Shown here in pieces: positions 1 through 64,000 of a stretch of DNA of 64,000 nt. The notes beneath the pieces are model-generated. The model made no database searches. It was not told the DNA's origin and saw only the letters and a program-made list of their open reading frames with translations. Location: the NCBI RefSeq assembly GCF_002250115.1, contig NZ_CP019985.1:1984001-2048000 (forward strand). Direction: 5' to 3'. Positions within the stretch are counted from its first letter, which is position 1. Every line of letters begins with the position of its first letter. The DNA is from Shouchella clausii (GTDB lineage Bacteria > Bacillota > Bacilli > Bacillales > Bacillaceae_D). The translations under genes and the position numbers were made by a program.

Positions 1-741
1 CGTCGATACGATGGAACAACGATTGCGGAAAATGAGCTATCGTTTTCCCTGTTTTCAAGTGATTCGTCTGTTGTGAGGGTGGACGGTCAGCGCCTTTATT
101 CTGGTGGAGAAGGAATCGCAGAAGTACGAGCAGAAGTGTCTTATCAAGGAAAAGTCATCACGACTGAAGCGATTTCGATAGAGGTGCGCCACGGGGAGGT
201 GTGGAATGTCATTGATGAACGCTTTGACGATTACACAAGGCGGTGGCAGATTGCCAAAGGGAGCGCTGCGCAAGGAACGATTGAGCAAGGTGCTGGGTTC
301 GTTGACATTATTGAAAACCGCAGAAGTGGAGGCGCTTACCATTACTTGACGTATGAGGGGTTTTACTTGCCAAATTCGTTTTATACATTAGAGGCGGAGC
401 TGTCGGTCTTTGCGCCGAGTCAGGGCAATGAAATTAGCATTAGAGAAGGCAACCGACAGAAGTCTCTATTTATCACATATGACGGTAAGCAAGGGTTTAT
501 TCAAGATCGGCTTCTCCAACCTACCGTCGCGGTTGAGATTGACCCAACGGAGCGAGCGCGTTATAAATTGGTGTCCACGGGACAAACAACGTACGACGTT
601 TATCGAAATGATGAATTTTTGTTTCGTTCGACATCGGTTTCCCAAGCTGGGCAAAATTTAGTGAAGGTGGGAGCTGACTCACAAGGAAGTGCGGCCTTGA
701 GAGTGGATGCACTGCGGATGCAGACGAATACAGCGCGATAA
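1..741 (+). CDS. C-terminal part of a secreted Ig-like / lectin-like domain protein (5' truncated by window)
   Basis: The frame is open from base 1 with no start codon, so only the last ~246 residues are visible. The first ~60 residues look like a bacterial Ig-like (Big_2) domain, with the pattern SSVVRVDG...SGGEGIAEVRA. The remainder, after VWNVIDERFDDYTRRW, resembles a beta-sandwich lectin or LamG-like domain ending a large extracellular enzyme. No catalytic motif is visible in this part. A two-component pair and a sugar ABC importer follow directly, so a secreted polysaccharide-degrading enzyme is a reasonable guess. Its activity cannot be named from this fragment. Confidence 0.6.
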   Translation, partial: RRYDGTTIAENELSFSLFSSDSSVVRVDGQRLYSGGEGIAEVRAEVSYQGKVITTEAISIEVRHGEVWNVIDERFDDYTRRWQIAKGSAAQGTIEQGAGFVDIIENRRSGGAYHYLTYEGFYLPNSFYTLEAELSVFAPSQGNEISIREGNRQKSLFITYDGKQGFIQDRLLQPTVAVEIDPTERARYKLVSTGQTTYDVYRNDEFLFRSTSVSQAGQNLVKVGADSQGSAALRVDALRMQTNTAR

Positions 742-797
742 AGAATGGAGGGACCTTCTGTTAAATGAAGGTTCTTTTCTTTAAAGGGGGAGCAGAA

Positions 798-1514
798 ATG
801 TACAAAGTTGTCATTGCGGAAGATGAAAAGATGATCCGAAAAGGGTTGGTGACGATTGTCGATCAGCTTGTCACTGATTTTACCGTTATTGGCGAAGCCG
901 ATAATGGCGAGCGGGCGCTGGAGTTGCTTGCCCATGATTGTCCTGATGTTTTATTAACGGATATTCGGATGCCAAAGTGTGATGGCTTATCGCTTATTCG
1001 AGAAGCGCGGAGCTACTATCCCCATGTAAAAATAGTAATTGTTAGCGGGCATGAAGAGTTTACGTATGCTCAACAGGCCATCCAACATGGTGTGAGTCGT
1101 TATTTATTGAAGCCCATTGACCGGACCGAAGTGGTGCTTGCTTTTGACGAGATAAAGAGAGGTCTCGTTGAGCCAGAACAAGAGGATCATGAAAACCATT
1201 TAATTCAACAAGTGGATTCGTATATTAAAACGCATATTGATCAAGATATTACCCTTCAGGCTGTAGCGAAGCTCGTTCATTTGCATCCTACTTATTTCAG
1301 TCAATGGTTTAAAAATGAAACCGGTCAAAATTTTTCAACCTATGTCACGCAAAAACGATTGGAACGGGCTGAAACGTTGCTCCATCAAACAAACCTCCGT
1401 GTGTATGAGGTTGCGAGAATGTCGGGCTATCAAAGTGAAAAGCACTTTATGAAACTATTTAAAAAAGAGAAACGCTGTACACCTACCCAGTATAGGCAAG
1501 GAGCCTTATTGTAG
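798..1514 (+). CDS. YesN-type response regulator (REC + AraC HTH)
   Basis: 238-residue cytoplasmic DNA-binding response regulator. The receiver domain covers about residues 1-120, with acidic pocket residues near AEDE and the phospho-acceptor Asp55 in LLTDIRMP. The C-terminal ~100 residues are an AraC-type double helix-turn-helix (LQAVAKLVHLHPTYFSQWFK...). I chose the ATG at 798 because AAAGGGGG lies just upstream. An in-frame ATG at 765 would add 11 residues without a good ribosome binding site. It is followed after 20 bp by its sensor kinase and then the sugar ABC genes. By analogy with YesMN pairs, it probably activates the importer in response to an extracellular oligosaccharide. Confidence 0.9.
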   Translation: MYKVVIAEDEKMIRKGLVTIVDQLVTDFTVIGEADNGERALELLAHDCPDVLLTDIRMPKCDGLSLIREARSYYPHVKIVIVSGHEEFTYAQQAIQHGVSRYLLKPIDRTEVVLAFDEIKRGLVEPEQEDHENHLIQQVDSYIKTHIDQDITLQAVAKLVHLHPTYFSQWFKNETGQNFSTYVTQKRLERAETLLHQTNLRVYEVARMSGYQSEKHFMKLFKKEKRCTPTQYRQGALL

Positions 1515-1534
1515 CGGAGTGGAGGGGACTTAAG

Positions 1535-3268
1535 GTGTCGTTACGGCCAAAGATTATTTTGCTGTTTTTATCGATTGTTTTAGTACCGTTAAATCTTTTA
1601 GGGATGATCACATATGCGTACTTTTCAAAAACGCTTGAAGACCAAACGTACCATTATACGGTTCAAGTGATTGGTCAAGTGAACCAAAACGTGAATGCCT
1701 ATATTGATGAGATGCACCGTTTGTCGCTGTTGCCGTTATATGACAGAGATATTTTAGCGATTCTTAAAAACCGGTCCGATGTCCATCATTCCTATTATCC
1801 CCAGACTGAAGAGTTCGAACGAATGAGCTCGTTTTTATCGACGCTCTCTTATAATCGGCAAGAGCTTTCTGGTATTCATATCATTACGAGAGACGGAAGT
1901 TTGTTTAGTGACCTTGGCTCACCTCGAACGGTGCATCGTTTAGCCGAAGGGGCGTCTGATTGGCAAGAGGCAATTGAAGCAGGGAATGGCGCGTCTCTAT
2001 TACTGCCAACGCACTCTCCGTCCTACATACTAGGGGCAGAAAAGTCTGTTTTTTCTGTTGGGCGTTTGCTCCGCGATCCTGATGGCTTTCGTCCCCTTGG
2101 CATGATTAAAGTCGATATTGAATTAAGCTTCATTGAATCCCTTCTAGAAGATGTAGATTTATCGGAAGATGCATCGATTACGATGATTGATAGAAATGGG
2201 GAACCGATTTACGAAACAGGGAAAGCGATTTACCCCCTCTTAAAAGCGAAAGGAGAGGACGTTTGGCAGCTGGCTGAGCGTGAGAGTATCACGGTAGATG
2301 GCGTGGATTACTTGCCTGTTATTCGAAACGATTCAAGTGGAGACGTGCAAACGGTCGTCTTCTTGCCTGAGCATCATATTGTCGGGGCGTCACAATCGTT
2401 GCGCTTGTTTACAATCGGGCTGATGCTGGCTGTCTCTGCAGTGGTGATTATGCTTGCGCTTGTAGCGGAACGTTCCTTAACAAAGCCGATTTTTGAGCTT
2501 CGTCAAGTCATGGCGCTAGCAGAAAAAGGCGAGTTTCATCATCGAATGAATCGAAACACGAAGGATGAGCTGGGGCAATTGGCAATCGGGTTTAACCATA
2601 TGATGAAGCAAATTAATGAACTAATTGCGAAAGTATACCAAACGGAGATTAGAGAAAAAGATGCAGAAATTAAAGCACTCCAAACACAAATGAACCCGCA
2701 CTTTATTTACAATACATTGGAACATATTAATATGATGGCGATTACAAAACAAGCGTACGAGCTTTCCGATATGGTCGCCTCACTCGGGCGCCTGATCCGC
2801 TACAGCATTGATCAAAAAACACGCTTTGTTCCGCTCAGAGAAGAGTTGGCTTTCGTTGAGTCGTATATCACAATCCAACAGAAACGATTAGAAGGGAAAG
2901 TGACTTTTTCGATTGCTGTCCCAGAAGCGATGCGCTCCCTTTCCATTCCAAAACTAATTTTGCAACCGTTAATTGAAAATGCAATTGAACACGGGCATCA
3001 GCATGGGGAATGGCGTGGGGAAATTTCCATAAAAGGCTGGCAAGATGACGCCTATTCGTACATTGAAGTCCGGGACAGTGGCCAAGGAATGAAGCAAGAA
3101 ACAATTGAACGAATGAAAGAAGAACCTGAACGTGGTACAGGGAATCAAGTTGCCCTTGGAAATATATCAGAACGACTTCTCTTGCTTTTAGGGGAACAGG
3201 CACAGCTCATGATTGACAGTGAACTGGGACGAGGGACAAAGGTGACCGTTAGATTACCGAAAACCTGA
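1535..3268 (+). CDS. YesM-type sensor histidine kinase
   Basis: 577-residue membrane kinase starting with GTG behind GGAGGGG. It has an N-terminal membrane helix (about 7-30), a ~250-residue extracytoplasmic sensor region of likely Cache type, a second helix (about 288-310) and a HAMP linker (TKPIFELRQV...). A His_kinase domain follows with His389 in QMNPHFIYNTLEHI. The HATPase_c domain has the N-box LQPLIENAIEHG and the G-box DSGQGM. This is the usual LytS/YesM architecture. It pairs with the preceding AraC-type regulator and probably senses the sugar or binding protein of the downstream ABC importer. Confidence 0.9.
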   Translation: MSLRPKIILLFLSIVLVPLNLLGMITYAYFSKTLEDQTYHYTVQVIGQVNQNVNAYIDEMHRLSLLPLYDRDILAILKNRSDVHHSYYPQTEEFERMSSFLSTLSYNRQELSGIHIITRDGSLFSDLGSPRTVHRLAEGASDWQEAIEAGNGASLLLPTHSPSYILGAEKSVFSVGRLLRDPDGFRPLGMIKVDIELSFIESLLEDVDLSEDASITMIDRNGEPIYETGKAIYPLLKAKGEDVWQLAERESITVDGVDYLPVIRNDSSGDVQTVVFLPEHHIVGASQSLRLFTIGLMLAVSAVVIMLALVAERSLTKPIFELRQVMALAEKGEFHHRMNRNTKDELGQLAIGFNHMMKQINELIAKVYQTEIREKDAEIKALQTQMNPHFIYNTLEHINMMAITKQAYELSDMVASLGRLIRYSIDQKTRFVPLREELAFVESYITIQQKRLEGKVTFSIAVPEAMRSLSIPKLILQPLIENAIEHGHQHGEWRGEISIKGWQDDAYSYIEVRDSGQGMKQETIERMKEEPERGTGNQVALGNISERLLLLLGEQAQLMIDSELGRGTKVTVRLPKT

Positions 3269-3307
3269 GAAAAGGATACCAAATCGAAAACGAACACCCT
3301 CTTAAAC

Positions 3308-3321
3308 TGTAAGCGCTTTAT
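3308..3321. promoter_or_regulatory. cre-like site upstream of the sugar-binding lipoprotein gene
   Basis: TGTAAGCGCTTTAT matches the CcpA catabolite-responsive element consensus (TGWAANCGNTNWCA) except for the last two bases. It lies ~40 bp before the GTG start of the binding-protein gene, a plausible place for carbon catabolite repression of the importer. Binding is inferred only. Confidence 0.5.
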
Positions 3322-3358
3322 TTAAACTACAAGTAGAACAAAAAGGGGGGAATTTAAA

Positions 3359-4624
3359 GTGAAGAGATGGAGCATAAGTGCGGGACTGTTGCTCGTTGTG
3401 GCAGGGTGTTCATCGTCTGGTGGATCAACGGATGCAAATGGAGACGAACAAATTGAATTGACGTTCTCAACTTGGGGCAACGAAAACCACATTGCCGTTT
3501 ATGAAGAATTACTAGAAGCGTATTACGTCGATCATCCAAATATACATGTAACAATCCAAACGACGCCTTTTCCTGACTATCAGCAAAACATGACGGTGCT
3601 TGCAGCGGGGCAAGAACTACCGGATATCGGATGGGCGGCTGAGCGAATGGTGCCTCAATTCATTGAAAACAACATACTCGCTGATTTATCTGCACTCCGT
3701 GAAGATGAGTCGTTTCACTTTGAGGACATTTTGCCAGGGACAATTACGCAATATGAAGTGGGAGACGCTCTTTACGGCGTGCCGTTTTCAAGCCCACCAC
3801 ATATTATTTTCTACAATAAAACCTTATTTGAAAAAAATGGACTAGAAACGCCACAAGAATTGGAAAGCCGAGGCGAGTGGACATGGGAAGCTTTTGAAGA
3901 AGCAGCAGCTGTGATTGCCGAAGAGGAAGGCGTCTATGGGGCGAACTTCTTTAGAGCTTGGGAAACATGGGAGAATCTTTTAGCACATACGCGAGCAGAA
4001 GGGGGCGACCTCTTTAACGAAGACACGACTGAGTTTACCTGGAATAGCGAGGCCGGGATCTCGACGTTAGAAATGCTTGATCGCATGATGTTCGAGGACC
4101 GCTCACATCCCCGTGCAGGGGATCAAGTCGCATTTGAAGCTGGGAACGTCGGTATGTTTTTTGATGTTTATAGCTATGTTTCAACCGCTCGGGGTATCGA
4201 AGATTTTGAATGGGATATCGCCCCTGTTCCTCTCGGCTCGCAAGGGAGGTCGCCTATTCTCGGCCAAGCAGGCTATGTCATGTTTGAAGGGACGGAGCAC
4301 CCTGAAGAAGCACTTGATCTAATTCGCTACTTTGCGAGCGAAACAGGGATGGAAGCGACCTCGACGTACTTCGCGCCACCACGGGTATCGGTGCTTGAAT
4401 CAGATGCCTTTATTGAACAACCAGGCAATCCGCCAAGAGAGAGCATGGAGTCAACGATTTTAAACTTAAGCGAAGAATCACGTGTGTTACCGATTCATCC
4501 AGAATGGCAAAACATCGACAACCACATCCTCCAAGGCTTTGATCATTTATTCGGCCAAACGGCAGAACCAGCTGACATTCTTGAGCAAATGGAAGCAAGC
4601 ATCAATCCATTGGTGCAAGAATGA
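3359..4624 (+). CDS. Carbohydrate ABC transporter substrate-binding lipoprotein
   Basis: 421 residues, GTG start behind AAAGGGGGGAA. The N-terminus is a lipoprotein signal with lipobox VAGC (Cys17), followed by a Ser/Gly-rich tether. The mature part has the features of family 1 solute-binding proteins: LTFSTWGN near the start, LPDIGWAAE, and a Trp/Tyr-rich hinge region. The two MalF/MalG-type permeases follow immediately. No ATPase gene is present in this cluster, so a shared MsmX-type ATPase elsewhere probably energises import, as is common in Bacillus. The substrate is unknown and may be a plant oligosaccharide given the context. Confidence 0.92.
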   Translation: MKRWSISAGLLLVVAGCSSSGGSTDANGDEQIELTFSTWGNENHIAVYEELLEAYYVDHPNIHVTIQTTPFPDYQQNMTVLAAGQELPDIGWAAERMVPQFIENNILADLSALREDESFHFEDILPGTITQYEVGDALYGVPFSSPPHIIFYNKTLFEKNGLETPQELESRGEWTWEAFEEAAAVIAEEEGVYGANFFRAWETWENLLAHTRAEGGDLFNEDTTEFTWNSEAGISTLEMLDRMMFEDRSHPRAGDQVAFEAGNVGMFFDVYSYVSTARGIEDFEWDIAPVPLGSQGRSPILGQAGYVMFEGTEHPEEALDLIRYFASETGMEATSTYFAPPRVSVLESDAFIEQPGNPPRESMESTILNLSEESRVLPIHPEWQNIDNHILQGFDHLFGQTAEPADILEQMEASINPLVQE

Positions 4625-4643
4625 GCGGCGGGGTGGATAAGAC

Positions 4644-5573
4644 ATGAATGCAGATGTTCAGGCAGAATGGAGACAAAAAAAGAAAAGGCCTCGAAAACCG
4701 ATGTTTAAACGGGATGAGCTAGCAGGTTGGCTTTTTATAAGCCCGATGTTACTCGGATTTACGATCTTTATGTTTATTCCCATTGGCTTCGCTTTCTATA
4801 TGAGCTTCACCGACTGGCCCTTACTCGGCCAGTCGGAATTTATCGGAACGGCCAATTATCAAGCAATCGTGCAAGACCCTGAATTTCAAAAAGTGATGAA
4901 AAATACAGTTCTGTTTACCGCAGGCTTAGTACCATTCAATATTATTCTCGCCCTAGGACTAGCCTTGCTTTTACGACATCCATTACCAGGAATGGGCCTA
5001 TTCCGCACGATTGTTTTTGTGCCAGTGGTCACAACGCTTGTCGTCTGGGCAATTGTCTGGCGCTATATGTTTGCGACTGACTTTGGTTTCATTAACTCGA
5101 TTCTTGCTTGGTTTGGCATTGAACCACAAGCCTACTTGTATAACAAAAATTTAGCGATGCCCGTTGTGATTTTAACTAGTGTCTTGAAAAACGTCGGGCT
5201 AAACATGGTGCTGTTTTTAGCCGCCTTGCAAATGGTGCCGAAAAACTTATACGAAGCGGCGCGAATCGATGGTGCTGGAAGCTGGCGTCAATTTAAAAAC
5301 ATCACGCTTCCAATCATTTCGCCTACCGTCTTTTTAGCGACGATTATTACGATTATTGGAGCGATGAAGATCTTTGCGCAAATCTTTGTGATGACAAAAG
5401 GTGGTCCAGAGAGCAGCACAAAAGTGATTGTCTATTATATTTGGGAAAAAGCATTTCGGTTATTTGATATGGGTTACGCTTCTGCGGCAGCGTTTATTTT
5501 ATTCTTTGTCATTTTTGCATTCACTTTGATTCAATGGTGGCTTCGAAAAAGGTGGGTCTACAATGAAGATTAA
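4644..5573 (+). CDS. Sugar ABC transporter permease (MalF/UgpA type)
   Basis: 309 residues with about six membrane helices after a basic N-terminal tail (QKKKRPRKPMFKRDE). The EAA loop that docks on the ATPase is clear at EAARIDGAGSWRQFKNITLPI. The gene lies 20 bp after the binding-protein gene, and its end overlaps the next permease by 11 bp, which indicates translational coupling. It forms the membrane channel with the next gene product. Confidence 0.93.
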   Translation: MNADVQAEWRQKKKRPRKPMFKRDELAGWLFISPMLLGFTIFMFIPIGFAFYMSFTDWPLLGQSEFIGTANYQAIVQDPEFQKVMKNTVLFTAGLVPFNIILALGLALLLRHPLPGMGLFRTIVFVPVVTTLVVWAIVWRYMFATDFGFINSILAWFGIEPQAYLYNKNLAMPVVILTSVLKNVGLNMVLFLAALQMVPKNLYEAARIDGAGSWRQFKNITLPIISPTVFLATIITIIGAMKIFAQIFVMTKGGPESSTKVIVYYIWEKAFRLFDMGYASAAAFILFFVIFAFTLIQWWLRKRWVYNED

Positions 5574-6396
5574 CTCCGTTTCTACAGTCGTTCGTTATGG
5601 TTTATTAACGATCATTTCAGCGATTATGCTGTTGCCGTTTATTTGGATGGTCACGACGTCTTTAAAAGACCCTAACCAAATTTTCGCGTTGCCGCCAACC
5701 TTTATCCCAAACCCCATTCAGTGGGATAGCTATCTCAATGTTCTTAGTAGCACCCACTTTCTTAGGCAAATGTTTAACAGTATTTACATCGGGGCTGCAG
5801 TGACAATCGGAACGGTATTGCTCGCGTCGCTTGCAGGGTACGCCTTCGCCCGGATTCCATTTAAAGGGCGAAATGTCGTTTTTCTCGCTTTCCTAAGTGT
5901 GATGATGATTCCTGGCGAAGTAACGATCATCCCGCTTTTTCTTTTTATGAGGGAACTCGGCTGGATTGATACTCATTTGCCTTTAATGATCATCCCCATT
6001 TTTGGCGCAGGCGGAGCGTTTGGCATCTTCGTGATGAGGCAGTTTTTTAAGCAAGTTCCAGCTGAACTTGAAGATGCCGCCCGAATTGACGGCTGCTCCC
6101 GTTTCCGCATCTTTGTGCAAATAATGTTGCCGCTATCAAAGCCGGCACTTGCGACGGTGACGATTTTTACCTTTTTAACGAATTGGAACGAGTTTCTCGA
6201 ACCTTTAATTTTCATCAATTCAAGAGAATTAATGACGTTGCCGCTAGCTCTGTCTCTCTTTACCGACGAGGCTGGAACCGATTGGAGTTCATTGATGAGC
6301 GCGTCTGTCCTAGCAACACTGCCAGTTCTAACAGTCTTCTTCTTTGCGCAGAAGCAGTTTATTGAGAGCCTAGCAATGTCTGGATCAAAGGAATAA
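5563..6396 (+). CDS. Sugar ABC transporter permease (MalG/UgpE type)
   Basis: 277 residues, about six membrane helices, with the EAA-type loop EDAARIDGCSRFRIFVQIMLPL. The start ATG lies inside the 3' end of the preceding permease gene. It is the second channel subunit of the importer. The FAD oxidoreductase gene follows within ~30 bp and is probably in the same transcript. Confidence 0.93.
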   Translation: MKINSVSTVVRYGLLTIISAIMLLPFIWMVTTSLKDPNQIFALPPTFIPNPIQWDSYLNVLSSTHFLRQMFNSIYIGAAVTIGTVLLASLAGYAFARIPFKGRNVVFLAFLSVMMIPGEVTIIPLFLFMRELGWIDTHLPLMIIPIFGAGGAFGIFVMRQFFKQVPAELEDAARIDGCSRFRIFVQIMLPLSKPALATVTIFTFLTNWNEFLEPLIFINSRELMTLPLALSLFTDEAGTDWSSLMSASVLATLPVLTVFFFAQKQFIESLAMSGSKE

Positions 6397-6422
6397 AACG
6401 TATGAGTCGGAGGAATAAACAG

Positions 6423-7787
6423 ATGAGACAAGTAACGGAAATAGAAAAACAGATACGTGTACGCGCGGAAGCCGATGTAGTCGTTTGTGGAGGGGGACCA
6501 GCAGGGATTGGAGCTGCCTTAAGCGCCGCCCGAAACGGCGCCAAAACGATTCTCCTCGAAGCACACGGCTTTCTCGGAGGGATGGGGACAGCTGGAATGG
6601 TGACTTCTTTTGCCTACGGTTATCATGATAAGGAGCGCTTTATTACCGGGGGTATCTTTCAAGAGATTCGCCAAAAGCTCCATGACAGAGGCGGGCTGAT
6701 CATGACCGATCGCAAAGGCTGGGAGCCGTTTAATGCCGAACAATATAAGATTCTCGCGTTTGAATTATTGGCAGAAGCAGGTGTCGAGCTCCTTTGCCAC
6801 ACAACCGTTGTCGATACGATTACAAAAGCAGGCACGATTGAAGCGATCATTATTGAAAGCAAAGCAGGCAGAGAAGCTTTGCTTGCGACGCACGTCATTG
6901 ATGCGACGGGAGATGGAGATGTCGCTGAACGAGCCGGTGCGCTCTGCAAAATCGGCAGAGACAAAGACGGAGGCACGCAGCCTTCCTCGCTCATGTATGT
7001 ACTTGGCAACGTCGATACAGAAGCACTTGGCGAAAAGCTCGACCAAGAAGGGCGACGTGGCTATTGGAAAACAGAAGACGGGTATAGGTACGTAAACGCA
7101 ACCGGTTTCGCAGATGAAATCGAACAGGCGAAGCGCGACGGTTTCTTAACAAAAGTGAACCGAGACCATATCGCTGCGATCTTCACAGTCCCGTGGGTGG
7201 ATAATGTCGTAGGCATTAACTTTGGACGCATTCAAGGCAAAAACGCCCTCGACCCACAAGACTTGACGGATGCGGAAGTGATCGGGCGAGAACAAGTGCT
7301 AGATGGAATCGCTTTTCTGAAAGAATACGTGCCAGGGTTCAAGCGAGCAGAGCTCCTTCAAACAGCCCCGCAAGTCGGGATTCGGGAAACAAGACGTGTC
7401 ATCGGCGACTACGTCATCACACAAGAAGACATTGTCGAATTAAAGCAATTCGACGACTGCATTGCTCAATCCTGTTACATGATTGACATTCACTCGCCAG
7501 ACTCGTCAACGACGGAAATTTACAAACTGCCAAAAGGCACCCATTATGACATCCCGTACCGCGCCCTCCTGCCACAAGGGCTAAACAACTTGCTCGTCGC
7601 CGGCCGCTGCATCTCAGCGACGCACGAAGCATTAGGCTCCTTCCGCGTCCAAGCCATTTGCCTCGCAATTGGAGAAGCCGCCGGAGCTGCCGCAGCCATC
7701 GCCACAAAAGAAAAGTGCCTCCCACGAGAAATTGATGTGACGCACTTGCAAGACACGCTGGTGAACCAAGGGGCGATATTGAGCTGA
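6423..7787 (+). CDS. FAD-dependent oxidoreductase (FAD_oxidored family)
   Basis: 454-residue flavoprotein. An N-terminal Rossmann dinucleotide-binding motif is seen at DVVVCGGGPAGIGAALSAARNG, and a second FAD contact at HVIDATGDGDVAERAGA. The C-terminal NNLLVAGRCISATHEALGS...GEAAGAAAA is typical of the FAD_oxidored (PF12831) group. I prefer the ATG at 6423, preceded by CGGAGGAATAAACAG. An in-frame ATG at 6402 would add seven residues. As last gene of the sugar-import operon it probably oxidises an imported sugar or derivative, but the substrate is unknown. Confidence 0.85.
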   Translation: MRQVTEIEKQIRVRAEADVVVCGGGPAGIGAALSAARNGAKTILLEAHGFLGGMGTAGMVTSFAYGYHDKERFITGGIFQEIRQKLHDRGGLIMTDRKGWEPFNAEQYKILAFELLAEAGVELLCHTTVVDTITKAGTIEAIIIESKAGREALLATHVIDATGDGDVAERAGALCKIGRDKDGGTQPSSLMYVLGNVDTEALGEKLDQEGRRGYWKTEDGYRYVNATGFADEIEQAKRDGFLTKVNRDHIAAIFTVPWVDNVVGINFGRIQGKNALDPQDLTDAEVIGREQVLDGIAFLKEYVPGFKRAELLQTAPQVGIRETRRVIGDYVITQEDIVELKQFDDCIAQSCYMIDIHSPDSSTTEIYKLPKGTHYDIPYRALLPQGLNNLLVAGRCISATHEALGSFRVQAICLAIGEAAGAAAAIATKEKCLPREIDVTHLQDTLVNQGAILS

Positions 7788-7868
7788 TGAGGGGAGGGGT
7801 ATTTTCGAATAAAAGGATTTAGCATTGGTGTTTGAAGAGGGACTACCTTTAAAAATGAGACGAACAAG

Positions 7869-7902
7869 AACTCCAAACATTGGGTTTTGGAGTTTCTTTT
7901 TT
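7869..7902 (+). terminator. Rho-independent terminator after the FAD oxidoreductase
   Basis: AACTCCAAA pairs with TTTGGAGTT (nine base pairs, short loop), followed by a C-interrupted run of T. It lies 80 bp after the stop codon and ends the importer operon. Confidence 0.8.
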
Positions 7903-8028
7903 GGTGTTCGTGGTATTAAAATGTGGTGGGATTAGAAGGATAGGTGGGAGCAACGGTTTAATTTGGTCAACCTAAAGAAGTTTGCCATTGAACATTAACG
8001 CCGTCGAAGACAAAAGCTTAAATCAGAC

Positions 8029-8209
8029 GGTGCGAACCCCAAGCGCACATAAAATCACTAGATCACCCGCACCGAAAAAGAGTCTGAATATGAGTAAATG
8101 AGTATGAAAATGTGAAAATGTGGTTTATGTTCCTTGATATAATGAAGGGAAAGCGCGACTTTCCTATTTTATCTGTGGTTTTATTTCCAGCAAATAGGGG
8201 ACTTTCGCT
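8029..8209 (+). promoter_or_regulatory. CRISPR leader 1
   Basis: 181 bp from a conserved 45-bp element (8029-8073, starting GGTGCGAACCCCAAGCGCAC and ending CACCCGCACC) to the first repeat. A likely extended -10 promoter (TGATATAAT, -10 at 8138-8143) would drive the pre-crRNA. The last bases, AAATAGGGGACTTTCGCT, abut repeat 1 and are nearly the same in all five leaders. Leader and array orientation agree with the degenerate repeat at the far end. Confidence 0.85.
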
Positions 8210-8530
8210 GTCGCACTCTTCGTGAGTGCGTGGATTGAAATGGGACATTTGCCGTATAACCCGCCGCCCGCAAATCGTCGCACTCTTCGTGAGTGCGTGG
8301 ATTGAAATGAGGATTTATTCGGCAATGAATCGCCTATGATGTAGTCGCACTCTACGTGAGTGCGTGGATTGAAATTAAAAAGGTAGCTCACTTTTGTCCT
8401 TTATGTGGAGTCGCACTCTACGTGAGTGCGTGGATTGAAATATTGAATACAGCATTACATTCATTGAAGAACCTTTGTCGCACTCTACGTGAGTGCGTGG
8501 TGGAATGTCAACACAAAACTGGACAAATTT

Positions 8531-9361
8531 TTAAAGGTGTAAGGCTTTGTAATCGACGGGTGATTGATAGTCGAGTGAACCATGGAGGCGTATATGGTTG
8601 AACCAATGAACATAATCAAATAAAGCAAGGTCAAGTTCGTGTTGGTTAGGGAAAACCCTTCTCGATACAAACTCAATTTTAATCGCTTTAAAGGTGGCTT
8701 CTGCGACGGCGTTGTCATACGGCGTGCCTTTGTTGCTGAGCGAACGGGCGATTCCAAAGGTCGCTAGTGTCTGGTCCATCTTCTGATTGATAAACTCTCT
8801 ACCACGATCGGTATGAAACAGAGCGATCTTCTGTAAGGGATAGGGAATTTTAGCGATGGCTTGTCCCACGAGCTCCTTATTCTTGTTTGGACCAGAACTG
8901 TAACCGATGATTTCACGGTTGTATAGATCAATGATGATACAAATATAATGCCAGTTTGCACCGACCCGCACATACGTTAGGTCGCTGACGACTACGGTTA
9001 GCGCTTTTTCTTGTTGGAACTTCCGGTCAAGGGTATTCCCTATTTCCGATTCGTTGCACACGAATTTCGTTGGTTTAAATTGGGCCACCGTGTACGTGGA
9101 TACAAGTCCTTGTGCCTTCATGATCCGGCCAATGCGGCGGCGTGAAACCGTCCACCCTTGTTTAGTAAGTTCTTTTTTGATTTTGCGCTGGCCATAGATG
9201 CCTCGGCTCTGACGAAAAAGGTCGCTGATCAATGCGGTCAGCTGTTCTTCCTCTTCTTCGTGATCCCGTTGCTTGGCTTCATAATAAAACGTGCTACGGG
9301 GGATGTTCAAAATCGCACACATGGCAGCCACTGGGTAGATCCCGCGATTTTGACGGATCAC
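8531..9361 (-). CDS. IS3-family transposase OrfB (DDE integrase), copy 1
   Basis: 276 residues, the counterpart of 18565-19395. It contains an HTH_21 segment (RGIYGQRKIKKELTKQGWTV) and an rve integrase core with the DDE residues in VVSDLTYV, FHTDRGREF and AVAEATFK. The start codon is GTG, but in IS3 elements OrfB is normally made as an OrfAB fusion by -1 frameshifting. The frame is open further upstream only because of the orfA deletion. With OrfA destroyed, a functional OrfAB cannot be produced from this copy. Confidence 0.9.
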   Translation of the reverse strand: MIRQNRGIYPVAAMCAILNIPRSTFYYEAKQRDHEEEEEQLTALISDLFRQSRGIYGQRKIKKELTKQGWTVSRRRIGRIMKAQGLVSTYTVAQFKPTKFVCNESEIGNTLDRKFQQEKALTVVVSDLTYVRVGANWHYICIIIDLYNREIIGYSSGPNKNKELVGQAIAKIPYPLQKIALFHTDRGREFINQKMDQTLATFGIARSLSNKGTPYDNAVAEATFKAIKIEFVSRRVFPNQHELDLALFDYVHWFNHIRLHGSLDYQSPVDYKALHL

Positions 9362-9395
9362 GTCTATTTTCGTCCCATGATCAGCGCCGCTTGCT

Positions 9396-9485
9396 TTAAA
9401 ATATCTTTCCGGACGCATACAGTTGCACAAGCTGTTTCTTAAATTCGGCTGTGAACCTTCTTCGTGGACGTTTGGCTTCAGTCAT
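9396..9485 (-). pseudogene. IS3-family orfA remnant, copy 1
   Basis: Starts like the intact OrfA at 18272 (MTEAKRPRRRFTAEFKKQLV...) but lacks the bases equivalent to 18353-18521. The junction GGAAAG/ATATTTTAA has at most one base of microhomology and shifts the frame, giving a stop after 29 codons. The leucine-zipper half and the frameshift context are separated from the start, so OrfA function is lost. Confidence 0.88.
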
Positions 9486-10027
9486 GATATCCCGATCCCT
9501 TCATTGGATGATTCCATCTAGTCTAGTAGACCTTAGAGCATTTGTCCAACTAAGTGTAACCTATCCATGGATTGAAATAATGGAAGCAGTAGTGTTTCCG
9601 CCTTTTCTAGGTCGTCGCACTCTACGTGAGTGCGTGGATTGAAATGCCGCTATTCGTTAGCTTGCCTTGCCCCGCGAAGGTCGCACTCTACGTGAGTGCG
9701 TGGATTGAAATTACAGTAGGGATGAAACCGAACGTCTTGGCCTGAGTCGCACTCTACGTGAGTGCGTGGATTGAAATCATATAGTCCTGCCAGAAAATTT
9801 TCAGGATGTCCGGTCGCACTCTTCGTGAGTGCGTGGATTGAAATCCGTTTTTAACATAATCCATCATGATGCGCTGAAAGTCGCACTCTATGTGAGTGCG
9901 TGGAAAATGTGGGCTTAAGATCCTTGCACGGTGTGGCTGTGTTTCCCCCATCTTATAAGTGCGCCAATTAACATCCACATGAATCGACGTTCGCTTGCGA
10001 TAACAACTAATAAAGGTACAGAAAACC

Positions 10028-10070
10028 AAATAAGCAATATGAGCGCACCTACGCCCATATTGCTTATTTT
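10028..10070 (-). terminator. Terminator of the mal operon
   Basis: AAATAAGCAATATG pairs with CATATTGCTTATTT around a GC-rich centre, with T-rich flanks on both strands. It lies just beyond the malA stop codon, so it serves the minus-strand mal genes. The rest of 9909-10082 shows nothing else I can support. Confidence 0.8.
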
Positions 10071-10082
10071 CGTCTTTGTTGC

Positions 10083-13018
<2,936 letters not shown>

Positions 13019-13057
13019 AAGCAAAACTCCTTTGCATGATCTACAATTTAACTGTAA

Positions 13058-13071
13058 AGGCAGCGCTTTCA
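13058..13071 (-). promoter_or_regulatory. cre-like site upstream of malP
   Basis: On the minus strand TGAAAGCGCTGCCT keeps the left half and core of a CcpA site (TGAAAGCGCTTTCA). It lies 40-55 bp before the malP start in the malP/regulator divergent region, where catabolite repression would be expected. The right half is imperfect. Confidence 0.45.
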
Positions 13072-13162
13072 AAACCCAATAGGTTTGACGCATTTAGAAA
13101 TCAAGTTGTACCATTAGATTATATTTTCACAGAAGGAAAATATTTTCATAGAAGGTGAGCAC

Positions 13163-13921
13163 ATGATTCTAGACAAGTTAGTCAATAAACACTTTGAATC
13201 ACTAAGCGAGAATGACTTGCATATTATTAAGACGATTTATGACCATATTGATGAGATGAAGACGATGAAAATTCAGGATCTCGCTGCTTATGCCCACACT
13301 TCCATCTCTTCCATCCACCGTCTCACGAAAAAAATTGGTTTAGACGGCTACAGCGACTTAAAATCTTATATTAAATTGAACAATTTTACGGAAGGTACGA
13401 GCCAAGATTTAATGGAACTGCTTGACCAGGATATCCACCAGACGAGGAAGTACATGGAACAACTAGACTTTTGCCAATTAAACCAACTGATTGACCGCGC
13501 CCCATATATCTATATTTACGGAACAGGGGCTGCACAGCTAGATTTGGCGAATGATGTCCAGCGGCAGTTATGGACGCTGCACAAGAAATCTCAAGTCATA
13601 CGAAGTGAACGGGATTTTACAAATGGACTCGGGGAAATGGGCGAAGACGATCTTTTGTTTATTATTTCTTTATCCGGCGAATCAGAAAACCTCGATGAAA
13701 TTATTCACGCGATTAAAACAAGAAAGATAAAATGTGTGAGCCTGACCACATTAAGAAATAATTTACTCGCCCAAAATGCGATGTTTAATATTTATGTAAA
13801 CAGCACTCCTTTTTGTTTGTATAACAAAGTCGAGAACTCTAGCTTTTTGCCGTTTTACATTGTGGTTGATATTATTGTGAGGAAATTCAGTGAGTGGAAA
13901 ATGGAACAGGTGGGGAAATAA
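13163..13921 (+). CDS. glvR: RpiR-family regulator of the maltose PTS operon
   Basis: 252 residues. An N-terminal HTH_6 domain (MKIQDLAAYAHTSISSIHRLTKKIGLDGYSDLK) is followed by a SIS sugar-phosphate-binding domain (YIYGTGAAQLD..., LFIISLSGESENLDEII). It is transcribed divergently from malP-malA, the same arrangement as GlvR/MalR in Bacillus. GlvR-type proteins activate the maltose genes in response to maltose 6-phosphate, so the same role is inferred here. About 250 bp follow without a recognisable gene. Confidence 0.85.
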   Translation: MILDKLVNKHFESLSENDLHIIKTIYDHIDEMKTMKIQDLAAYAHTSISSIHRLTKKIGLDGYSDLKSYIKLNNFTEGTSQDLMELLDQDIHQTRKYMEQLDFCQLNQLIDRAPYIYIYGTGAAQLDLANDVQRQLWTLHKKSQVIRSERDFTNGLGEMGEDDLLFIISLSGESENLDEIIHAIKTRKIKCVSLTTLRNNLLAQNAMFNIYVNSTPFCLYNKVENSSFLPFYIVVDIIVRKFSEWKMEQVGK

Positions 13922-14178
13922 TAACAGTGGGTCGGCTATGTCTTGAAACCGGCCGCTCATAAAGCAATGGCTGAAATGATAGAAACATTCTAGACGAGCC
14001 TATCGCTTATTCGCCTCCTTGTTTTCCTCTTCTTTTTTAGGGCAATCTTCTTCCTCTACACTATGCTTAAACGTCCCGATCCTTTTTTGTTTGTCTTAAA
14101 AGGCAAAAAAATCACCATTCATTCTTGTATAATGGAGTCACCATCAATATGAAACCATATTAGAAAGGCACTAGATAA

Positions 14179-14646
14179 ATGAACGCAATCTCTTATCGGA
14201 AATCCGTGGCGTGGGGGAAAGCGCTAGGCAGTTTAGTGTTTGTGCTAGTTTGTCTGTTTTTGCTGTACGGCGCTTTTTTTATGGATACTACATGGATTCG
14301 TACATTTTTTTGTATTACATCCGCTATCATAGGGATTCCGTTTTTTGGTGGATATTTAGTGGTTTGCTTGCCACGGGCATTGAAATCAAACACGCAATTA
14401 CTCACTTACGACCAAAAATCGATTTCGGACGGTAAAAAAACAGTAGCGTGGGTGGACATTGAAAACATCAGCTACAGTGGCCCGTCCTTTCAAAAATGGC
14501 TATTTCCGCAGTTTCCTCAACTGATTTTTCACTTGAAGAACAGAGAGACTTGGACCGTAAGTACTTATTATTTGCTAACAGACTCCGACATTCAGTCCGT
14601 CTTGAAGCTTTTGCGCGGGCTGCTTAGCCGCAACGGTAAGAAGTAA
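14179..14646 (+). CDS. STM3941-like two-helix membrane protein
   Basis: 155 residues with two N-terminal membrane helices (about 18-34 and 43-64). A soluble PH-like region follows with the pattern LLTYDQKSISDGKKTVAWVDIENI, as in STM3941-type proteins. The function of that family is not known. It has AGAAAGG upstream. It opens a group of three small unrelated genes lying between the maltose locus and CRISPR array 2. The assignment is by general pattern only. Confidence 0.55.
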   Translation: MNAISYRKSVAWGKALGSLVFVLVCLFLLYGAFFMDTTWIRTFFCITSAIIGIPFFGGYLVVCLPRALKSNTQLLTYDQKSISDGKKTVAWVDIENISYSGPSFQKWLFPQFPQLIFHLKNRETWTVSTYYLLTDSDIQSVLKLLRGLLSRNGKK

Positions 14647-14720
14647 AATAGTTCTTAGTAGAATTATATTGTTATGAAGCTAAGGCAGTCTACAATTAAC
14701 AGAAAGGAAGGCGTACAATC

Positions 14721-15458
14721 ATGAAAGCGAGCATCGAAAACCTCCTTCGTCTATTGGGAGACCAGCACGAGGCGCATCATGGGATTCCAGAGAGTGAGAT
14801 CGAGGCGAAGGAACGAGAGCTTGGTTTTTCCTTGCCGCTGGTGCTACGGAATTACTACAAAGCGTTGGGACGGTCTCCACACATCACCCAAGGGTGCAAC
14901 AATCAATACGAACCGCTGCAGTTGAAGAAGTTGTTTATTCCTGATAGCACTTTTTTTACGACAGACAAAGCATTTTTGGTTTTCTACCAAGTAGAAGAAT
15001 CTGTGATCTATTGTGGGATCCGGTTGGACGATTTGGAAAGGGAAGACCCGCCAGTTTATTTATGCGCTTGGAGTTTCGCCGACTGGCAGTTAGAGAATCA
15101 GTCACTAAGCCGTTTTCTCGCTGGCAAAGCGCTAATTCAATTGGGTGTTGAAGATCGGCTGCCGTATTGGGCGATTTTCGATGAAAGCACGTGGGACTTG
15201 TTCGACTATCGCGACTGGATGCGTTTAGACGACCGCGAAGATGAGATAGAAGAAGGTTCCGAGCTTAATACGTGGAAAATCTTTGTGAAAGATGATGTGC
15301 TAATCGTGTTTGAACTTTCTGGTTCAGAAGAAGAAGGGGAAGCCCCGTTGGCGGTATATCTTGCTTCTTTTAAGCAAACGAGTATGGAGAATCTCCTAAA
15401 CGAGCTAGAAAAGGCAGCGAACTTGCCCGCGTATCGAACCAGTCTGTTTGAACATTAA
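14721..15458 (+). CDS. SMI1/KNR4 (SUKH) domain protein
   Basis: 245 residues. The N-terminal half carries the SUKH pattern: ESEIEAKERELGFSLPLVLRNYYKALGRS, then a long segment ending YLCAWSFADWQLEN. No signal peptide or membrane helix is visible, so it is likely cytoplasmic. SUKH proteins often act as immunity proteins against polymorphic toxins, but many in Bacilli stand alone with unknown function. No toxin gene is visible next to it. Start ATG follows AGAAAGGAAGG. Confidence 0.7.
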   Translation: MKASIENLLRLLGDQHEAHHGIPESEIEAKERELGFSLPLVLRNYYKALGRSPHITQGCNNQYEPLQLKKLFIPDSTFFTTDKAFLVFYQVEESVIYCGIRLDDLEREDPPVYLCAWSFADWQLENQSLSRFLAGKALIQLGVEDRLPYWAIFDESTWDLFDYRDWMRLDDREDEIEEGSELNTWKIFVKDDVLIVFELSGSEEEGEAPLAVYLASFKQTSMENLLNELEKAANLPAYRTSLFEH

Positions 15459-15500
15459 TATTGTGGGGGCACATGCTCTGGTAAGAAAGGGGTCGTTCCT

Positions 15501-16034
15501 GTGATCGAAGCATTGAATCAATCGGTCTCGATTCCATCACTCATCTGGTTATTTTTGGCGTTTTTTATGATTCATGATTTTGAGGAAATTATCTTTGTCG
15601 AAGGATGGGCAAAAAAACGCTACGAATCGGTCTATCAAACGATCCCTTCTTTTTATAAACCAATATTTCGTATATTTAACGGAATAACTAGTTCGCAATT
15701 TGCTTTTGCCGTATTTATTGAGTTTATTATATTTATCCCTGTTACCTATTTAGCGGCAGAGCAGCAAATGTTTACCTGGTTCCTCGGTTATAACGTCATC
15801 TTTTTTTTGCATGTGTTTACGCATGCAGGTCAAGCACTGCTACTGAAAATGTATACACCAGGCGTCATTACCGCCATTATCGTAACACTTCCGTATTCTC
15901 TTTATTTGTTTTACCGGTTAGCGATGGAATATAATATTCAGATTAATGATCTTATTGCCAGTATCCCATACGGATTGACGATTATTCCAATCGTGGCTTT
16001 CGGTCATCTACTAGCTAAAACTGTGGTTCGGTAA
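15501..16034 (+). CDS. HXXEE-domain membrane protein
   Basis: 177 residues with five or so hydrophobic segments. The family-naming motif is present near the N-terminus as MIHDFEEIIFVEGW, and a second His pair lies in LHVFTHAGQALLLK. The start is GTG preceded by AGAAAGGGG. HXXEE proteins are small membrane proteins of unknown role; the His/Glu motif suggests metal binding or membrane enzymology. CRISPR leader 2 begins about 60 bp downstream. Confidence 0.75.
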   Translation: MIEALNQSVSIPSLIWLFLAFFMIHDFEEIIFVEGWAKKRYESVYQTIPSFYKPIFRIFNGITSSQFAFAVFIEFIIFIPVTYLAAEQQMFTWFLGYNVIFFLHVFTHAGQALLLKMYTPGVITAIIVTLPYSLYLFYRLAMEYNIQINDLIASIPYGLTIIPIVAFGHLLAKTVVR

Positions 16035-16096
16035 AAAATGTTGAGGTAACCCATGGATGTTTTCAGTTTACTTCAATATCAAACAACTACTATTTT

Positions 16097-16277
16097 GGTG
16101 CGAACCCCAAGCGCACATAAAATCCCTAGATCACCCGCACCAAAAAAGCACTTAAATATGGGTTAATGTGTGGAAAAGTGTTAAAATGTTGTTCATATCC
16201 CATGGTATGATATAGGAAAAGAGCGGCTTTTCTCTATGATTCATCAATTAGTTTCCAATAAATAGGGGAATTTCGCT
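16097..16277 (+). promoter_or_regulatory. CRISPR leader 2
   Basis: 181 bp, the same length as leaders 1, 3 and 5. The 45-bp element is at 16097-16141, a likely extended -10 (TGGTATGAT, -10 at 16206-16211) follows, and AATAGGGGAATTTCGCT abuts the first repeat. Confidence 0.87.
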
Positions 16278-18271
16278 GTCGCACTCCTTGTGAGTGCGTG
16301 GATTGAAATGTTAATGTCCGCGCTCTTACCGCACTTATTACATGTCGCACTCCTTGTGAGTGCGTGGATTGAAATACTCATTTCGGCAGTCTTAGCGCCT
16401 GTCGTCTCCGGTCGCACTCCTTGTGAGTGCGTGGATTGAAATACTATACTCGCTCCTTTATCACGCCAATGGCGCTTGTCGCACTCCTTGTGAGTGCGTG
16501 GATTGAAATCGACAAAAAAGCGCCCGCCTGCGCCACTAGCGCTGTCGCACTCCTTGTGAGTGCGTGGATTGAAATATGTAGACACATTAATTCGCGCGCT
16601 ATACATCGGGTCGCACTCCTTGTGAGTGCGTGGATTGAAATATTCAGAATTATGTCAGTATATCCAACAACTACGTCGCACTCCTTGTGAGTGCGTGGAT
16701 TGAAATCGGGAAAGGGTGTTCATTATCGGACATCTTAGAGGTCGCACTCCTTGTGAGTGCGTGGATTGAAATTGCAATCGAAGAACTCACAAAGCGTCGC
16801 GATGGTGTCGCACTCCTTGTGAGTGCGTGGATTGAAATATCATGTTAATGTCGTTTAACGAGTCGCCGCACTCGTCGCACTCCTTGTGAGTGCGTGGATT
16901 GAAATGATCAGGAAACGGAGCGCACAGCCCGCAAAATGGTCGCACTCCTTGTGAGTGCGTGGATTGAAATGCCTCCTTGCCTTTTATAAAGCGTTTTTCT
17001 TTGCGCGTCGCACTCCTTGTGAGTGCGTGGATTGAAATCGTTTCGATTTAAGGGATTCTCACCCACGCCAAGTCGCACTCCTTGTGAGTGCGTGGATTGA
17101 AATTATATGAAGACTCAGTATAACGTATTTGTTAACGTCGCACTCCTTGTGAGTGCGTGGATTGAAATGGAAATGGATAAAAAAAGTCATGCGAAATCCA
17201 TGTCGCACTCCTTGTGAGTGCGTGGATTGAAATCGCGCGCTTGGCCGGCCGCAGCTCGCGCCCTCCGGTCGCACTCCTTGTGAGTGCGTGGATTGAAATA
17301 AAAATCGGAGGCCGTTCCGTTGATCGTCTCAGCGTCGCACTCCTTGTGAGTGCGTGGATTGAAATGCCGACGCCTATACATGAAGTGCCGGGAGGGCCGT
17401 CGCACTCCTTGTGAGTGCGTGGATTGAAATACCAGCTACCCAATCACTAAACCTTTCCGCCTCCGTCGCACTCCTTGTGAGTGCGTGGATTGAAATTCTT
17501 TACAAGTTTGTTTTTATTGAGTGCTTGTGGGTCGCACTCCTTGTGAGTGCGTGGATTGAAATTCTTGCTTATTTGCAATGTTAGGTGGTGTCCATCGTCG
17601 CACTCCTTGTGAGTGCGTGGATTGAAATGCGGAGGAAGGGGACGTCATCGAACTTGAGGCGCGTCGCACTCCTTGTGAGTGCGTGGATTGAAATAAAGCT
17701 GAACGGACAGTCAGGTAAATTACGCTCGTCGCACTCCTTGTGAGTGCGTGGATTGAAATTCTACCTTACCCCTTGTCTTTAGCTGCCCCTCAGTCGCACT
17801 CCTTGTGAGTGCGTGGATTGAAATAAAGCTGAACGGACAGTCAGGTAAATTACGCTCGTCGCACTCCTTGTGAGTGCGTGGATTGAAATTCTACCTTACC
17901 CCTTGTCTTTAGCTGCCCCTCAGTCGCACTCCTTGTGAGTGCGTGGATTGAAATACAAAAGACTAGCAACAGTGTCACAGACAGAAACGGTCGCACTCCT
18001 TGTGAGTGCGTGGATTGAAATTCTGGTCGTTTCAACGCCTTCAGGGGGGTTTCATGTCGCACTCCTTGTGAGTGCGTGGATTGAAATTCAACTCGCGCTC
18101 AGTACGAAAATCAAAAGGCTCTGTCGCACTCCTTGTGAGTGCGTGGATTGAAATTTTAGTAGCCTTACGGAACCGGCCGAAATTTTCGTTGGATAGGTTA
18201 CACTTAGTTGGACAAATGCTCTAAGGTCTACTAGACTAGATGGAATCATCCAATGAAGGGATCGGGATATC

Positions 18272-18562
18272 ATGACTGAAGCCAAACGTCCACGAAGAAG
18301 GTTCACAGCCGAATTTAAGAAACAGCTTGTGCAACTGTATGCGTCCGGAAAGCCGAGAGCGGAAATCATCCGTGAATATGAACTGACGCCATCTGCTTTT
18401 GATAAATGGGTTCGTCAATACCAAACAAGTGGCGCATTCACCGAGAAAGAAAATCGTACGCCTGAACAAGAAGAGCTGATCCGCCTACGAAAAGAAAACC
18501 AGAAGCTCGCTATGGAAAATGATATTTTAAAGCAAGCGGCGCTGATCATGGGACGAAAATAG
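18272..18562 (+). CDS. IS3-family transposase OrfA
   Basis: 96 residues. The N-terminal helix-turn-helix (FTAEFKKQLVQLYASGKPRAEIIREYELTPSAFDKWV) binds the IS ends. The C-terminal leucine-zipper-like helix (EELIRLRKENQKLAMENDILKQAA) is for oligomerisation. It ends at CGA AAA TAG, where a -1 shift would join it to orfB. The full-length OrfAB fusion would be the transposase. Confidence 0.92.
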   Translation: MTEAKRPRRRFTAEFKKQLVQLYASGKPRAEIIREYELTPSAFDKWVRQYQTSGAFTEKENRTPEQEELIRLRKENQKLAMENDILKQAALIMGRK

Positions 18563-18564
18563 AC

Positions 18565-19395
18565 GTGATCCGTCAAAATCGCGGGATCTACCCAGTGGCT
18601 GCCATGTGTGCGATTTTGAACATCCCCCGTAGCACGTTTTATTATGAAGCCAAGCAACGGGATCACGAAGAAGAGGAAGAACAGCTGACCGCATTGATCA
18701 GCGACCTTTTTCGTCAGAGCCGAGGCATCTATGGCCAGCGCAAAATCAAAAAAGAACTTACTAAACAAGGGTGGACGGTTTCACGCCGCCGCATTGGCCG
18801 GATCATGAAGGCACAAGGACTTGTATCCACGTACACGGTGGCCCAATTTAAACCAACGAAATTCGTGTGCAACGAATCGGAAATAGGGAATACCCTTGAC
18901 CGGAAGTTCCAACAAGAAAAAGCGCTAACCGTAGTCGTCAGCGACCTAACGTATGTGCGGGTCGGTGCAAACTGGCATTATATTTGTATCATCATTGATC
19001 TATACAACCGTGAAATCATCGGTTACAGTTCTGGTCCAAACAAGAATAAGGAGCTCGTGGGACAAGCCATCGCTAAAATTCCCTATCCCTTACAGAAGAT
19101 CGCTCTGTTTCATACCGATCGTGGTAGAGAGTTTATCAATCAGAAGATGGACCAGACACTAGCGACCTTTGGAATCGCCCGTTCGCTCAGCAACAAAGGC
19201 ACGCCGTATGACAACGCCGTCGCAGAAGCCACCTTTAAAGCGATTAAAATTGAGTTTGTATCGAGAAGGGTTTTCCCTAACCAACACGAACTTGACCTTG
19301 CTTTATTTGATTATGTTCATTGGTTCAACCATATACGCCTCCATGGTTCACTCGACTATCAATCACCCGTCGATTACAAAGCCTTACACCTTTAA
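18565..19395 (+). CDS. IS3-family transposase OrfB (DDE integrase), copy 2
   Basis: 276 residues counted from GTG. It has an HTH_21 region, then the rve core with Asp in VVSDLTYV, Asp in FHTDRGREF and Glu in NAVAEATFK (often NAVMES in relatives). The frame lies at -1 relative to orfA and overlaps its end, consistent with programmed frameshifting. The reading frame is intact, so this copy may be active. Confidence 0.93.
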   Translation: MIRQNRGIYPVAAMCAILNIPRSTFYYEAKQRDHEEEEEQLTALISDLFRQSRGIYGQRKIKKELTKQGWTVSRRRIGRIMKAQGLVSTYTVAQFKPTKFVCNESEIGNTLDRKFQQEKALTVVVSDLTYVRVGANWHYICIIIDLYNREIIGYSSGPNKNKELVGQAIAKIPYPLQKIALFHTDRGREFINQKMDQTLATFGIARSLSNKGTPYDNAVAEATFKAIKIEFVSRRVFPNQHELDLALFDYVHWFNHIRLHGSLDYQSPVDYKALHL

Positions 19396-20447
19396 AAATT
19401 TGTCCAGTTTTGTGTTGACATTCCACGTCGCACTCCTTGTGAGTGCGTGGATTGAAATTTTTGTGTAAGCAATAAGCGCACGAACAACCATGGTCGCACT
19501 CCTTGTGAGTGCGTGGATTGAAATGCGAGTTCCATCGAACGCCTCAGCGAATGGTAATGTCGCACTCCTTGTGAGTGCGTGGATTGAAATACGAACGCGC
19601 TGAAAGAACAGATTATGCGGAACACGTCGCACTCCTTGTGAGTGCGTGGATTGAAATTGAGCTTACCGGACTAGTTAACACTTGGGCGATAGGTCGCACT
19701 CCTTGTGAGTGCGTGGATTGAAATAAGGATGCGGTGCTTGAAAAAGGAGATGACGCTAGAGTCGCACTCCTTGTGAGTGCGTGGATTGAAATTTATCTTC
19801 TTGACTTCGGGAGCGGGACCATATCTCGTCGCACTCCTTGTGAGTGCGTGGATTGAAATGCCAATTGAGTCCGTCTATATAGCTGCGGACAATGACGTCG
19901 CACTCCTTGTGAGTGCGTGGATTGAAATGTTGCAAATATGAAGCTCTTTCCAACACATATCTGTCGCACTCCTTGTGAGTGCGTGGATTGAAATCAATAC
20001 AAAAAGCCTGTCCAAGTAGCTAGACTGGGTCGCACTCCTTGTGAGTGCGTGGATTGAAATTCTAAAGGTGTACCACATTTACGAGAGGAGCTAGAGTCGC
20101 ACTCCTTGTGAGTGCGTGGATTGAAATAAATAAATGGCCCGCACACCAAGTCAACAGCGCCGTCGCACTCCGTGAGTGCGTGGATTGAAATACATAACAG
20201 CTAGTGCAGCAAAACAGATTGTGCTGGTCGCACTCCATGTGAGTGCGTGGATTGAAATATGCCTTGAGACTTTGCCCCCTGGGTTAGAGAGCAGGCCCCT
20301 ATGCGCTGTTTCCTCATCCATCTTGAGGTAAAGCTGTCCTTTTTTCTGGAATCTTACAATTTCCATGCCTGCCAAAATGGAGCGACCGTTTTTATTGCTG
20401 TGATTAGTGTTAATAGAAAAAATGACTAGCTACAGGAGGAAGCGAAA

Positions 20448-20921
20448 TTGGAAATTCGTACAGTGAAAGGCTCTGACTACTATGTCATTTCCCCACTAAT
20501 TAATAAGTGGTGGGGTGGAAGAAAGATGTCGGATAAGTTACCGAAATTATTTTTCGACCATTTTTCTAATACAAGTTTTGTTGCTGAAAGGGATGGAACA
20601 CTTGTCGGCTTTCTAATCGGATTCTTTTCTCAATCTCATCAAAAAGTAGCCTATATACATTTCGTTGGAGTCCACCCTGATTATAGAAAGCAAAGTGTTG
20701 GCAACCTATTATACAATCGATTTTTTCATGTGGTTCAGCAAAACGGGCGAAATATTGTTCGCTGTGTAACTTCTCCTGTCAATCAAACTTCCATCGCCTT
20801 TCATACGAAGATGGGATTTTCTATTGAAGAGGGCGATAAAACGATTGACGGTGTTTATGTCAACACCGACTATGATGGACCACATCAAGACAGAGTTTTG
20901 TTTGAGAAACATTTAATGTAA
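20448..20921 (+). CDS. GNAT-family N-acetyltransferase
   Basis: 157 residues, TTG start behind a strong AGGAGGA. The GNAT fold is visible: SFVAERDGTLVGFLIGF (beta4), VAYIHFVGVHPDYRKQSVGNLLYNRFF (motif A with the acetyl-CoA-binding loop in RKQSVGN), and NQTSIAFHTKMGFSIEEGD (motif B). The acetyl acceptor cannot be told. It lies about 190 bp downstream of array 2 and faces the sugar-kinase gene, with a shared terminator. Confidence 0.85.
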   Translation: MEIRTVKGSDYYVISPLINKWWGGRKMSDKLPKLFFDHFSNTSFVAERDGTLVGFLIGFFSQSHQKVAYIHFVGVHPDYRKQSVGNLLYNRFFHVVQQNGRNIVRCVTSPVNQTSIAFHTKMGFSIEEGDKTIDGVYVNTDYDGPHQDRVLFEKHLM

Positions 20922-21008
20922 TGCAATGTCATGATTTACTTCTACCATTTCCACGAGGCCAAACGACCACTTTCTCTTGAGATATGAAGAAAATGTCCAC
21001 ATAAAACG

Positions 21009-21047
21009 AGAGCCAGGAGTCCTCCTCCTGGCTCTGTCTGCTTTTTT
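21009..21047. terminator. Bidirectional-type terminator between GNAT and sugar kinase genes
   Basis: AGAGCCAGGAG pairs perfectly with CTCCTGGCTCT, followed by a T-rich run. It lies between two convergent genes and can serve both. Confidence 0.85.
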
Positions 21048-21084
21048 CAAGAATTGCTTTGCTAAATCATGATTAAATGCACGA

Positions 21085-22029
21085 CTAGACTGCTGAATCG
21101 ACCCGCTCGATGTGAATCTTTTGCTGATACTGTTCGGCTTTTGAAAAATCAATTGTTGGCAGCCAGTGAAGGCAGTTTGCCAATGAGAGGGAGCTGCCAG
21201 CTAATAGAGCGGCTTTTACGTCGTTCGTTTTTCTCCACTCGCGCATAAAGGTGCCGAGAAAAATATCCCCGGAGGCAGTGGCGTTAGTTACGTTAATCGG
21301 TGGGAGCGTGACACGCCAAATGTCTCCGTTGATTTTGGCGACTGTTCCTTCGCCGCCTAATGTGACGATGCAGTTAGGGTAAGGGCTGTTTTTTAAACAT
21401 TCTTCGATTTGCTGCTGTCTGTTTGTGGCTTCCTCTTTTACCCCCATTAAGTCTAAAAATTCCTCTCCGTTGATCTTTATTAGCCATGGTTTTGCCTCTA
21501 CTCCGTATGCTAATGCATCGCCGCTGCTATCGAGAATGGTCTGGACGCCGCGACTTTCTGCTTGGGCAATGATGTCCCGGTAAAAAGTGAGGGGGGTCCC
21601 TTTTGGGAGTGACCCTGAAAGCACGAGATGGTCGCCTGCTTTTAGTGAGCGAAATAGCGATTGCAAAAACTGCTGTTGTTCTTTTTCTGTGATGGAAGGT
21701 CCTTGTTCATTGATTAGTGCTGCCTCTTGCTTTGATTCGTTTACGAGAATGGTGCAGTATCGGTTATCGCCTTCTATGAATGTTGTTTCTCCTGCCAGTT
21801 GGGCTTTTTTCATCATTTGTGCTAATTGTTCTCCTACAGGCCCGCCGAAAAATGTGTGCATGTGAATCGTTTTTTGCTCATTTGCGACAATGAAAGGAAG
21901 GGCAACATTAAATCCTTTCCCGCCAAGGCCTTCATGGGAAGCTCTAGAACGGGTTACGCCATTAGGATAAAAGGCTTGAACGTAAATGGTTCGGTCAAGG
22001 GCTGGATTGGCACATAAAATATGAATCAT
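21085..22029 (-). CDS. PfkB-family kinase (tagatose-6-phosphate kinase / 1-phosphofructokinase type)
   Basis: 314 residues, in the normal range for the LacC/FruK group. The first PfkB signature is GLGGKGFNVALP. The second is NATASGDIFLGTFM, where the catalytic base is the Asp of SGD; most relatives have GAGD. It probably phosphorylates tagatose 6-phosphate (or a similar keto-hexose phosphate) to the 1,6-bisphosphate. It is divergent from the galactitol-type PTS operon, which contains the matching dehydrogenase and class II aldolase, so it would supply the missing kinase step. Confidence 0.82.
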   Translation of the reverse strand: MIHILCANPALDRTIYVQAFYPNGVTRSRASHEGLGGKGFNVALPFIVANEQKTIHMHTFFGGPVGEQLAQMMKKAQLAGETTFIEGDNRYCTILVNESKQEAALINEQGPSITEKEQQQFLQSLFRSLKAGDHLVLSGSLPKGTPLTFYRDIIAQAESRGVQTILDSSGDALAYGVEAKPWLIKINGEEFLDLMGVKEEATNRQQQIEECLKNSPYPNCIVTLGGEGTVAKINGDIWRVTLPPINVTNATASGDIFLGTFMREWRKTNDVKAALLAGSSLSLANCLHWLPTIDFSKAEQYQQKIHIERVDSAV

Positions 22030-22124
22030 TGATTACACACCTCTATTTGCATTGGTTTGCATTTTGAGTTAATCATATAATAAATACCAAGTTTTGCAAA
22101 GTTATTATTGGGTTAATGCAAAAT

Positions 22125-22147
22125 AAAGCAAAAATAATATTTGCTTT
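22125..22147. promoter_or_regulatory. Palindromic operator candidate in the kinase/DeoR divergent region
   Basis: AAAGCAAA and TTTGCTTT form an inverted repeat separated by AATAATA. Other TTGCAAA/ATGCAAA half-sites lie just upstream (22093-22122). It overlaps the -35 region of the deoR promoter, so binding of the DeoR-type repressor encoded next to it is plausible. Confidence 0.5.
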
Positions 22148-22169
22148 TCTTGGCTTTATCACTTATAAT
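22141..22169 (+). promoter_or_regulatory. Promoter candidate for the deoR-PTS operon
   Basis: TTGCTT, a 17-bp spacer, then TATAAT. The start codon of the regulator gene lies about 40 bp downstream. Confidence 0.5.
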
Positions 22170-22211
22170 CCAAGGTAAGCGATTTCAGTAATAGGGGAAG
22201 GGGATGATTCT

Positions 22212-23000
22212 TTGCTTCCGCAGGAAAGACAAGATTTGATCATGAAGGAATTGTATGAATATCATTCTGTGAAAATTTCCGAACTTAGCTCAAAACTAGA
22301 TGTTACGCGAGAAACGATTCGCAAAGATTTATACGAACTAGAAGAGAAAGGGCTCATTCGCAAAGTGCACGGAGGAGCGGTGTTAAACAAGGCAAATCTT
22401 GAGACGAACTACAGCTCAAGAAAAATTGTCAATGAGTGGGAAAAGCGGGCGATTGCGAAAAAGGCAGTTGAGTTTGTCTATGATAACGATACGATTTATA
22501 TCGATTATGGGACGACCGCCCTTTATTTTGCTCGCGAGCTTATTATGAAAAAAACGGGGTTGACGATTGTAACCAATTCGCTTTCTTTGGCTAATGAGCT
22601 TGTGGAGCACTCGAATTTCTCGATTATTATCATTGGCGGCAACGTCCGAAAAAATGAGCGTTCCTTGTATGGGCCAGTTGCCAACCAAACAATTGCCAAT
22701 TTGTATGTCGATACCGGCTTTTTCGGCATTGGGGCTTTGCATCCGGAAGTAGGCTATACGAACATCCATATGGGGGAAGCTGAAGTATCGCGCCTTATGG
22801 TGCAACATTCGAAAAGACGCGTAATGATGGCTGATTACTCAAAATTCGGCTCCATCCATATGAACAAAGTCGCTCCAATTGAAGAAGTTGACACACTCAT
22901 TACCGATTCCAAGGCCGATGCAGAGATGTTGAAAGCGATACAAGAGAAAGCACGAAATGTCATCGTCGTTGAAGCTGAAGGGGGTGAGGGAGATGAGTAA
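22212..23000 (+). CDS. DeoR-family transcriptional regulator
   Basis: 262 residues. The N-terminal winged HTH (ISELSSKLDVTRETIRKDLYELEEKGLIRKVHGGAVL) is the standard DeoR motif. The C-terminal DeoRC sensor has the sugar-phosphate loop YIDYGTTALYFA and SIIIIGGNVRKNE. The start is TTG, with GGGGAAGGGG upstream. It overlaps the EIIA gene by 8 bp, so it is the first gene of the operon. It most likely represses the operon until a phosphorylated sugar intermediate binds. Confidence 0.9.
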   Translation: MLPQERQDLIMKELYEYHSVKISELSSKLDVTRETIRKDLYELEEKGLIRKVHGGAVLNKANLETNYSSRKIVNEWEKRAIAKKAVEFVYDNDTIYIDYGTTALYFARELIMKKTGLTIVTNSLSLANELVEHSNFSIIIIGGNVRKNERSLYGPVANQTIANLYVDTGFFGIGALHPEVGYTNIHMGEAEVSRLMVQHSKRRVMMADYSKFGSIHMNKVAPIEEVDTLITDSKADAEMLKAIQEKARNVIVVEAEGGEGDE

Positions 23001-23472
23001 TGCTTTACTTGATCGAGACTTGATTTTGTTAAACCAAACATGCCAAACGGTTGAAGAGGTGTTAGAAACAATAGCGGCGCCGATGCAAGCTAAGCAGTTT
23101 GCGAAAGAGACGTACGCTGACGGTTTAAAAGAGCGAGAACAATCGTTTGCGACAGGGATACCAACTGAGCCGTTTGGTGTGGCGATTCCTCATACCGATG
23201 CCAGTTATGTACTGGAAAGCAAAATCGGATTGCTGACGCTAAAGGAGCCTGTCTCGTTTGGTGTAATGGGGGCGGAAAACGATCAAGTCGATGTGAAAGT
23301 TGTGTTGTTGCTCGGCCTAGCCGATGGTTCAGCTCATTTGAAAGCGCTGCAAACAATTGTGGAACGTATTCAAGATGCTCATTTTGTGAAGAAGTTGGCT
23401 TCTGTGCAAGAAAAAAACGAGGCGTTAGCCCTATTGGACGCTTCCATTACTAAACAACTCGAGGGGGAATAA
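22993..23472 (+). CDS. PTS EIIA component (fructose/galactitol type)
   Basis: 159-residue EIIA_2-type domain. The phosphorylated His67 is in FGVAIPHTDA. I chose the ATG at 22993 after GGGGGTGAGGGAG; the open frame extends 12 codons upstream inside deoR. It receives phosphate from HPr and passes it to the EIIB encoded next. Confidence 0.9.
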   Translation: MSNALLDRDLILLNQTCQTVEEVLETIAAPMQAKQFAKETYADGLKEREQSFATGIPTEPFGVAIPHTDASYVLESKIGLLTLKEPVSFGVMGAENDQVDVKVVLLLGLADGSAHLKALQTIVERIQDAHFVKKLASVQEKNEALALLDASITKQLEGE

Positions 23473-23474
23473 AG

Positions 23475-23750
23475 ATGAAAAAAGTATTAGTCGCATGTGG
23501 TGGAGCTGTTGCTACGTCTACGGTAGCTGCAAATAAAGTGAAAGCGATTTTGAAAGAAAACAATATCCAAGCGGACGTCAGCCAATGTCGTGTCAGCGAA
23601 CTCGGTTCAAAATCACAAGGCGCTGATTTGATCATCTCCACGGCAAAAGTCGATCGTGATTATGGTGTTCCTGTGGTCCATGGGTTGCCTTTTATTTCAG
23701 GTGTTGGCCTTGATAAAACGAAACAAGAGATTTTGGATATTTTAAAATAA
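23475..23750 (+). CDS. PTS EIIB component (galactitol type)
   Basis: 91 residues, the normal size of a free EIIB of the GatB type. The phospho-Cys8 is in KKVLVACGGAVATSTVAANK. It lies two bases after the EIIA stop and 25 bp before the EIIC gene, so the three subunits are one transport system. Confidence 0.92.
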   Translation: MKKVLVACGGAVATSTVAANKVKAILKENNIQADVSQCRVSELGSKSQGADLIISTAKVDRDYGVPVVHGLPFISGVGLDKTKQEILDILK

Positions 23751-23775
23751 CCTATTACTGATAGGGGGAGACATC

Positions 23776-25122
23776 ATGAATGTGCTGCAATATATATTGG
23801 ATTTAGGGCCTGCTGTCATGCTTCCGGCTGTGATCTTTGTCCTTGGCCTGTTGTTGCGCCAAGGAATTGGGAAATCGTTAAGATCAGGGATCACGATTGG
23901 GGTCGGATTTGTAGGCATCACTTTAGTTATTAGCTTACTGACAGATAACTTAGGGCCAGCCGCACAGGAAATGGCGGAACGGTTTAATCTTGGTTTATCA
24001 ATTGTCGATGTTGGTTGGCCAGGAGCTTCTCCGATGGCGTGGGCTTCTAATATAGGAACGGTCGCCATTCCTGTTGCCATTCTTGTCAATGTCGTCATGT
24101 TGTTGTTGAAATGGACCCGTGTTGTAAACGTTGACATTTGGAATATTTGGCATATGGCATTTGCCGGTGCGATTGTGTCCACCGCATCAGGAAGCTTTTG
24201 GCTTGGCGTTCTTGGCGTTGTCATCTATGCGGCATTTGCTTATAAGCTAGGAGATTGGTTTGCGCCGATCATTCATAAATACAACGGCTTGGAAGGAATT
24301 TCGATTCCACATGGCACAGGGGCGATAATGGCGCCAATCGCTGTTGTCACTGACGCAATTATAGAGAAAATTCCTGGTTTGAAAAACGTGAATATTAACT
24401 CAGATAAGATTGAAAACCGACTTGGACCAATCGGAGAACCTGCGATTATTGGTGCTATTCTCGGAACAGTCATCGGTGCCTTGGCAGGTTACGAGGTATC
24501 AGCCATTTTGCAATTGGGCATTCAAATGGCGGCGGTAATGCTGTTAATGCCTACCGTTGTCAAGTTTATTATGGAAGGATTAATGCCAATTGCCGAAGCC
24601 GCAAGGGAAATGCTCGATAAACGTTTCTCAGGGCAAGACTATTATATTGGGCTAGATCCTGCGCTCTTGCTCGGTAATTCACAAGTGGTCGCGGCAAGCT
24701 TGATTTTTGTCCCACTTACACTTGTGATCGCAATTCTTATTCCTGGAAACGAAGTTCTTCCATTCGGTGACTTAGCGACAATTGGCTTTTTCATCTCAAT
24801 TGCAGTCGGCATCCACGGCGGAAACTTGTTTAGAACGTTGATCTCAGGGACGCTCATTATGACAATGACGATTTGGATTGCAAACATGATGGTCGGCGTC
24901 CACACTCAGCTTGCACTCAACACTGGAACGATATCCGGTGGGCAAGTAGCATCCCTTGACCAAGGCGGCAGCCCGCTTCAATTCATCATGACCGAACTAA
25001 CAACATGGCAAAATCTAATTCCGCTTATTGTCGTGACGGCGATTTATGGATTCTGTGTCGTATTTACGATTGTTCAGCATAAACGGGGCAAATTACTCCC
25101 AGCAGAGACAGATAAAAATTAA
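23776..25122 (+). CDS. PTS EIIC component (galactitol type)
   Basis: 448-residue integral membrane permease with about ten hydrophobic segments. LDLGPAVMLPAVIFVLGLLLRQG at the N-terminus is typical of GatC-type EIIC. EGISIPHGTGAIMAPIAVVTDAI and GDLATIGFFISIAVGIHGGNLFR are other conserved parts. It imports and phosphorylates a hexitol or related sugar together with the two preceding subunits. Confidence 0.92.
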   Translation: MNVLQYILDLGPAVMLPAVIFVLGLLLRQGIGKSLRSGITIGVGFVGITLVISLLTDNLGPAAQEMAERFNLGLSIVDVGWPGASPMAWASNIGTVAIPVAILVNVVMLLLKWTRVVNVDIWNIWHMAFAGAIVSTASGSFWLGVLGVVIYAAFAYKLGDWFAPIIHKYNGLEGISIPHGTGAIMAPIAVVTDAIIEKIPGLKNVNINSDKIENRLGPIGEPAIIGAILGTVIGALAGYEVSAILQLGIQMAAVMLLMPTVVKFIMEGLMPIAEAAREMLDKRFSGQDYYIGLDPALLLGNSQVVAASLIFVPLTLVIAILIPGNEVLPFGDLATIGFFISIAVGIHGGNLFRTLISGTLIMTMTIWIANMMVGVHTQLALNTGTISGGQVASLDQGGSPLQFIMTELTTWQNLIPLIVVTAIYGFCVVFTIVQHKRGKLLPAETDKN

Positions 25123-25142
25123 TTGAGTCAGGAGTGGAGATC

Positions 25143-26201
25143 ATGAAAGCGCTCGTTCTCGAAGCGAATCAATCATTTACTATAAAGGACATTGAAACAC
25201 CTGTCCCTAAAGAGGATGAGGCATTAATCAAGGTTGCTTATTGCGGCATTTGCGGCTCTGATTTGGCACGGTACTTTGATGGCAAAGTCCACAATTACCC
25301 GATTGTTCTTGGACATGAATTTTCTGGAACGGTAGAGGCTGTCGGCGCAAGCGTCGATTCAGTAGCGGTTGGTGACCGTGTGGTTGTCGCCCCCCTTTTG
25401 CCAAATAAAGACGATGCCTTTATGCAAAAGGGCAGCCCAGCTTTAAGTAGCTCATACAGTTTTCTTGGTTCCCGGGAAAATGGCGCAATGGCCGAATACG
25501 TCGTCGTAAAAGCGGAAAATCTCCTCGTTTTACCGGAAACGGTAACGTTGGAGGAGGCGGCGCTAATCGAACCATTAACAGTCGCGATCCACGGAATTGA
25601 ACGAATTGTGCTACCTGCAGGCGAACACGTCTATGTTCTAGGAGCCGGAACGATTGGCATTATGACGATTCTCGCCTTAAAAGCACGCGGGGCAGGGAAA
25701 GTAACAGCGATTGATATCAACGACGAAAAACTGGCATTTGCCAAAAAAATCGGCGCAGACGACGCCGTCAACTCTCTAAACGTAGACCCGGTTCAATACG
25801 CTAGCAAACATGGCAAGCCCGGAGCTGTTATCGAAACAGCAGGCGTGCCGAGCGCCCAAGAGCAAGCAGTCGCTTTAGCGGAGAAAAAAGGCAAGATTGT
25901 GTTTGTCGGAACGGCGTCAGGGGATGTGACGTTTCCAGCAGCTACGTTTGAAAAAATTTTACGTGAAGAATTGGAAATCACAGGTTCCTGGATGAGCTAT
26001 TCTGGCCCATTCCCAGGCTATGAATGGCAGGCTGCAATTGATTACATCGCGTCTGGAAAAATTGATGTCAAGCCTCTGATCCATGACGTGTTTAAACTGG
26101 AAGATGGCGACAAACCCTTTCAAGCGATGAAAGACCCAGACAATCATTCGATTAAACTACTATATCAAATCGCAGAAAACGAAGGGCAGGTGGGCAAGTA
26201 A
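25143..26201 (+). CDS. Zinc-dependent alcohol dehydrogenase (galactitol-1-phosphate dehydrogenase-like)
   Basis: 352-residue medium-chain dehydrogenase. Catalytic zinc ligands are Cys37 (CGICGSD), His58/Glu59 (LGHEFSG) and Glu143. The NAD-binding GxGxxG is VLGAGTIGIM. The lobe that usually carries four structural-zinc cysteines (about 88-105) has none: it reads LPNKDDAFMQKGSPALSSSY. The ATG at 25143 follows CAGGAGTGGAG. In the operon it would oxidise the PTS product, such as galactitol 1-phosphate to tagatose 6-phosphate. Confidence 0.85.
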   Translation: MKALVLEANQSFTIKDIETPVPKEDEALIKVAYCGICGSDLARYFDGKVHNYPIVLGHEFSGTVEAVGASVDSVAVGDRVVVAPLLPNKDDAFMQKGSPALSSSYSFLGSRENGAMAEYVVVKAENLLVLPETVTLEEAALIEPLTVAIHGIERIVLPAGEHVYVLGAGTIGIMTILALKARGAGKVTAIDINDEKLAFAKKIGADDAVNSLNVDPVQYASKHGKPGAVIETAGVPSAQEQAVALAEKKGKIVFVGTASGDVTFPAATFEKILREELEITGSWMSYSGPFPGYEWQAAIDYIASGKIDVKPLIHDVFKLEDGDKPFQAMKDPDNHSIKLLYQIAENEGQVGK

Positions 26202-27071
26202 ATGGGATTACAGTCAACGACACCGATGCTAAAGAAAGCAAAAGCCAACAAACACGGGATTGTCGCGTTTAATGTCCATTCATTTGACAGCATTTTCTGG
26301 GTGCTCGAAGCAGCAGCAGAATTGAAGTCCCCGGTAATCCTGCAAACGACAGTCGGGACGGTCAAGTCACTCGGCGCAAAAAACATTGCTGAAGTAGCCA
26401 AGGCCGCAGCAGAACATTACCAAGTACCAACAGGTTTGCACTTAGATCACTGCACAGACTTTGAGGTGATCAAAGACGCGATCCGCGCTGGCTATACATC
26501 TGTGATGATCGATGCTTCCATGCATCCATTTGCAGAAAATGTCGCTCGGACGAAAGAGGTAGTAGCCCTCGCCTCGTCCCTCGGCGTCAACGTGGAAGCA
26601 GAGCTCGGCAAAGTCGGCGGCGTGGAAGACGACATCGTCGTAGACGAAGCCGACGCCCAAAAAGCGATTCCAGAAGAGTGCCGCCAATTTGTCGAGGAAA
26701 CAGGCGTGCCGACACTTGCCCCTGCGATTGGCACTGCCCATGGAATTTACAAAGGCAAGCCCGAAATTGACTTTGAGCGAATCGCCAAAATCGCCGAAAT
26801 GGTCGACGTTCCCCTCGTCCTTCACGGCGGCTCGGCCGTGCCAGAAGACGACGTGCGCCGTTGTGTCGCCCTCGGAATGGCAAAAGTCAACGTATCAACA
26901 GAACTAAAAAATGCCTACTCCGAAGCAATTCGCGACCACTTCGCAAACGAACCAGACAGCCTCGATCCACGCGCGTATTTGCAAAAAGCAAAAGAAGCAG
27001 CGAAAGAAATGGCAAAATCAAAAATCCGCATGGTTGGCAGTGAAAACACGGTAGTGCCAGCATTTGCGTGA
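26202..27071 (+). CDS. Class II fructose/tagatose-bisphosphate aldolase
   Basis: 289 residues. Zinc and catalytic motifs are GLHLDHCTD (catalytic Asp82, His83), AELGKVGGVED, GTAHGIYKGKPEIDF and LHGGSAV. The family cleaves ketohexose 1,6-bisphosphates to DHAP and glyceraldehyde 3-phosphate. The ATG directly follows the dehydrogenase stop codon. Context (galactitol-type PTS, dehydrogenase, PfkB kinase) favours tagatose 1,6-bisphosphate as substrate. No GatZ/KbaZ-type accessory subunit is encoded here. Confidence 0.88.
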   Translation: MGLQSTTPMLKKAKANKHGIVAFNVHSFDSIFWVLEAAAELKSPVILQTTVGTVKSLGAKNIAEVAKAAAEHYQVPTGLHLDHCTDFEVIKDAIRAGYTSVMIDASMHPFAENVARTKEVVALASSLGVNVEAELGKVGGVEDDIVVDEADAQKAIPEECRQFVEETGVPTLAPAIGTAHGIYKGKPEIDFERIAKIAEMVDVPLVLHGGSAVPEDDVRRCVALGMAKVNVSTELKNAYSEAIRDHFANEPDSLDPRAYLQKAKEAAKEMAKSKIRMVGSENTVVPAFA

Positions 27072-27093
27072 AAAGCGTAAGCCCGGAGTCCTT

Positions 27094-27140
27094 CACCTTC
27101 GCTTGTTAGGCTATGTACTAACAAGCGGAGGTGTTTCTTT
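27094..27140 (+). terminator. Terminator of the galactitol-type operon
   Basis: CACCTTCGCTTGTTAG pairs with CTAACAAGCGGAGGTG (one mismatch) and is followed by TTTCTTTC. It ends the deoR-to-aldolase operon. The next 180 bp show no gene. Confidence 0.85.
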
Positions 27141-27324
27141 CATTAATTGGGAAGGGGGAGAAGAACTCAATCGAATAGGTGTATAAGCAAGGAACTTTCC
27201 TTACGCCAACAGGAGTTTTCTTATCAAATATAGTAAAATAGACAGTAGTAGAGACAGACACAATTGACGAGGGAGATTAACATTTACAATTATTCATTTT
27301 AGTATTTTGAACCTGTGATTCTTT

Positions 27325-27505
27325 AGTGCGAACCCCAAGCGCACATAAAATCCCTAGATCACCCGCACCAAAAAAGAGCTTGAATGTGGGTTAATGTGTG
27401 AAAAAGTGTTAAAATGTTGTTCGTGTCCCATGGTATTATATAGGAGAAGAGCGGCTTTTTCCTATTATTGATTGTTTGGCTGCCAACAATTAGGGGAATT
27501 TCGCT
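27325..27505 (+). promoter_or_regulatory. CRISPR leader 3
   Basis: 181 bp with the 45-bp element at 27325-27369 (first base A instead of G). A -10 TATTAT preceded by TGG is at 27434-27439, and TTAGGGGAATTTCGCT adjoins repeat 1. Confidence 0.86.
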
Positions 27506-28788
27506 GTCGCACTCTGTGTGAGTGCGTGGATTGAAATCCACAAGGTCGAGACATTCGAACGGAACGATTCGGTCGCACTCTGTGTGAGTGCGTGGATTGA
27601 AATGTATCTCGGCAAATAAGTCGCCCGCCGCCGCACGTCGCACTCTGTGTGAGTGCGTGGATTGAAATAGGTTGTGTCGGAAATGTGTGGAAGAACTTAA
27701 CGTCGCACTCTGTGTGAGTGCGTGGATTGAAATGCGCCTCGTCCTCGGAATAAACGGGACGCTTGTGTCGCACTCTGTGTGAGTGCGTGGATTGAAATCC
27801 TACCAAAGCCAAAGGGCCAAACTAGTGATAAGTCGCACTCTGTGTGAGTGCGTGGATTGAAATGACCAAGTATCCGTTGAGGTGTTATCTACCATCACGT
27901 CGCACTCTGTGTGAGTGCGTGGATTGAAATATGTCAATTCCCGGACAAGCAGTGCTCGCGCCCGTCGCACTCTGTGTGAGTGCGTGGATTGAAATTAATT
28001 GATCTGCCGGACATACTCGCGCTAAAACGTAGTCGCACTCTGTGTGAGTGCGTGGATTGAAATGACGTTACCGTCCGCGCGACGTTTAACACGAAAGTCG
28101 CACTCTGTGTGAGTGCGTGGATTGAAATTAACCGCGGGCATGGAGATCGTGCACACGCTCAGTCGCACTCTGTGTGAGTGCGTGGATTGAAATAACGGTA
28201 AAGTGGACGAATCGGATGCGGTGAGACAGTCGCACTCTGTGTGAGTGCGTGGATTGAAATATTGTTATTTATCGGGATCGCCTTTTTAGATATGCGTCGC
28301 ACTCTGTGTGAGTGCGTGGATTGAAATCAGAAAGTCAAAAATTACGAAAACCGAACACTCTAGTCGCACTCTGTGTGAGTGCGTGGATTGAAATGTAAGT
28401 CTTGCCCGTCTCACGCGCCAGCTCCATGTCGCACTCTGTGTGAGTGCGTGGATTGAAATGGCATGCCTACGTCTCCTTGTACAGTATCAAGCAGTCGCAC
28501 TCTGTGTGAGTGCGTGGATTGAAATGAGGAAATCAATAACGCTCCACAAACGTTTTCTGTCGCACTCTGTGTGAGTGCGTGGATTGAAATGCTCACTCCT
28601 CCGTGTCTCCATTTCGGTCGCTACGTCGCACTCTGTGTAGTGCGTGGATTGAAATTGCTGCAAAATCGTTCTATCACCTGATGCCTGATTGTCGCACTCT
28701 GTGTGAGTGCGTGGATTGAAATCAGTAAGGAGGAGTAGTGTCATGAAACATGATTTGTCGCACTCTTCATGACTGCATGGATTGCACC
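27506..28788 (+). CRISPR. CRISPR array 3
   Basis: Nineteen good repeats (27506 to 28691) plus a decayed terminal one at 28757-28788; nineteen spacers of about 33-36 bp. The variable loop bases are TGTG throughout. The repeat at 28625 has lost one G of the stem (GTGTAGTGCG). The terminal copy reads TTCA in the loop and has several substitutions (CTGCATGGATTGCACC). Confidence 0.97.
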
Positions 28789-28988
28789 CTCGTCACTGCT
28801 TCTAAAGGAAATGCACAGTTGTAGCGGTGTTGGAAAAATAAGTTCTTTGTCGTGATGATAGAACAGCAGCTCATAGCTTTGGCAGTTAGTAAAACATGTC
28901 TATCTTCACAGTGATTCCAAATATTCACCATTTGTCTGGATCGGTGAATGCCGAAAATCTATTTAAGTTGTTGGAGGGAGTAGTCAGC

Positions 28989-29345
28989 ATGTTAACAAGG
29001 GAAGATATCTTTAAGCACGTCAAAGAAAAATTCCGTACATCGCCTGATTATCCATTTCAAAAATTTCCAACCTATGCTGCTTTGAGACATAAAGCGAATG
29101 GAAAATGGTATGGCCTTGTTATGAATGTTCATCCAGAAAAATTAGGGTTGGATGGAAATGACGAAATAGATATTCTGAATTTAAAATGTCATCCTGAAGT
29201 AAGTGGCAGTTTGAGAAATGGAAAGAGTATTTTACCTGGATACCATATGGATAAGGAAAATTGGATATCAATTGTTTTGGAACGTGTAGATTCAGAAGAA
29301 GACGCTTATCACTTAATTGAGCAAAGCTTTAGTTTAACCAAGTAA
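28989..29345 (+). CDS. MmcQ/YjbR-family protein
   Basis: 118 residues with the CyaY-like MmcQ/YjbR pattern: SPDYPFQKFPTYAALRHKANGKWYGLV, LNLKCHPEVSGSLRNGKSILPGYHMDKENWISI. Members are small cytoplasmic proteins, possibly DNA-binding, with unknown role. The ATG at 28989 is preceded by TTGGAGGGAG. The open frame extends 31 codons further without a ribosome site. It lies 200 bp after array 3 and is convergent with folE2. Confidence 0.82.
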   Translation: MLTREDIFKHVKEKFRTSPDYPFQKFPTYAALRHKANGKWYGLVMNVHPEKLGLDGNDEIDILNLKCHPEVSGSLRNGKSILPGYHMDKENWISIVLERVDSEEDAYHLIEQSFSLTK

Positions 29346-29363
29346 ATCGTGATATCCACACAA

Positions 29364-29408
29364 AAAAAGAACGGACCCACGAAATCAACGTCGGGTACCG
29401 TTCTTTTT
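29364..29408. terminator. Terminator between MmcQ/YjbR gene and folE2
   Basis: AAAAGAACGG and CCGTTCTTTT form the stem, with A and T runs on either side, so it can stop transcription from both convergent genes. Confidence 0.8.
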
Positions 29409-29455
29409 CTAGTTTACTTGGTTATGTTCCAGTCTCCTTTTTTTATTCCAAATTG

Positions 29456-30364
29456 TTATTTTTGATAAGAAACTTTGGCGATGGCATCATGGAGATGAAT
29501 CGACTCCTCATTACGGCACTCTACAGTAAATCGTTTCACAAAGTCCATCTCATAAAGATCGGCGGCAATTAACCGAACCATGTCTTCCACGAATCTAGGG
29601 TTCTCGTAGGCTTTTTCAGTTACAAATTTCTCGTCTGGTCGTTTGAGTACGGGATGAATCATAGCGCTGGCATTTGACTCTGCGGCGTGCAACAGAGTTG
29701 CTTTCCAATCCTTTTCACAATGTAAAGGATCGTATAATTCGATTGCCATGGTCACGAAACCACGCTGATTATGAGCGCTGTATTCACTAATTTCTTTGGA
29801 ACAAGGGCACAAAGTGGTGACGCCAACCGATAATTGAGCTTCATGTGAAAAGCCGTTTTTGTTATCATAACGGACTTTGATCGAACCCACTGCCTTCATT
29901 AATCCTGTTTTATCACTTTTAGGAGCGTTCCTCTCAAAAAACCAGGGGAAGCTGACCTCAACTTCGGCTGTAAGCTGGTCCATTCGTTCTGTAAGCTCTT
30001 TAGTGAATGTATAAAGATTTTGAAAATCGACGGTCCACCCTTCCTGATAATAGTGATCCAATTGTTCCGTTAATCGACTCATATTAATGCCTTTAGCATT
30101 GCTATCCAAACTGGTAGTCATCTTAAATGTACCGATTGTGTTTTGAATTTTTGGTGAATGTGAAGATTGAAGTGTAATTGGATGCTGAACATTACAAATT
30201 CCTACACTCTGTAAATCAAACAAGAAATCATCTGGAGTATTTTGCAAGTCTATCATTTCATCTTTATTGCATGGTTTAACGCCTATTGTAGGTGGAACAG
30301 AGCCAAAACGTCGATGCCTTTCCTTTTTATCTGGTAGGTTTAAATTTCTTAAGTTGTTTTTCAT
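29456..30364 (-). CDS. folE2: GTP cyclohydrolase FolE2 (type IB)
   Basis: 302 residues, the usual FolE2 length. It converts GTP to dihydroneopterin triphosphate, the first step of folate synthesis, using a metal other than zinc when zinc is scarce. Family motifs visible are LQNTPDDFLFDLQSVGICNVQHPI, TTLCPCSKEISEYSAHNQRG and ESNASAMIHPVLKRPDEKFVTEKAYENPRFVEDMVRL. The start ATG follows GGGGGAGAG. A Zur-like box lies ~30 bp upstream, so induction under zinc limitation is likely. Confidence 0.93.
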   Translation of the reverse strand: MKNNLRNLNLPDKKERHRRFGSVPPTIGVKPCNKDEMIDLQNTPDDFLFDLQSVGICNVQHPITLQSSHSPKIQNTIGTFKMTTSLDSNAKGINMSRLTEQLDHYYQEGWTVDFQNLYTFTKELTERMDQLTAEVEVSFPWFFERNAPKSDKTGLMKAVGSIKVRYDNKNGFSHEAQLSVGVTTLCPCSKEISEYSAHNQRGFVTMAIELYDPLHCEKDWKATLLHAAESNASAMIHPVLKRPDEKFVTEKAYENPRFVEDMVRLIAADLYEMDFVKRFTVECRNEESIHLHDAIAKVSYQK

Positions 30365-30389
30365 TTACTCTCCCCCAAAAATCAAACAT

Positions 30390-30410
30390 AAATCAAAATC
30401 ATTCTTATTT
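30390..30410. promoter_or_regulatory. Zur-box-like operator upstream of folE2
   Basis: An imperfect inverted repeat (minus strand AAATAAGAAT G ATTTTGATTT) matches the Bacillus Zur consensus AAATCGTAATNATTACGATTT at about 15 of 20 positions by hand alignment. It lies 26-46 bp before the folE2 start. A Fur-type site is the main alternative. Confidence 0.5.
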
Positions 30411-30633
30411 ACATTTCAATTTACAGCAATGGATCAATGTAATCAAGTGTAAACTAATCAACTTGTAGGTGAAGGAAGGTGTGACTTCGTTACATCGGTA
30501 AATGTCTCACACCACGATCAGAAATCCCATATTTGCATATTCTACAAATATTTGCGGCTTACTAATGCCTCAATTTCTTAGAGGAAAGTGAATGGCTTGA
30601 TTGACTAGAAGTATGAAAAACAACAATAATTTA

Positions 30634-30661
30634 TTGATAAACGATAAATTTATGGTAAAAT
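30634..30661 (+). promoter_or_regulatory. Promoter candidate for the DUF2975-XRE-DUF817 genes
   Basis: TTGATA, a 16-bp spacer, then TGG-TAAAAT (extended -10). The DUF2975 gene starts 34 bp downstream. Apart from this and the Zur box, the 330-bp gap between folE2 and this gene shows nothing clear. Confidence 0.5.
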
Positions 30662-30694
30662 CAGATGGATAATCAATGAATAGAGGTGTTTTTC

Positions 30695-31171
30695 ATGAAA
30701 CGAGGTTCTACGCTTTTTTTAAAGTTAGCAGTGATGCTTATGGGAAGTCCTGTTCTTGCTTTGTGTATCTTTGGGCTCGTATGGTTACCTAGTCATCCGG
30801 TAGATCCACATTATGACCATATCCTATATCCTATTTTTATCGGTGTATTTTTAACGGTGATACCGTTTTTTGTTGCATTGTCTCAGGCTTTTAAACTTTT
30901 GAGTTACATTGACAAGAATCAATCGTTCTCTGAACTGTCTACGAGAGCGTTGAAAAATATTAAATATTGTGCAGTCATCATCAGTGGTTTGTATGTAGCT
31001 ATTATGCCGTTCTTTTACTTGCTCGCAGATCGAGATGATGCTCCAGGTCTCCTATTTATGGGAGTGGTCCCTCTCTTTGCTTCAACGGTAATCGCAGTAT
31101 TCGCTGCTGTTCTTCAAAGACTTTTCCAAGAAGCGATTGATATTAAATCTGAAAATGATTTAACGGTTTGA
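30695..31171 (+). CDS. DUF2975 membrane protein
   Basis: 158 residues with four membrane helices (about 8-28, 46-66, 92-112 and 120-143). The pattern LLSYIDKNQSFSELSTRALKNIKYCA between helices 2 and 3 is typical of DUF2975. The ATG at 30695 follows TAGAGGTG. In Bacillus this family is commonly followed by a YozG-type small XRE regulator, as it is here 10 bp downstream. The function is unknown; it may relay a membrane signal to the regulator. Confidence 0.8.
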   Translation: MKRGSTLFLKLAVMLMGSPVLALCIFGLVWLPSHPVDPHYDHILYPIFIGVFLTVIPFFVALSQAFKLLSYIDKNQSFSELSTRALKNIKYCAVIISGLYVAIMPFFYLLADRDDAPGLLFMGVVPLFASTVIAVFAAVLQRLFQEAIDIKSENDLTV

Positions 31172-31181
31172 GGTGAAAACC

Positions 31182-31406
31182 ATGGCAATTATAATCAATG
31201 TTGACGTAATGCTAGCAAAAAGGAAAATGAGCGTTACCGAACTTTCCGAACGAGTTGGGATAACGATGGCGAATCTCTCTATATTGAAGAATGGAAAGGC
31301 CAAAGCGATTCGACTCTCCACGTTAGATGCGATTTGCAAAGCCTTAGATTGTCAACCTGGAGATCTTTTAGAATACCGAAGCGACGCAAACCTCCATGAT
31401 GAATGA
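31182..31406 (+). CDS. Small XRE-family regulator (YozG type)
   Basis: 74 residues consisting of one Cro/C1 helix-turn-helix: VDVMLAKRKMSVTELSERVGITMANLSILKNGKAKAIRLSTLDAICKALDCQPGDLLEY. The ATG at 31182 lies behind GAGGTG. Coupled to the DUF2975 gene, it probably forms a two-gene regulatory unit. Targets are unknown. Confidence 0.85.
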   Translation: MAIIINVDVMLAKRKMSVTELSERVGITMANLSILKNGKAKAIRLSTLDAICKALDCQPGDLLEYRSDANLHDE

Positions 31407-31447
31407 AAGTGGAAGGCAAAAAAACTTATTCAGAATGGAGGGCTTTA

Positions 31448-32254
31448 ATGATGAGGCCATTAAAACAACTCGTTCGTTTTGGCTGGGAGCAAGCCCTTTC
31501 TTGCTTGTTTCCTGTCGTTATATTTGCTTCTTTGGCGATTACACAACTCGTACCACTTCCCTTTTTGCCAAGGTATGATTGGCTACTCATTATTTGTCTT
31601 TTTATGCAGTGGTGGATGGTGCGTTCTGGGCTTGAAACATGGGACGAATTGAAAGTCATTACATTGTTTCACCTTATTGGGCTGGCTCTTGAACTTTTTA
31701 AAGTACACATGGGCTCCTGGTCCTACCCAGAGGAAGGGTATTCCAAGGTATTTGGCGTCCCTTTGTATAGCGGATTTATGTATGCAAGCGTAGCAAGTTA
31801 TCTTTGCCAAGCGTGGAGGCGATTAAAGATAGAATTGGTGAAGTGGCCGCCGCTGTTACTAGTTGTCCCTCTTGCAGCTGCGATTTACTTAAATTTTTTT
31901 ACCCATCACTTTTGGATTGATATCCGTTTTTGGTTAGCAGGGCTTGTTATCATCGTCTTTTGGCCATCATGGGTTACATATGAGGTGAATGGAACTCGTT
32001 ACCGGATGCCACTTGCACTCTCTTTTGTGCTCATCGGATTTTTTATATGGATAGCCGAAAATATTGCAACATTCTTCGGCGCTTGGGAATATCCGAACCA
32101 AACCGAAGCATGGAGTCTCGTTCACTTAGGAAAAGTGAGTTCATGGCTTTTATTAGTGATTGTTAGTTTCCTGATTGTAGCGACATTAAAACAAGTGAAA
32201 GGGAAGAGATCCACTGGTGTAGATGCTAGTCAGTCTTTTATAAAAAAGCAGTGA
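31448..32254 (+). CDS. DUF817 family membrane protein
   Basis: 268 residues with about eight membrane helices. The conserved DUF817 features are ELFKVHMGSWSYPEEGYSKVFGVPLYSGFMYASVASYLCQAW and WIAENIATFFGAWEYPNQ. No biochemical function is known. The ATG at 31448 follows GGAGGGC; a second ATG comes directly after it. The open frame extends upstream into the XRE gene end. It may be co-transcribed with the two preceding genes. Confidence 0.85.
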   Translation: MMRPLKQLVRFGWEQALSCLFPVVIFASLAITQLVPLPFLPRYDWLLIICLFMQWWMVRSGLETWDELKVITLFHLIGLALELFKVHMGSWSYPEEGYSKVFGVPLYSGFMYASVASYLCQAWRRLKIELVKWPPLLLVVPLAAAIYLNFFTHHFWIDIRFWLAGLVIIVFWPSWVTYEVNGTRYRMPLALSFVLIGFFIWIAENIATFFGAWEYPNQTEAWSLVHLGKVSSWLLLVIVSFLIVATLKQVKGKRSTGVDASQSFIKKQ

Positions 32255-32268
32255 GTGCTTTTTTATAA
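32238..32268 (+). terminator. Terminator overlapping the DUF817 stop codon
   Basis: TTATAAAAAAGCA and TGCTTTTTTATAA form a perfect 13-bp stem with a 5-base loop. The left arm is in the coding region. The 160 bp from here to leader 4 hold no gene I can support. Confidence 0.8.
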
Positions 32269-32431
32269 TGAAGAAACAACCATTCTTACTGTTAGTATTA
32301 ATGGAAAGAAACATAAAATGAATGAAGGACAATAGATCGAAAGGGGCGATATAAGAATAGAAGGGAACAACATCCACAGTTTGATCTTCTTAATCTTCCA
32401 AGAAAAAGAGGAGCAAAGAAGCAGCATTTTT

Positions 32432-32611
32432 AGTGCGAACCCCAAGCGCACATAAAATTACTAGACCACCCGCACCAAAAAAGAGCCTAACTATGGAAAA
32501 ATATGTGCGAAAATGGTTAAATGTTGTATATGTCCCATGGTATGATAGAAAAAAGAGCAACTTTTTCCTATTATTGATTGTTTAGATTCCAATAAATAGG
32601 GGAATTTCGCT
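32432..32611 (+). promoter_or_regulatory. CRISPR leader 4
   Basis: 180 bp. The 45-bp element at 32432-32476 carries a few changes (ATTACTAGACC). The extended -10 TGGTATGAT (32541-32546) and the end AATAGGGGAATTTCGCT match the other leaders. Confidence 0.85.
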
Positions 32612-33042
32612 GTCGCACTCTTAGTGAGTGCGTGGATTGAAATTCGCGTAATAAATCGTCTTAATCCCCTTATGATGTCGCACTCTTAGTGAGTGCGTGG
32701 ATTGAAATATCCATACATTTCGGTCGTTCCGACACAGGCTGCGGTCGCACTCTTAGTGAGTGCGTGGATTGAAATCGCTCAGGATGTCCCCAACCCCTAC
32801 TGTTTTAAGGTCGCACTCTTAGTGAGTGCGTGGATTGAAATATACAAGGATTTAAGGAAATAGATAAACACTATTGCGTCGCACTCTTAGTGAGTGCGTG
32901 GATTGAAATCCTGACTTTTTAATCATGCCATATCCGGTAAAAAGTCGCACTCTTAGTGAGTGCGTGGATTGAAATTCAACGTAGTCATGGAACTCTGCAA
33001 ACGTCGTAGCGTCGCACTCCTTGTGAGTGTGTGAATTAACCA
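32612..33042 (+). CRISPR. CRISPR array 4
   Basis: The shortest array: six good repeats (32612, 32677, 32744, 32810, 32878, 32944) and a decayed terminal one (33011-33042), with six spacers. The variable loop bases are TTAG. The terminal repeat instead has CTTG, the loop of array 2, and a damaged 3' end (GTGTGTGAATTAAC). Confidence 0.96.
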
Positions 33043-33310
33043 GCGCAATCAAAGGCGGCAACAAACTAGCGGTTTTCCGCATTGCCGCCTACGACAAGGA
33101 AAAGAAGAAACGGGTTTCTTCAAAGCAAAAAAAGCTTATTTATCAAAAATAAAGACAAACTCGAAGAATTATATGCCAGTCTCCAAAAAGGACAGCTAAT
33201 CTCTGTCGAGCACAAAGAAAACAACGGATATACAAACATTTATGGTCTGATGGATCGCTCTTACGCAGACAGACGCAAGTCAGCGCAGAGAGGACAGGAA
33301 GCGGAAGCAA
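33043..33310 (+). other. Probable decayed coding remnant after array 4
   Basis: Two frames look protein-like in succession but neither has a good start. One runs KGGNKLAVFRIAAYDKEKKKR and stops near 33150. The other runs DKLEELYASLQKGQLISV...NNGYTNIYGLMDR and passes through a terminator. A frameshift would join them. I do not recognise the family and would not call a gene. Confidence 0.35.
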
Positions 33311-33345
33311 AAAGAGTGACTGGTCGTGCCAGTCACTCTTTTTTT
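33311..33345 (+). terminator. Strong terminator
   Basis: AAAGAGTGACTGG and CCAGTCACTCTTT form a 13-bp stem with a 5-base loop, followed by more T. It probably served the lost gene upstream. Confidence 0.75.
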
Positions 33346-33405
33346 GACCTATACTTCGAATAAATATTATAGACAAGCGCTCACAAATTCGCTATTTATC
33401 ACAGT

Positions 33406-33639
33406 TTAATCCTTTGTGAACCGATCTTGTTCTTCAAACTCAAAAATGATTGATTTTACATTGTGTAGATTCTCTTCTGCAAATGTATCTTGATCATTCT
33501 TATCCTCTATATACACCATTGCATTGGTCTCTATTTGATAGATCAAATTATATAAGTATGCGAGCACATGGACGGGCGTCCCGTCTCTAGGACTTTCCTC
33601 GACATAGACTCCATTTTCAAAGATAAATTTTGCCTTCAA
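33406..33639 (-). CDS. Small acidic hypothetical protein
   Basis: 77 residues from a TTG start, with AAAAGGGGTG seven bases upstream. It is rich in Asp and Glu (FEFEEQDRFTKD at the C-terminus), with no membrane helix or signal peptide. The predicted strands KAKFIFENGVYVEE and AMVYIEDKNDQD suggest a small folded domain. I do not recognise the family. It stands alone between arrays 4 and 5. Confidence 0.5.
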   Translation of the reverse strand: MKAKFIFENGVYVEESPRDGTPVHVLAYLYNLIYQIETNAMVYIEDKNDQDTFAEENLHNVKSIIFEFEEQDRFTKD

Positions 33640-33715
33640 TGCAATCACCCCTTTTCTATAATTTATAAGAGGGGGATAAATTTCTCAATATTTATGTAAG
33701 TCTTATATTAGATGA

Positions 33716-33982
33716 TTAATTCAAACGTATGCATCGGAATGGCATTTGCAAGGGGAAAGGTTCACGATAAAAGGAACCGTTCCAGAAAATACAAGCGCCT
33801 ATATTTGCCTCCCAGCTGTAGCAAACCGGGAAGAATTGAAAGCGTTACAACTAGATCCAGCAAATGTTGCGCCGGAAGAGGCAGAAACGGTTTTTAGGCA
33901 TATGCGCCCAGACAGCGTCTTAACCAAGCAAGGATCAGGCCCGTTTTCATACACATATCAAGCAAGAATGGCAAAACAATAG
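33716..33982 (+). pseudogene. Remnant of a GH78-like alpha-L-rhamnosidase C-terminus (copy A)
   Basis: An 88-codon open stretch with no start. FTIKGTVPENTSAYICLPA resembles the C-terminal beta-sandwich of family 78 rhamnosidases, where a V-P-x-N-T-x-A-x-V-x-L-P-A pattern is usual. The catalytic part is missing. A second, more decayed copy of the same stretch is at 34975-35285. The family call rests on this one pattern. Confidence 0.45.
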
Positions 33983-34109
33983 ACGATACAACCTTTAGGG
34001 GAGAAGGGAGTTAGAAGGGAACCGACTCCCCTCAAACATTTTGTACGATTGAAGAAGGTTGATAAGGAAATAAGAAAAAGAAGATGTTTCGTGAGAAAGG
34101 TGTAATAGC

Positions 34110-34141
34110 AAAAAGACCAGAAGTCGACATCTGGTCTTTTA
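34110..34141 (-). terminator. Terminator of the cis-prenyltransferase-like gene
   Basis: AAAAGACCAGA and TCTGGTCTTTT form the stem, with T/A runs on both strands. It lies 46 bp beyond the minus-strand gene's stop codon. Confidence 0.75.
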
Positions 34142-34186
34142 GTGTTGTTAAGAAACAAGGATTTTTAAAATTAGGGCTGTGTTTTT

Positions 34187-34912
34187 TTAAGAGCCTTTTC
34201 TTCGCTCCCGGGATGTATATTCCTGCAAAGATTTTTCCAACCAGTTGCTATCAAAGTCTGGCCAATAAACTTCAGGAAAATAAAGTTGGGAGTCTCCTGT
34301 TAGAAAGGATAAAAAATCGGCTGAATTATGCGGATCATTCCACGAACCCGTTCGAATAATGAAATCAACACTTGGTAAATAGCCAGTCCAAGAATGTTTT
34401 TTTAGTAAAGAATTAAATGTAAGAGGATCCTTATTGATATTTTTTTCTAGCACATGGTCATCTAATAATGAAATGACAGCTTGCCCACGTTCTATTTTAC
34501 CGTCATAAGCAACTAATAATGTTAATATGCCCTTGTCGTTATTAGCGGTCTTCACCAACAGTTGTTCAATCATATCAATGGTGTCTTTTTCTAAAAACGT
34601 TCTCCAACTTCCACAAACCTGGACTTTAATTTTATTTTCCATTATTTTCGAATCGTTCAGTAGCTCAGTAAATTTTTTAGCGTATAATTTATGCATGGCT
34701 TTCACTAAACTTTTTTCTCTATTTTTAAGATTATCTACAGAACTGACCCAAAAAGTAACATAGTTAACACCTTTACTAAACAATGCTTCCGTTATATATT
34801 GAAAATTTGCAGCACCTTTATCATATAGTGAGCCTTCAGAAAGTAACCCTTTCTTTTTAGCCCAACGTCTGTTTCCGTCTGGAATAATTGCTATATGATT
34901 GATAAAATTAAT
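34187..34912 (-). CDS. Divergent cis-prenyltransferase (undecaprenyl diphosphate synthase-like)
   Basis: About 241 residues if read from an ATT at 34912, which lies six bases after AGGGAGAGG. No ATG, GTG or TTG fits that ribosome site; the open frame continues to 35152 but runs antisense through a decayed repeat. The first motif, HIAIIPDGNRRWAKKKG, keeps the catalytic Asp of DGN and looks more like archaeal or accessory enzymes than housekeeping UppS (MDGNGRWA). The later RTGGExRxSNFL motif is altered to IIRTGSWNDPHNSADFLSF. The gene is visibly AT-rich. Prenyl-chain synthesis is plausible but activity is uncertain. Confidence 0.65.
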   Translation of the reverse strand: MNFINHIAIIPDGNRRWAKKKGLLSEGSLYDKGAANFQYITEALFSKGVNYVTFWVSSVDNLKNREKSLVKAMHKLYAKKFTELLNDSKIMENKIKVQVCGSWRTFLEKDTIDMIEQLLVKTANNDKGILTLLVAYDGKIERGQAVISLLDDHVLEKNINKDPLTFNSLLKKHSWTGYLPSVDFIIRTGSWNDPHNSADFLSFLTGDSQLYFPEVYWPDFDSNWLEKSLQEYTSRERRKGS

Positions 34913-34974
34913 AATAATCCTCTCCCTAGGAACATTAACTATACGCTCATCATAAAGTTTTATTTTTCCACTTG

Positions 34975-35285
34975 TCAAACGATAAACGGAACGGTTCAGG
35001 AAACATATTTGCTTCTCAATCGTAGCAACTAAGAAGACATAAAAGCGCTTTACATAAGCTCGGCAAGAATGGCCCTGGAAGAAGTAGAAACGGTTTTCAG
35101 GCACTCGCCTAGACAGCGTCTTAACAGCAAGGATCAGGCCCATTTCATACACATATCAAACAAGAATGGCGAAACAGATACACAACTCATAGGGGAGAAG
35201 GGATGTTAGTAGGCAACCGACTCCCCTCAATCGTTTCTTTGTGAGCAAGCGAAAAGTTCTGTATGATTGAAGAAGATCAAAAAAC
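34975..35285 (+). repeat. Decayed copy B of the GH78-like 3' end and following hairpin
   Basis: Matches 33755-34065 with many substitutions and small gaps. Clear blocks are GAAACGGTTTTCAGGCA, AGACAGCGTCTTAAC, TACACATATCAAACAAGAAT, then AGGGGAGAAGGGA and CGACTCCCCTCAA. The frame is broken. Together, copies A and B flank the cis-prenyltransferase-like gene as direct repeats. Leader 5 begins right after it. Confidence 0.75.
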
Positions 35286-35289
35286 ACTT

Positions 35290-35470
35290 GGTGCGAACCC
35301 CAAGCGCACATAAAATCCCTAGATCACCCGCACCAAAAAAGAGCTTAAATATGAAATAATATGTGTAATGATGGTAAAATGCTATACGTATGCCATGATA
35401 GAATAAAAGAAAAGAGCGGCTTTTTCCTATAATTGATTGTTTTCCTGTCAATAAATAGGGGAATTTCGCT
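35290..35470 (+). promoter_or_regulatory. CRISPR leader 5
   Basis: 181 bp. The 45-bp element is at 35290-35334. The promoter area is slightly changed (TGATAGAAT, -10 at 35399-35404). AAATAGGGGAATTTCGCT adjoins the first repeat. Confidence 0.85.
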
Positions 35471-36563
35471 GTCGCACTCTTAATGAGTGCGTGGATTGAA
35501 ATATTCCTTTGCCCCCTCTAGTAATCGCTTCGAAATGTCGCACTCTTAATGAGTGCGTGGATTGAAATCGGGATTACCTATACGCAGGATGACGCAAAGC
35601 TGAGTCGCACTCTTAATGAGTGCGTGGATTGAAATGTAGCTGAAATTTCCCTTCCTTTCGATGTGTTGAGTCGCACTCTTAATGAGTGCGTGGATTGAAA
35701 TTCTCCTATTATTTTTTTATTAATCTACTTATCATGTCGCACTCTTAATGAGTGCGTGGATTGAAATGCCAAATATGTCGTGATAGTAACGTTTTAGAGC
35801 GGTCGCACTCTTAATGAGTGCGTGGATTGAAATTTGTGTCATGTCGTTATTAATCCCAAGTTGCTTGGTCGCACTCTTAATGAGTGCGTGGATTGAAATT
35901 GCTACAAAGGGCGAGAAGTCCTTAAAAGACCTAAGTCGCACTCTTAATGAGTGCGTGGATTGAAATACGCCTGCCAAGCCATCGAAGCGTAACGCCAAGT
36001 CGCACTCTTAATGAGTGCGTGGATTGAAATAACGGTATCTCAGCGTCCTGACTACGTACCTTGGTCGCACTCTTAATGAGTGCGTGGATTGAAATAGCAT
36101 ATCTTCAACAGATTTTCGAAGCGTCATCGTCGCACTCTTAATGAGTGCGTGGATTGAAATAAGAGAGGAAAACACTGAAAAAGAAAAAGGGGATGGTCGC
36201 ACTCTTAATGAGTGCGTGGATTGAAATCTATCGAGGACGTTGTTAAGATAACTAAGGACTAAGTCGCACTCTTAATGAGTGCGTGGATTGAAATTCTTTG
36301 TCTGCTAGGCTGTCTAACGGCGGTTCAATCAGTCGCACTCTTAATGAGTGCGTGGATTGAAATAAATAATTGATAAATTAAGCAGCTAAAAAGATAAAGT
36401 CGCACTCTTAATGAGTGCGTGGATTGAAATGTAATAGCGTGGCCGCATCTGAAAAGGCTGTTAGTGTCGCACTCTTAATGAGTGCGTGGATTGAAATTGC
36501 TTGATTACGGCGTCTGACATCATGCCGTCACGTCACACTCTTCGTAAGTGCGTGCTCGTTCGT
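35471..36563 (+). CRISPR. CRISPR array 5
   Basis: Sixteen good repeats (35471 to 36466) with TTAA as the variable loop bases, and a decayed terminal one (36532-36563). Sixteen spacers of about 33-36 bp. The terminal copy has TTCG in the loop, GTCACACTC in place of GTCGCACTC, and has lost the GGATTGAAAT end. Confidence 0.97.
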
Positions 36564-36602
36564 ATGCAACCTAATAACCAGTAGGTTATCGACGTAAGGC
36601 AT

Positions 36603-36821
36603 TTGGGAGGCGGATCTGCCATAAAACGAAAAACAGTAGTTTTAGGTATAAGTGGGTTTCTAGTAATTGGTATGGCTGTAAGTGCAGTCATCTTATTGAA
36701 TGCGGACAAGGAATATGTGCCAGGGGGAACTCAATTAAAAAAGAATGAAAGAGACTCGATTGATTATTGGACCAAAGACAACATGAAAAAAGCTGTTCCA
36801 GGGGCAGGAATGGACGAATAA
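36603..36821 (+). pseudogene. Short signal-peptide protein, probably a truncated secreted protein
   Basis: 72 codons from TTG, or 66 from an ATA at 36621 that sits seven bases after GGGAGGCGG. It encodes a signal or anchor helix (KRKTVVLGISGFLVIGMAVSAVILL) and a short tail ending DYWTKDNMKKAVPGAGMDE. The YWTxxxMxxAxP pattern is common just after the signal peptide of secreted trypsin-like or similar proteins. The reading frame stops inside a terminator, so it looks like the N-terminus of a lost larger protein. A functional micro-protein is the alternative. Confidence 0.45.
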
Positions 36822-36844
36822 GCCTGCTCCTCGAACAGCTTTTG
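36787..36844. terminator. Terminator between the short ORF and the GntR gene
   Basis: AAAAGCTGTTC pairs with GAACAGCTTTT, and GGGGCAGG with CCTGCTCC inside. It can serve both convergent transcripts. Confidence 0.75.
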
Positions 36845-36872
36845 CTAACTAGTTGGTGTTTGGTTTCGTTCG

Positions 36873-37580
36873 TTATTTTTTTCTGAACTGGTGTTTAAAG
36901 CGGTTAAACGGGGTGAAGTATGAAACTGCGTAGTCTAAGTTAATGAGCTCGCTGTATTCAAAGACGCGCCCGTCGTTAAGAATGCCGCGATTGACAATTT
37001 TCATGGCTGCGATGCCTTTTTTGCAATTTAACAAATTGGCTTGTTCTCTTGTCACGTTGACGGCACTGTAAGTGGTAATAAAGTGGGAGATGTCATAGCC
37101 GCATTGTTGGACATATTCATGGACGGAACCGGCGGCAATCTCTTCTGTTAAATTAGGGAAGTAGGAGTAAGGAAGCTGCGTTGTTTCAATTTGGACTTTT
37201 TGGTAATCGACGATCCGTACGCGTGTAAACTCCCAGACAAAGTCGTTTTTTCTGTCAAAGATTTTTTCTATTTCCGGTGTCATGTTTTTCTTTTGCATGG
37301 CAATGATGGTTGATTGAATGTCTTTGAATTTCTTTTCGGTTAACGAATTATAAATAAGGGGGCTTTCCCTAATTGTTTTAGTGACAAAAATGCCAGAGCC
37401 TTGCACAACTTGTACACTGCCGATGTTTATTAGTTTTTTGATTGCTTTTCGGATTGTGTAACGAGAGACTTGATAGTGTGTGGCGAGGGCTCTCTCCGTT
37501 GGCAATTTTTCGCCAGGGGCATATTTGTTTTGATAAATTTTGCTTAGCAGGTCATCGGCGACAAATTGTCTTTTCTTCAT
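36873..37580 (-). CDS. GntR/HutC-family regulator with UTRA domain
   Basis: 235 residues. The N-terminal winged HTH is clear (YQNKYAPGEKLPTERALATHYQVSRYTIRKAIKKLINIGSVQVVQGSGIFV). The C-terminal ~150 residues fit a UTRA ligand-binding domain (FVWEFTRVRIVDYQKVQIETTQLPYSYFPNL). The ATG follows GGGGAGAAAC. It lies beside a mannonate-dehydratase-like gene on the same strand and near a divergent PTS gene, which it probably regulates. The effector is probably a sugar phosphate or sugar acid. Confidence 0.9.
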   Translation of the reverse strand: MKKRQFVADDLLSKIYQNKYAPGEKLPTERALATHYQVSRYTIRKAIKKLINIGSVQVVQGSGIFVTKTIRESPLIYNSLTEKKFKDIQSTIIAMQKKNMTPEIEKIFDRKNDFVWEFTRVRIVDYQKVQIETTQLPYSYFPNLTEEIAAGSVHEYVQQCGYDISHFITTYSAVNVTREQANLLNCKKGIAAMKIVNRGILNDGRVFEYSELINLDYAVSYFTPFNRFKHQFRKK

Positions 37581-37621
37581 GTTTCTCCCCTCATCTAAGG
37601 CTGAATCGTTTCATTTAGTAT

Positions 37622-37658
37622 AAAAGCCTTGTTTGCACACTGCAAGCAAGGCTTTTAA
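37622..37658 (-). terminator. Terminator after the enolase-superfamily gene
   Basis: AAAAGCCTTG pairs with CAAGGCTTTT, with TTGC/GCAA extending the stem inside. It lies between the manD-like stop codon and the GntR start. Confidence 0.75.
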
Positions 37659-37661
37659 TTG

Positions 37662-38861
37662 TTATGGCGTGTGAATCGCGCCGTTTGGCAGGCGGGCTTG
37701 TGTCCACTCATGTTTTCGGTACACAACTGGGTAGTTTTGCGCCAACGTTTCGTCAAATGATACACCAATGCCAACTTCATCAATCGGGTAAATGTAGCCT
37801 TGCTTGACTTGGACGGAACCGGGAAACATTTCCTCAATGATGGCTTCTGGTTCTTGAATTTCTTGAATGGCAGCCTGGTGAAGGTGAATGTTCAAGTGTG
37901 TGTTGACCGCTACGCCGATGGGCGTCATATCCGACGGGCCATGCCAGGCAATTTTGACACCAAACTGGCTGCATAACGCACCGAGCTTTAATGCTGGTGT
38001 AATCCCGCCTATTTGTGAAACGTGGCATCGAATGTAATCGATTTGCCGATTGGCAATTAAGTGCTTCCACTCCATTGGGTTATTAAACAATTCGCCTGTG
38101 GCGATTGGCGTTGTACACTGGGCGCGTAGTTGGGCCAGCCATTCATTTTGGTCAGGAGGCAAAACGTCCTCTAAAAAGTATGGCTTATATGGTTCCAACT
38201 CTTTGGCAAGCTGGATCGCTTGGATCGGCGAAAGCCGCTCATGGACATCGTGAAGAAAATGGATGCTATAGCCGTATTTTTCACGGAGTGCTTTAAACAT
38301 CCGCACGACATCTCTCATGTAAATATCAGGATCGTAATATTCCCCTTCTAGTTGTCTTTCTGGTAAGTGCATGTCCTGGTTTTTGCCGCCATATTTGCCA
38401 AGTTGGCAACGAATATGTTTAAATCCACGCTTGATTAGTCCGTCCACGTTTTCGAACAATTCTTCTAAAGTAAGCCCGTCTGCATGGGCATATGCAGCAA
38501 TGGCACTTTTCGATTTCCCGCCAAATAATTGGTAAAGCGGCATGTTTGCAAGCTTTGCCTTCATATCCCACAACGCCATGTCGATGCCGGCAATGGCGTT
38601 GTTCATAATTGGTCCATTGCGCCAGTAAGCGTTCACCATCATCATTTGCCATATATCTTCAATATCGTGGGCATCACGTCCGAGCAAAAGCGGGGTTAAG
38701 TATTGGTCTACGACCATTTTGACGGGAAGCGGGCGCTGTTGGAACGTGGCGCATCCATAGCCAGTAAGGCCTAGGCTTGTCTCGACTTTCACTACGACAA
38801 AATTATGGCGATGGGGATTGGTCACAAATGCTTCGATTGATGTAATGATGTTTGGTTCCAC
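37662..38861 (-). CDS. Mandelate racemase/enolase-superfamily dehydratase (D-mannonate dehydratase / RspA-like)
   Basis: 399 residues from a GTG at 38861, eight bases after AAGGAG; three extra codons are open upstream. The N-terminal capping domain is followed by the barrel with ManD-type features: [48 protein letters not shown] (metal ligand Asp), [11 protein letters not shown] (Glu), [12 protein letters not shown] (Glu) and [15 protein letters not shown] (His). The superfamily dehydrates acid sugars. Members of this subgroup differ widely in activity, so mannonate is only a guess. Confidence 0.82.
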
Positions 38862-39156
38862 GGGATGCACTCCTTCTCATTGATTCCTTTTTATAGAACG
38901 GCATGAGGCCATCGTTTCTACCTGTTTTCCTGTTGATTAAAGCATATGGAAATCAAGGGGTCAATTTGGTTAGAAATGCATTGGGGAAAACGAGTATTTC
39001 CCGTACCAATTTTGGATAAATGCTTGTGTAAGTACTGATAAATAAGGGTTTTCTGTTTCTATTGGTATTTTTTGAAACGTTTTCAGGTGGGGGCTCTTAT
39101 GCTACGATATGCCTGTCGATGATCATCAAATTCGAAAGTGAAGGAAGGCTGCTTCT

Positions 39157-40521
39157 ATGAAAGACAACGAACTTATCCCTCTTATCATTGAATACGTAGG
39201 CGGTAAAAACAACATTAAACAAGTATGGCATTGTATGACCAGACTTCGGTTTGATTTGCATGATTTCTCAAAAATAGAACGTGATCAAATAAAAGAATTA
39301 CAGGGCATATTAGGAGATCAGCTGACCAATGACCAATACCAAATTGTCATTGGCACGCATGTGCAAAAAGTCCATGCAGCCTTGACAGAAGAGCTAGGGC
39401 TTGATGCAGGCCAAAGCGATAAAACTGGTTCAGAGCCTGCGAAGAAAAAGGGCTTTTTCGGGGCGGTTTTAGACGTTGTTTCTGGCGTGTTTGGCCCGAT
39501 CGTGCCTGCGATTGCAGGAGCGGGGATGATCAAAGGAATTTTGGCGGGGCTGATTGCATTGGATGTGCTATCGGATGAGAGTGATGCCGTCATTATTCTT
39601 GATCTCGTGGCGAGCTCCGTGTTTTATTTCTTGCCTTTCTTCTTGGCAGCTTCGGCAGCAAAAATATTTAAAACGAATCCGTATTTAGCCTTGGCGGTCG
39701 CAGGTGGATTTATGTATCCATCGCTATTGGATGCAGCGAAACTAGGGGAAGTGACCCAATTTAGTTTTATGGGACTGCCTGTTCCTGTCATAAATTATAG
39801 TGCAACGGTGATTCCGATTATCCTGTCTGTTTGGGCGTTAAGCTATATTAACAAATACGTCGATAAATATATGCCAAACGTGCTGCGCACGGTATTTACA
39901 CCGACGTTAACGCTGTTTATTGCGATTCCATTTGCGCTCATTGCCACAGGTCCCTTAGGTGCATATGTTGGCAGTTTGCTTGCTTCGTTTATTGAAATGT
40001 TGTTTAATCTATCACCTATTTTAGCAGGCGTAGTGGTTGGCGGCATTCGGCCGATTGCGATTGTGTTTGGCATGCACCATGCAATGACGCCCATTGCTTT
40101 GCAAAATTTTGCCGACAACGGGTTTGATATGATGATGCCGATGTTCTTTATGACAAACATGGCGATTGCAGGGGCAACGTTTGCGGTCTTTTTCAAATCA
40201 AAAAGCAAAAAAGAAAAATCGGTTGTCTTGTCGGCTGGCGTATCTGCTTTGCTCGGTATCACGGAACCTGCACTGTTTGGGGTGTTAATTAAATACAAAA
40301 AAGCGTTTATTGCTTGTACAATTGCCAGCATGGCTGGTGCGACGTTCTTTGCGCTTCTTGGCGTCCGCATTTACGGGTACATTCTTTCGAGTATTGTCAG
40401 CCTTGTCGCTTATGTCGGGCCGTACTTCTGGTTCGCAATTCTTGGCATTGTCTTATCGGTTGGAATAGGGTTCGCGGTGACGTACTTCACCCTTAAAAGC
40501 AAAGAAGTAAACAGCCATTAA
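39157..40521 (+). CDS. PTS EIIBC transporter (glucoside/sucrose family, no EIIA domain)
   Basis: 454 residues. The N-terminal EIIB domain has the phospho-Cys26 in QVWHCMTRLRFDLHD, where most relatives have NCATRLR. From about residue 110 an EIIC domain with ten or so membrane segments follows, including GPIVPAIAGAGMIKGILAGL and LGITEPALFGVLIKYKKAFIA. No EIIA is attached or adjacent. It is divergent from the ManD-like gene and near the GntR gene, so they may form one catabolic unit, though PTS import does not obviously lead to mannonate. Confidence 0.88.
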   Translation: MKDNELIPLIIEYVGGKNNIKQVWHCMTRLRFDLHDFSKIERDQIKELQGILGDQLTNDQYQIVIGTHVQKVHAALTEELGLDAGQSDKTGSEPAKKKGFFGAVLDVVSGVFGPIVPAIAGAGMIKGILAGLIALDVLSDESDAVIILDLVASSVFYFLPFFLAASAAKIFKTNPYLALAVAGGFMYPSLLDAAKLGEVTQFSFMGLPVPVINYSATVIPIILSVWALSYINKYVDKYMPNVLRTVFTPTLTLFIAIPFALIATGPLGAYVGSLLASFIEMLFNLSPILAGVVVGGIRPIAIVFGMHHAMTPIALQNFADNGFDMMMPMFFMTNMAIAGATFAVFFKSKSKKEKSVVLSAGVSALLGITEPALFGVLIKYKKAFIACTIASMAGATFFALLGVRIYGYILSSIVSLVAYVGPYFWFAILGIVLSVGIGFAVTYFTLKSKEVNSH

Positions 40522-40982
40522 TGTGAAAAAATGGGCAACATTGCGGGGCTAGAGGAACGAAGCGAGCTTCGTTTACCACCAAAATGGGAACACAAGAAGC
40601 GATTCAAGTTACTTAAGGCACGGCTTCGCTCAGATTTCCTAAAAGCGCCTTGCCCACATATGAGCAGTATGCCAACTGGTGGCGTTCGCCTTGGGGAATG
40701 GCGCCGCCAATGGCAGCTCGCCGTTCTTTCATCTTTTTCGGCTTTTCCATCTTAGCAGGTTAGGCTGTACGTTTTTCACTCAAAGTTCTTACTCGCTCCC
40801 CTATACAACCACTTAGCCTCCTGGCCCAAAATGTTGCTACAAGAACACCTCTTCCTTTAGGACATTAAAGCAAAAGAAGGAAGTTGGCCCCTAGAAAAAG
40901 AATATAAGCGAAATGACTAGAGCATGGCATGTAGCAACGAATGTTAAACGCAAAAAAAACCATTCAAGGGAGCGATAGAGGG
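40522..40982. other. Gap without a supported gene
   Basis: 460 bp between the PTS gene and a lipoprotein gene. An open stretch at 40531-40755 lacks a ribosome site and any protein-like pattern. I see no strong hairpin, repeat or promoter here. Confidence 0.5.
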
Positions 40983-41480
40983 ATGGCGAAAAAGATGGGA
41001 GTGGCTTTTCTCTTTGTATGGCTGAGCGCTGCTTTAGCTGGGTGCGGGATGTTTGCAGCGGGAGGACAAGAAATAGAAGAAAAACCGAAACTTGAAGCCG
41101 GTGTAAACGAGCCTCCTATTCCGACGATTACAATCGGCAACGAACAATTTCAACCAGCACTTGGCGCTTATTCTTGGGAAATAGAAAGTAGCGATGGCAC
41201 CAAGACGAGGGAAGAAGTTGACATTGCGCCTCCTCATGAGCAGGCGAAGCATATGGATTCGATTGCTGTTGCTGGGGAAGACGAGCTCGAAATTGATTTT
41301 GGTTCAGTCAATCCGCCAAAGCCGATGGATTTTCACATTTGGGAAGGCGGAAAACGACGTTCCGTCGACGGTGACATGCTGTTAACTGATTATAAGGGGA
41401 CGGGTTCAGTTATTGTTGAGTTATATGGCGAGTGGCACGAAGGGCATGCTAGCTACGTATTTGTATTAGAAGTACAGTGA
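40983..41480 (+). CDS. Hypothetical lipoprotein
   Basis: 165 residues with a lipoprotein signal peptide (MGVAFLFVWLSAALAGCGMF, lipobox LAGC). The mature part is acidic with strand-rich segments (SVIVELYGEWHEGHASYVFVLEV at the C-terminus). The ATG at 40983 is ten bases after AAGGGAG; an earlier in-frame ATG at 40941 would place 14 residues ahead of the signal. No family is recognised. A strong terminator follows downstream. Confidence 0.65.
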   Translation: MAKKMGVAFLFVWLSAALAGCGMFAAGGQEIEEKPKLEAGVNEPPIPTITIGNEQFQPALGAYSWEIESSDGTKTREEVDIAPPHEQAKHMDSIAVAGEDELEIDFGSVNPPKPMDFHIWEGGKRRSVDGDMLLTDYKGTGSVIVELYGEWHEGHASYVFVLEVQ

Positions 41481-41602
41481 TGTATGCTGCATAATATATT
41501 GTAAGTTGTGGAAATGAAGCAAACCGGCTAGGAAATCGAAACAAAGGCTTGTTAGCTTGTTGCCACGTTGTTGCACAAGCGAAGTTCCGGGAAAGCAGAA
41601 GG

Positions 41603-41645
41603 GGCCATAGCGTAAGAACAATTCTTATGCTATGGCCATTTTTTG
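41603..41645. terminator. Terminator between lipoprotein and hybrid kinase genes
   Basis: GGCCATAGC-GTAAGAA pairs with TTCTTA-TGCTATGGCC, followed by ATTTTTT. The two genes are convergent; the hairpin ends at the kinase stop codon. Confidence 0.85.
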
Positions 41646-44609
41646 TTACCGAAGGGGCGCTGTAAAGGAAACGGTCGTGCCTTTGCCGATCTCGCTAGAG
41701 ACGGAAAGGCCGTTTCCTAGTTGCTTTTGGAGCCGTAAGTTCGTATTGGCGAGGCCAATGCTTTTTTTCGTTGTTTTGGTTTGTGTGAAGAGTGTATTCA
41801 GTGTGTCTTGGTCGATGCCGACTCCGTCGTCTTTAATGGCGATGTGCACTTTTCCGTCTTTTTTGTACACATGCACTTCTAATGTTCCGCCTGCTTCTTG
41901 CTTTAAAATGCCATGAAGGATGGCGTTTTCGGCAAGAGGCTGGATCGAAAGAGGCGGCACCAGGCAATCAACATGCTCTTCGATCGACCATTTAACTTGC
42001 AGACGCTCGCCAAATCGTTCTTGTTCGATGTACAGATAGGAGCGGAGCAAGTCGAGTTCTTCACTTAGCGGGATGACAGGCGACAGGTTTTTTTCGTTAA
42101 AGCTGGCGCGCAAATAGCGGCCAAATTCAGCGATTAAATCAAGCATCCTGTCTGTGTCAACAGTGCTAAGGGAGGCAATGGTGTTTAGCGTATTAAATAA
42201 AAAGTGTGGTTCAATTTGCGCTTGCAACCAAGCAGCTTCAAGACGCAACTGTTCTTCAATCGCTTGTTTTAAAGCGAGTGTGGCCTCAATTCGTGTTTGT
42301 AGTTCAATCAAATCGACTGGTTTGCCGATATAATCGTTTGCCCCTGCGTGAAAGCCAGCGTAAATGTCTTCTGGTTGTGTCCGGGCTGTAACAAGCAAAA
42401 TCGGCAACTCGGAAACGGAATAGGTTTGACGGATGTGCTTGACGAGCTCAAGGCCTGACATTTCCGGCATCATCACGTCAGCAATCACTAAATCCCAGCG
42501 CTCTTCTGTTACTTTTCGCAGTGTGGCTTTAGGTGACGTTTCTGTCACCAGCTGGTATGGCTTTGTCGATAGGGCATGGCGCAACACTTTTAAGTTGACG
42601 GGGTCGTCGTCAACAGCCAGTATCCGAAATGGCGCTTCCCTCTCAGGCTGTTGTGGCGCTTGGGCAGCGGCAGCTTCGTTTGGTTGTTCAGTTGTTAGGG
42701 CGGTGGCGATTGCTTGTTGGTTTGTGCTTTTTGCTAGCGGCAACGTAAAGGAAAAGCTTGAACCTTGGCCAGGCGACGAGACGACGTTGATTTGACCGCC
42801 ATGCATTTCAACGAGCTCTTTACAAATCGCCAGTCCAAGCCCTAACCCTTCGTTGTCAGCGTTTGCCCCTTGTTCATATGGTTCAAAAATGCGTGCCTTT
42901 GTGCTTTGGTCCATCCCTTTTCCTGTGTCGGTGACACGGATCGTTGCCAGCTTCCCTGAATAGGAAGCGGCAATCGTGATCGTGCCTTCGTTCGTAAACT
43001 TGCCAGCATTGTGGAGCAAGTTAAACAAAATTTGGCTTACACGATTTGCGTCGGCAAACACAAGCGGAAAATCGTTCGGGATAGCGACAACGAAACGGGT
43101 TTTTTCATTATCGATTAAGAAGTTCAATGTATCCACAGTCCGGCGAATGATTGGCTCAAGTTGGATGGCTTCTTGTTGCAATGTCAACTTTCGCTCTTTA
43201 AATACAGCTAGGTCGATTAAATCATTAAGCAAGTAAGACATGCGACGGCCAATTGAAACGAGCAACTCTAAACTCTGTTGGCTTTTTTGGTCAAGAACTT
43301 GTTTGTTTTCTGCTGCGACAGTTTGGGCGATGTTCATCATCCCATGTAGTGGGTTCCGCATTTCATGGGAGGTGGAAGCAAGAAATTGGTCCTTCTGTTT
43401 ATGCTCTCGTTGTAGTTTTGTCAACAGTTTTGCATTTTCGTCTTCGGCATGGAAGAAGCGTAAAAACCAAAAGCTTGAAAAACATAGAAACGCAACTGTT
43501 AAATCAACAGGGTAAAACATTAGTGTTGGCGTGGCAATACGATCGACGTACCCGTATAGGATGGTCCATTGGACATTGGAGGCAACAGCCAGCGCCGCTA
43601 AGTAGAGAAGCAATGCCCCTTTTACCCGGGCAAGCATCACTTTCAACATGATCACAGCAATCATGGTAAATGTAACCCCAAGAGCAATCGACAACAAAAA
43701 GCTTGTTTTATAAAAATAAGCGAGCGGCGCAAACAAAAGATAAGTAAAATACATGCCAAACAGTGTGGTAGCGACAATGGCTGTCCGTTTGTAAGAAGGA
43801 GCAAATGTGCGCAAGACGAACAACAAAAACGAGAACGATAGTCCGGCGTACAAAAAGTACGTCAACCGCTTATCCCATTCACTGTTTAACGCAATAAAGT
43901 AGCCGAGCACTTTGTTGTCTGATAACAAGACGGCCGCCGCCGCAAAGAAAGCGGCCGATGCAAAGAAGAGAATCCCTTTCTTTGTAGGTTTGAGCGCTTT
44001 TAATATACAGGCATAGATGCCATGAATGATCATGATGGCGGCTACAGCCATTTGCAAAAGCGATTCAATCGCATTTTTTCCAACGATGTTTTTACTTGGG
44101 CCAAAATAAAGCGAACGTGGAGTCGGATACTTAGAATAAAGCGCCACCTCCTCCATTTGAAGCGTCAGGCGGATGAGCCCGTTCTCGTCCGGTTGAAGGG
44201 AGGGAAGGACCACCGGTGACATATCCCGGTTTTCCGCCGAAGTTTGATACAAGCGTTGCCCATTTGCTGACACGGAAAAAATCCCATGTGGCAAATGAAT
44301 GTAGAGGCCATAAAAGCTCTCTGTGTCCTGCACATGCAAATCGAGTTGGTACGTGCCCTCTGATTCCTGTGTGGACGGTGCTACAAGTGTTTTAATCGTC
44401 TGTTCTTTGTCGTTTTGCGGGGTAAACTGCCATTCTCCTTCCAGTGACACATAACCAGGTTGGGAAAAAGCATAATCGCTTAAGTCGAGAACGCCGTTTT
44501 TAGCGGTTGGTTGATCTGGCAAACCTGTCGCCGCGTTCCACGCTAAACGAATGATAAGCAGAGTAAGCAAAAATACACATACGATAAGAAGCTGTTTTTT
44601 AGTGGACAT
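41646..44609 (-). CDS. 7TM hybrid sensor kinase with two kinase modules and a receiver
   Basis: 987 residues from the ATG at 44609 (GAAGGAG upstream). Order: one helix (6-24), an extracytoplasmic 7TMR-DISM-type domain (to ~180), seven membrane helices (~185-385), HisKA with His415 in STSHEMRNPLHGMM, HATPase_c (EGLGLGLAICKELVEMHGG), and a receiver with Asp711 in LVIADVMMPEMSG. A LytS-type His_kinase follows with His802 in QIEPHFLFNTLNTI, then a second HATPase (AENAILHG, KDDGVGI). The second module may phosphorylate the REC-BTAD regulator encoded next. The adjacent adhesin/sortase genes are likely targets. Confidence 0.9.
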   Translation of the reverse strand: MSTKKQLLIVCVFLLTLLIIRLAWNAATGLPDQPTAKNGVLDLSDYAFSQPGYVSLEGEWQFTPQNDKEQTIKTLVAPSTQESEGTYQLDLHVQDTESFYGLYIHLPHGIFSVSANGQRLYQTSAENRDMSPVVLPSLQPDENGLIRLTLQMEEVALYSKYPTPRSLYFGPSKNIVGKNAIESLLQMAVAAIMIIHGIYACILKALKPTKKGILFFASAAFFAAAAVLLSDNKVLGYFIALNSEWDKRLTYFLYAGLSFSFLLFVLRTFAPSYKRTAIVATTLFGMYFTYLLFAPLAYFYKTSFLLSIALGVTFTMIAVIMLKVMLARVKGALLLYLAALAVASNVQWTILYGYVDRIATPTLMFYPVDLTVAFLCFSSFWFLRFFHAEDENAKLLTKLQREHKQKDQFLASTSHEMRNPLHGMMNIAQTVAAENKQVLDQKSQQSLELLVSIGRRMSYLLNDLIDLAVFKERKLTLQQEAIQLEPIIRRTVDTLNFLIDNEKTRFVVAIPNDFPLVFADANRVSQILFNLLHNAGKFTNEGTITIAASYSGKLATIRVTDTGKGMDQSTKARIFEPYEQGANADNEGLGLGLAICKELVEMHGGQINVVSSPGQGSSFSFTLPLAKSTNQQAIATALTTEQPNEAAAAQAPQQPEREAPFRILAVDDDPVNLKVLRHALSTKPYQLVTETSPKATLRKVTEERWDLVIADVMMPEMSGLELVKHIRQTYSVSELPILLVTARTQPEDIYAGFHAGANDYIGKPVDLIELQTRIEATLALKQAIEEQLRLEAAWLQAQIEPHFLFNTLNTIASLSTVDTDRMLDLIAEFGRYLRASFNEKNLSPVIPLSEELDLLRSYLYIEQERFGERLQVKWSIEEHVDCLVPPLSIQPLAENAILHGILKQEAGGTLEVHVYKKDGKVHIAIKDDGVGIDQDTLNTLFTQTKTTKKSIGLANTNLRLQKQLGNGLSVSSEIGKGTTVSFTAPLR

Positions 44610-44693
44610 AGGCGACTCCTTCAAAATCCAAGCAACTTACACTTTCTGAAAGAAAGTAGGTGCGCCTGTTCATTTGCGATGGTGTAGGGATGA

Positions 44694-45812
44694 TTATTCA
44701 CTCAATTGTTTTCTGCATTCGTCACGTAGTTTGATAAGTTCAGGGGAGGGGTCAATGGCAAATTCTTCATCAAGCATGTTGACCAATTTGTTATATTGCC
44801 TTTCGAAATAAAAGGGCTCGTTTAACGCAGCGTAAATTTTCATGAGCATAAAATAACTCTCCTCCAGAAATGGGTACATTTCTTGGATTTTTTGGCCTAG
44901 TCTAGCAGCTTGCTCGTATTGGCCCCGCTCGAAAAGGTAGATTGCCACGGCAGTCGCCGTTTCGCGCCACAGGTTTTTTAAATGTTCACGCTTATTCTCG
45001 GCCCAAAGGTAATCTTCTTCGCGTAAATAATCACCTCGGTATTCATCCAGTAATGTCAGGTAAGCCGAAAGTGTACCGTCTGAAAGCGCTGGAAGCTGGC
45101 TCCATTTCTTTTCCCATTCCAAATAATCAATGTGGATGTCGCCTACTTCTAATGTGTAGCTTTGTTCAAAATTGTCAATTTGAATGGAAGGGAATACGCT
45201 GGTAAGCGTTTTTCGGATCAAATAGACAGTTGAATACAGTTGCGCATAGGCTTTTTTGTAATCGCTGTCTGGCCAAAAAGTCTCGATGATCACGTCTTTG
45301 CGGACATGGTGTCCAAGGTGGTGTAGCAAAAATAAAAACAACCCTTTCGCTTTGGAGGTTCGCCAATGGATATGAATTGGTTTTTCTCCAGAAAAGAATT
45401 GTAACGAAGGGAGGCAACATATCGTTGTTTTTTCAGCAGGGACACTTTCCTGCTGTTTTTTTGTTTGTAGGCGTTCAAGCGTCTTTTTTAGTCTATTCTT
45501 GCTGATTGGTTTCATGATGTAATCGACTGCATTTAATTCAAATGCTTTGACTGCATATTCTTGGTAGGCGGTGACAAACACAATTTGGATGTCAGGGTGT
45601 TTGCTTAGAACTGTTTCGGCCAGTTCCATGCCGTTTACATTGGCAATTTCAATATCCAAAAACAACAAGTCTGGCGGTGTGCTCAGCACCCAGTCGAGCG
45701 CTGTAGAAGCAGAAGTAAATGATCCGGTGATTTCAACGTCTCCAACCCCAAGCAACTGGTTTTCCAAGAAAGTCAGTGCATGAGGCTCATCATCCACGAG
45801 CACAGCTTTCAT
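44694..45812 (-). CDS. Response regulator with receiver, winged-helix and BTAD-type domains
   Basis: 372 residues. The receiver has Asp in LLFLDIEIANVNG and PIS at the switch position. Next comes a winged-helix-like part (GLFLFLLHHLGHHVRKDVIIETFWPDSDYKKAYAQLYSTVYLIRKTL), then a helical BTAD region (LSAYLTLLDEYRGDYLREEDYLWAENKREHLKNLW...), as in SARP-like regulators. The ATG at 45812 follows AAAAAAGGGGGG; three codons more are open upstream. It is transcribed after, or with, the hybrid kinase and divergently from the adhesin gene. Confidence 0.88.
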   Translation of the reverse strand: MKAVLVDDEPHALTFLENQLLGVGDVEITGSFTSASTALDWVLSTPPDLLFLDIEIANVNGMELAETVLSKHPDIQIVFVTAYQEYAVKAFELNAVDYIMKPISKNRLKKTLERLQTKKQQESVPAEKTTICCLPSLQFFSGEKPIHIHWRTSKAKGLFLFLLHHLGHHVRKDVIIETFWPDSDYKKAYAQLYSTVYLIRKTLTSVFPSIQIDNFEQSYTLEVGDIHIDYLEWEKKWSQLPALSDGTLSAYLTLLDEYRGDYLREEDYLWAENKREHLKNLWRETATAVAIYLFERGQYEQAARLGQKIQEMYPFLEESYFMLMKIYAALNEPFYFERQYNKLVNMLDEEFAIDPSPELIKLRDECRKQLSE

Positions 45813-46016
45813 ACGGAGCCCCCCTTTTTTCAACGTTTTTTCTTCATTATAGCAATTTCTTCCCAGATAACCTACTGAAATTTGAAAAAACTAGTAATAA
45901 ATTCGGTGTAGAGGACTATATAGTTTTTGTGGAGATGGGTTTGATACATTTCGTTAGGCTGATCAATGCCTGAAAAGGTGTTTTTTGGTGAAAATGCTAA
46001 AAGGGAGGGGACAAGA

Positions 46017-49000
46017 ATGAAGAACAAAGCTACTGCGATATTGCTTATTTTTGTTTTGCTGGTGCAAGCTTTTATTGCCCAGTTAGCAGGAGCTGTGCAA
46101 GTGTATGCACAAGAGCCGGAGGCCAGCACATTTGAAGCTTTGGCTAGCCTTGTTGATGAAAACGGGGAGCCATTAACAGAAGAGGCCACACTAGCAGCGG
46201 AAGACCAAGTGCATGTAAAGATTGACTGGTCATTAACCGGACACACACAACAAGAGACATACCACATAAAGTTGCCAGAGCAATGGCAGCCAGACAAGAT
46301 TGAATGGAAAGAAGAAGGACATGGAGACGAGATGGTTACATACTCGCTAAATGGAACAGAACTGACCATGTCTTTCCCGGAGCAAGAGGAAGCTGTACAG
46401 GCAAGCGGCACGGTTGAACTTTCTGCTTATTTTTCGCAAGACGCAATTGGTGAAGCCGCGGAAGCCGATCTTGTGTTTCTAGTTGGAGACACAGCGCAAG
46501 TCATTCCAGTGTCTTTTCAAGTAAAGGAAGAACTTGAACAGGAGCCTGTACAAGAAGAGGCGCCAGCGTCTACTGAAGAGGAACAAGTGAACGAGGAAGG
46601 CGATACGCCTGAATCGGAAAAGCAAGCACCAGAAACGGAAAAAGAAGTGGAAACGCCAGTGGCAGACGAGGAAGAAGTCGCTGCTGAAGAAAAGCAAGAG
46701 GAAGCAAGTAAGGAAGAACAAGAAGAAGCAAGTAAGGAAAATGAAGAAGACGTAGAGGCGAATGATCAAGAGGCGGAAGCTACAGAAGCAGCGGAAGCCG
46801 ATGTAGTAAGCCAGGCAGTTGTCGGGGAAATCGAGAAAAATATTATTACAGGCATCGTCCTTAGGGATGGGGACGGCAATTTGATCAACGCTGATGAAAA
46901 TCCAGGAAACAAGCCAGCGCTCGGTGATGATGTTCAAATCGAAATCACCTGGGAGCTTCCAAATGGCCATGGGTATGGAAGTGGCTCGACATTTACGTTT
47001 TCCTTGCCAGACATTTTCCACGTTTACAATGACGTAAATGGTGAGCTCACATTTGGAGATACAACCGTCGGTTCTTTTACGTTAAAAGAAGATGGCACGG
47101 TTGTTATGACATTCAACGAACAAATCGAGGAATTATCGAATGTCCATGGGCTGCTAAACTTTCGGACGATTATTCGTGAGGACCTTGTAGGCGACGTCGA
47201 TCGTGAAGTCGTGTTTGACGTCAAAGATGAAGTGGTGGCCAACATCCCAATTTCGCTCCAACCGAAGGCAGGATCGGACATCGATAAACGGGGGCAAGTG
47301 AACCGTGCCTACAATGCAACAGAAATTGAGTGGACTGTCGATTTCAACAAACAGTTAAAAACGATCAATCAAGCTGTGCTGAAAGACCCGATTCAACAGC
47401 GCCAAGCATTGAAAAAGGATTCAATTGAAGTCTATAAACTGGATGTCCAGCTTGACGGCACTGTTAAGCAAGGCGAGCGGGTAGACCCGAGCGAGTATAC
47501 GGTCACAGAAGACCCGTTTGAAATTCAGTTTGGCGATATTTCTTCTGCTTATCGGGTCGTGTTTTCAACAGAGATTACCGATGAAGACGGCACGAACTAT
47601 GCCAATAAAGCGACATTAACAGGCAAGAATAGCGAGGATCTGTCGGCAGAAGCGAGTGTGACAACAAGACGCGGTGAGGCGCTAGCAAAGCGCAATGCAA
47701 GCTACGATCCAGCTACACAAACGATTACGTGGGAAATCCATTATAATTACAACGAAAAATCGATTAAACAAGCAGATGCTGTGTTGGTCGACTCGTTTAG
47801 CGAAAGCCACGATTTGATTGCCGATTCAATTAAAGTGGAGCGCATTACCCTTGATGAGAACGGCAACGAAAAAGAAGCAGTGAACGCAGACAATTATGAA
47901 GTAACGCCAGGGCAACATGGTTTTGAGCTGAAGTTTACAGAAGACATCAACGATGCCTACAAGATTACGTATAAGACGAAAGCGAATGAACGGGTCTTGG
48001 AAGATGGCAAGATTGATAACATTGTTAAATCAGGTGGAAGAGAAGCAAATGGAAGCCAAGGAACGAGCCAGCAAGTGCTCCATAAAGGTTATTCCAACAT
48101 CAACTACAAAGACAAAACGGTCCAATGGCGCATTGACTTTAACCGTGATGGCTATGAAATGAAAGACGTGTTCTTTACCGATACGTTTACGAACGGCGGG
48201 TTAGAGCTAGAAAGAGATTCGTTTAAAGTGTTGCGGAAAGGGATAGAAGTCGACCCATCGGAATATACGTTGGAAGAGACAGATGAAGGCTTTACGCTCC
48301 GCTTTCATGAACCGATTTCTGAACCACATCAGATCGTGTATACAACGAAGTTCCATTATGACGAGTTGAGAGGTGACCAATTCCGAAACCACGTTCATAT
48401 GAAGTGGACAACGGAAGATGGAAAAACGTGGGAAAAAGAGGCATCTTCAGGTTTCAAACCGGACACATATACAACGAACAACGGCTTTAAAAATGGTTCT
48501 TATAATGCGGTGACGAAAGAAATCACATGGACGGTCGGCATTAACTACGACTTAAAGAACTTGACGGTGATGAATGTCACAGATTACATCAAAGGAAAGC
48601 AAACGCTTGTCGAAGGGTCGATCGAAGTGTATCGAGCTGAATTGACCGGCGGCAGCAATGGCATTAGAAAAGGCGAAAAGCTGGAGCCGAGCGAATATGA
48701 ACTAGAATTGCTTTCTGATGAGAAGCCTGGATTCCATGTACGTTTTCCAGGAGAACGCGATGAAGCTTATATCATTGAATACAAAACAAGTGTGGAAGGC
48801 GAGTTGATCGTCGACCGCTATGACAACACCGCTACCCTTAGCAGCGAAGGGCGTGAGCCAGTTGATTTGAACGCCCATGTGACCGTTCAGCATGGCGGCA
48901 GCTATGTTGAAAAAGGTGGTAAACAGAATGGCAAAGTCATTGATTGGAACGTTGCCATTAACGCCGGCCAATCAAAAGTATCCGAGGCAAAAGTCATCGA

Positions 49001-52000
49001 CCAACAGCAAGCGAATCAAATCCTGCTTGAAGACTCGTTCCGCCTGTATGCGACAACGGTCAGCGGAAACGGGCAGTTTGCAAAAGCAGAAGAGCTAGAG
49101 CGTGACAAAGACTATACACTCGAGATCAACACAGCTGATGACGGATCGCAAACGTTTGTCCTATCCTTCTTAGAAGACATCAGCAGGCCGTATATCCTCG
49201 AATACCAGTCTTACATCAATGCAAGCGATGGCGAAGAAATCAGCAATACGATTAAATTTGAAGGCAAACAAATCACAACTGAAAGAACGGACTCAAGTGA
49301 AACGATCAAAGTCCGTCTCACTGACGGTGGTGGCAGTGGCTCAGGGGAACGCGGCAGTCTTGAAGTCATCAAAGTCGACGCCAACAGCAAAGAAGTGTTG
49401 CCTGGTGCACGCTTTACGCTGTATGACAAGGAAGGCAAAATTGCTTTGCGCACCGTTGTGACAGGGGAAGACGGCAAGGCGATATTCCGGAACTTGCGCT
49501 ATGACGATTACTTGTTAAAAGAAGACAGTGCCCCTGACGGCTATGTTGTCGGCATCGATGCTGAAACCGTAAAAGTTGACAGCAAAACGACAACAATCAC
49601 GGTGGAAAACAAGAAAATCACCCGTGAAGTTGCGTTAACCAAAGTCGATGTAGACACAAAACAAGCGCTAGCTGGCGCGGAGTTTGCATTAGAGAAAAAA
49701 GCAGGCGACAATTGGGAGACAATTGAGGAAGGGCTTGTTACGAACGAAGACGGCCAACTTGTATTAACCGAATTGGAACCTGGTGACTACCGGTTTGTGG
49801 AAACGAAAGCGCCTGTCGGTTATGAACTTGACAATCAGCCAATCGAATTCACGATTGACGACAAACAGACAGAACGAATCCTTTTAACAAAAGACAATGT
49901 CATCATCAAAGGCAGCGCTGTTTTGAAAAAAGTCGACGCAGCCACTGGTGAACCACTTGAAGGAGTATCCTTTAAACTCGTCCAAGACGGGAAGACAATA
50001 AAAGAAGATCTTGTCAGTGACAAAGATGGCTTCGTAAAAGTAAGCGGCCTTCGCCCAGGAGCCTATGAACTGATCGAAACAACAGCGTTAGAAAATTATA
50101 AGCTAGACCCAACGCCGATTCCGTTTGAAATCGAAGCGGGCCAAGAGAAAGAACTTACTATTGGCGAGAAAGAGAACGCCCTGGTCACAGGCGGCATACG
50201 TTTGACAAAAGTCGATGCCGATGACAATCGCCTTGCCCTGCAAGGAGCCGTGTTTGCCCTTCTTGATGAAGAAGGCAATGTCTTAAGGGAAGGGCTGGAA
50301 ACAGATGACTCTGGCCAGTTGACGATTGAGCAGCTTGCTCCTGGCAACTACCAGCTTGTCGAAACAAAAGCACCTGTTGATTATGAACTCGATGACACGC
50401 CAATTCCTTTTACAATCGAGAAAAGCCAACAGGAAACGATTCAAGTTGAAAGAAAGGTCGAAAACCACTTAATCACAGGAGCAGTCGAACTGAAAAAACA
50501 AGATAGCAAAGACGGCTCAGTTTTAGAAGGAGCGGAGTTCTCCCTCTATACAGAAGACGGTGAACTTGTGGAAGAAGGCCTCGTTACTGGTGAGGATGGG
50601 ACAGTGTATGTCGAAGGCTTGAAGCCAGGCAAGTATTACTTTGTCGAGACACAAGCACCTGCCCATTACCAAGCTGACGATACAAAGCGTCCTTTTACAA
50701 TTGAACGGAGCCAGCTTGAAAAAGTAGAGCTAATCGTCGAAAACGTGCTCATCCCAGGTGCGGCCACGTTAATCAAAGTCGACGAAGACAATGAAAACGT
50801 CCGTCTAGAGGGTGCCGTTTATACCCTTGAAGATGAAGACGGAACGGTCATTGAAGAAGGGTTAACTACGGATGAAGAAGGGCGCATTGTCGTCACTGAC
50901 TTGCCTCCTGGTGTTTACTATTTTATTGAAACGAAAGCGCCTGAGCATTATCAGTTAGACAATACGCCAATCAAAGTTGAGATCGAAAAGGGCCAACAAG
51001 AGGCGATTCAAGTCAAAGCGGTGAATAAACTCGTCACAGGCAGCGTGGTGCTTGAAAAGCATGACAGCGAAAGCGATGCGCTGTTGTTAGAAGGGGCGGA
51101 GTTCTCGCTTGTTGACGAAAATGGCAACACGGTCAAAGAGGGGCTCACGACAGACGCAAGCGGCCGTATTGTTGTTGAAGGATTAAAACCAGGCAAATAT
51201 GCATTTGTGGAAACAAAAGCGCCTGCCGATTATCAGTTAGACGAAAAGCCAATTCCGTTCGAGATTGTTCGCAGCCAAAAAGAAGCACTGGTTGTAGAAA
51301 AGAGCAACACGTTAATACCGGGTGCTGTTGAATTGGTGAAAGTCAATCAACACGATACAGCCGAGACATTAGCGGGTGCTGAATTTACGTTGCTTGATGG
51401 CGAAGGGAATGTCTTAGAAGAAGGGCTAACTACAGACGAAGAAGGCAAGCTGCGCGTTGAACAACTTGCCCCAGGCACGTATCAATTTATCGAAACGAAA
51501 GCGCCACAAGGCTTTGAATTGTCAAGTGAACCGCTGCCGTTTGTCATTGAACGGAGCCAGCAAGAAACGCTAAAAGTTACGGCGTTCAACAAGTTGGTTC
51601 GCGGTGAAATCGAGTTGAGCAAGATTGACAGTGACAATGACGCAATTGCTTTAAAAGGGGCCGAGTTTGAACTGCGGACCAAAACAGGCGAAGTCGTTGC
51701 TTCTGGCACAACCAATGATGCAGGCAAACTTGTCCTAAGTGACATTTTGCCAGGGGACTATGTACTTGTCGAAACGAAAGCACCTTTTGGCTATCAACTT
51801 GATGCCACACCGATCGATGTAACGGTTGATCGTGACCAAAAAACAGCTGTTTCTGTCACAAAAGAAAACACGCTTATTCCTGGTTCGGTCATTGTGGAAA
51901 AAGTGGACGCAGCTGACCAACAATTGTTGTTAACAGGAGCCGCGTTTAGCCTTCTGGATGAAGCGGGGAATGTATTGCAAGAGAACCTTATGACTGACCA

Positions 52001-52784
52001 ACATGGAAGACTGGAAATAAACAACCTGCCGCCAGGGGATTATCAACTTGTCGAAACAAAAGCGCCTGAGCATTATCAGTTAGACGAAACGCCGATTGTG
52101 TTTACGATTGAGAAAGGCCAAACTGCCGCGCCAGTGATAACAGTTGAAAACACGCTCACGCCAGGAAGCGTCGAAATTGTGAAGGTTGACAGCAGCGATG
52201 GTGCACGTTTGGAAGGAGCCGTCTTTACCGTGCTAACAGAGGATGGCGACATCGTTGCAGAAGGGCTGACAACCGATGGATCAGGCAGCGTACAGCTTGA
52301 TGGCTTAGCGCCAGGCAAGTACCAACTTGTTGAAACAAAGGCGCCAGCTGACTACCAGCTAAACGAAACGCCGATTCTGTTTGAAATTAGCAAGGGCCAA
52401 ACAGAACGGCTTGTGCTAACGGTTGAAAATACTCTCATCCCACCAGGTGAAGAGCCAAAAGAACCACAGCCGCCTAGCGAGCCAAAAGAACCACAACCGC
52501 CTAGCGAGCCGAAGCAGCCACCGACAGAACCAGGCGATGGCCAAACGCCAACTGGGCCACAAAACAATAACGGCGGCACAGGAACAGGCAAGACAGGGCA
52601 ACCAAAAGCAGGTGGCGGTGAGCCAAGTCCGCTGCTTTCAAAAGGAGCACAGCCTGCTTCAGGGGGACAATTGCCACAAACAGGCGAAACCGAGATGTTC
52701 ATGTTGATGGTTGCCGGATTGTTGTTGATGGCGATTGGCGCTCTTACACTAGTGAACGGACGTTTGGCAAGAAAAAGGGGATAG
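46017..52784 (+). CDS. Giant LPXTG-anchored adhesin with collagen-adhesin-type and SpaA/Cna-B repeats
   Basis: 2255 residues, ATG behind GGGAGGGG. Signal peptide ~1-31; first beta-rich adhesin domain to ~170; Glu/Lys-rich acidic linker to ~270. Then about five collagen-adhesin-type domains (~270-1105), each opening with a pattern like KRNASYDPATQTITWEIHYN. Eleven SpaA/Cna-B repeats follow (~1110-2140), each with a Lys near KVD and a Glu in ETKAP, the residues that form isopeptide bonds. A Pro/Glu stalk (PKEPQPPSEPKEPQPPSEPK) precedes LPQTGE (2219-2224), a helix and a basic tail (RLARKRG). It is presumably attached to the wall by the sortase encoded 17 bp downstream. Confidence 0.95.
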   Translation: MKNKATAILLIFVLLVQAFIAQLAGAVQVYAQEPEASTFEALASLVDENGEPLTEEATLAAEDQVHVKIDWSLTGHTQQETYHIKLPEQWQPDKIEWKEEGHGDEMVTYSLNGTELTMSFPEQEEAVQASGTVELSAYFSQDAIGEAAEADLVFLVGDTAQVIPVSFQVKEELEQEPVQEEAPASTEEEQVNEEGDTPESEKQAPETEKEVETPVADEEEVAAEEKQEEASKEEQEEASKENEEDVEANDQEAEATEAAEADVVSQAVVGEIEKNIITGIVLRDGDGNLINADENPGNKPALGDDVQIEITWELPNGHGYGSGSTFTFSLPDIFHVYNDVNGELTFGDTTVGSFTLKEDGTVVMTFNEQIEELSNVHGLLNFRTIIREDLVGDVDREVVFDVKDEVVANIPISLQPKAGSDIDKRGQVNRAYNATEIEWTVDFNKQLKTINQAVLKDPIQQRQALKKDSIEVYKLDVQLDGTVKQGERVDPSEYTVTEDPFEIQFGDISSAYRVVFSTEITDEDGTNYANKATLTGKNSEDLSAEASVTTRRGEALAKRNASYDPATQTITWEIHYNYNEKSIKQADAVLVDSFSESHDLIADSIKVERITLDENGNEKEAVNADNYEVTPGQHGFELKFTEDINDAYKITYKTKANERVLEDGKIDNIVKSGGREANGSQGTSQQVLHKGYSNINYKDKTVQWRIDFNRDGYEMKDVFFTDTFTNGGLELERDSFKVLRKGIEVDPSEYTLEETDEGFTLRFHEPISEPHQIVYTTKFHYDELRGDQFRNHVHMKWTTEDGKTWEKEASSGFKPDTYTTNNGFKNGSYNAVTKEITWTVGINYDLKNLTVMNVTDYIKGKQTLVEGSIEVYRAELTGGSNGIRKGEKLEPSEYELELLSDEKPGFHVRFPGERDEAYIIEYKTSVEGELIVDRYDNTATLSSEGREPVDLNAHVTVQHGGSYVEKGGKQNGKVIDWNVAINAGQSKVSEAKVIDQQQANQILLEDSFRLYATTVSGNGQFAKAEELERDKDYTLEINTADDGSQTFVLSFLEDISRPYILEYQSYINASDGEEISNTIKFEGKQITTERTDSSETIKVRLTDGGGSGSGERGSLEVIKVDANSKEVLPGARFTLYDKEGKIALRTVVTGEDGKAIFRNLRYDDYLLKEDSAPDGYVVGIDAETVKVDSKTTTITVENKKITREVALTKVDVDTKQALAGAEFALEKKAGDNWETIEEGLVTNEDGQLVLTELEPGDYRFVETKAPVGYELDNQPIEFTIDDKQTERILLTKDNVIIKGSAVLKKVDAATGEPLEGVSFKLVQDGKTIKEDLVSDKDGFVKVSGLRPGAYELIETTALENYKLDPTPIPFEIEAGQEKELTIGEKENALVTGGIRLTKVDADDNRLALQGAVFALLDEEGNVLREGLETDDSGQLTIEQLAPGNYQLVETKAPVDYELDDTPIPFTIEKSQQETIQVERKVENHLITGAVELKKQDSKDGSVLEGAEFSLYTEDGELVEEGLVTGEDGTVYVEGLKPGKYYFVETQAPAHYQADDTKRPFTIERSQLEKVELIVENVLIPGAATLIKVDEDNENVRLEGAVYTLEDEDGTVIEEGLTTDEEGRIVVTDLPPGVYYFIETKAPEHYQLDNTPIKVEIEKGQQEAIQVKAVNKLVTGSVVLEKHDSESDALLLEGAEFSLVDENGNTVKEGLTTDASGRIVVEGLKPGKYAFVETKAPADYQLDEKPIPFEIVRSQKEALVVEKSNTLIPGAVELVKVNQHDTAETLAGAEFTLLDGEGNVLEEGLTTDEEGKLRVEQLAPGTYQFIETKAPQGFELSSEPLPFVIERSQQETLKVTAFNKLVRGEIELSKIDSDNDAIALKGAEFELRTKTGEVVASGTTNDAGKLVLSDILPGDYVLVETKAPFGYQLDATPIDVTVDRDQKTAVSVTKENTLIPGSVIVEKVDAADQQLLLTGAAFSLLDEAGNVLQENLMTDQHGRLEINNLPPGDYQLVETKAPEHYQLDETPIVFTIEKGQTAAPVITVENTLTPGSVEIVKVDSSDGARLEGAVFTVLTEDGDIVAEGLTTDGSGSVQLDGLAPGKYQLVETKAPADYQLNETPILFEISKGQTERLVLTVENTLIPPGEEPKEPQPPSEPKEPQPPSEPKQPPTEPGDGQTPTGPQNNNGGTGTGKTGQPKAGGGEPSPLLSKGAQPASGGQLPQTGETEMFMLMVAGLLLMAIGALTLVNGRLARKRG

Positions 52785-52800
52785 AAAGAAGGGACATTTC

Positions 52801-53418
52801 TTGCGAAAAAGGACATTTTTTATAGGAATGTTGCTCATCATTGCGGGACTGGCGCTTGTCGCTGTCCCGCTAACAAAAGAGTGGCAGCAGGCAAATGGAG
52901 TGGCTCAACTAGAAAAAGCGCTAGCCGCTGTCCAAACGGGAGAAACGATTGAAGAGACGGATGGAGAAGCGACCATTGGAGAGACGGATGAGTCACCATC
53001 CCCTTGGACAAAAGAACAGTTAGAGGCAGTGATGGAACTGGAAATCCCTGCAATTGACTTAAAACAGTATATACTTGATGAAACAACGGATGAAAACTTG
53101 GCCTTAACGCTAACGCAAATAAAGCAAGAACAAGTGCCAGGAGAAGGAAACTTTGCTGTCGCGGGCCATCGTGGCTACCGAGGCGACAGGCATTTCCGGC
53201 AATTGCTAAATGTGCAAAAAGGCGATGAAATTCGCCTTCATGCCGATGACGGCAAAACGTATATTTATGTGGTCAAGAGCACGGAAATTATCGAACCAAC
53301 TGATGTAGACGTGTTAAACGATGGAGAGCAGCCGGAAATTACATTAATTACGTGTACGTTATCGGGCCAGCAGCGTGTAGCGGTGAAAGGCGACTTAATT
53401 GATGTGATTGAAGCGTAG
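52801..53418 (+). CDS. Class D-type sortase
   Basis: 205 residues from TTG (GAAAGAAGGGA upstream). One N-terminal membrane helix (about 6-24), an acidic linker, and a catalytic barrel with His123 (VAGHRGYRGDRHF), Cys185 (TLITCTLSG) and Arg192 (QQRVAVKG). All three sortase residues are present. It would cleave LPXTG and join the threonine to the cell wall. Its position directly after the LPQTG adhesin suggests a dedicated pair. Class D is favoured by size and GHR/TLITC motifs; a housekeeping role is the alternative. Confidence 0.92.
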   Translation: MRKRTFFIGMLLIIAGLALVAVPLTKEWQQANGVAQLEKALAAVQTGETIEETDGEATIGETDESPSPWTKEQLEAVMELEIPAIDLKQYILDETTDENLALTLTQIKQEQVPGEGNFAVAGHRGYRGDRHFRQLLNVQKGDEIRLHADDGKTYIYVVKSTEIIEPTDVDVLNDGEQPEITLITCTLSGQQRVAVKGDLIDVIEA

Positions 53419-53440
53419 AGAAAGAGAGAATCAAACAGAT

Positions 53441-53482
53441 GAGCGACGGTTATTTGCCAACCGTCGCTCGTCTTATTTTTTT
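53441..53482. terminator. Terminator after the sortase gene
   Basis: GAGCGACGGTT pairs perfectly with AACCGTCGCTC, followed by GTCTTATTTTTTT. Confidence 0.88.
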
Positions 53483-53604
53483 AGTTCGCGTTTAAAATAG
53501 CGAATGCCGAGAATAAGAAAATATCCACCAAGCCCAAAGAAGCCGAACAAGAAAACGAATGCGAAAATCTGGTAAAGGGCTGTTCCGATTGAAAATTGGT
53601 CCAA
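53473..53604 (-). CDS. Small one-helix membrane protein (DUF4083-like)
   Basis: 43 residues from TTG with AGGAAAGGAAG upstream. The product is a short polar start, one hydrophobic helix (IFAFVFLFGFFGLGGYFLILG) and a basic tail (RYFKRELKK). The pattern resembles the small DUF4083 proteins of Bacillus. The stop codon overlaps the T-run of the sortase terminator. Confidence 0.5.
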   Translation of the reverse strand: MDQFSIGTALYQIFAFVFLFGFFGLGGYFLILGIRYFKRELKK

Positions 53605-53730
53605 TGGTAGACTTCCTTTCCTATAATTTTAAGAAGCAGCGAACAGACAGGCGTTGGCGCTCGGAAACGCGGTAGCCTGCTATTGCTGATAAACGAGCTG
53701 TTAAGCGCTTTTATTCGTACTGGATAGGCA

Positions 53731-54069
53731 TTAATGGCCTTTTTTCTTTTTAAGCCTGCGAAACAATTCAAGCTGTTCACCTAAAAATTCTTTTTCTTCC
53801 TCATCTAAATTCGTGAACGTATAAGCAGAGCCGTTTTCTTTTACTTTGTCGGACGGTGCGGCTTTAATGTCTGTTTCTCCCGCAATATACGCAATGGAAA
53901 CATTATATTTTTCGGCGAGCTGCTTTAATTTGGCAATCGAAGGTTCGTTGCGCCCTTGTTCGTAAAAGCCGTATGCACTTTCCGTAATGCCAAGGAACGA
54001 AGCGACTTCTTGTTGCGTTAGCTGGTGAGCTTTCCGCAGCTCTCGTAAGCGGTCATTCAGTTCAGCCAT
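53731..54069 (-). CDS. XRE-family transcriptional regulator
   Basis: 112 residues. The N-terminal Cro/C1 helix-turn-helix is textbook (LRELRKAHQLTQQEVASFLGITESAYGFYEQGRNEPSIAKLKQLAEKYNVSIAYIAGETD). The C-terminal acidic helix (LDEEEKEFLGEQLELFRRLKKKK) may mediate oligomerisation. The ATG at 54069 follows AGGAAGG; 26 more codons are open upstream without support. Three TTGGGTAAA copies in the region upstream are possible operators for it. Confidence 0.88.
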   Translation of the reverse strand: MAELNDRLRELRKAHQLTQQEVASFLGITESAYGFYEQGRNEPSIAKLKQLAEKYNVSIAYIAGETDIKAAPSDKVKENGSAYTFTNLDEEEKEFLGEQLELFRRLKKKKGH

Positions 54070-54116
54070 AAACAAATCCTTCCTATTTGTTATTGTCACA
54101 ATTATACAACTAAAAG

Positions 54117-54196
54117 TTGGGTAAAGGAACAAAACGAACATGAACACTCTGTAAAATTGGGTAAAATGCTTGACTCCCTAATTTACGTTGGGTAAA
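54117..54196. promoter_or_regulatory. Three direct TTGGGTAAA repeats in the XRE divergent region
   Basis: TTGGGTAAA occurs at 54117-54125, 54157-54165 and 54188-54196, with start-to-start distances of 40 and 31 bp. The repeats lie between the XRE gene and a divergent small gene. Autoregulation by the XRE protein is inferred only. Confidence 0.45.
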
Positions 54197-54358
54197 CTGA
54201 CTACAAATGGGAGCGCCTTCCTACATAACTCCATGACTTGCACGTGCTATTGAGGGAAAGAGTTCATTCGGTACGGCCACCGCCGCGTATCCTCTTACCT
54301 ATTGAAGAGCGCCTCATTTTGAAAAGACTGATTTTATTGACAAGGAGGAGGTGAAAAA

Positions 54359-54613
54359 GTGGCTGATATTCCCTACAGCGTCTGTTCCTGTTTATACACG
54401 GGCATCCAAAAAAGCATTGCTTTTCTGACAATGCAAGCCAATGCCGTGCAAGCATCAAAGGAGTGTGTATGGAAAAGGTATGACGACCAGCTGTATCACG
54501 AAGTAAAAGAAGCGTTGCAATGGCACCGCCAACATTGTATGGCTGATACGAGCCATTTAGAAGAAGCGTTGCGTGTCTTTGAAAACACCTATAACCAAGT
54601 ACATGATAAATAA
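54359..54613 (+). CDS. Small hypothetical protein, Cys/His-containing
   Basis: 84 residues, GTG start eight bases after a strong GGAGGAGGTG. It is mostly helical in appearance with no membrane helix; it contains four Cys and several His (VCSCLYTG, KECVW, WHRQHCMADTSH). No family is recognised. It is transcribed divergently from the XRE gene, downstream of the TTGGGTAAA repeats, so it may be the regulator's target. Confidence 0.55.
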   Translation: MADIPYSVCSCLYTGIQKSIAFLTMQANAVQASKECVWKRYDDQLYHEVKEALQWHRQHCMADTSHLEEALRVFENTYNQVHDK

Positions 54614-54663
54614 CAGCAGACGTCTTTCTCCGTAAGGTCGTTATGTGTACGACTACTTATTAA

Positions 54664-54677
54664 TAAAAACGTTTACA
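54664..54677. promoter_or_regulatory. cre-like site upstream of the peptide ABC operon
   Basis: TAAAAACGTTTACA differs from the CcpA consensus TGWAAACGTTTWCA at one position (A for G). It lies about 100 bp before the binding-protein start. Confidence 0.45.
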
Positions 54678-54778
54678 ATCAACAGTTAACAAAAGTGGCG
54701 ATTGCCACCAAAGCCCCACTTCAAGCAATCCGAATGTAGCAAGCAGTGGGTCGTTCACTTGTGAAAGAGGGGTTGACT

Positions 54779-56338
54779 ATGAAATATGCATATCTCATTT
54801 TAGCGGTTGTAGGATTGGTGCTGTCCGGCTGCGGCGGCGGGACGGCGGAAGAAGATACGATGGCCTTGGATGAGGGGGCTGCGTCTGTGGATGAAAACAA
54901 TAAAACGTTAACGATTGCCCTTGGCACCGACATCGTCACATTTGATATCCATGACCACAACAATACGTCAACAGAAGCTGTCCATGACAACATGTTTAAC
55001 TATTTATTCAAACGTGACGAAAACAATGTCATCCAGCCAGAGCTCGTTGATACATTTACGCAAATCGATGACGTCACCGTCGAAATGACATTAAAAGAAG
55101 GTGTGACTTTCCACAATGGCGATACACTCACAGCAGAAGACGTGAAATTTACACTTGAACGTGTCGCTACAGATGAAACGCTGCAAGAATATCCGAATTA
55201 TCGGCAAATTAAGGAAGTCGACACCATCGATGAACGGACTTTCCAGATCATTACGCACGAACCTGAGCCATCTTTGTTGCACCGTTTGTCACGACTTGGG
55301 TCAGGCATCCTGCCGAAACGCTACATTGAAGAAGAAGGGTGGGACCATTTTCTCGCCCATCCAATTGGGACAGGACCGTATGAATTTAAAGAATGGGTCC
55401 GTGATTCACGGATTGTGTTGACGCCTTATGACGATTATTTTGAAGGGCCAGTAGAAGAGTGGGATGAAGTCGTCTTCCGCATTATTCCAGAAAATTCAAC
55501 CCGCGTATCGGAGCTGCTGACAGGCGGAGTCGATATCGCCGTCAACATCCCGCCTGCTGATTGGGACCGGGTCAACGGCAATGCAGGGACAGCGATGAAA
55601 TCAGAGACGTCCAACCGGACGATGATGCTAATTCTCCGGGCGACAGACGGCTACCCGACTGCCGATGTCCGCGTCCGCAAAGCGCTTAATTTGGCAATTG
55701 ACAACGGGGCGATTACGGACAGCGCCTTGCGCGGGGCAGGGACGCCGACTAAAACGCGCGTAGCGCCAGGCAATTTTGGTGCGGAGGAATCTTTGTATGA
55801 TACGTATGACTATGATCCTGAAGAAGCAAAGCGTCTCCTTGAAGAAGCTGGTTATGGCGATGGATTTGAAATGACGCTCCATTCCCCTAGGGGGCGCTAT
55901 TTGCAAGATGCTGAAATAGCCGAGTTGATTGGCGGCATGCTGCAAGCGATCAATGTCAGCGTCAATGTCGAGCTGATGGAATGGAGCAATTTCGTCGAAA
56001 TGCGCCAAGCAGGCGCCAATAAAGATGCTTATTTGATCGGCTTAGGAAATTCAATGTTTGACGGCGCTTACAGTGTCGACTGGTACCGCTCTGATCGTTT
56101 TGTCGGCCAAACTGACTATAAAAATAAAGAGATAGACGCATTGCTCGAAGCTTCGGCTGTCAATATGGACCAAACCGAACGGGCTGAGCAACTGAAAGAA
56201 ATCCAGCGCATTGCCGATGAAGAGCTGCCCCATATAATGCTTCATCAAGAGACCGTCAATTATGGTGTCAATGATCGGATTGATTTTGTCCCAAAAATGG
56301 ATGAAATGATCTACGCACCTGAAATTAAGAGAAAATAA
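54779..56338 (+). CDS. Peptide ABC transporter substrate-binding lipoprotein (family 5)
   Basis: 519 residues, ATG behind GAAAGAGGGG. Lipoprotein signal with lipobox LSGC (Cys17) and a Gly-rich tether. SBP_bac_5 features: TLTIALGTDIVTFDIHDHNN, EGVTFHNGDTLTAEDVKFTLERV (family signature), HPIGTGPYEFKEWVRD, VRVRKALNLAIDNGAI. It is the first gene of a five-gene importer plus an M20 peptidase. The substrate is probably a short or modified peptide. Confidence 0.93.
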   Translation: MKYAYLILAVVGLVLSGCGGGTAEEDTMALDEGAASVDENNKTLTIALGTDIVTFDIHDHNNTSTEAVHDNMFNYLFKRDENNVIQPELVDTFTQIDDVTVEMTLKEGVTFHNGDTLTAEDVKFTLERVATDETLQEYPNYRQIKEVDTIDERTFQIITHEPEPSLLHRLSRLGSGILPKRYIEEEGWDHFLAHPIGTGPYEFKEWVRDSRIVLTPYDDYFEGPVEEWDEVVFRIIPENSTRVSELLTGGVDIAVNIPPADWDRVNGNAGTAMKSETSNRTMMLILRATDGYPTADVRVRKALNLAIDNGAITDSALRGAGTPTKTRVAPGNFGAEESLYDTYDYDPEEAKRLLEEAGYGDGFEMTLHSPRGRYLQDAEIAELIGGMLQAINVSVNVELMEWSNFVEMRQAGANKDAYLIGLGNSMFDGAYSVDWYRSDRFVGQTDYKNKEIDALLEASAVNMDQTERAEQLKEIQRIADEELPHIMLHQETVNYGVNDRIDFVPKMDEMIYAPEIKRK

Positions 56339-56383
56339 AAACGACGGCCGGGGGAACCTGGCCTTTGCAAAGGAGGCGAGCCA

Positions 56384-57301
56384 ATGGGCCCTTTTTTACT
56401 GAAGCGCTTGGCACAAATCATTCCAGTGCTATTCATTATTTCGTTTGTCATTTTCGCGCTCGTCTACATAGCCGGCAACCCTGTAGCGCTCATGTTGCCG
56501 GATGATGCGTCCCAAGAGGAGATAGACCAATTGACGGCCTCGCTTGGTTTAGATAGGCCGTTTATTGTCCAGTACGGCAACTATCTCCTTCATCTTATGC
56601 AAGGTGATTTTGGTGATTCATTCCGCTACAACACAAGCGCATTGCCTCTTGTGCTTGAGCGGCTTCCTGCGACGTTGGAACTAGCTGTCGCCGCTTTAAC
56701 GCTAGCTGTATGTATTGCGATTCCACTCGGGATTTGGTCGGCGACCAAGCAAAACTCACCGTTAGACTTGATAGCAGCAGGTGGGGCAGTGCTTGGCAAA
56801 GCGATGCCTAATTTTTGGCTTGGCATCATGTTGATCTTGCTTTTTTCCGTTACACTCGGCTGGTTGCCTGTTTCAGGAAGAGGGACGTTCGCCCATTTAC
56901 TATTGCCTGCCATCACACTGGCAACAGGGATAGCGGCAGAAATGACGAGGCTGCTCCGTTCGAACATGATTGAAATTTTAAGCCAAGATTATATTCGCAC
57001 CGCCAGAAGCAAAGGAATCCGTGAAACGTTGGTCGTTTACAAGCATGCCCTTCGCAACTCGCTCATTCCACTCGTCACGATCACTGCTTTGCAAACATCG
57101 ACTGTGGTCGGCGGTACATTGATTACAGAAACGGTCTTCTCGTGGCCAGGAATCGGGCAGTTGCTCATCCAAGCCGTCAATACGAGAGACATGGCGATTG
57201 TACAAGCATGCGTGTTCGTGATCGCCTTTCTTGTGATCGCAATGAATTTGCTTGCAGACGTGCTTTACCGGTTCCTTGATCCACGGATTAAATACGACTA
57301 G
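56384..57301 (+). CDS. Peptide ABC transporter permease (DppB type)
   Basis: 305 residues with six membrane helices. The N-terminus FLLKRLAQIIPVLFIISFVIFAL is typical of DppB/OppB. The ATPase-docking loop is YIRTARSKGIRETLVVYKHALRNSLIP. GGAGG lies upstream of the ATG. Confidence 0.93.
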   Translation: MGPFLLKRLAQIIPVLFIISFVIFALVYIAGNPVALMLPDDASQEEIDQLTASLGLDRPFIVQYGNYLLHLMQGDFGDSFRYNTSALPLVLERLPATLELAVAALTLAVCIAIPLGIWSATKQNSPLDLIAAGGAVLGKAMPNFWLGIMLILLFSVTLGWLPVSGRGTFAHLLLPAITLATGIAAEMTRLLRSNMIEILSQDYIRTARSKGIRETLVVYKHALRNSLIPLVTITALQTSTVVGGTLITETVFSWPGIGQLLIQAVNTRDMAIVQACVFVIAFLVIAMNLLADVLYRFLDPRIKYD

Positions 57302-57317
57302 GAGGGAAATCAAACCG

Positions 57318-58229
57318 ATGGCATTGCAATTGGAACGGCTCCCGAGAATCGAGAAACGACGTCCCCATCGCGCCATAAAACGGTGGGCACGGCTCCTGCT
57401 CCGCAGCAAAACCGGGACTGTCGGATTGGCGATTGTCGCCGCTGTTATCGTGATGGCCGTATTTGCCAGCCTCTTGGCGCCCTACGATCCTAACGAAATG
57501 AACCCGGCCAACATGCTTCAGCCGCCTGTTTGGGTTGATGGGGGAACAGCTGCCCATATTCTTGGGACTGATAATTTAGGGCGCGATATTTTAAGCCGCG
57601 TCATTTACGGTTCGCAAATTTCGCTTCTTGTCGGGATTGCCGCTGTCGCCGTCGCTGGTTTCATCGGCGTGACGATTGGCATCGTTTCCGGCTATTATGG
57701 AGGCTGGGTTGATTCGTTTTTTATGCGCCTTGTCGACTCGTTTTTGTCTATTCCGAACATCTTATTTGCCCTTGTTATTTTAAGCGTGTTCGGTCCGAGT
57801 GTGTGGACATTGATTATCGTCCTTGGCGTTACCAATTGGGTAAACTACGCCCGCCTTGTCCGCGGGGAAGTACTGTCGTTAAAAGAAAGGGAATTTGTGA
57901 AAGCCGCCCGCTCGATTGGCGTTAAAAATGGCATGCTCATGTTTCGCCATTTGTTGCCGAATGTGCTGCCTGCCTTCATTGTCATTTCAACGCTCAGTGT
58001 AGCGACGACGATTATTCTTGAAGCGTCGCTCAGTTTTTTAGGCCTTGGCATCCAACCGCCTGACGTGTCTTGGGGCGGAATTTTGAGCGATGGGCGTGAT
58101 TATTTGGCTACGAGCTGGTGGTTGGCAACTTTTCCAGGCTTAGCAATCACGATTACAGTGCTTGGCATTATTTTCTTAGGTGATTGGTTGCGTGATGTGC
58201 TCGATCCACGTAGCCAAAGCCGGCGGTAA
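57318..58229 (+). CDS. Peptide ABC transporter permease (DppC type)
   Basis: 303 residues. A cytoplasmic N-terminus rich in Arg precedes the first helix, as in DppC/OppC. The docking loop reads FVKAARSIGVKNGMLMFRHLLPNVLP, and ILEASLSFLGLGIQPPDVSWGGIL is the conserved C-terminal part. The ATG at 57318 follows GGAGGGAAATC; the open frame extends 22 codons into dppB. It pairs with the preceding permease. Confidence 0.93.
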   Translation: MALQLERLPRIEKRRPHRAIKRWARLLLRSKTGTVGLAIVAAVIVMAVFASLLAPYDPNEMNPANMLQPPVWVDGGTAAHILGTDNLGRDILSRVIYGSQISLLVGIAAVAVAGFIGVTIGIVSGYYGGWVDSFFMRLVDSFLSIPNILFALVILSVFGPSVWTLIIVLGVTNWVNYARLVRGEVLSLKEREFVKAARSIGVKNGMLMFRHLLPNVLPAFIVISTLSVATTIILEASLSFLGLGIQPPDVSWGGILSDGRDYLATSWWLATFPGLAITITVLGIIFLGDWLRDVLDPRSQSRR

Positions 58230-58241
58230 GGAGAGGATCAG

Positions 58242-59231
58242 ATGGAAAAAGAAGCGCTCTTGTCAGTGAAAGGGCTTAGGACCGAGTTTTATACAGAACA
58301 TGGCGCGATCCCGTCGGTAAATGGTGTTACATTCTCCATTAAACGAGGGGAAACAGTGGCAGTCGTCGGCGAGTCGGGCTGCGGAAAAAGCGTAACATCG
58401 CTCTCGATCATGGGGCTCATTAGCGCTCCAGGAAAAGTCGTTGCTGGCGAAATTGAATTTAACGGCAACGACTTGACGGCGATCAGCGACAGCGAGTACC
58501 GCAAGCTGCGTGGAAATGAACTGTCGATGATTTTCCAAGAGCCCCTCACATCGTTAAACCCGTTATTTACAATCGGCAACCAACTGTCGGAAGTGATTTT
58601 GCTTCACCAAAACGTAATGAAAGCAGAGGCCAAGCAACAAAGCATCAATATGCTTAAAAAAGTCGGCATTCCTAGAGCGGAACAAGTTTATCGTTCTTAC
58701 CCCCATGCTTTAAGCGGCGGCATGCGCCAACGTGTGATGATTGCCATTGCCCTAGCTTGTAGCCCGAAACTGCTCATTGCCGATGAGCCGACGACTGCGC
58801 TTGATGTCACGATTCAAGCACAAATTTTGCACTTGCTGCGGACGCTTGTGAAGGAAAATGGCACAGCGATTTTGCTCATTACCCATGATCTTGGCGTCGT
58901 CGCTGAAATGGCCGACACAGTGATCGTCATGTACGCTGGACAAGTAGTCGAACAAACCGATGTCATCACGCTTTTTGAACAACCAGCACATCCGTATACG
59001 GTCGGGCTGTTGGCAAGCACGCCGAAAATCGACGAACACCAACAAACGTTGCCCTCGATCGAAGGCACAGTGCCGACACCAGACACGATGCCAACAGGCT
59101 GCCGCTTTTCGCCCCGTTGCCCAAAGGCGATGGCTCGCTGTAAACAGGAAGCACCTCCGATGTTCGAAGCAACAAAGGGCCACTATGTCCGTTGCTGGTT
59201 GTTTGATGAGAAGGGAGGGGCGGCTGTATGA
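58242..59231 (+). CDS. Peptide ABC transporter ATP-binding protein (DppD type)
   Basis: 329 residues. Walker A GESGCGKS, signature LSGGMRQRV, Walker [13 protein letters not shown] and switch THD are all intact. The C-terminal oligopeptide extension contains the four-Cys motif expected for DppD/OppD ([15 protein letters not shown]...RC), which often binds a cluster or metal. Its stop overlaps the next start (ATGA). Confidence 0.95.
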
Positions 59232-60265
59232 GCGATGTATTATTGGAAGCAAAGGGAATTACGAAGCATTTTCCAGTTAGCGAAGGCGTCCTCAAACGAA
59301 AAAAAGCGCTGCTCCGCGCCGTAGACGGTGTCGATTTAACGATTTATTCAGGGGAAACACTCGGTATTGTTGGTGAATCTGGCTGTGGCAAGTCCACATT
59401 AGGGAATGTCTTGATGCGGTTGCTTGAACCAACAAGCGGCGAATTGACATTTGACGGCAGCCCGTTTTTAACGTTAAGGGGAGAAGCATTGCGGCAAAAG
59501 CGGGCCGATATGCAAATGGTTTTCCAAGATCCGTTCTCTTCTTTAAATCCACGGATGAAAGTAATCGACATTATTGCCGAACCGTTAAAGACACATAAAA
59601 AAGCACAAGGCAAACAGTTGGTTGAACGTGTTTATGAATTGCTTGACATTGTTGGATTGGATCGTTCCTATGCAGGGCGCTATCCCCATGAATTTAGCGG
59701 CGGACAGCGCCAGCGAATTGGCATCGCCCGAGCGATTGCCTTGAAACCGAAGCTAGTGATTTGCGATGAGCCCGTGTCGGCACTGGATGTCTCGATCCAA
59801 GCACAAATTTTAAATTTGCTGGCGCGGCTGCAAAAAGAATTTCAATTAACATTTCTGTTTATTGCCCATGGGCTCCCGGCGATCAAGCATATTAGCGACC
59901 GTATCGCTGTTATGTATTTAGGCAAAGTCGTCGAGCTTGCCGATAAAGATGATTTATTTAATCAGCCGCTCCACCCATATACAGCAGGCTTAATTAGCGC
60001 CGTGCCGGTCACTGACCCACGAAAGCGCCATCAACGACAGCGAATCATTCCTGAAGGCGATATGCCAAGCCCCGTTCGTCCACCGAGCGGCTGCCGCTTC
60101 CATACACGCTGCCCGTATGCCCAGGAACGTTGCGCTGTCGAGGAACCTGTATTAGTTGAAAAAGCGGCTGGCCATCAAGTCGCTTGCCATTTTCCATTAA
60201 TGAATCGGCCAGGAGGTGCGCCAGATGAACATCATTGGCAAAACGGACATGCTCCGCTTGCTTGA
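59228..60265 (+). CDS. Peptide ABC transporter ATP-binding protein (DppF type)
   Basis: 345 residues. Walker A GESGCGKS, signature FSGGQRQRI and Walker [13 protein letters not shown] are present. The switch histidine is followed by Gly-Leu-Pro ([14 protein letters not shown]), where the family normally has AHDLSVV. The Cys-rich extension is [15 protein letters not shown]. It overlaps the peptidase gene by 41 bp. Confidence 0.93.
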
Positions 60266-61358
60266 AACACTCGTAAACATTGATAGCGGCTCGTACTATA
60301 AAACAGGGGTGGACGCTGTCGGTAAAAAATTAATCCGCGCTTTTGAACCATTAGGGTTTAAAGCAGCTGTGTACAAACAGCCAACCTATGGAAACCACGT
60401 ATTATTGCAACATGTGGAAGCAACGCAACCAGCGATTTTGTTATTGGCCCACATGGACACCGTCTATCCGGTCGGCACCGTCAAAGAAAGGCCGTTTTCC
60501 ATTAAAGGAGAACGAGCGTATGGGCCAGGGGTGATTGACATGAAAGGCAGCCACGTCACCGCTTTCGCAGCACTAAAGGCACTGTGTAACGCCAACCCGC
60601 ATGCAGCGAAAAACGTCGCCCTTTTGCTGACGAGCGATGAAGAAATTGGCGCCCCTACAGGCAGGCCGCTCATTGAAGAACATGGAAAAGGAAAAAGAGC
60701 CTTGCTCGTTATGGAACCAGCGAGAAAAGATGGCTCCCTTGTCACCGCAAGGAGAGGCGGCGGACGGTTTACATTAGATGTCAGCGGCAAAGCAGCCCAT
60801 GCCGGTGTCGAGCCGGAAAAAGGCCGCAGCGCCATTGCTGAGTTAGCCGCTAAAATAATCAAACTGCACGCCCTCTCTGACCACGACGCAGGCATTAGCA
60901 TTAACGCTGGCCTCATTGAAGGCGGCACATCCGTCAACACCGTTGCCAGCCGTGCAAAAGCGCAAATCGATGTCCGCATTTCGAAGCTGAACCAAGCAGA
61001 ACCGTTGGAGAAGCGCATTCGCGCCATTTGCCAACAACCATGGCTTGACGGCACCACCATTACAGTAACAGGCGGAGTAACACGGCCACCAATGGAACGG
61101 AATCGCGACACGATGGAACTCATTTCCCTCATAAAAGCCATTGGCACCTCAATGGGCTTACATGTAACAGAAACAGCAACAGGCGGCAGTTCCGACGCTT
61201 CCTTCACATCGGCCCTCGGCATTCCGACCATTGACGGCATGGGCCCAGTCGGGGGAAACCAACATAGCGAAGAAGAATATTTGGAAATCGAATCGCTCGA
61301 AGAACGTGCCCTGCTGTTGGCTTACACAATCGAAGCGTTGTCAGCTAAAACGAAATAG
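60225..61358 (+). CDS. M20-family metallopeptidase (CPG2/ArgE-like)
   Basis: 377 residues. The ATG at 60225 has a perfect AGGAGGTG seven bases upstream and lies inside the dppF 3' end, so the two are translationally coupled. Zinc ligands and catalytic residues: HMDTVYPVG, GPGVIDMKG, TSDEEIG and GGNQHSEEEYLE. The dimerisation domain is inserted at ARRGGGRFTLDVSGKAAHAGVEPEKGRSAI. No signal peptide, so cytoplasmic. It probably hydrolyses the peptide or acyl-amino acid brought in by the importer. Confidence 0.92.
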   Translation: MNIIGKTDMLRLLETLVNIDSGSYYKTGVDAVGKKLIRAFEPLGFKAAVYKQPTYGNHVLLQHVEATQPAILLLAHMDTVYPVGTVKERPFSIKGERAYGPGVIDMKGSHVTAFAALKALCNANPHAAKNVALLLTSDEEIGAPTGRPLIEEHGKGKRALLVMEPARKDGSLVTARRGGGRFTLDVSGKAAHAGVEPEKGRSAIAELAAKIIKLHALSDHDAGISINAGLIEGGTSVNTVASRAKAQIDVRISKLNQAEPLEKRIRAICQQPWLDGTTITVTGGVTRPPMERNRDTMELISLIKAIGTSMGLHVTETATGGSSDASFTSALGIPTIDGMGPVGGNQHSEEEYLEIESLEERALLLAYTIEALSAKTK

Positions 61359-61370
61359 GAACAGCAAATA

Positions 61371-61412
61371 ACGCAAGCGTCACAGCCATTGCGACGTTTG
61401 CGTTTTACTATT
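61371..61412 (+). terminator. Terminator of the peptide-importer operon
   Basis: ACGCAAGCGTC pairs with GACGTTTGCGT (one G-T pair), followed by a TTTTACTATTT tail. Confidence 0.7.
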
Positions 61413-61489
61413 TCATGTTCTCGTCAAAAAAGAGAGAAACCAGACAGCATGATGCTGCTCATCCGTAGGACTGCGCGAAAAAAGAAAGG

Positions 61490-61518
61490 GAGCTGACCAA
61501 TAAGTCAGCTCATTTTAT
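61490..61518. terminator. Terminator near the small membrane protein gene
   Basis: GAGCTGAC and GTCAGCTC with a 6-base loop, then ATTTTAT. It probably ends the minus-strand transcript from 61793; the upstream A-rich stretch gives the required T-run on that strand. Confidence 0.6.
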
Positions 61519-61562
61519 AGTAGGTTATCGTCTATATCTTCAAGCTCAATAGGTTAGCTATT

Positions 61563-61793
61563 CTAAGCTTGAATGAACAAAGCGATAATCAACAGGATAG
61601 AGAAAAGCAGAAAGGCGCCATTTAAAATGAGCCCAATCATTTTGACAGATGGTTTGGCGGCTTTCAACGCGAACAAGATTCCAACAATAGAGAGCAATGT
61701 CCACAAGCCAATCGTATATGTCGGCTCAAATTGAAAAAGAGTGCTTACATAATACAAAAGAACGCTTAAACAAAACAAGATAATGGATAACAC
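61563..61793 (-). CDS. Small two- or three-helix membrane protein
   Basis: 76 residues from GTG, with AAAGGAAAG upstream. Nearly the entire product is hydrophobic, with helices at about 2-16, 27-45 and 52-74 and a short basic loop (KAAKPSVKM). No family is recognised. It lies 40 bp after the ABC exporter on the same strand and could be co-transcribed. Confidence 0.6.
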   Translation of the reverse strand: MLSIILFCLSVLLYYVSTLFQFEPTYTIGLWTLLSIVGILFALKAAKPSVKMIGLILNGAFLLFSILLIIALFIQA

Positions 61794-61833
61794 AAATCTT
61801 CACTACTTTCCTTTAAAAGTCTAGCGTGCTCTT

Positions 61834-63618
61834 TTAGTTGATCAACTCGGGAGATTCTTTCTTATATAATTGGCGATCGACAAGTTCACGATAAAATTGG
61901 TGGTGCTCGATTAACTCATCGTGTGTTCCTTCGCCTGTTATTTCCCCGCTCTGGACAACGACCAATTTGTCTGCATGCTGCACGGTCGACAATCGATGGG
62001 CAATTACTAGCGTTGTCCTAGAAAGCATGAGTTGATTGAGCGCTTCTTGTACTAAAAATTCCGAATGGCTGTCAAGATGGGCGGTGGCCTCGTCTAACAA
62101 TAAAATTTGCGGATTTCGTAAAATGGCCCGAGCGATCGCAAGCCTTTGTCTTTGCCCGCCAGATACTAAAATGCCCCTTTCACCCACTTCTGTTTCTAAG
62201 CCGTCTGGCAAAGAGGCAATAAATGAAGATAAATTTGCTTTTTCTAAGGCTACGTGAATGTCGGCATCGCTGCTTTTTTCAGCATGGCCATACGTAAGAT
62301 TGTAGCGAATCGTACCCGCCATTAGCGGAGAATCTTGGGCAACATAGGCAATGTTTTGTCTCCAATCATGGACATCAAAGTAATTGATTGGTTGATTATC
62401 GTACTCTATCGTCCCTTCGCTTGGTGGATAAAATCGTTCAATTAATGAAAATAAGGTGGTTTTGCCTGCACCGCTAGGCCCGACAATTGCCGTTACTTCA
62501 CCGGCATTAGCGGTGAAACTTACATTTTTCAGGATATGGTTGCCATTCGGATAGGAGAAAGACACATTGGCAAATCGAATGCCGTTTACGCGGGCAACTG
62601 TTTCTTGATTGTGTGTATAAGATACACCTGACACCGATTGAGATTCCAATTCCTCCTCCATAATATATGTGATCCGTTCTGTTGCGCCTTTTGCTTTTTG
62701 CAATTGCGTAAAAAAGTGGCCCATTTGTGAGATTGGAGGGATAATCTGGAACATGTAAAAAACAATCGCAACTAATGTGCCGGCCGATAAGACCCCATTG
62801 GCAACTTGTATCCCCCCGTAACCAAAGACGACGACTAATACTAACAAGGTAATGGTTGTCATCAATGGAGAAATAATGGCCATTATTTTTCCGGTGTCCA
62901 ATCCATGTTTTAACAGTTGATCGATTCTGTTGTTGCCCTGAGACGTTTCCGGGTCTTCCGCTATAGACGATTTGACTAACCTGATATCCGACAACACACG
63001 CCCTAAATCCCCTTGAAATGAAGCTGTCTCATCTTGCAACGCTTTCGACACTTTGTATGTTTTTCTACCTAGTGGTTTTAATACAGCTAGCGACACAGGG
63101 ACAATCAATAATAAGAGAAGCGTAATGCTCCAATTTAATGCAAACAGGATAATAATCGAACCAAGTATTTTAATCGTTCCCGATAAAAAAGGAATCAATT
63201 GGTCGGTAAAAAAATTTTTAATAACATTTGTGTCATGGGTAATTCTGCTCATTGTTTCTCCAGAGCTATTCTGGTCATAAAATGAGACTGGCAATCGTAA
63301 CACTTTGTGCCAAAGATCTTTACGTAATTTTGCCACCATTATCTGGCCAATGTAGATCATCATATACATAGAGATGCCTGACAGAATGATTTGCACGATA
63401 AAGACGCCTGCGATTAGGGCAGCGGTTGTGCCGCTGAAATTTGATTCAACGGTTATGTCCACAAGGTTCATTGTTAATAGGGGGACAGCAAGAGATAGCG
63501 CCGTCTCCATCAGGACTAAGAACAGAGCTAGCCCAAGTAGCCATAGTGAGGGGCGGTAAAGATGCATCAGGGAAACGAACTCTTTTAATTGAACCTGTCG
63601 TTCAGTTGTAGAACCCAT
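61834..63618 (-). CDS. ABC exporter, fused membrane and ATPase domains (MsbA/BmrA type)
   Basis: 594 residues from the ATG at 63618 (AGAAAGGAAG upstream); the longer open frame lacks a ribosome site. Six membrane helices, then the nucleotide-binding domain with Walker A GPSGAGKT, signature LVSGGQRQR, Walker B ILLLDEATAHLD and switch IAHRLST. Such half-transporters work as dimers and export drugs, lipids or peptides. The start overlaps the end of an upstream TPR-type gene by 17 bp, so the two are probably coupled. Confidence 0.93.
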   Translation of the reverse strand: MGSTTERQVQLKEFVSLMHLYRPSLWLLGLALFLVLMETALSLAVPLLTMNLVDITVESNFSGTTAALIAGVFIVQIILSGISMYMMIYIGQIMVAKLRKDLWHKVLRLPVSFYDQNSSGETMSRITHDTNVIKNFFTDQLIPFLSGTIKILGSIIILFALNWSITLLLLLIVPVSLAVLKPLGRKTYKVSKALQDETASFQGDLGRVLSDIRLVKSSIAEDPETSQGNNRIDQLLKHGLDTGKIMAIISPLMTTITLLVLVVVFGYGGIQVANGVLSAGTLVAIVFYMFQIIPPISQMGHFFTQLQKAKGATERITYIMEEELESQSVSGVSYTHNQETVARVNGIRFANVSFSYPNGNHILKNVSFTANAGEVTAIVGPSGAGKTTLFSLIERFYPPSEGTIEYDNQPINYFDVHDWRQNIAYVAQDSPLMAGTIRYNLTYGHAEKSSDADIHVALEKANLSSFIASLPDGLETEVGERGILVSGGQRQRLAIARAILRNPQILLLDEATAHLDSHSEFLVQEALNQLMLSRTTLVIAHRLSTVQHADKLVVVQSGEITGEGTHDELIEHHQFYRELVDRQLYKKESPELIN

Positions 63619-64000
63619 ATGATTCTTCCTTTCTGACCGAGAGTTTGTCTGATAGCAGTTTTTTGAAAGGCAAATTATTTGTAAAGCTAGCAAAAAAATG
63701 GGCTTCCTGGTAGTGCTTTAAAATGTTTTTGAAGGGAACGCCTTTTTTTTCTAAACAAAGACCTTTATAATAAAGAAATTGCCCGACATACGCCGTACAA
63801 GCATAATTCCTAGATAATTGCAGGCCTTGTCCTATATCTTTTAAAGCAGCATCATAGTGATGGTAGTTCAGTTCAATGATTGCTTTTTGGTACAAAATAT
63901 AGATTTTTAAGTTTTTTTTGTGCAAATAGGTGTTCTTTCCTTTAATTCCTTCAACGGATGCAAGGCTTTTTTGTAAGTAGTCTAACGTTTCGCTATATGA
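63602..64000 (-). CDS. C-terminal part of a TPR-type protein (possibly a Rgg/PlcR-like regulator), truncated by window
   Basis: The frame is open to the window edge. The visible ~132 residues are helical, with TPR-like periodicity (LYQKAIIELNYHHYDAALKDIGQGLQLSRNYACTAYVGQFLYYKGLCLEKKG). Such regions end peptide-responsive regulators of the PlcR/Rgg type, but the N-terminal HTH, if any, is outside the window. Overlap with the exporter start suggests it may regulate it. Confidence 0.6.
   Translation of the reverse strand, partial: SYSETLDYLQKSLASVEGIKGKNTYLHKKNLKIYILYQKAIIELNYHHYDAALKDIGQGLQLSRNYACTAYVGQFLYYKGLCLEKKGVPFKNILKHYQEAHFFASFTNNLPFKKLLSDKLSVRKEESYGFYN

Follow-up and report, generated by a model that had tools for sequence, protein, structure and literature searches.

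Loop types along a CRISPR array of Shouchella clausii point to copying of the leader-end repeat

Introduction

The ten repeats of a CRISPR array in Shouchella clausii (array 1) differ in the loop of their hairpin and, read from the leader outward, the loops are TTCG, TTCG, six times TACG, TTCG and finally TATG. Does such an order record the history of the array, and if so, which history? In a passage on repeat variants, Touchon and Rocha 2010 (PMC2886076) take stretches of conserved variants to suggest that a new repeat duplicates the adjacent one. In an experimental section on the type I-F system of Legionella pneumophila, Deecker and Ensminger 2020 (PMC7056967) describe a refilled array that took the sequence of the remaining repeat. 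Terminal-repeat variants are covered in part of a review (PMC8047081), and the integration of spacers within an array is described for Streptococcus thermophilus in a passage of PMC5338259. Among the papers listed for Bacillus/Shouchella clausii and CRISPR, our literature search found one genome announcement, whose passage on the subject mentions CRISPR cassettes without further detail (PMC4841126); in the relevant part of a Shouchella editing paper CRISPR figures as a tool only (PMC12885165).

Results

Array 1 and the other arrays of the genome

The window, by which we mean the whole stretch of 64,000 nucleotides analysed, corresponds to positions 1,984,001-2,048,000 of a 4,517,459-bp single-contig genome (G000 below). 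Its five CRISPR arrays share the repeat GTCGCACTC-NNNNN-GAGTGCGTGGATTGAAAT (Table 1), and the genome as a whole contains eight such arrays, all on the same strand, with 110 exact repeats. The arrays have the features of type I-C arrays, namely direct repeats of ~32 nt with a hairpin and an ATTGAAA tail, separated by regular spacers (32-37 nt here). A preliminary description of this locus had given the loop order of array 1 as quoted above, which was borne out exactly at all ten repeats, and had read the leader end as the newest. This polarity is right: the leader lies on the left of the array and is conserved with those of the other arrays. The repeat at the opposite end (9880) is a degenerate terminal repeat which has lost GATTGAAAT.

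Table 1. Coordinates of array 1, its parts and the other arrays within the window
Feature	Position	Strand	Remarks
Array 1 leader	8030..8209	+	~180 bp; begins GTGCGAACCC, ends TTTCGCT; from leader alignment and sequence
Array 1	8210..9903	+	10 repeats
Repeat 1 (newest), loop TTCG	8210..8241	+	
Repeat 2, loop TTCG	8277..8308	+	
Repeats 3 and 4, loop TACG	8344..8441	+	starts at 8344 and 8410; intervening spacer included
Repeat 5, left part, loop TACG	8477..8500	+	interrupted by insertion sequence; right part from 9568, after duplicated TGG
IS3-type insertion sequence within repeat 5	8501..9567	-	transposase ORF 8531-9430 with HTH_21 and rve domains
Repeats 6, 7 and 8, loop TACG	9614..9777	+	starts at 9614, 9680 and 9746; intervening spacers included
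Repeat 9, single TTCG loop	9813..9844	+	best read as private mutation
Terminal repeat, loop TATG	9880..9903	+	3′ end truncated
Array 2	16278..20258	+	CTTG throughout, except in the repeat at 20162 (shortened loop) and in the last one (CATG)
Array 3	27506..28788	+	TGTG throughout; one-base loss in repeat at 28625; degenerate terminal repeat TTCA
Array 4	32612..33042	+	TTAG throughout; degenerate terminal repeat CTTG
Array 5	35471..36563	+	TTAA throughout; degenerate terminal repeat TTCG

Arrays 2 to 5 each have one loop in the body and a different one at the leader-distal end, and therefore a change of loop over time is general in this genome. Bodies that mix at least two full-length loops are present in three of the eight arrays: array 1, the array at 1862787 (TTTG six times, TTAG, TATG twice) and that at 1877195 (TTTG eight times, TATG four times, TTTG, TATG), which has the same A-B-A look as array 1. 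Folding of eight loop variants yielded an identical 7-bp stem in every case (-10.4 to -11.7 kcal/mol). This provides no structural reason to switch, and we rejected a function driven by the loop, in the form of array-specific hairpins.

Repeat 5 of array 1 is cut after GTGCGTGG by the 1067-bp IS3-type element, which is flanked by 3-bp TGG duplications. A second copy of the same insertion sequence lies in array 2 (18190-19425, 1236 bp, target duplication CGT). The two copies are 99.9-100% identical across their shared parts, the one in array 1 being 169 bp shorter with a 4-base overlap at the joint. Both insertions look recent, and the element in array 1 would have split repeat 5 after the loop history considered below. 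Array 2 also contains two spacer units duplicated in tandem (17663-17954; 130-bp period, exact).

The same sites in four species

Comparison of the flanks places the arrays, with leaders of ~180 bp, at the same chromosomal sites in four core species, each represented by one genome: the present one, S. rhizosphaerae (G006, NZ_FRBS01000002), S. clausii AKU0647 (G010, NZ_BCXJ01000001) and S. tritolerans (G011, NZ_JAODPB010000001). The exceptions are site c, a relic in G011 that was not found in G010, and sites g and h, which look fused in G010; two arrays of G006 (at 579994 and on contig 7) have no assigned counterpart. The G010 array at 591977 combines the leader flank of site g with the trailer flank of site h and is likely to be a fusion through recombination between repeats. 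Array fusion thus probably occurs in this group, so that recombination can probably also produce blocks of loop types.

The first repeats differ between species outside the loop by 0-1 differences per 162-216 positions. Among 241 internal repeats of the four species there are 20 mismatches in 6,507 positions outside the loop, repeats with more than three mismatches being set aside; since the arrays were found via an intact repeat, decayed arrays are under-counted and this conservation is somewhat over-stated. In the five wider species pairs the divergence is 10-15% for leaders and 17-29% for loops. In the closest pair, G010 and G011, the leaders differ by 2.7% and the loops at one of 30 positions. 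The divergence table covers neither the missing or fused sites (c and h in G010, c in G011) nor the G011 array on contig 12. For the pairs that include G000, the loop difference is 25-29% against 10-11% in the leader (uncorrected p 0.003-0.018, the pairs not being independent); in the remaining wide pairs the two values are 17-20% and 14-15%. On these sequence comparisons the repeat outside the loop is almost frozen between species, and the loops change at about the pace of leader DNA or slightly above it. For most of the time in which the species diverged, the arrays would have remained in use, and their copying and probably their processing would have been under selection.

Both flanks of array 1 are found at the same site in all four species. 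The last recognisable repeat there carries a TATG loop in four of four, while the bodies have TACG/TTCG in G000, TTAG in G006 and TATG in G010 and G011. Next to this last repeat, the sequences of G000 and G010 align closely; those of G006 and G011 do so less well. Further out there is a repeat-like hairpin (CTTA or TTTA) in a more advanced state of decay. Because of this uneven alignment and the outer hairpin, we infer rather than observe that TATG was the founder loop of the site. Downstream of array 1, at 9950-9965, only the right half of this decayed hairpin is clear; its G010 counterpart near 573272 reads GCGCACTT-CTTAT-AAGTGCG. It could be the relic of an older repeat or have nothing to do with the array.

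Shared spacers and leader-end copying

We compared 381 spacers from eight genomes, including eight of the nine spacers of array 1 (one beside the insertion sequence was left out). Four spacers are common to genomes at full or near-full length, all of them between G010 and G011, and one weaker pair with 27 matching bases connects different sites of G000 and G011. At site a, both spacers of G010 (s1 and s2) are the same as s7 and s8 of G011 and their flanking loops are identical (TATG, TTTG, TTTG). The switch between TATG and TTTG thus falls at the same spacer in both genomes, and TATG is the loop of all six extra repeats at the leader end of G011. A gain of six units in G011 could not be told apart from their loss in G010, but the switch maps to one spacer either way. 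At site b, the two species have only the oldest spacer in common (33 of 34 bases), in each case with TACG on one side and the terminal TATG on the other, and the younger, unshared spacers (six in G010, five in G011) are all situated between TACG repeats. At site e, where decayed repeats flank the fourth shared spacer, the loops agree as well. The loops therefore agree at shared spacers and the inherited loop is found at unshared ones, as leader-end copying predicts. No genome sharing the spacers of array 1 was found among the eight genomes, with eight of its nine spacers compared, and its own switch is thus unmapped.

Statistics of the loop order

Taken by itself, array 1 has too few repeats for a runs test, which counts three changes (p = 0.06), or two without the terminal repeat (p = 0.11). 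In 19 Shouchella arrays with mixed internal loops, 32 changes were observed against 55.2 ± 3.6 after shuffling (p ≤ 5e-5); this test left out the site c relic and the contig 12 array of G011, three stray distant matches and the shortened-loop repeat of array 2. We also fitted a hidden-state model with two rates, mu for mutation of the copied loop (per site and acquisition) and eps for private change in each repeat. The fit comprised 34 arrays with 301 repeats, without G007 and two arrays of fewer than three repeats, and the last member of each array was dropped; at three of the four array-1 sites this dropped 'terminal' member is the decayed repeat-like hairpin and not TATG. With mu = 0.020 and eps = 0.009 the log-likelihood was -377.2, compared to -419.9 without copying and -390.0 without private change, a cost of 42.7 and 12.8 log units, respectively. 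Restricting the fit to the four core species (29 arrays, 247 repeats) gave costs of 36.3 and 7.0 log units. The newest switch of array 1, from TACG to TTCG, is assigned to the copied state with a posterior of at least 0.986, on the strength of two repeats.

A loop change between adjacent intact repeats occurs in 7 of 60 pairs from at least 14 Shouchella loci compared to 27 of 1,353 pairs from at least 104 loci in other genera (p = 4e-4 among the loci listed, where loci of one genome are not independent). Long runs without a switch are the 40 CTTG repeats in array 2 and the 80 repeats in G007, and because of these runs we suggest that switches count time rather than acquisitions. A faster-than-neutral change of the loops through mutation tied to integration is conceivable but was not adopted, in view of the same runs and of the loop and leader differences in the wide pairs that do not include G000. 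It is worth mentioning that, counting degenerate ends, the four core species have 46 block boundaries, 18 of which need at least two substitutions; simple point mutation does not predict this at the young end.

Searches for the acquisition machinery

Searches for type I-C Cas1, Cas5c and Cas7c with PF01867, TIGR02589 and TIGR01876 gave no match (E ≤ 0.001) in the 4.52-Mb single contig, and Cas1 and Cas8c of G007 used as queries gave none there at E ≤ 1. For the Cas3 helicase there were six TIGR01587 matches, all below the curated cut-off; the same profile had matches in 14 of 14 control genomes and exceeded the cut-off in six. On these searches the genome cannot be credited with a complete type I-C CRISPR-Cas system. 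Within the genus, Cas1 was detected in three of 13 genomes and the present repeat in eight of 13. Of these eight, a type I-C operon adjoining the present repeat was observed in G007 alone, where Cas5c, Cas8c/Csd1, Cas7/Csd2, Cas4, Cas1c and Cas2 lie next to an array of 80 intact CTTG repeats with a degenerate terminal repeat. G000, G001, G002, G006, G010 and G012 carry the repeat and gave no Cas8c match, and their Cas1 matches are limited to a type I-B protein (G010) and a chance-level hit (G012). The chromosomal cas genes of G010 were rejected as the missing machinery, being of type I-B and beside a different repeat; a Cas1 with the same score is present in G011 at the corresponding place. 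A second operon of G011 was also rejected: its Cas8c and Cas1 are 41% and 55% identical to those of G007, yet it accompanies another repeat. Since the spacers of G010 and G011 are mostly different at a small leader divergence, acquisition would have continued until recently where matching cas genes are not seen now. Parallel loss of cas genes and supply in trans both fit this situation.

Discussion

That loops are inherited through copying of the leader-end repeat is well supported. We regard it as very probable that leader-end duplication spreads loop mutations, that array 1 passed from TATG to TACG to TTCG and that the TTCG at 9813 is private. Each spacer addition would duplicate the leader-end repeat, and a tolerated substitution there would pass to all later repeats, while one in an interior repeat would stay alone. 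With selection holding the stem and the 3′ tail, the 5-base hairpin loop would be left to drift, which would give rise to blocks of loop types. Array 1 would have begun with an old TATG; a change to TACG would have been followed by about seven acquisitions and, later, a change to TTCG by one or two, and the TTCG at 9813 would have arisen by a later private A-to-T change. We infer the exact order of events at 9813. The copying would have been carried out by a Cas1-Cas2 not seen in this genome, and acquisition at array 1 has presumably stopped by now.

The preliminary description had proposed the same mechanism, in which copying of the first repeat passes the loops on, and this part holds up in the light of the loop blocks, the model and sites a and b. 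It is at these two sites, which are not that of array 1, that G010 and G011 provide the kind of comparison it had called for, of arrays that share old spacers and differ at the leader end, with the expected outcome. The change it had placed last, from TACG to TTCG, likewise fits copying. Its full history of array 1 included in addition an older, propagated TTCG state, so that the newest TTCG would be a true reversion, all by first-repeat copying. The loop order is what such a history would leave behind, and the TTCG at 9813 has a posterior of 0.75 as copied state if the terminal repeat is ignored. Moreover, about 20% of nine-repeat arrays simulated at the fitted rates show a returning loop type; a return pattern is therefore not rare. 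However, with the TATG terminal repeat included the posterior at 9813 drops to 0.016-0.32 across eight parameter sets, and we weigh this figure more because TATG is found at the site in four species. An older TTCG also requires four substitutions, compared to three for TATG to TACG to TTCG plus a private change at 9813. In the four core species, returns make up nine of 18 consecutive block triples, and five of these nine have a single middle repeat, as private mutation gives. The sole return with blocks of at least two repeats on all three sides occurs in the apparently fused G010 array at 591977, where the oldest block includes the degenerate terminal repeat. We consider this older TTCG state and the subsequent return unlikely.

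Blocks of TTCG or TACG could also have been imported from another array or strain by recombination or gene conversion, through exchange between repeats or leaders. The apparent fusion of sites g and h in G010 is in favour of such events, as are the multi-base loop changes at some boundaries, for example CTTG beside TTCG at the newest end of the G010 array at 587285. On the other hand, the genome offers no donor with intact repeats: among its 110 exact repeats those with TTCG or TACG are confined to array 1, and the TTCG found elsewhere belongs to the degenerate terminal repeat of array 5. Furthermore, both flanks of array 1 have kept their place in four species and both of its TTCG/TACG switches are single-base changes, which makes an import very unlikely here. 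A collapse, in which spacers are lost by recombination between repeats and the array is rebuilt from one surviving repeat whose loop becomes fixed, has an experimental precedent in the Legionella study cited above. Full collapse predicts that all repeats equal the terminal one, but the body of array 1, with TACG and TTCG, does not match its terminal TATG; a partial collapse would leave no visible trace. We therefore regard collapse and refilling as highly improbable for array 1.

Leader-end copying has already been proposed, and experimentally supported, in other species, and the present arrays are a clear new example. They resemble the CRISPRs of E. coli and Salmonella as characterized in the relevant passages of PMC2886076, with stretches of variants and arrays at fixed places, and with the suggestion that CRISPRs might outlive cas genes. 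The two repeat sequences described there are other ones and show few deviations, whereas here the variation is concentrated in one hairpin loop and is array-specific; unlike in those passages, the inheritance was checked here between two species sharing spacers. In the Legionella type I-F experiments, too, the sequence of the one repeat left in place was taken over by the new ones, but that section of PMC7056967 deals with the refilling of an emptied array and not with stepwise drift along an intact one. CRISPR1 of Streptococcus agalactiae, in the part of PMC4466440 devoted to its repeats, is similar in having a degenerate terminal repeat that follows lineages and rare internal variants, with duplication at the leader end stated explicitly. 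It differs in being a type II-A array with cas genes, in which 98.5% of the internal repeats are identical.

From the loop blocks, the internal order of a CRISPR array and an approximate clock can be obtained without any need to recognise spacers. In this group they reveal inheritance at fixed sites of related species, the matching cas genes of which are not found now. Should the loops change at the neutral rate, counting switches per acquisition would separate slow from fast arrays, as in the contrast between array 2, with 40 CTTG repeats in a row, and array 1, with two or three switches in ten repeats. With considerable reserve, we can imagine that the arrays are long-lived acquisition sites which have no type I-C cas genes of their own genome and depend in trans on cas genes gained and lost among strains, the loop of each array being its own heritable mark that ticks at approximately the noncoding rate. 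In that rather doubtful case, loop switches per acquisition would be a clock of the growth of each array.

Matches of the spacers to phages

The two parts of array 1 each matched three 'Bacteriophage sp.' records of a phage collection, four distinct ones in all. We rejected these as targets, as the placing of the matching pieces points to CRISPR repeats within the records. Four 22-base spacer starts, from four of the nine array 1 spacers, had no exact match in viral contigs. With the first part of array 2, 18 of the best 20 of 214 phage records match at 16703-16741, a spacer with its edges, at 92-95% identity, and most of these matches are to DNA methylase or methyltransferase genes of Streptococcus and Lactococcus phages.
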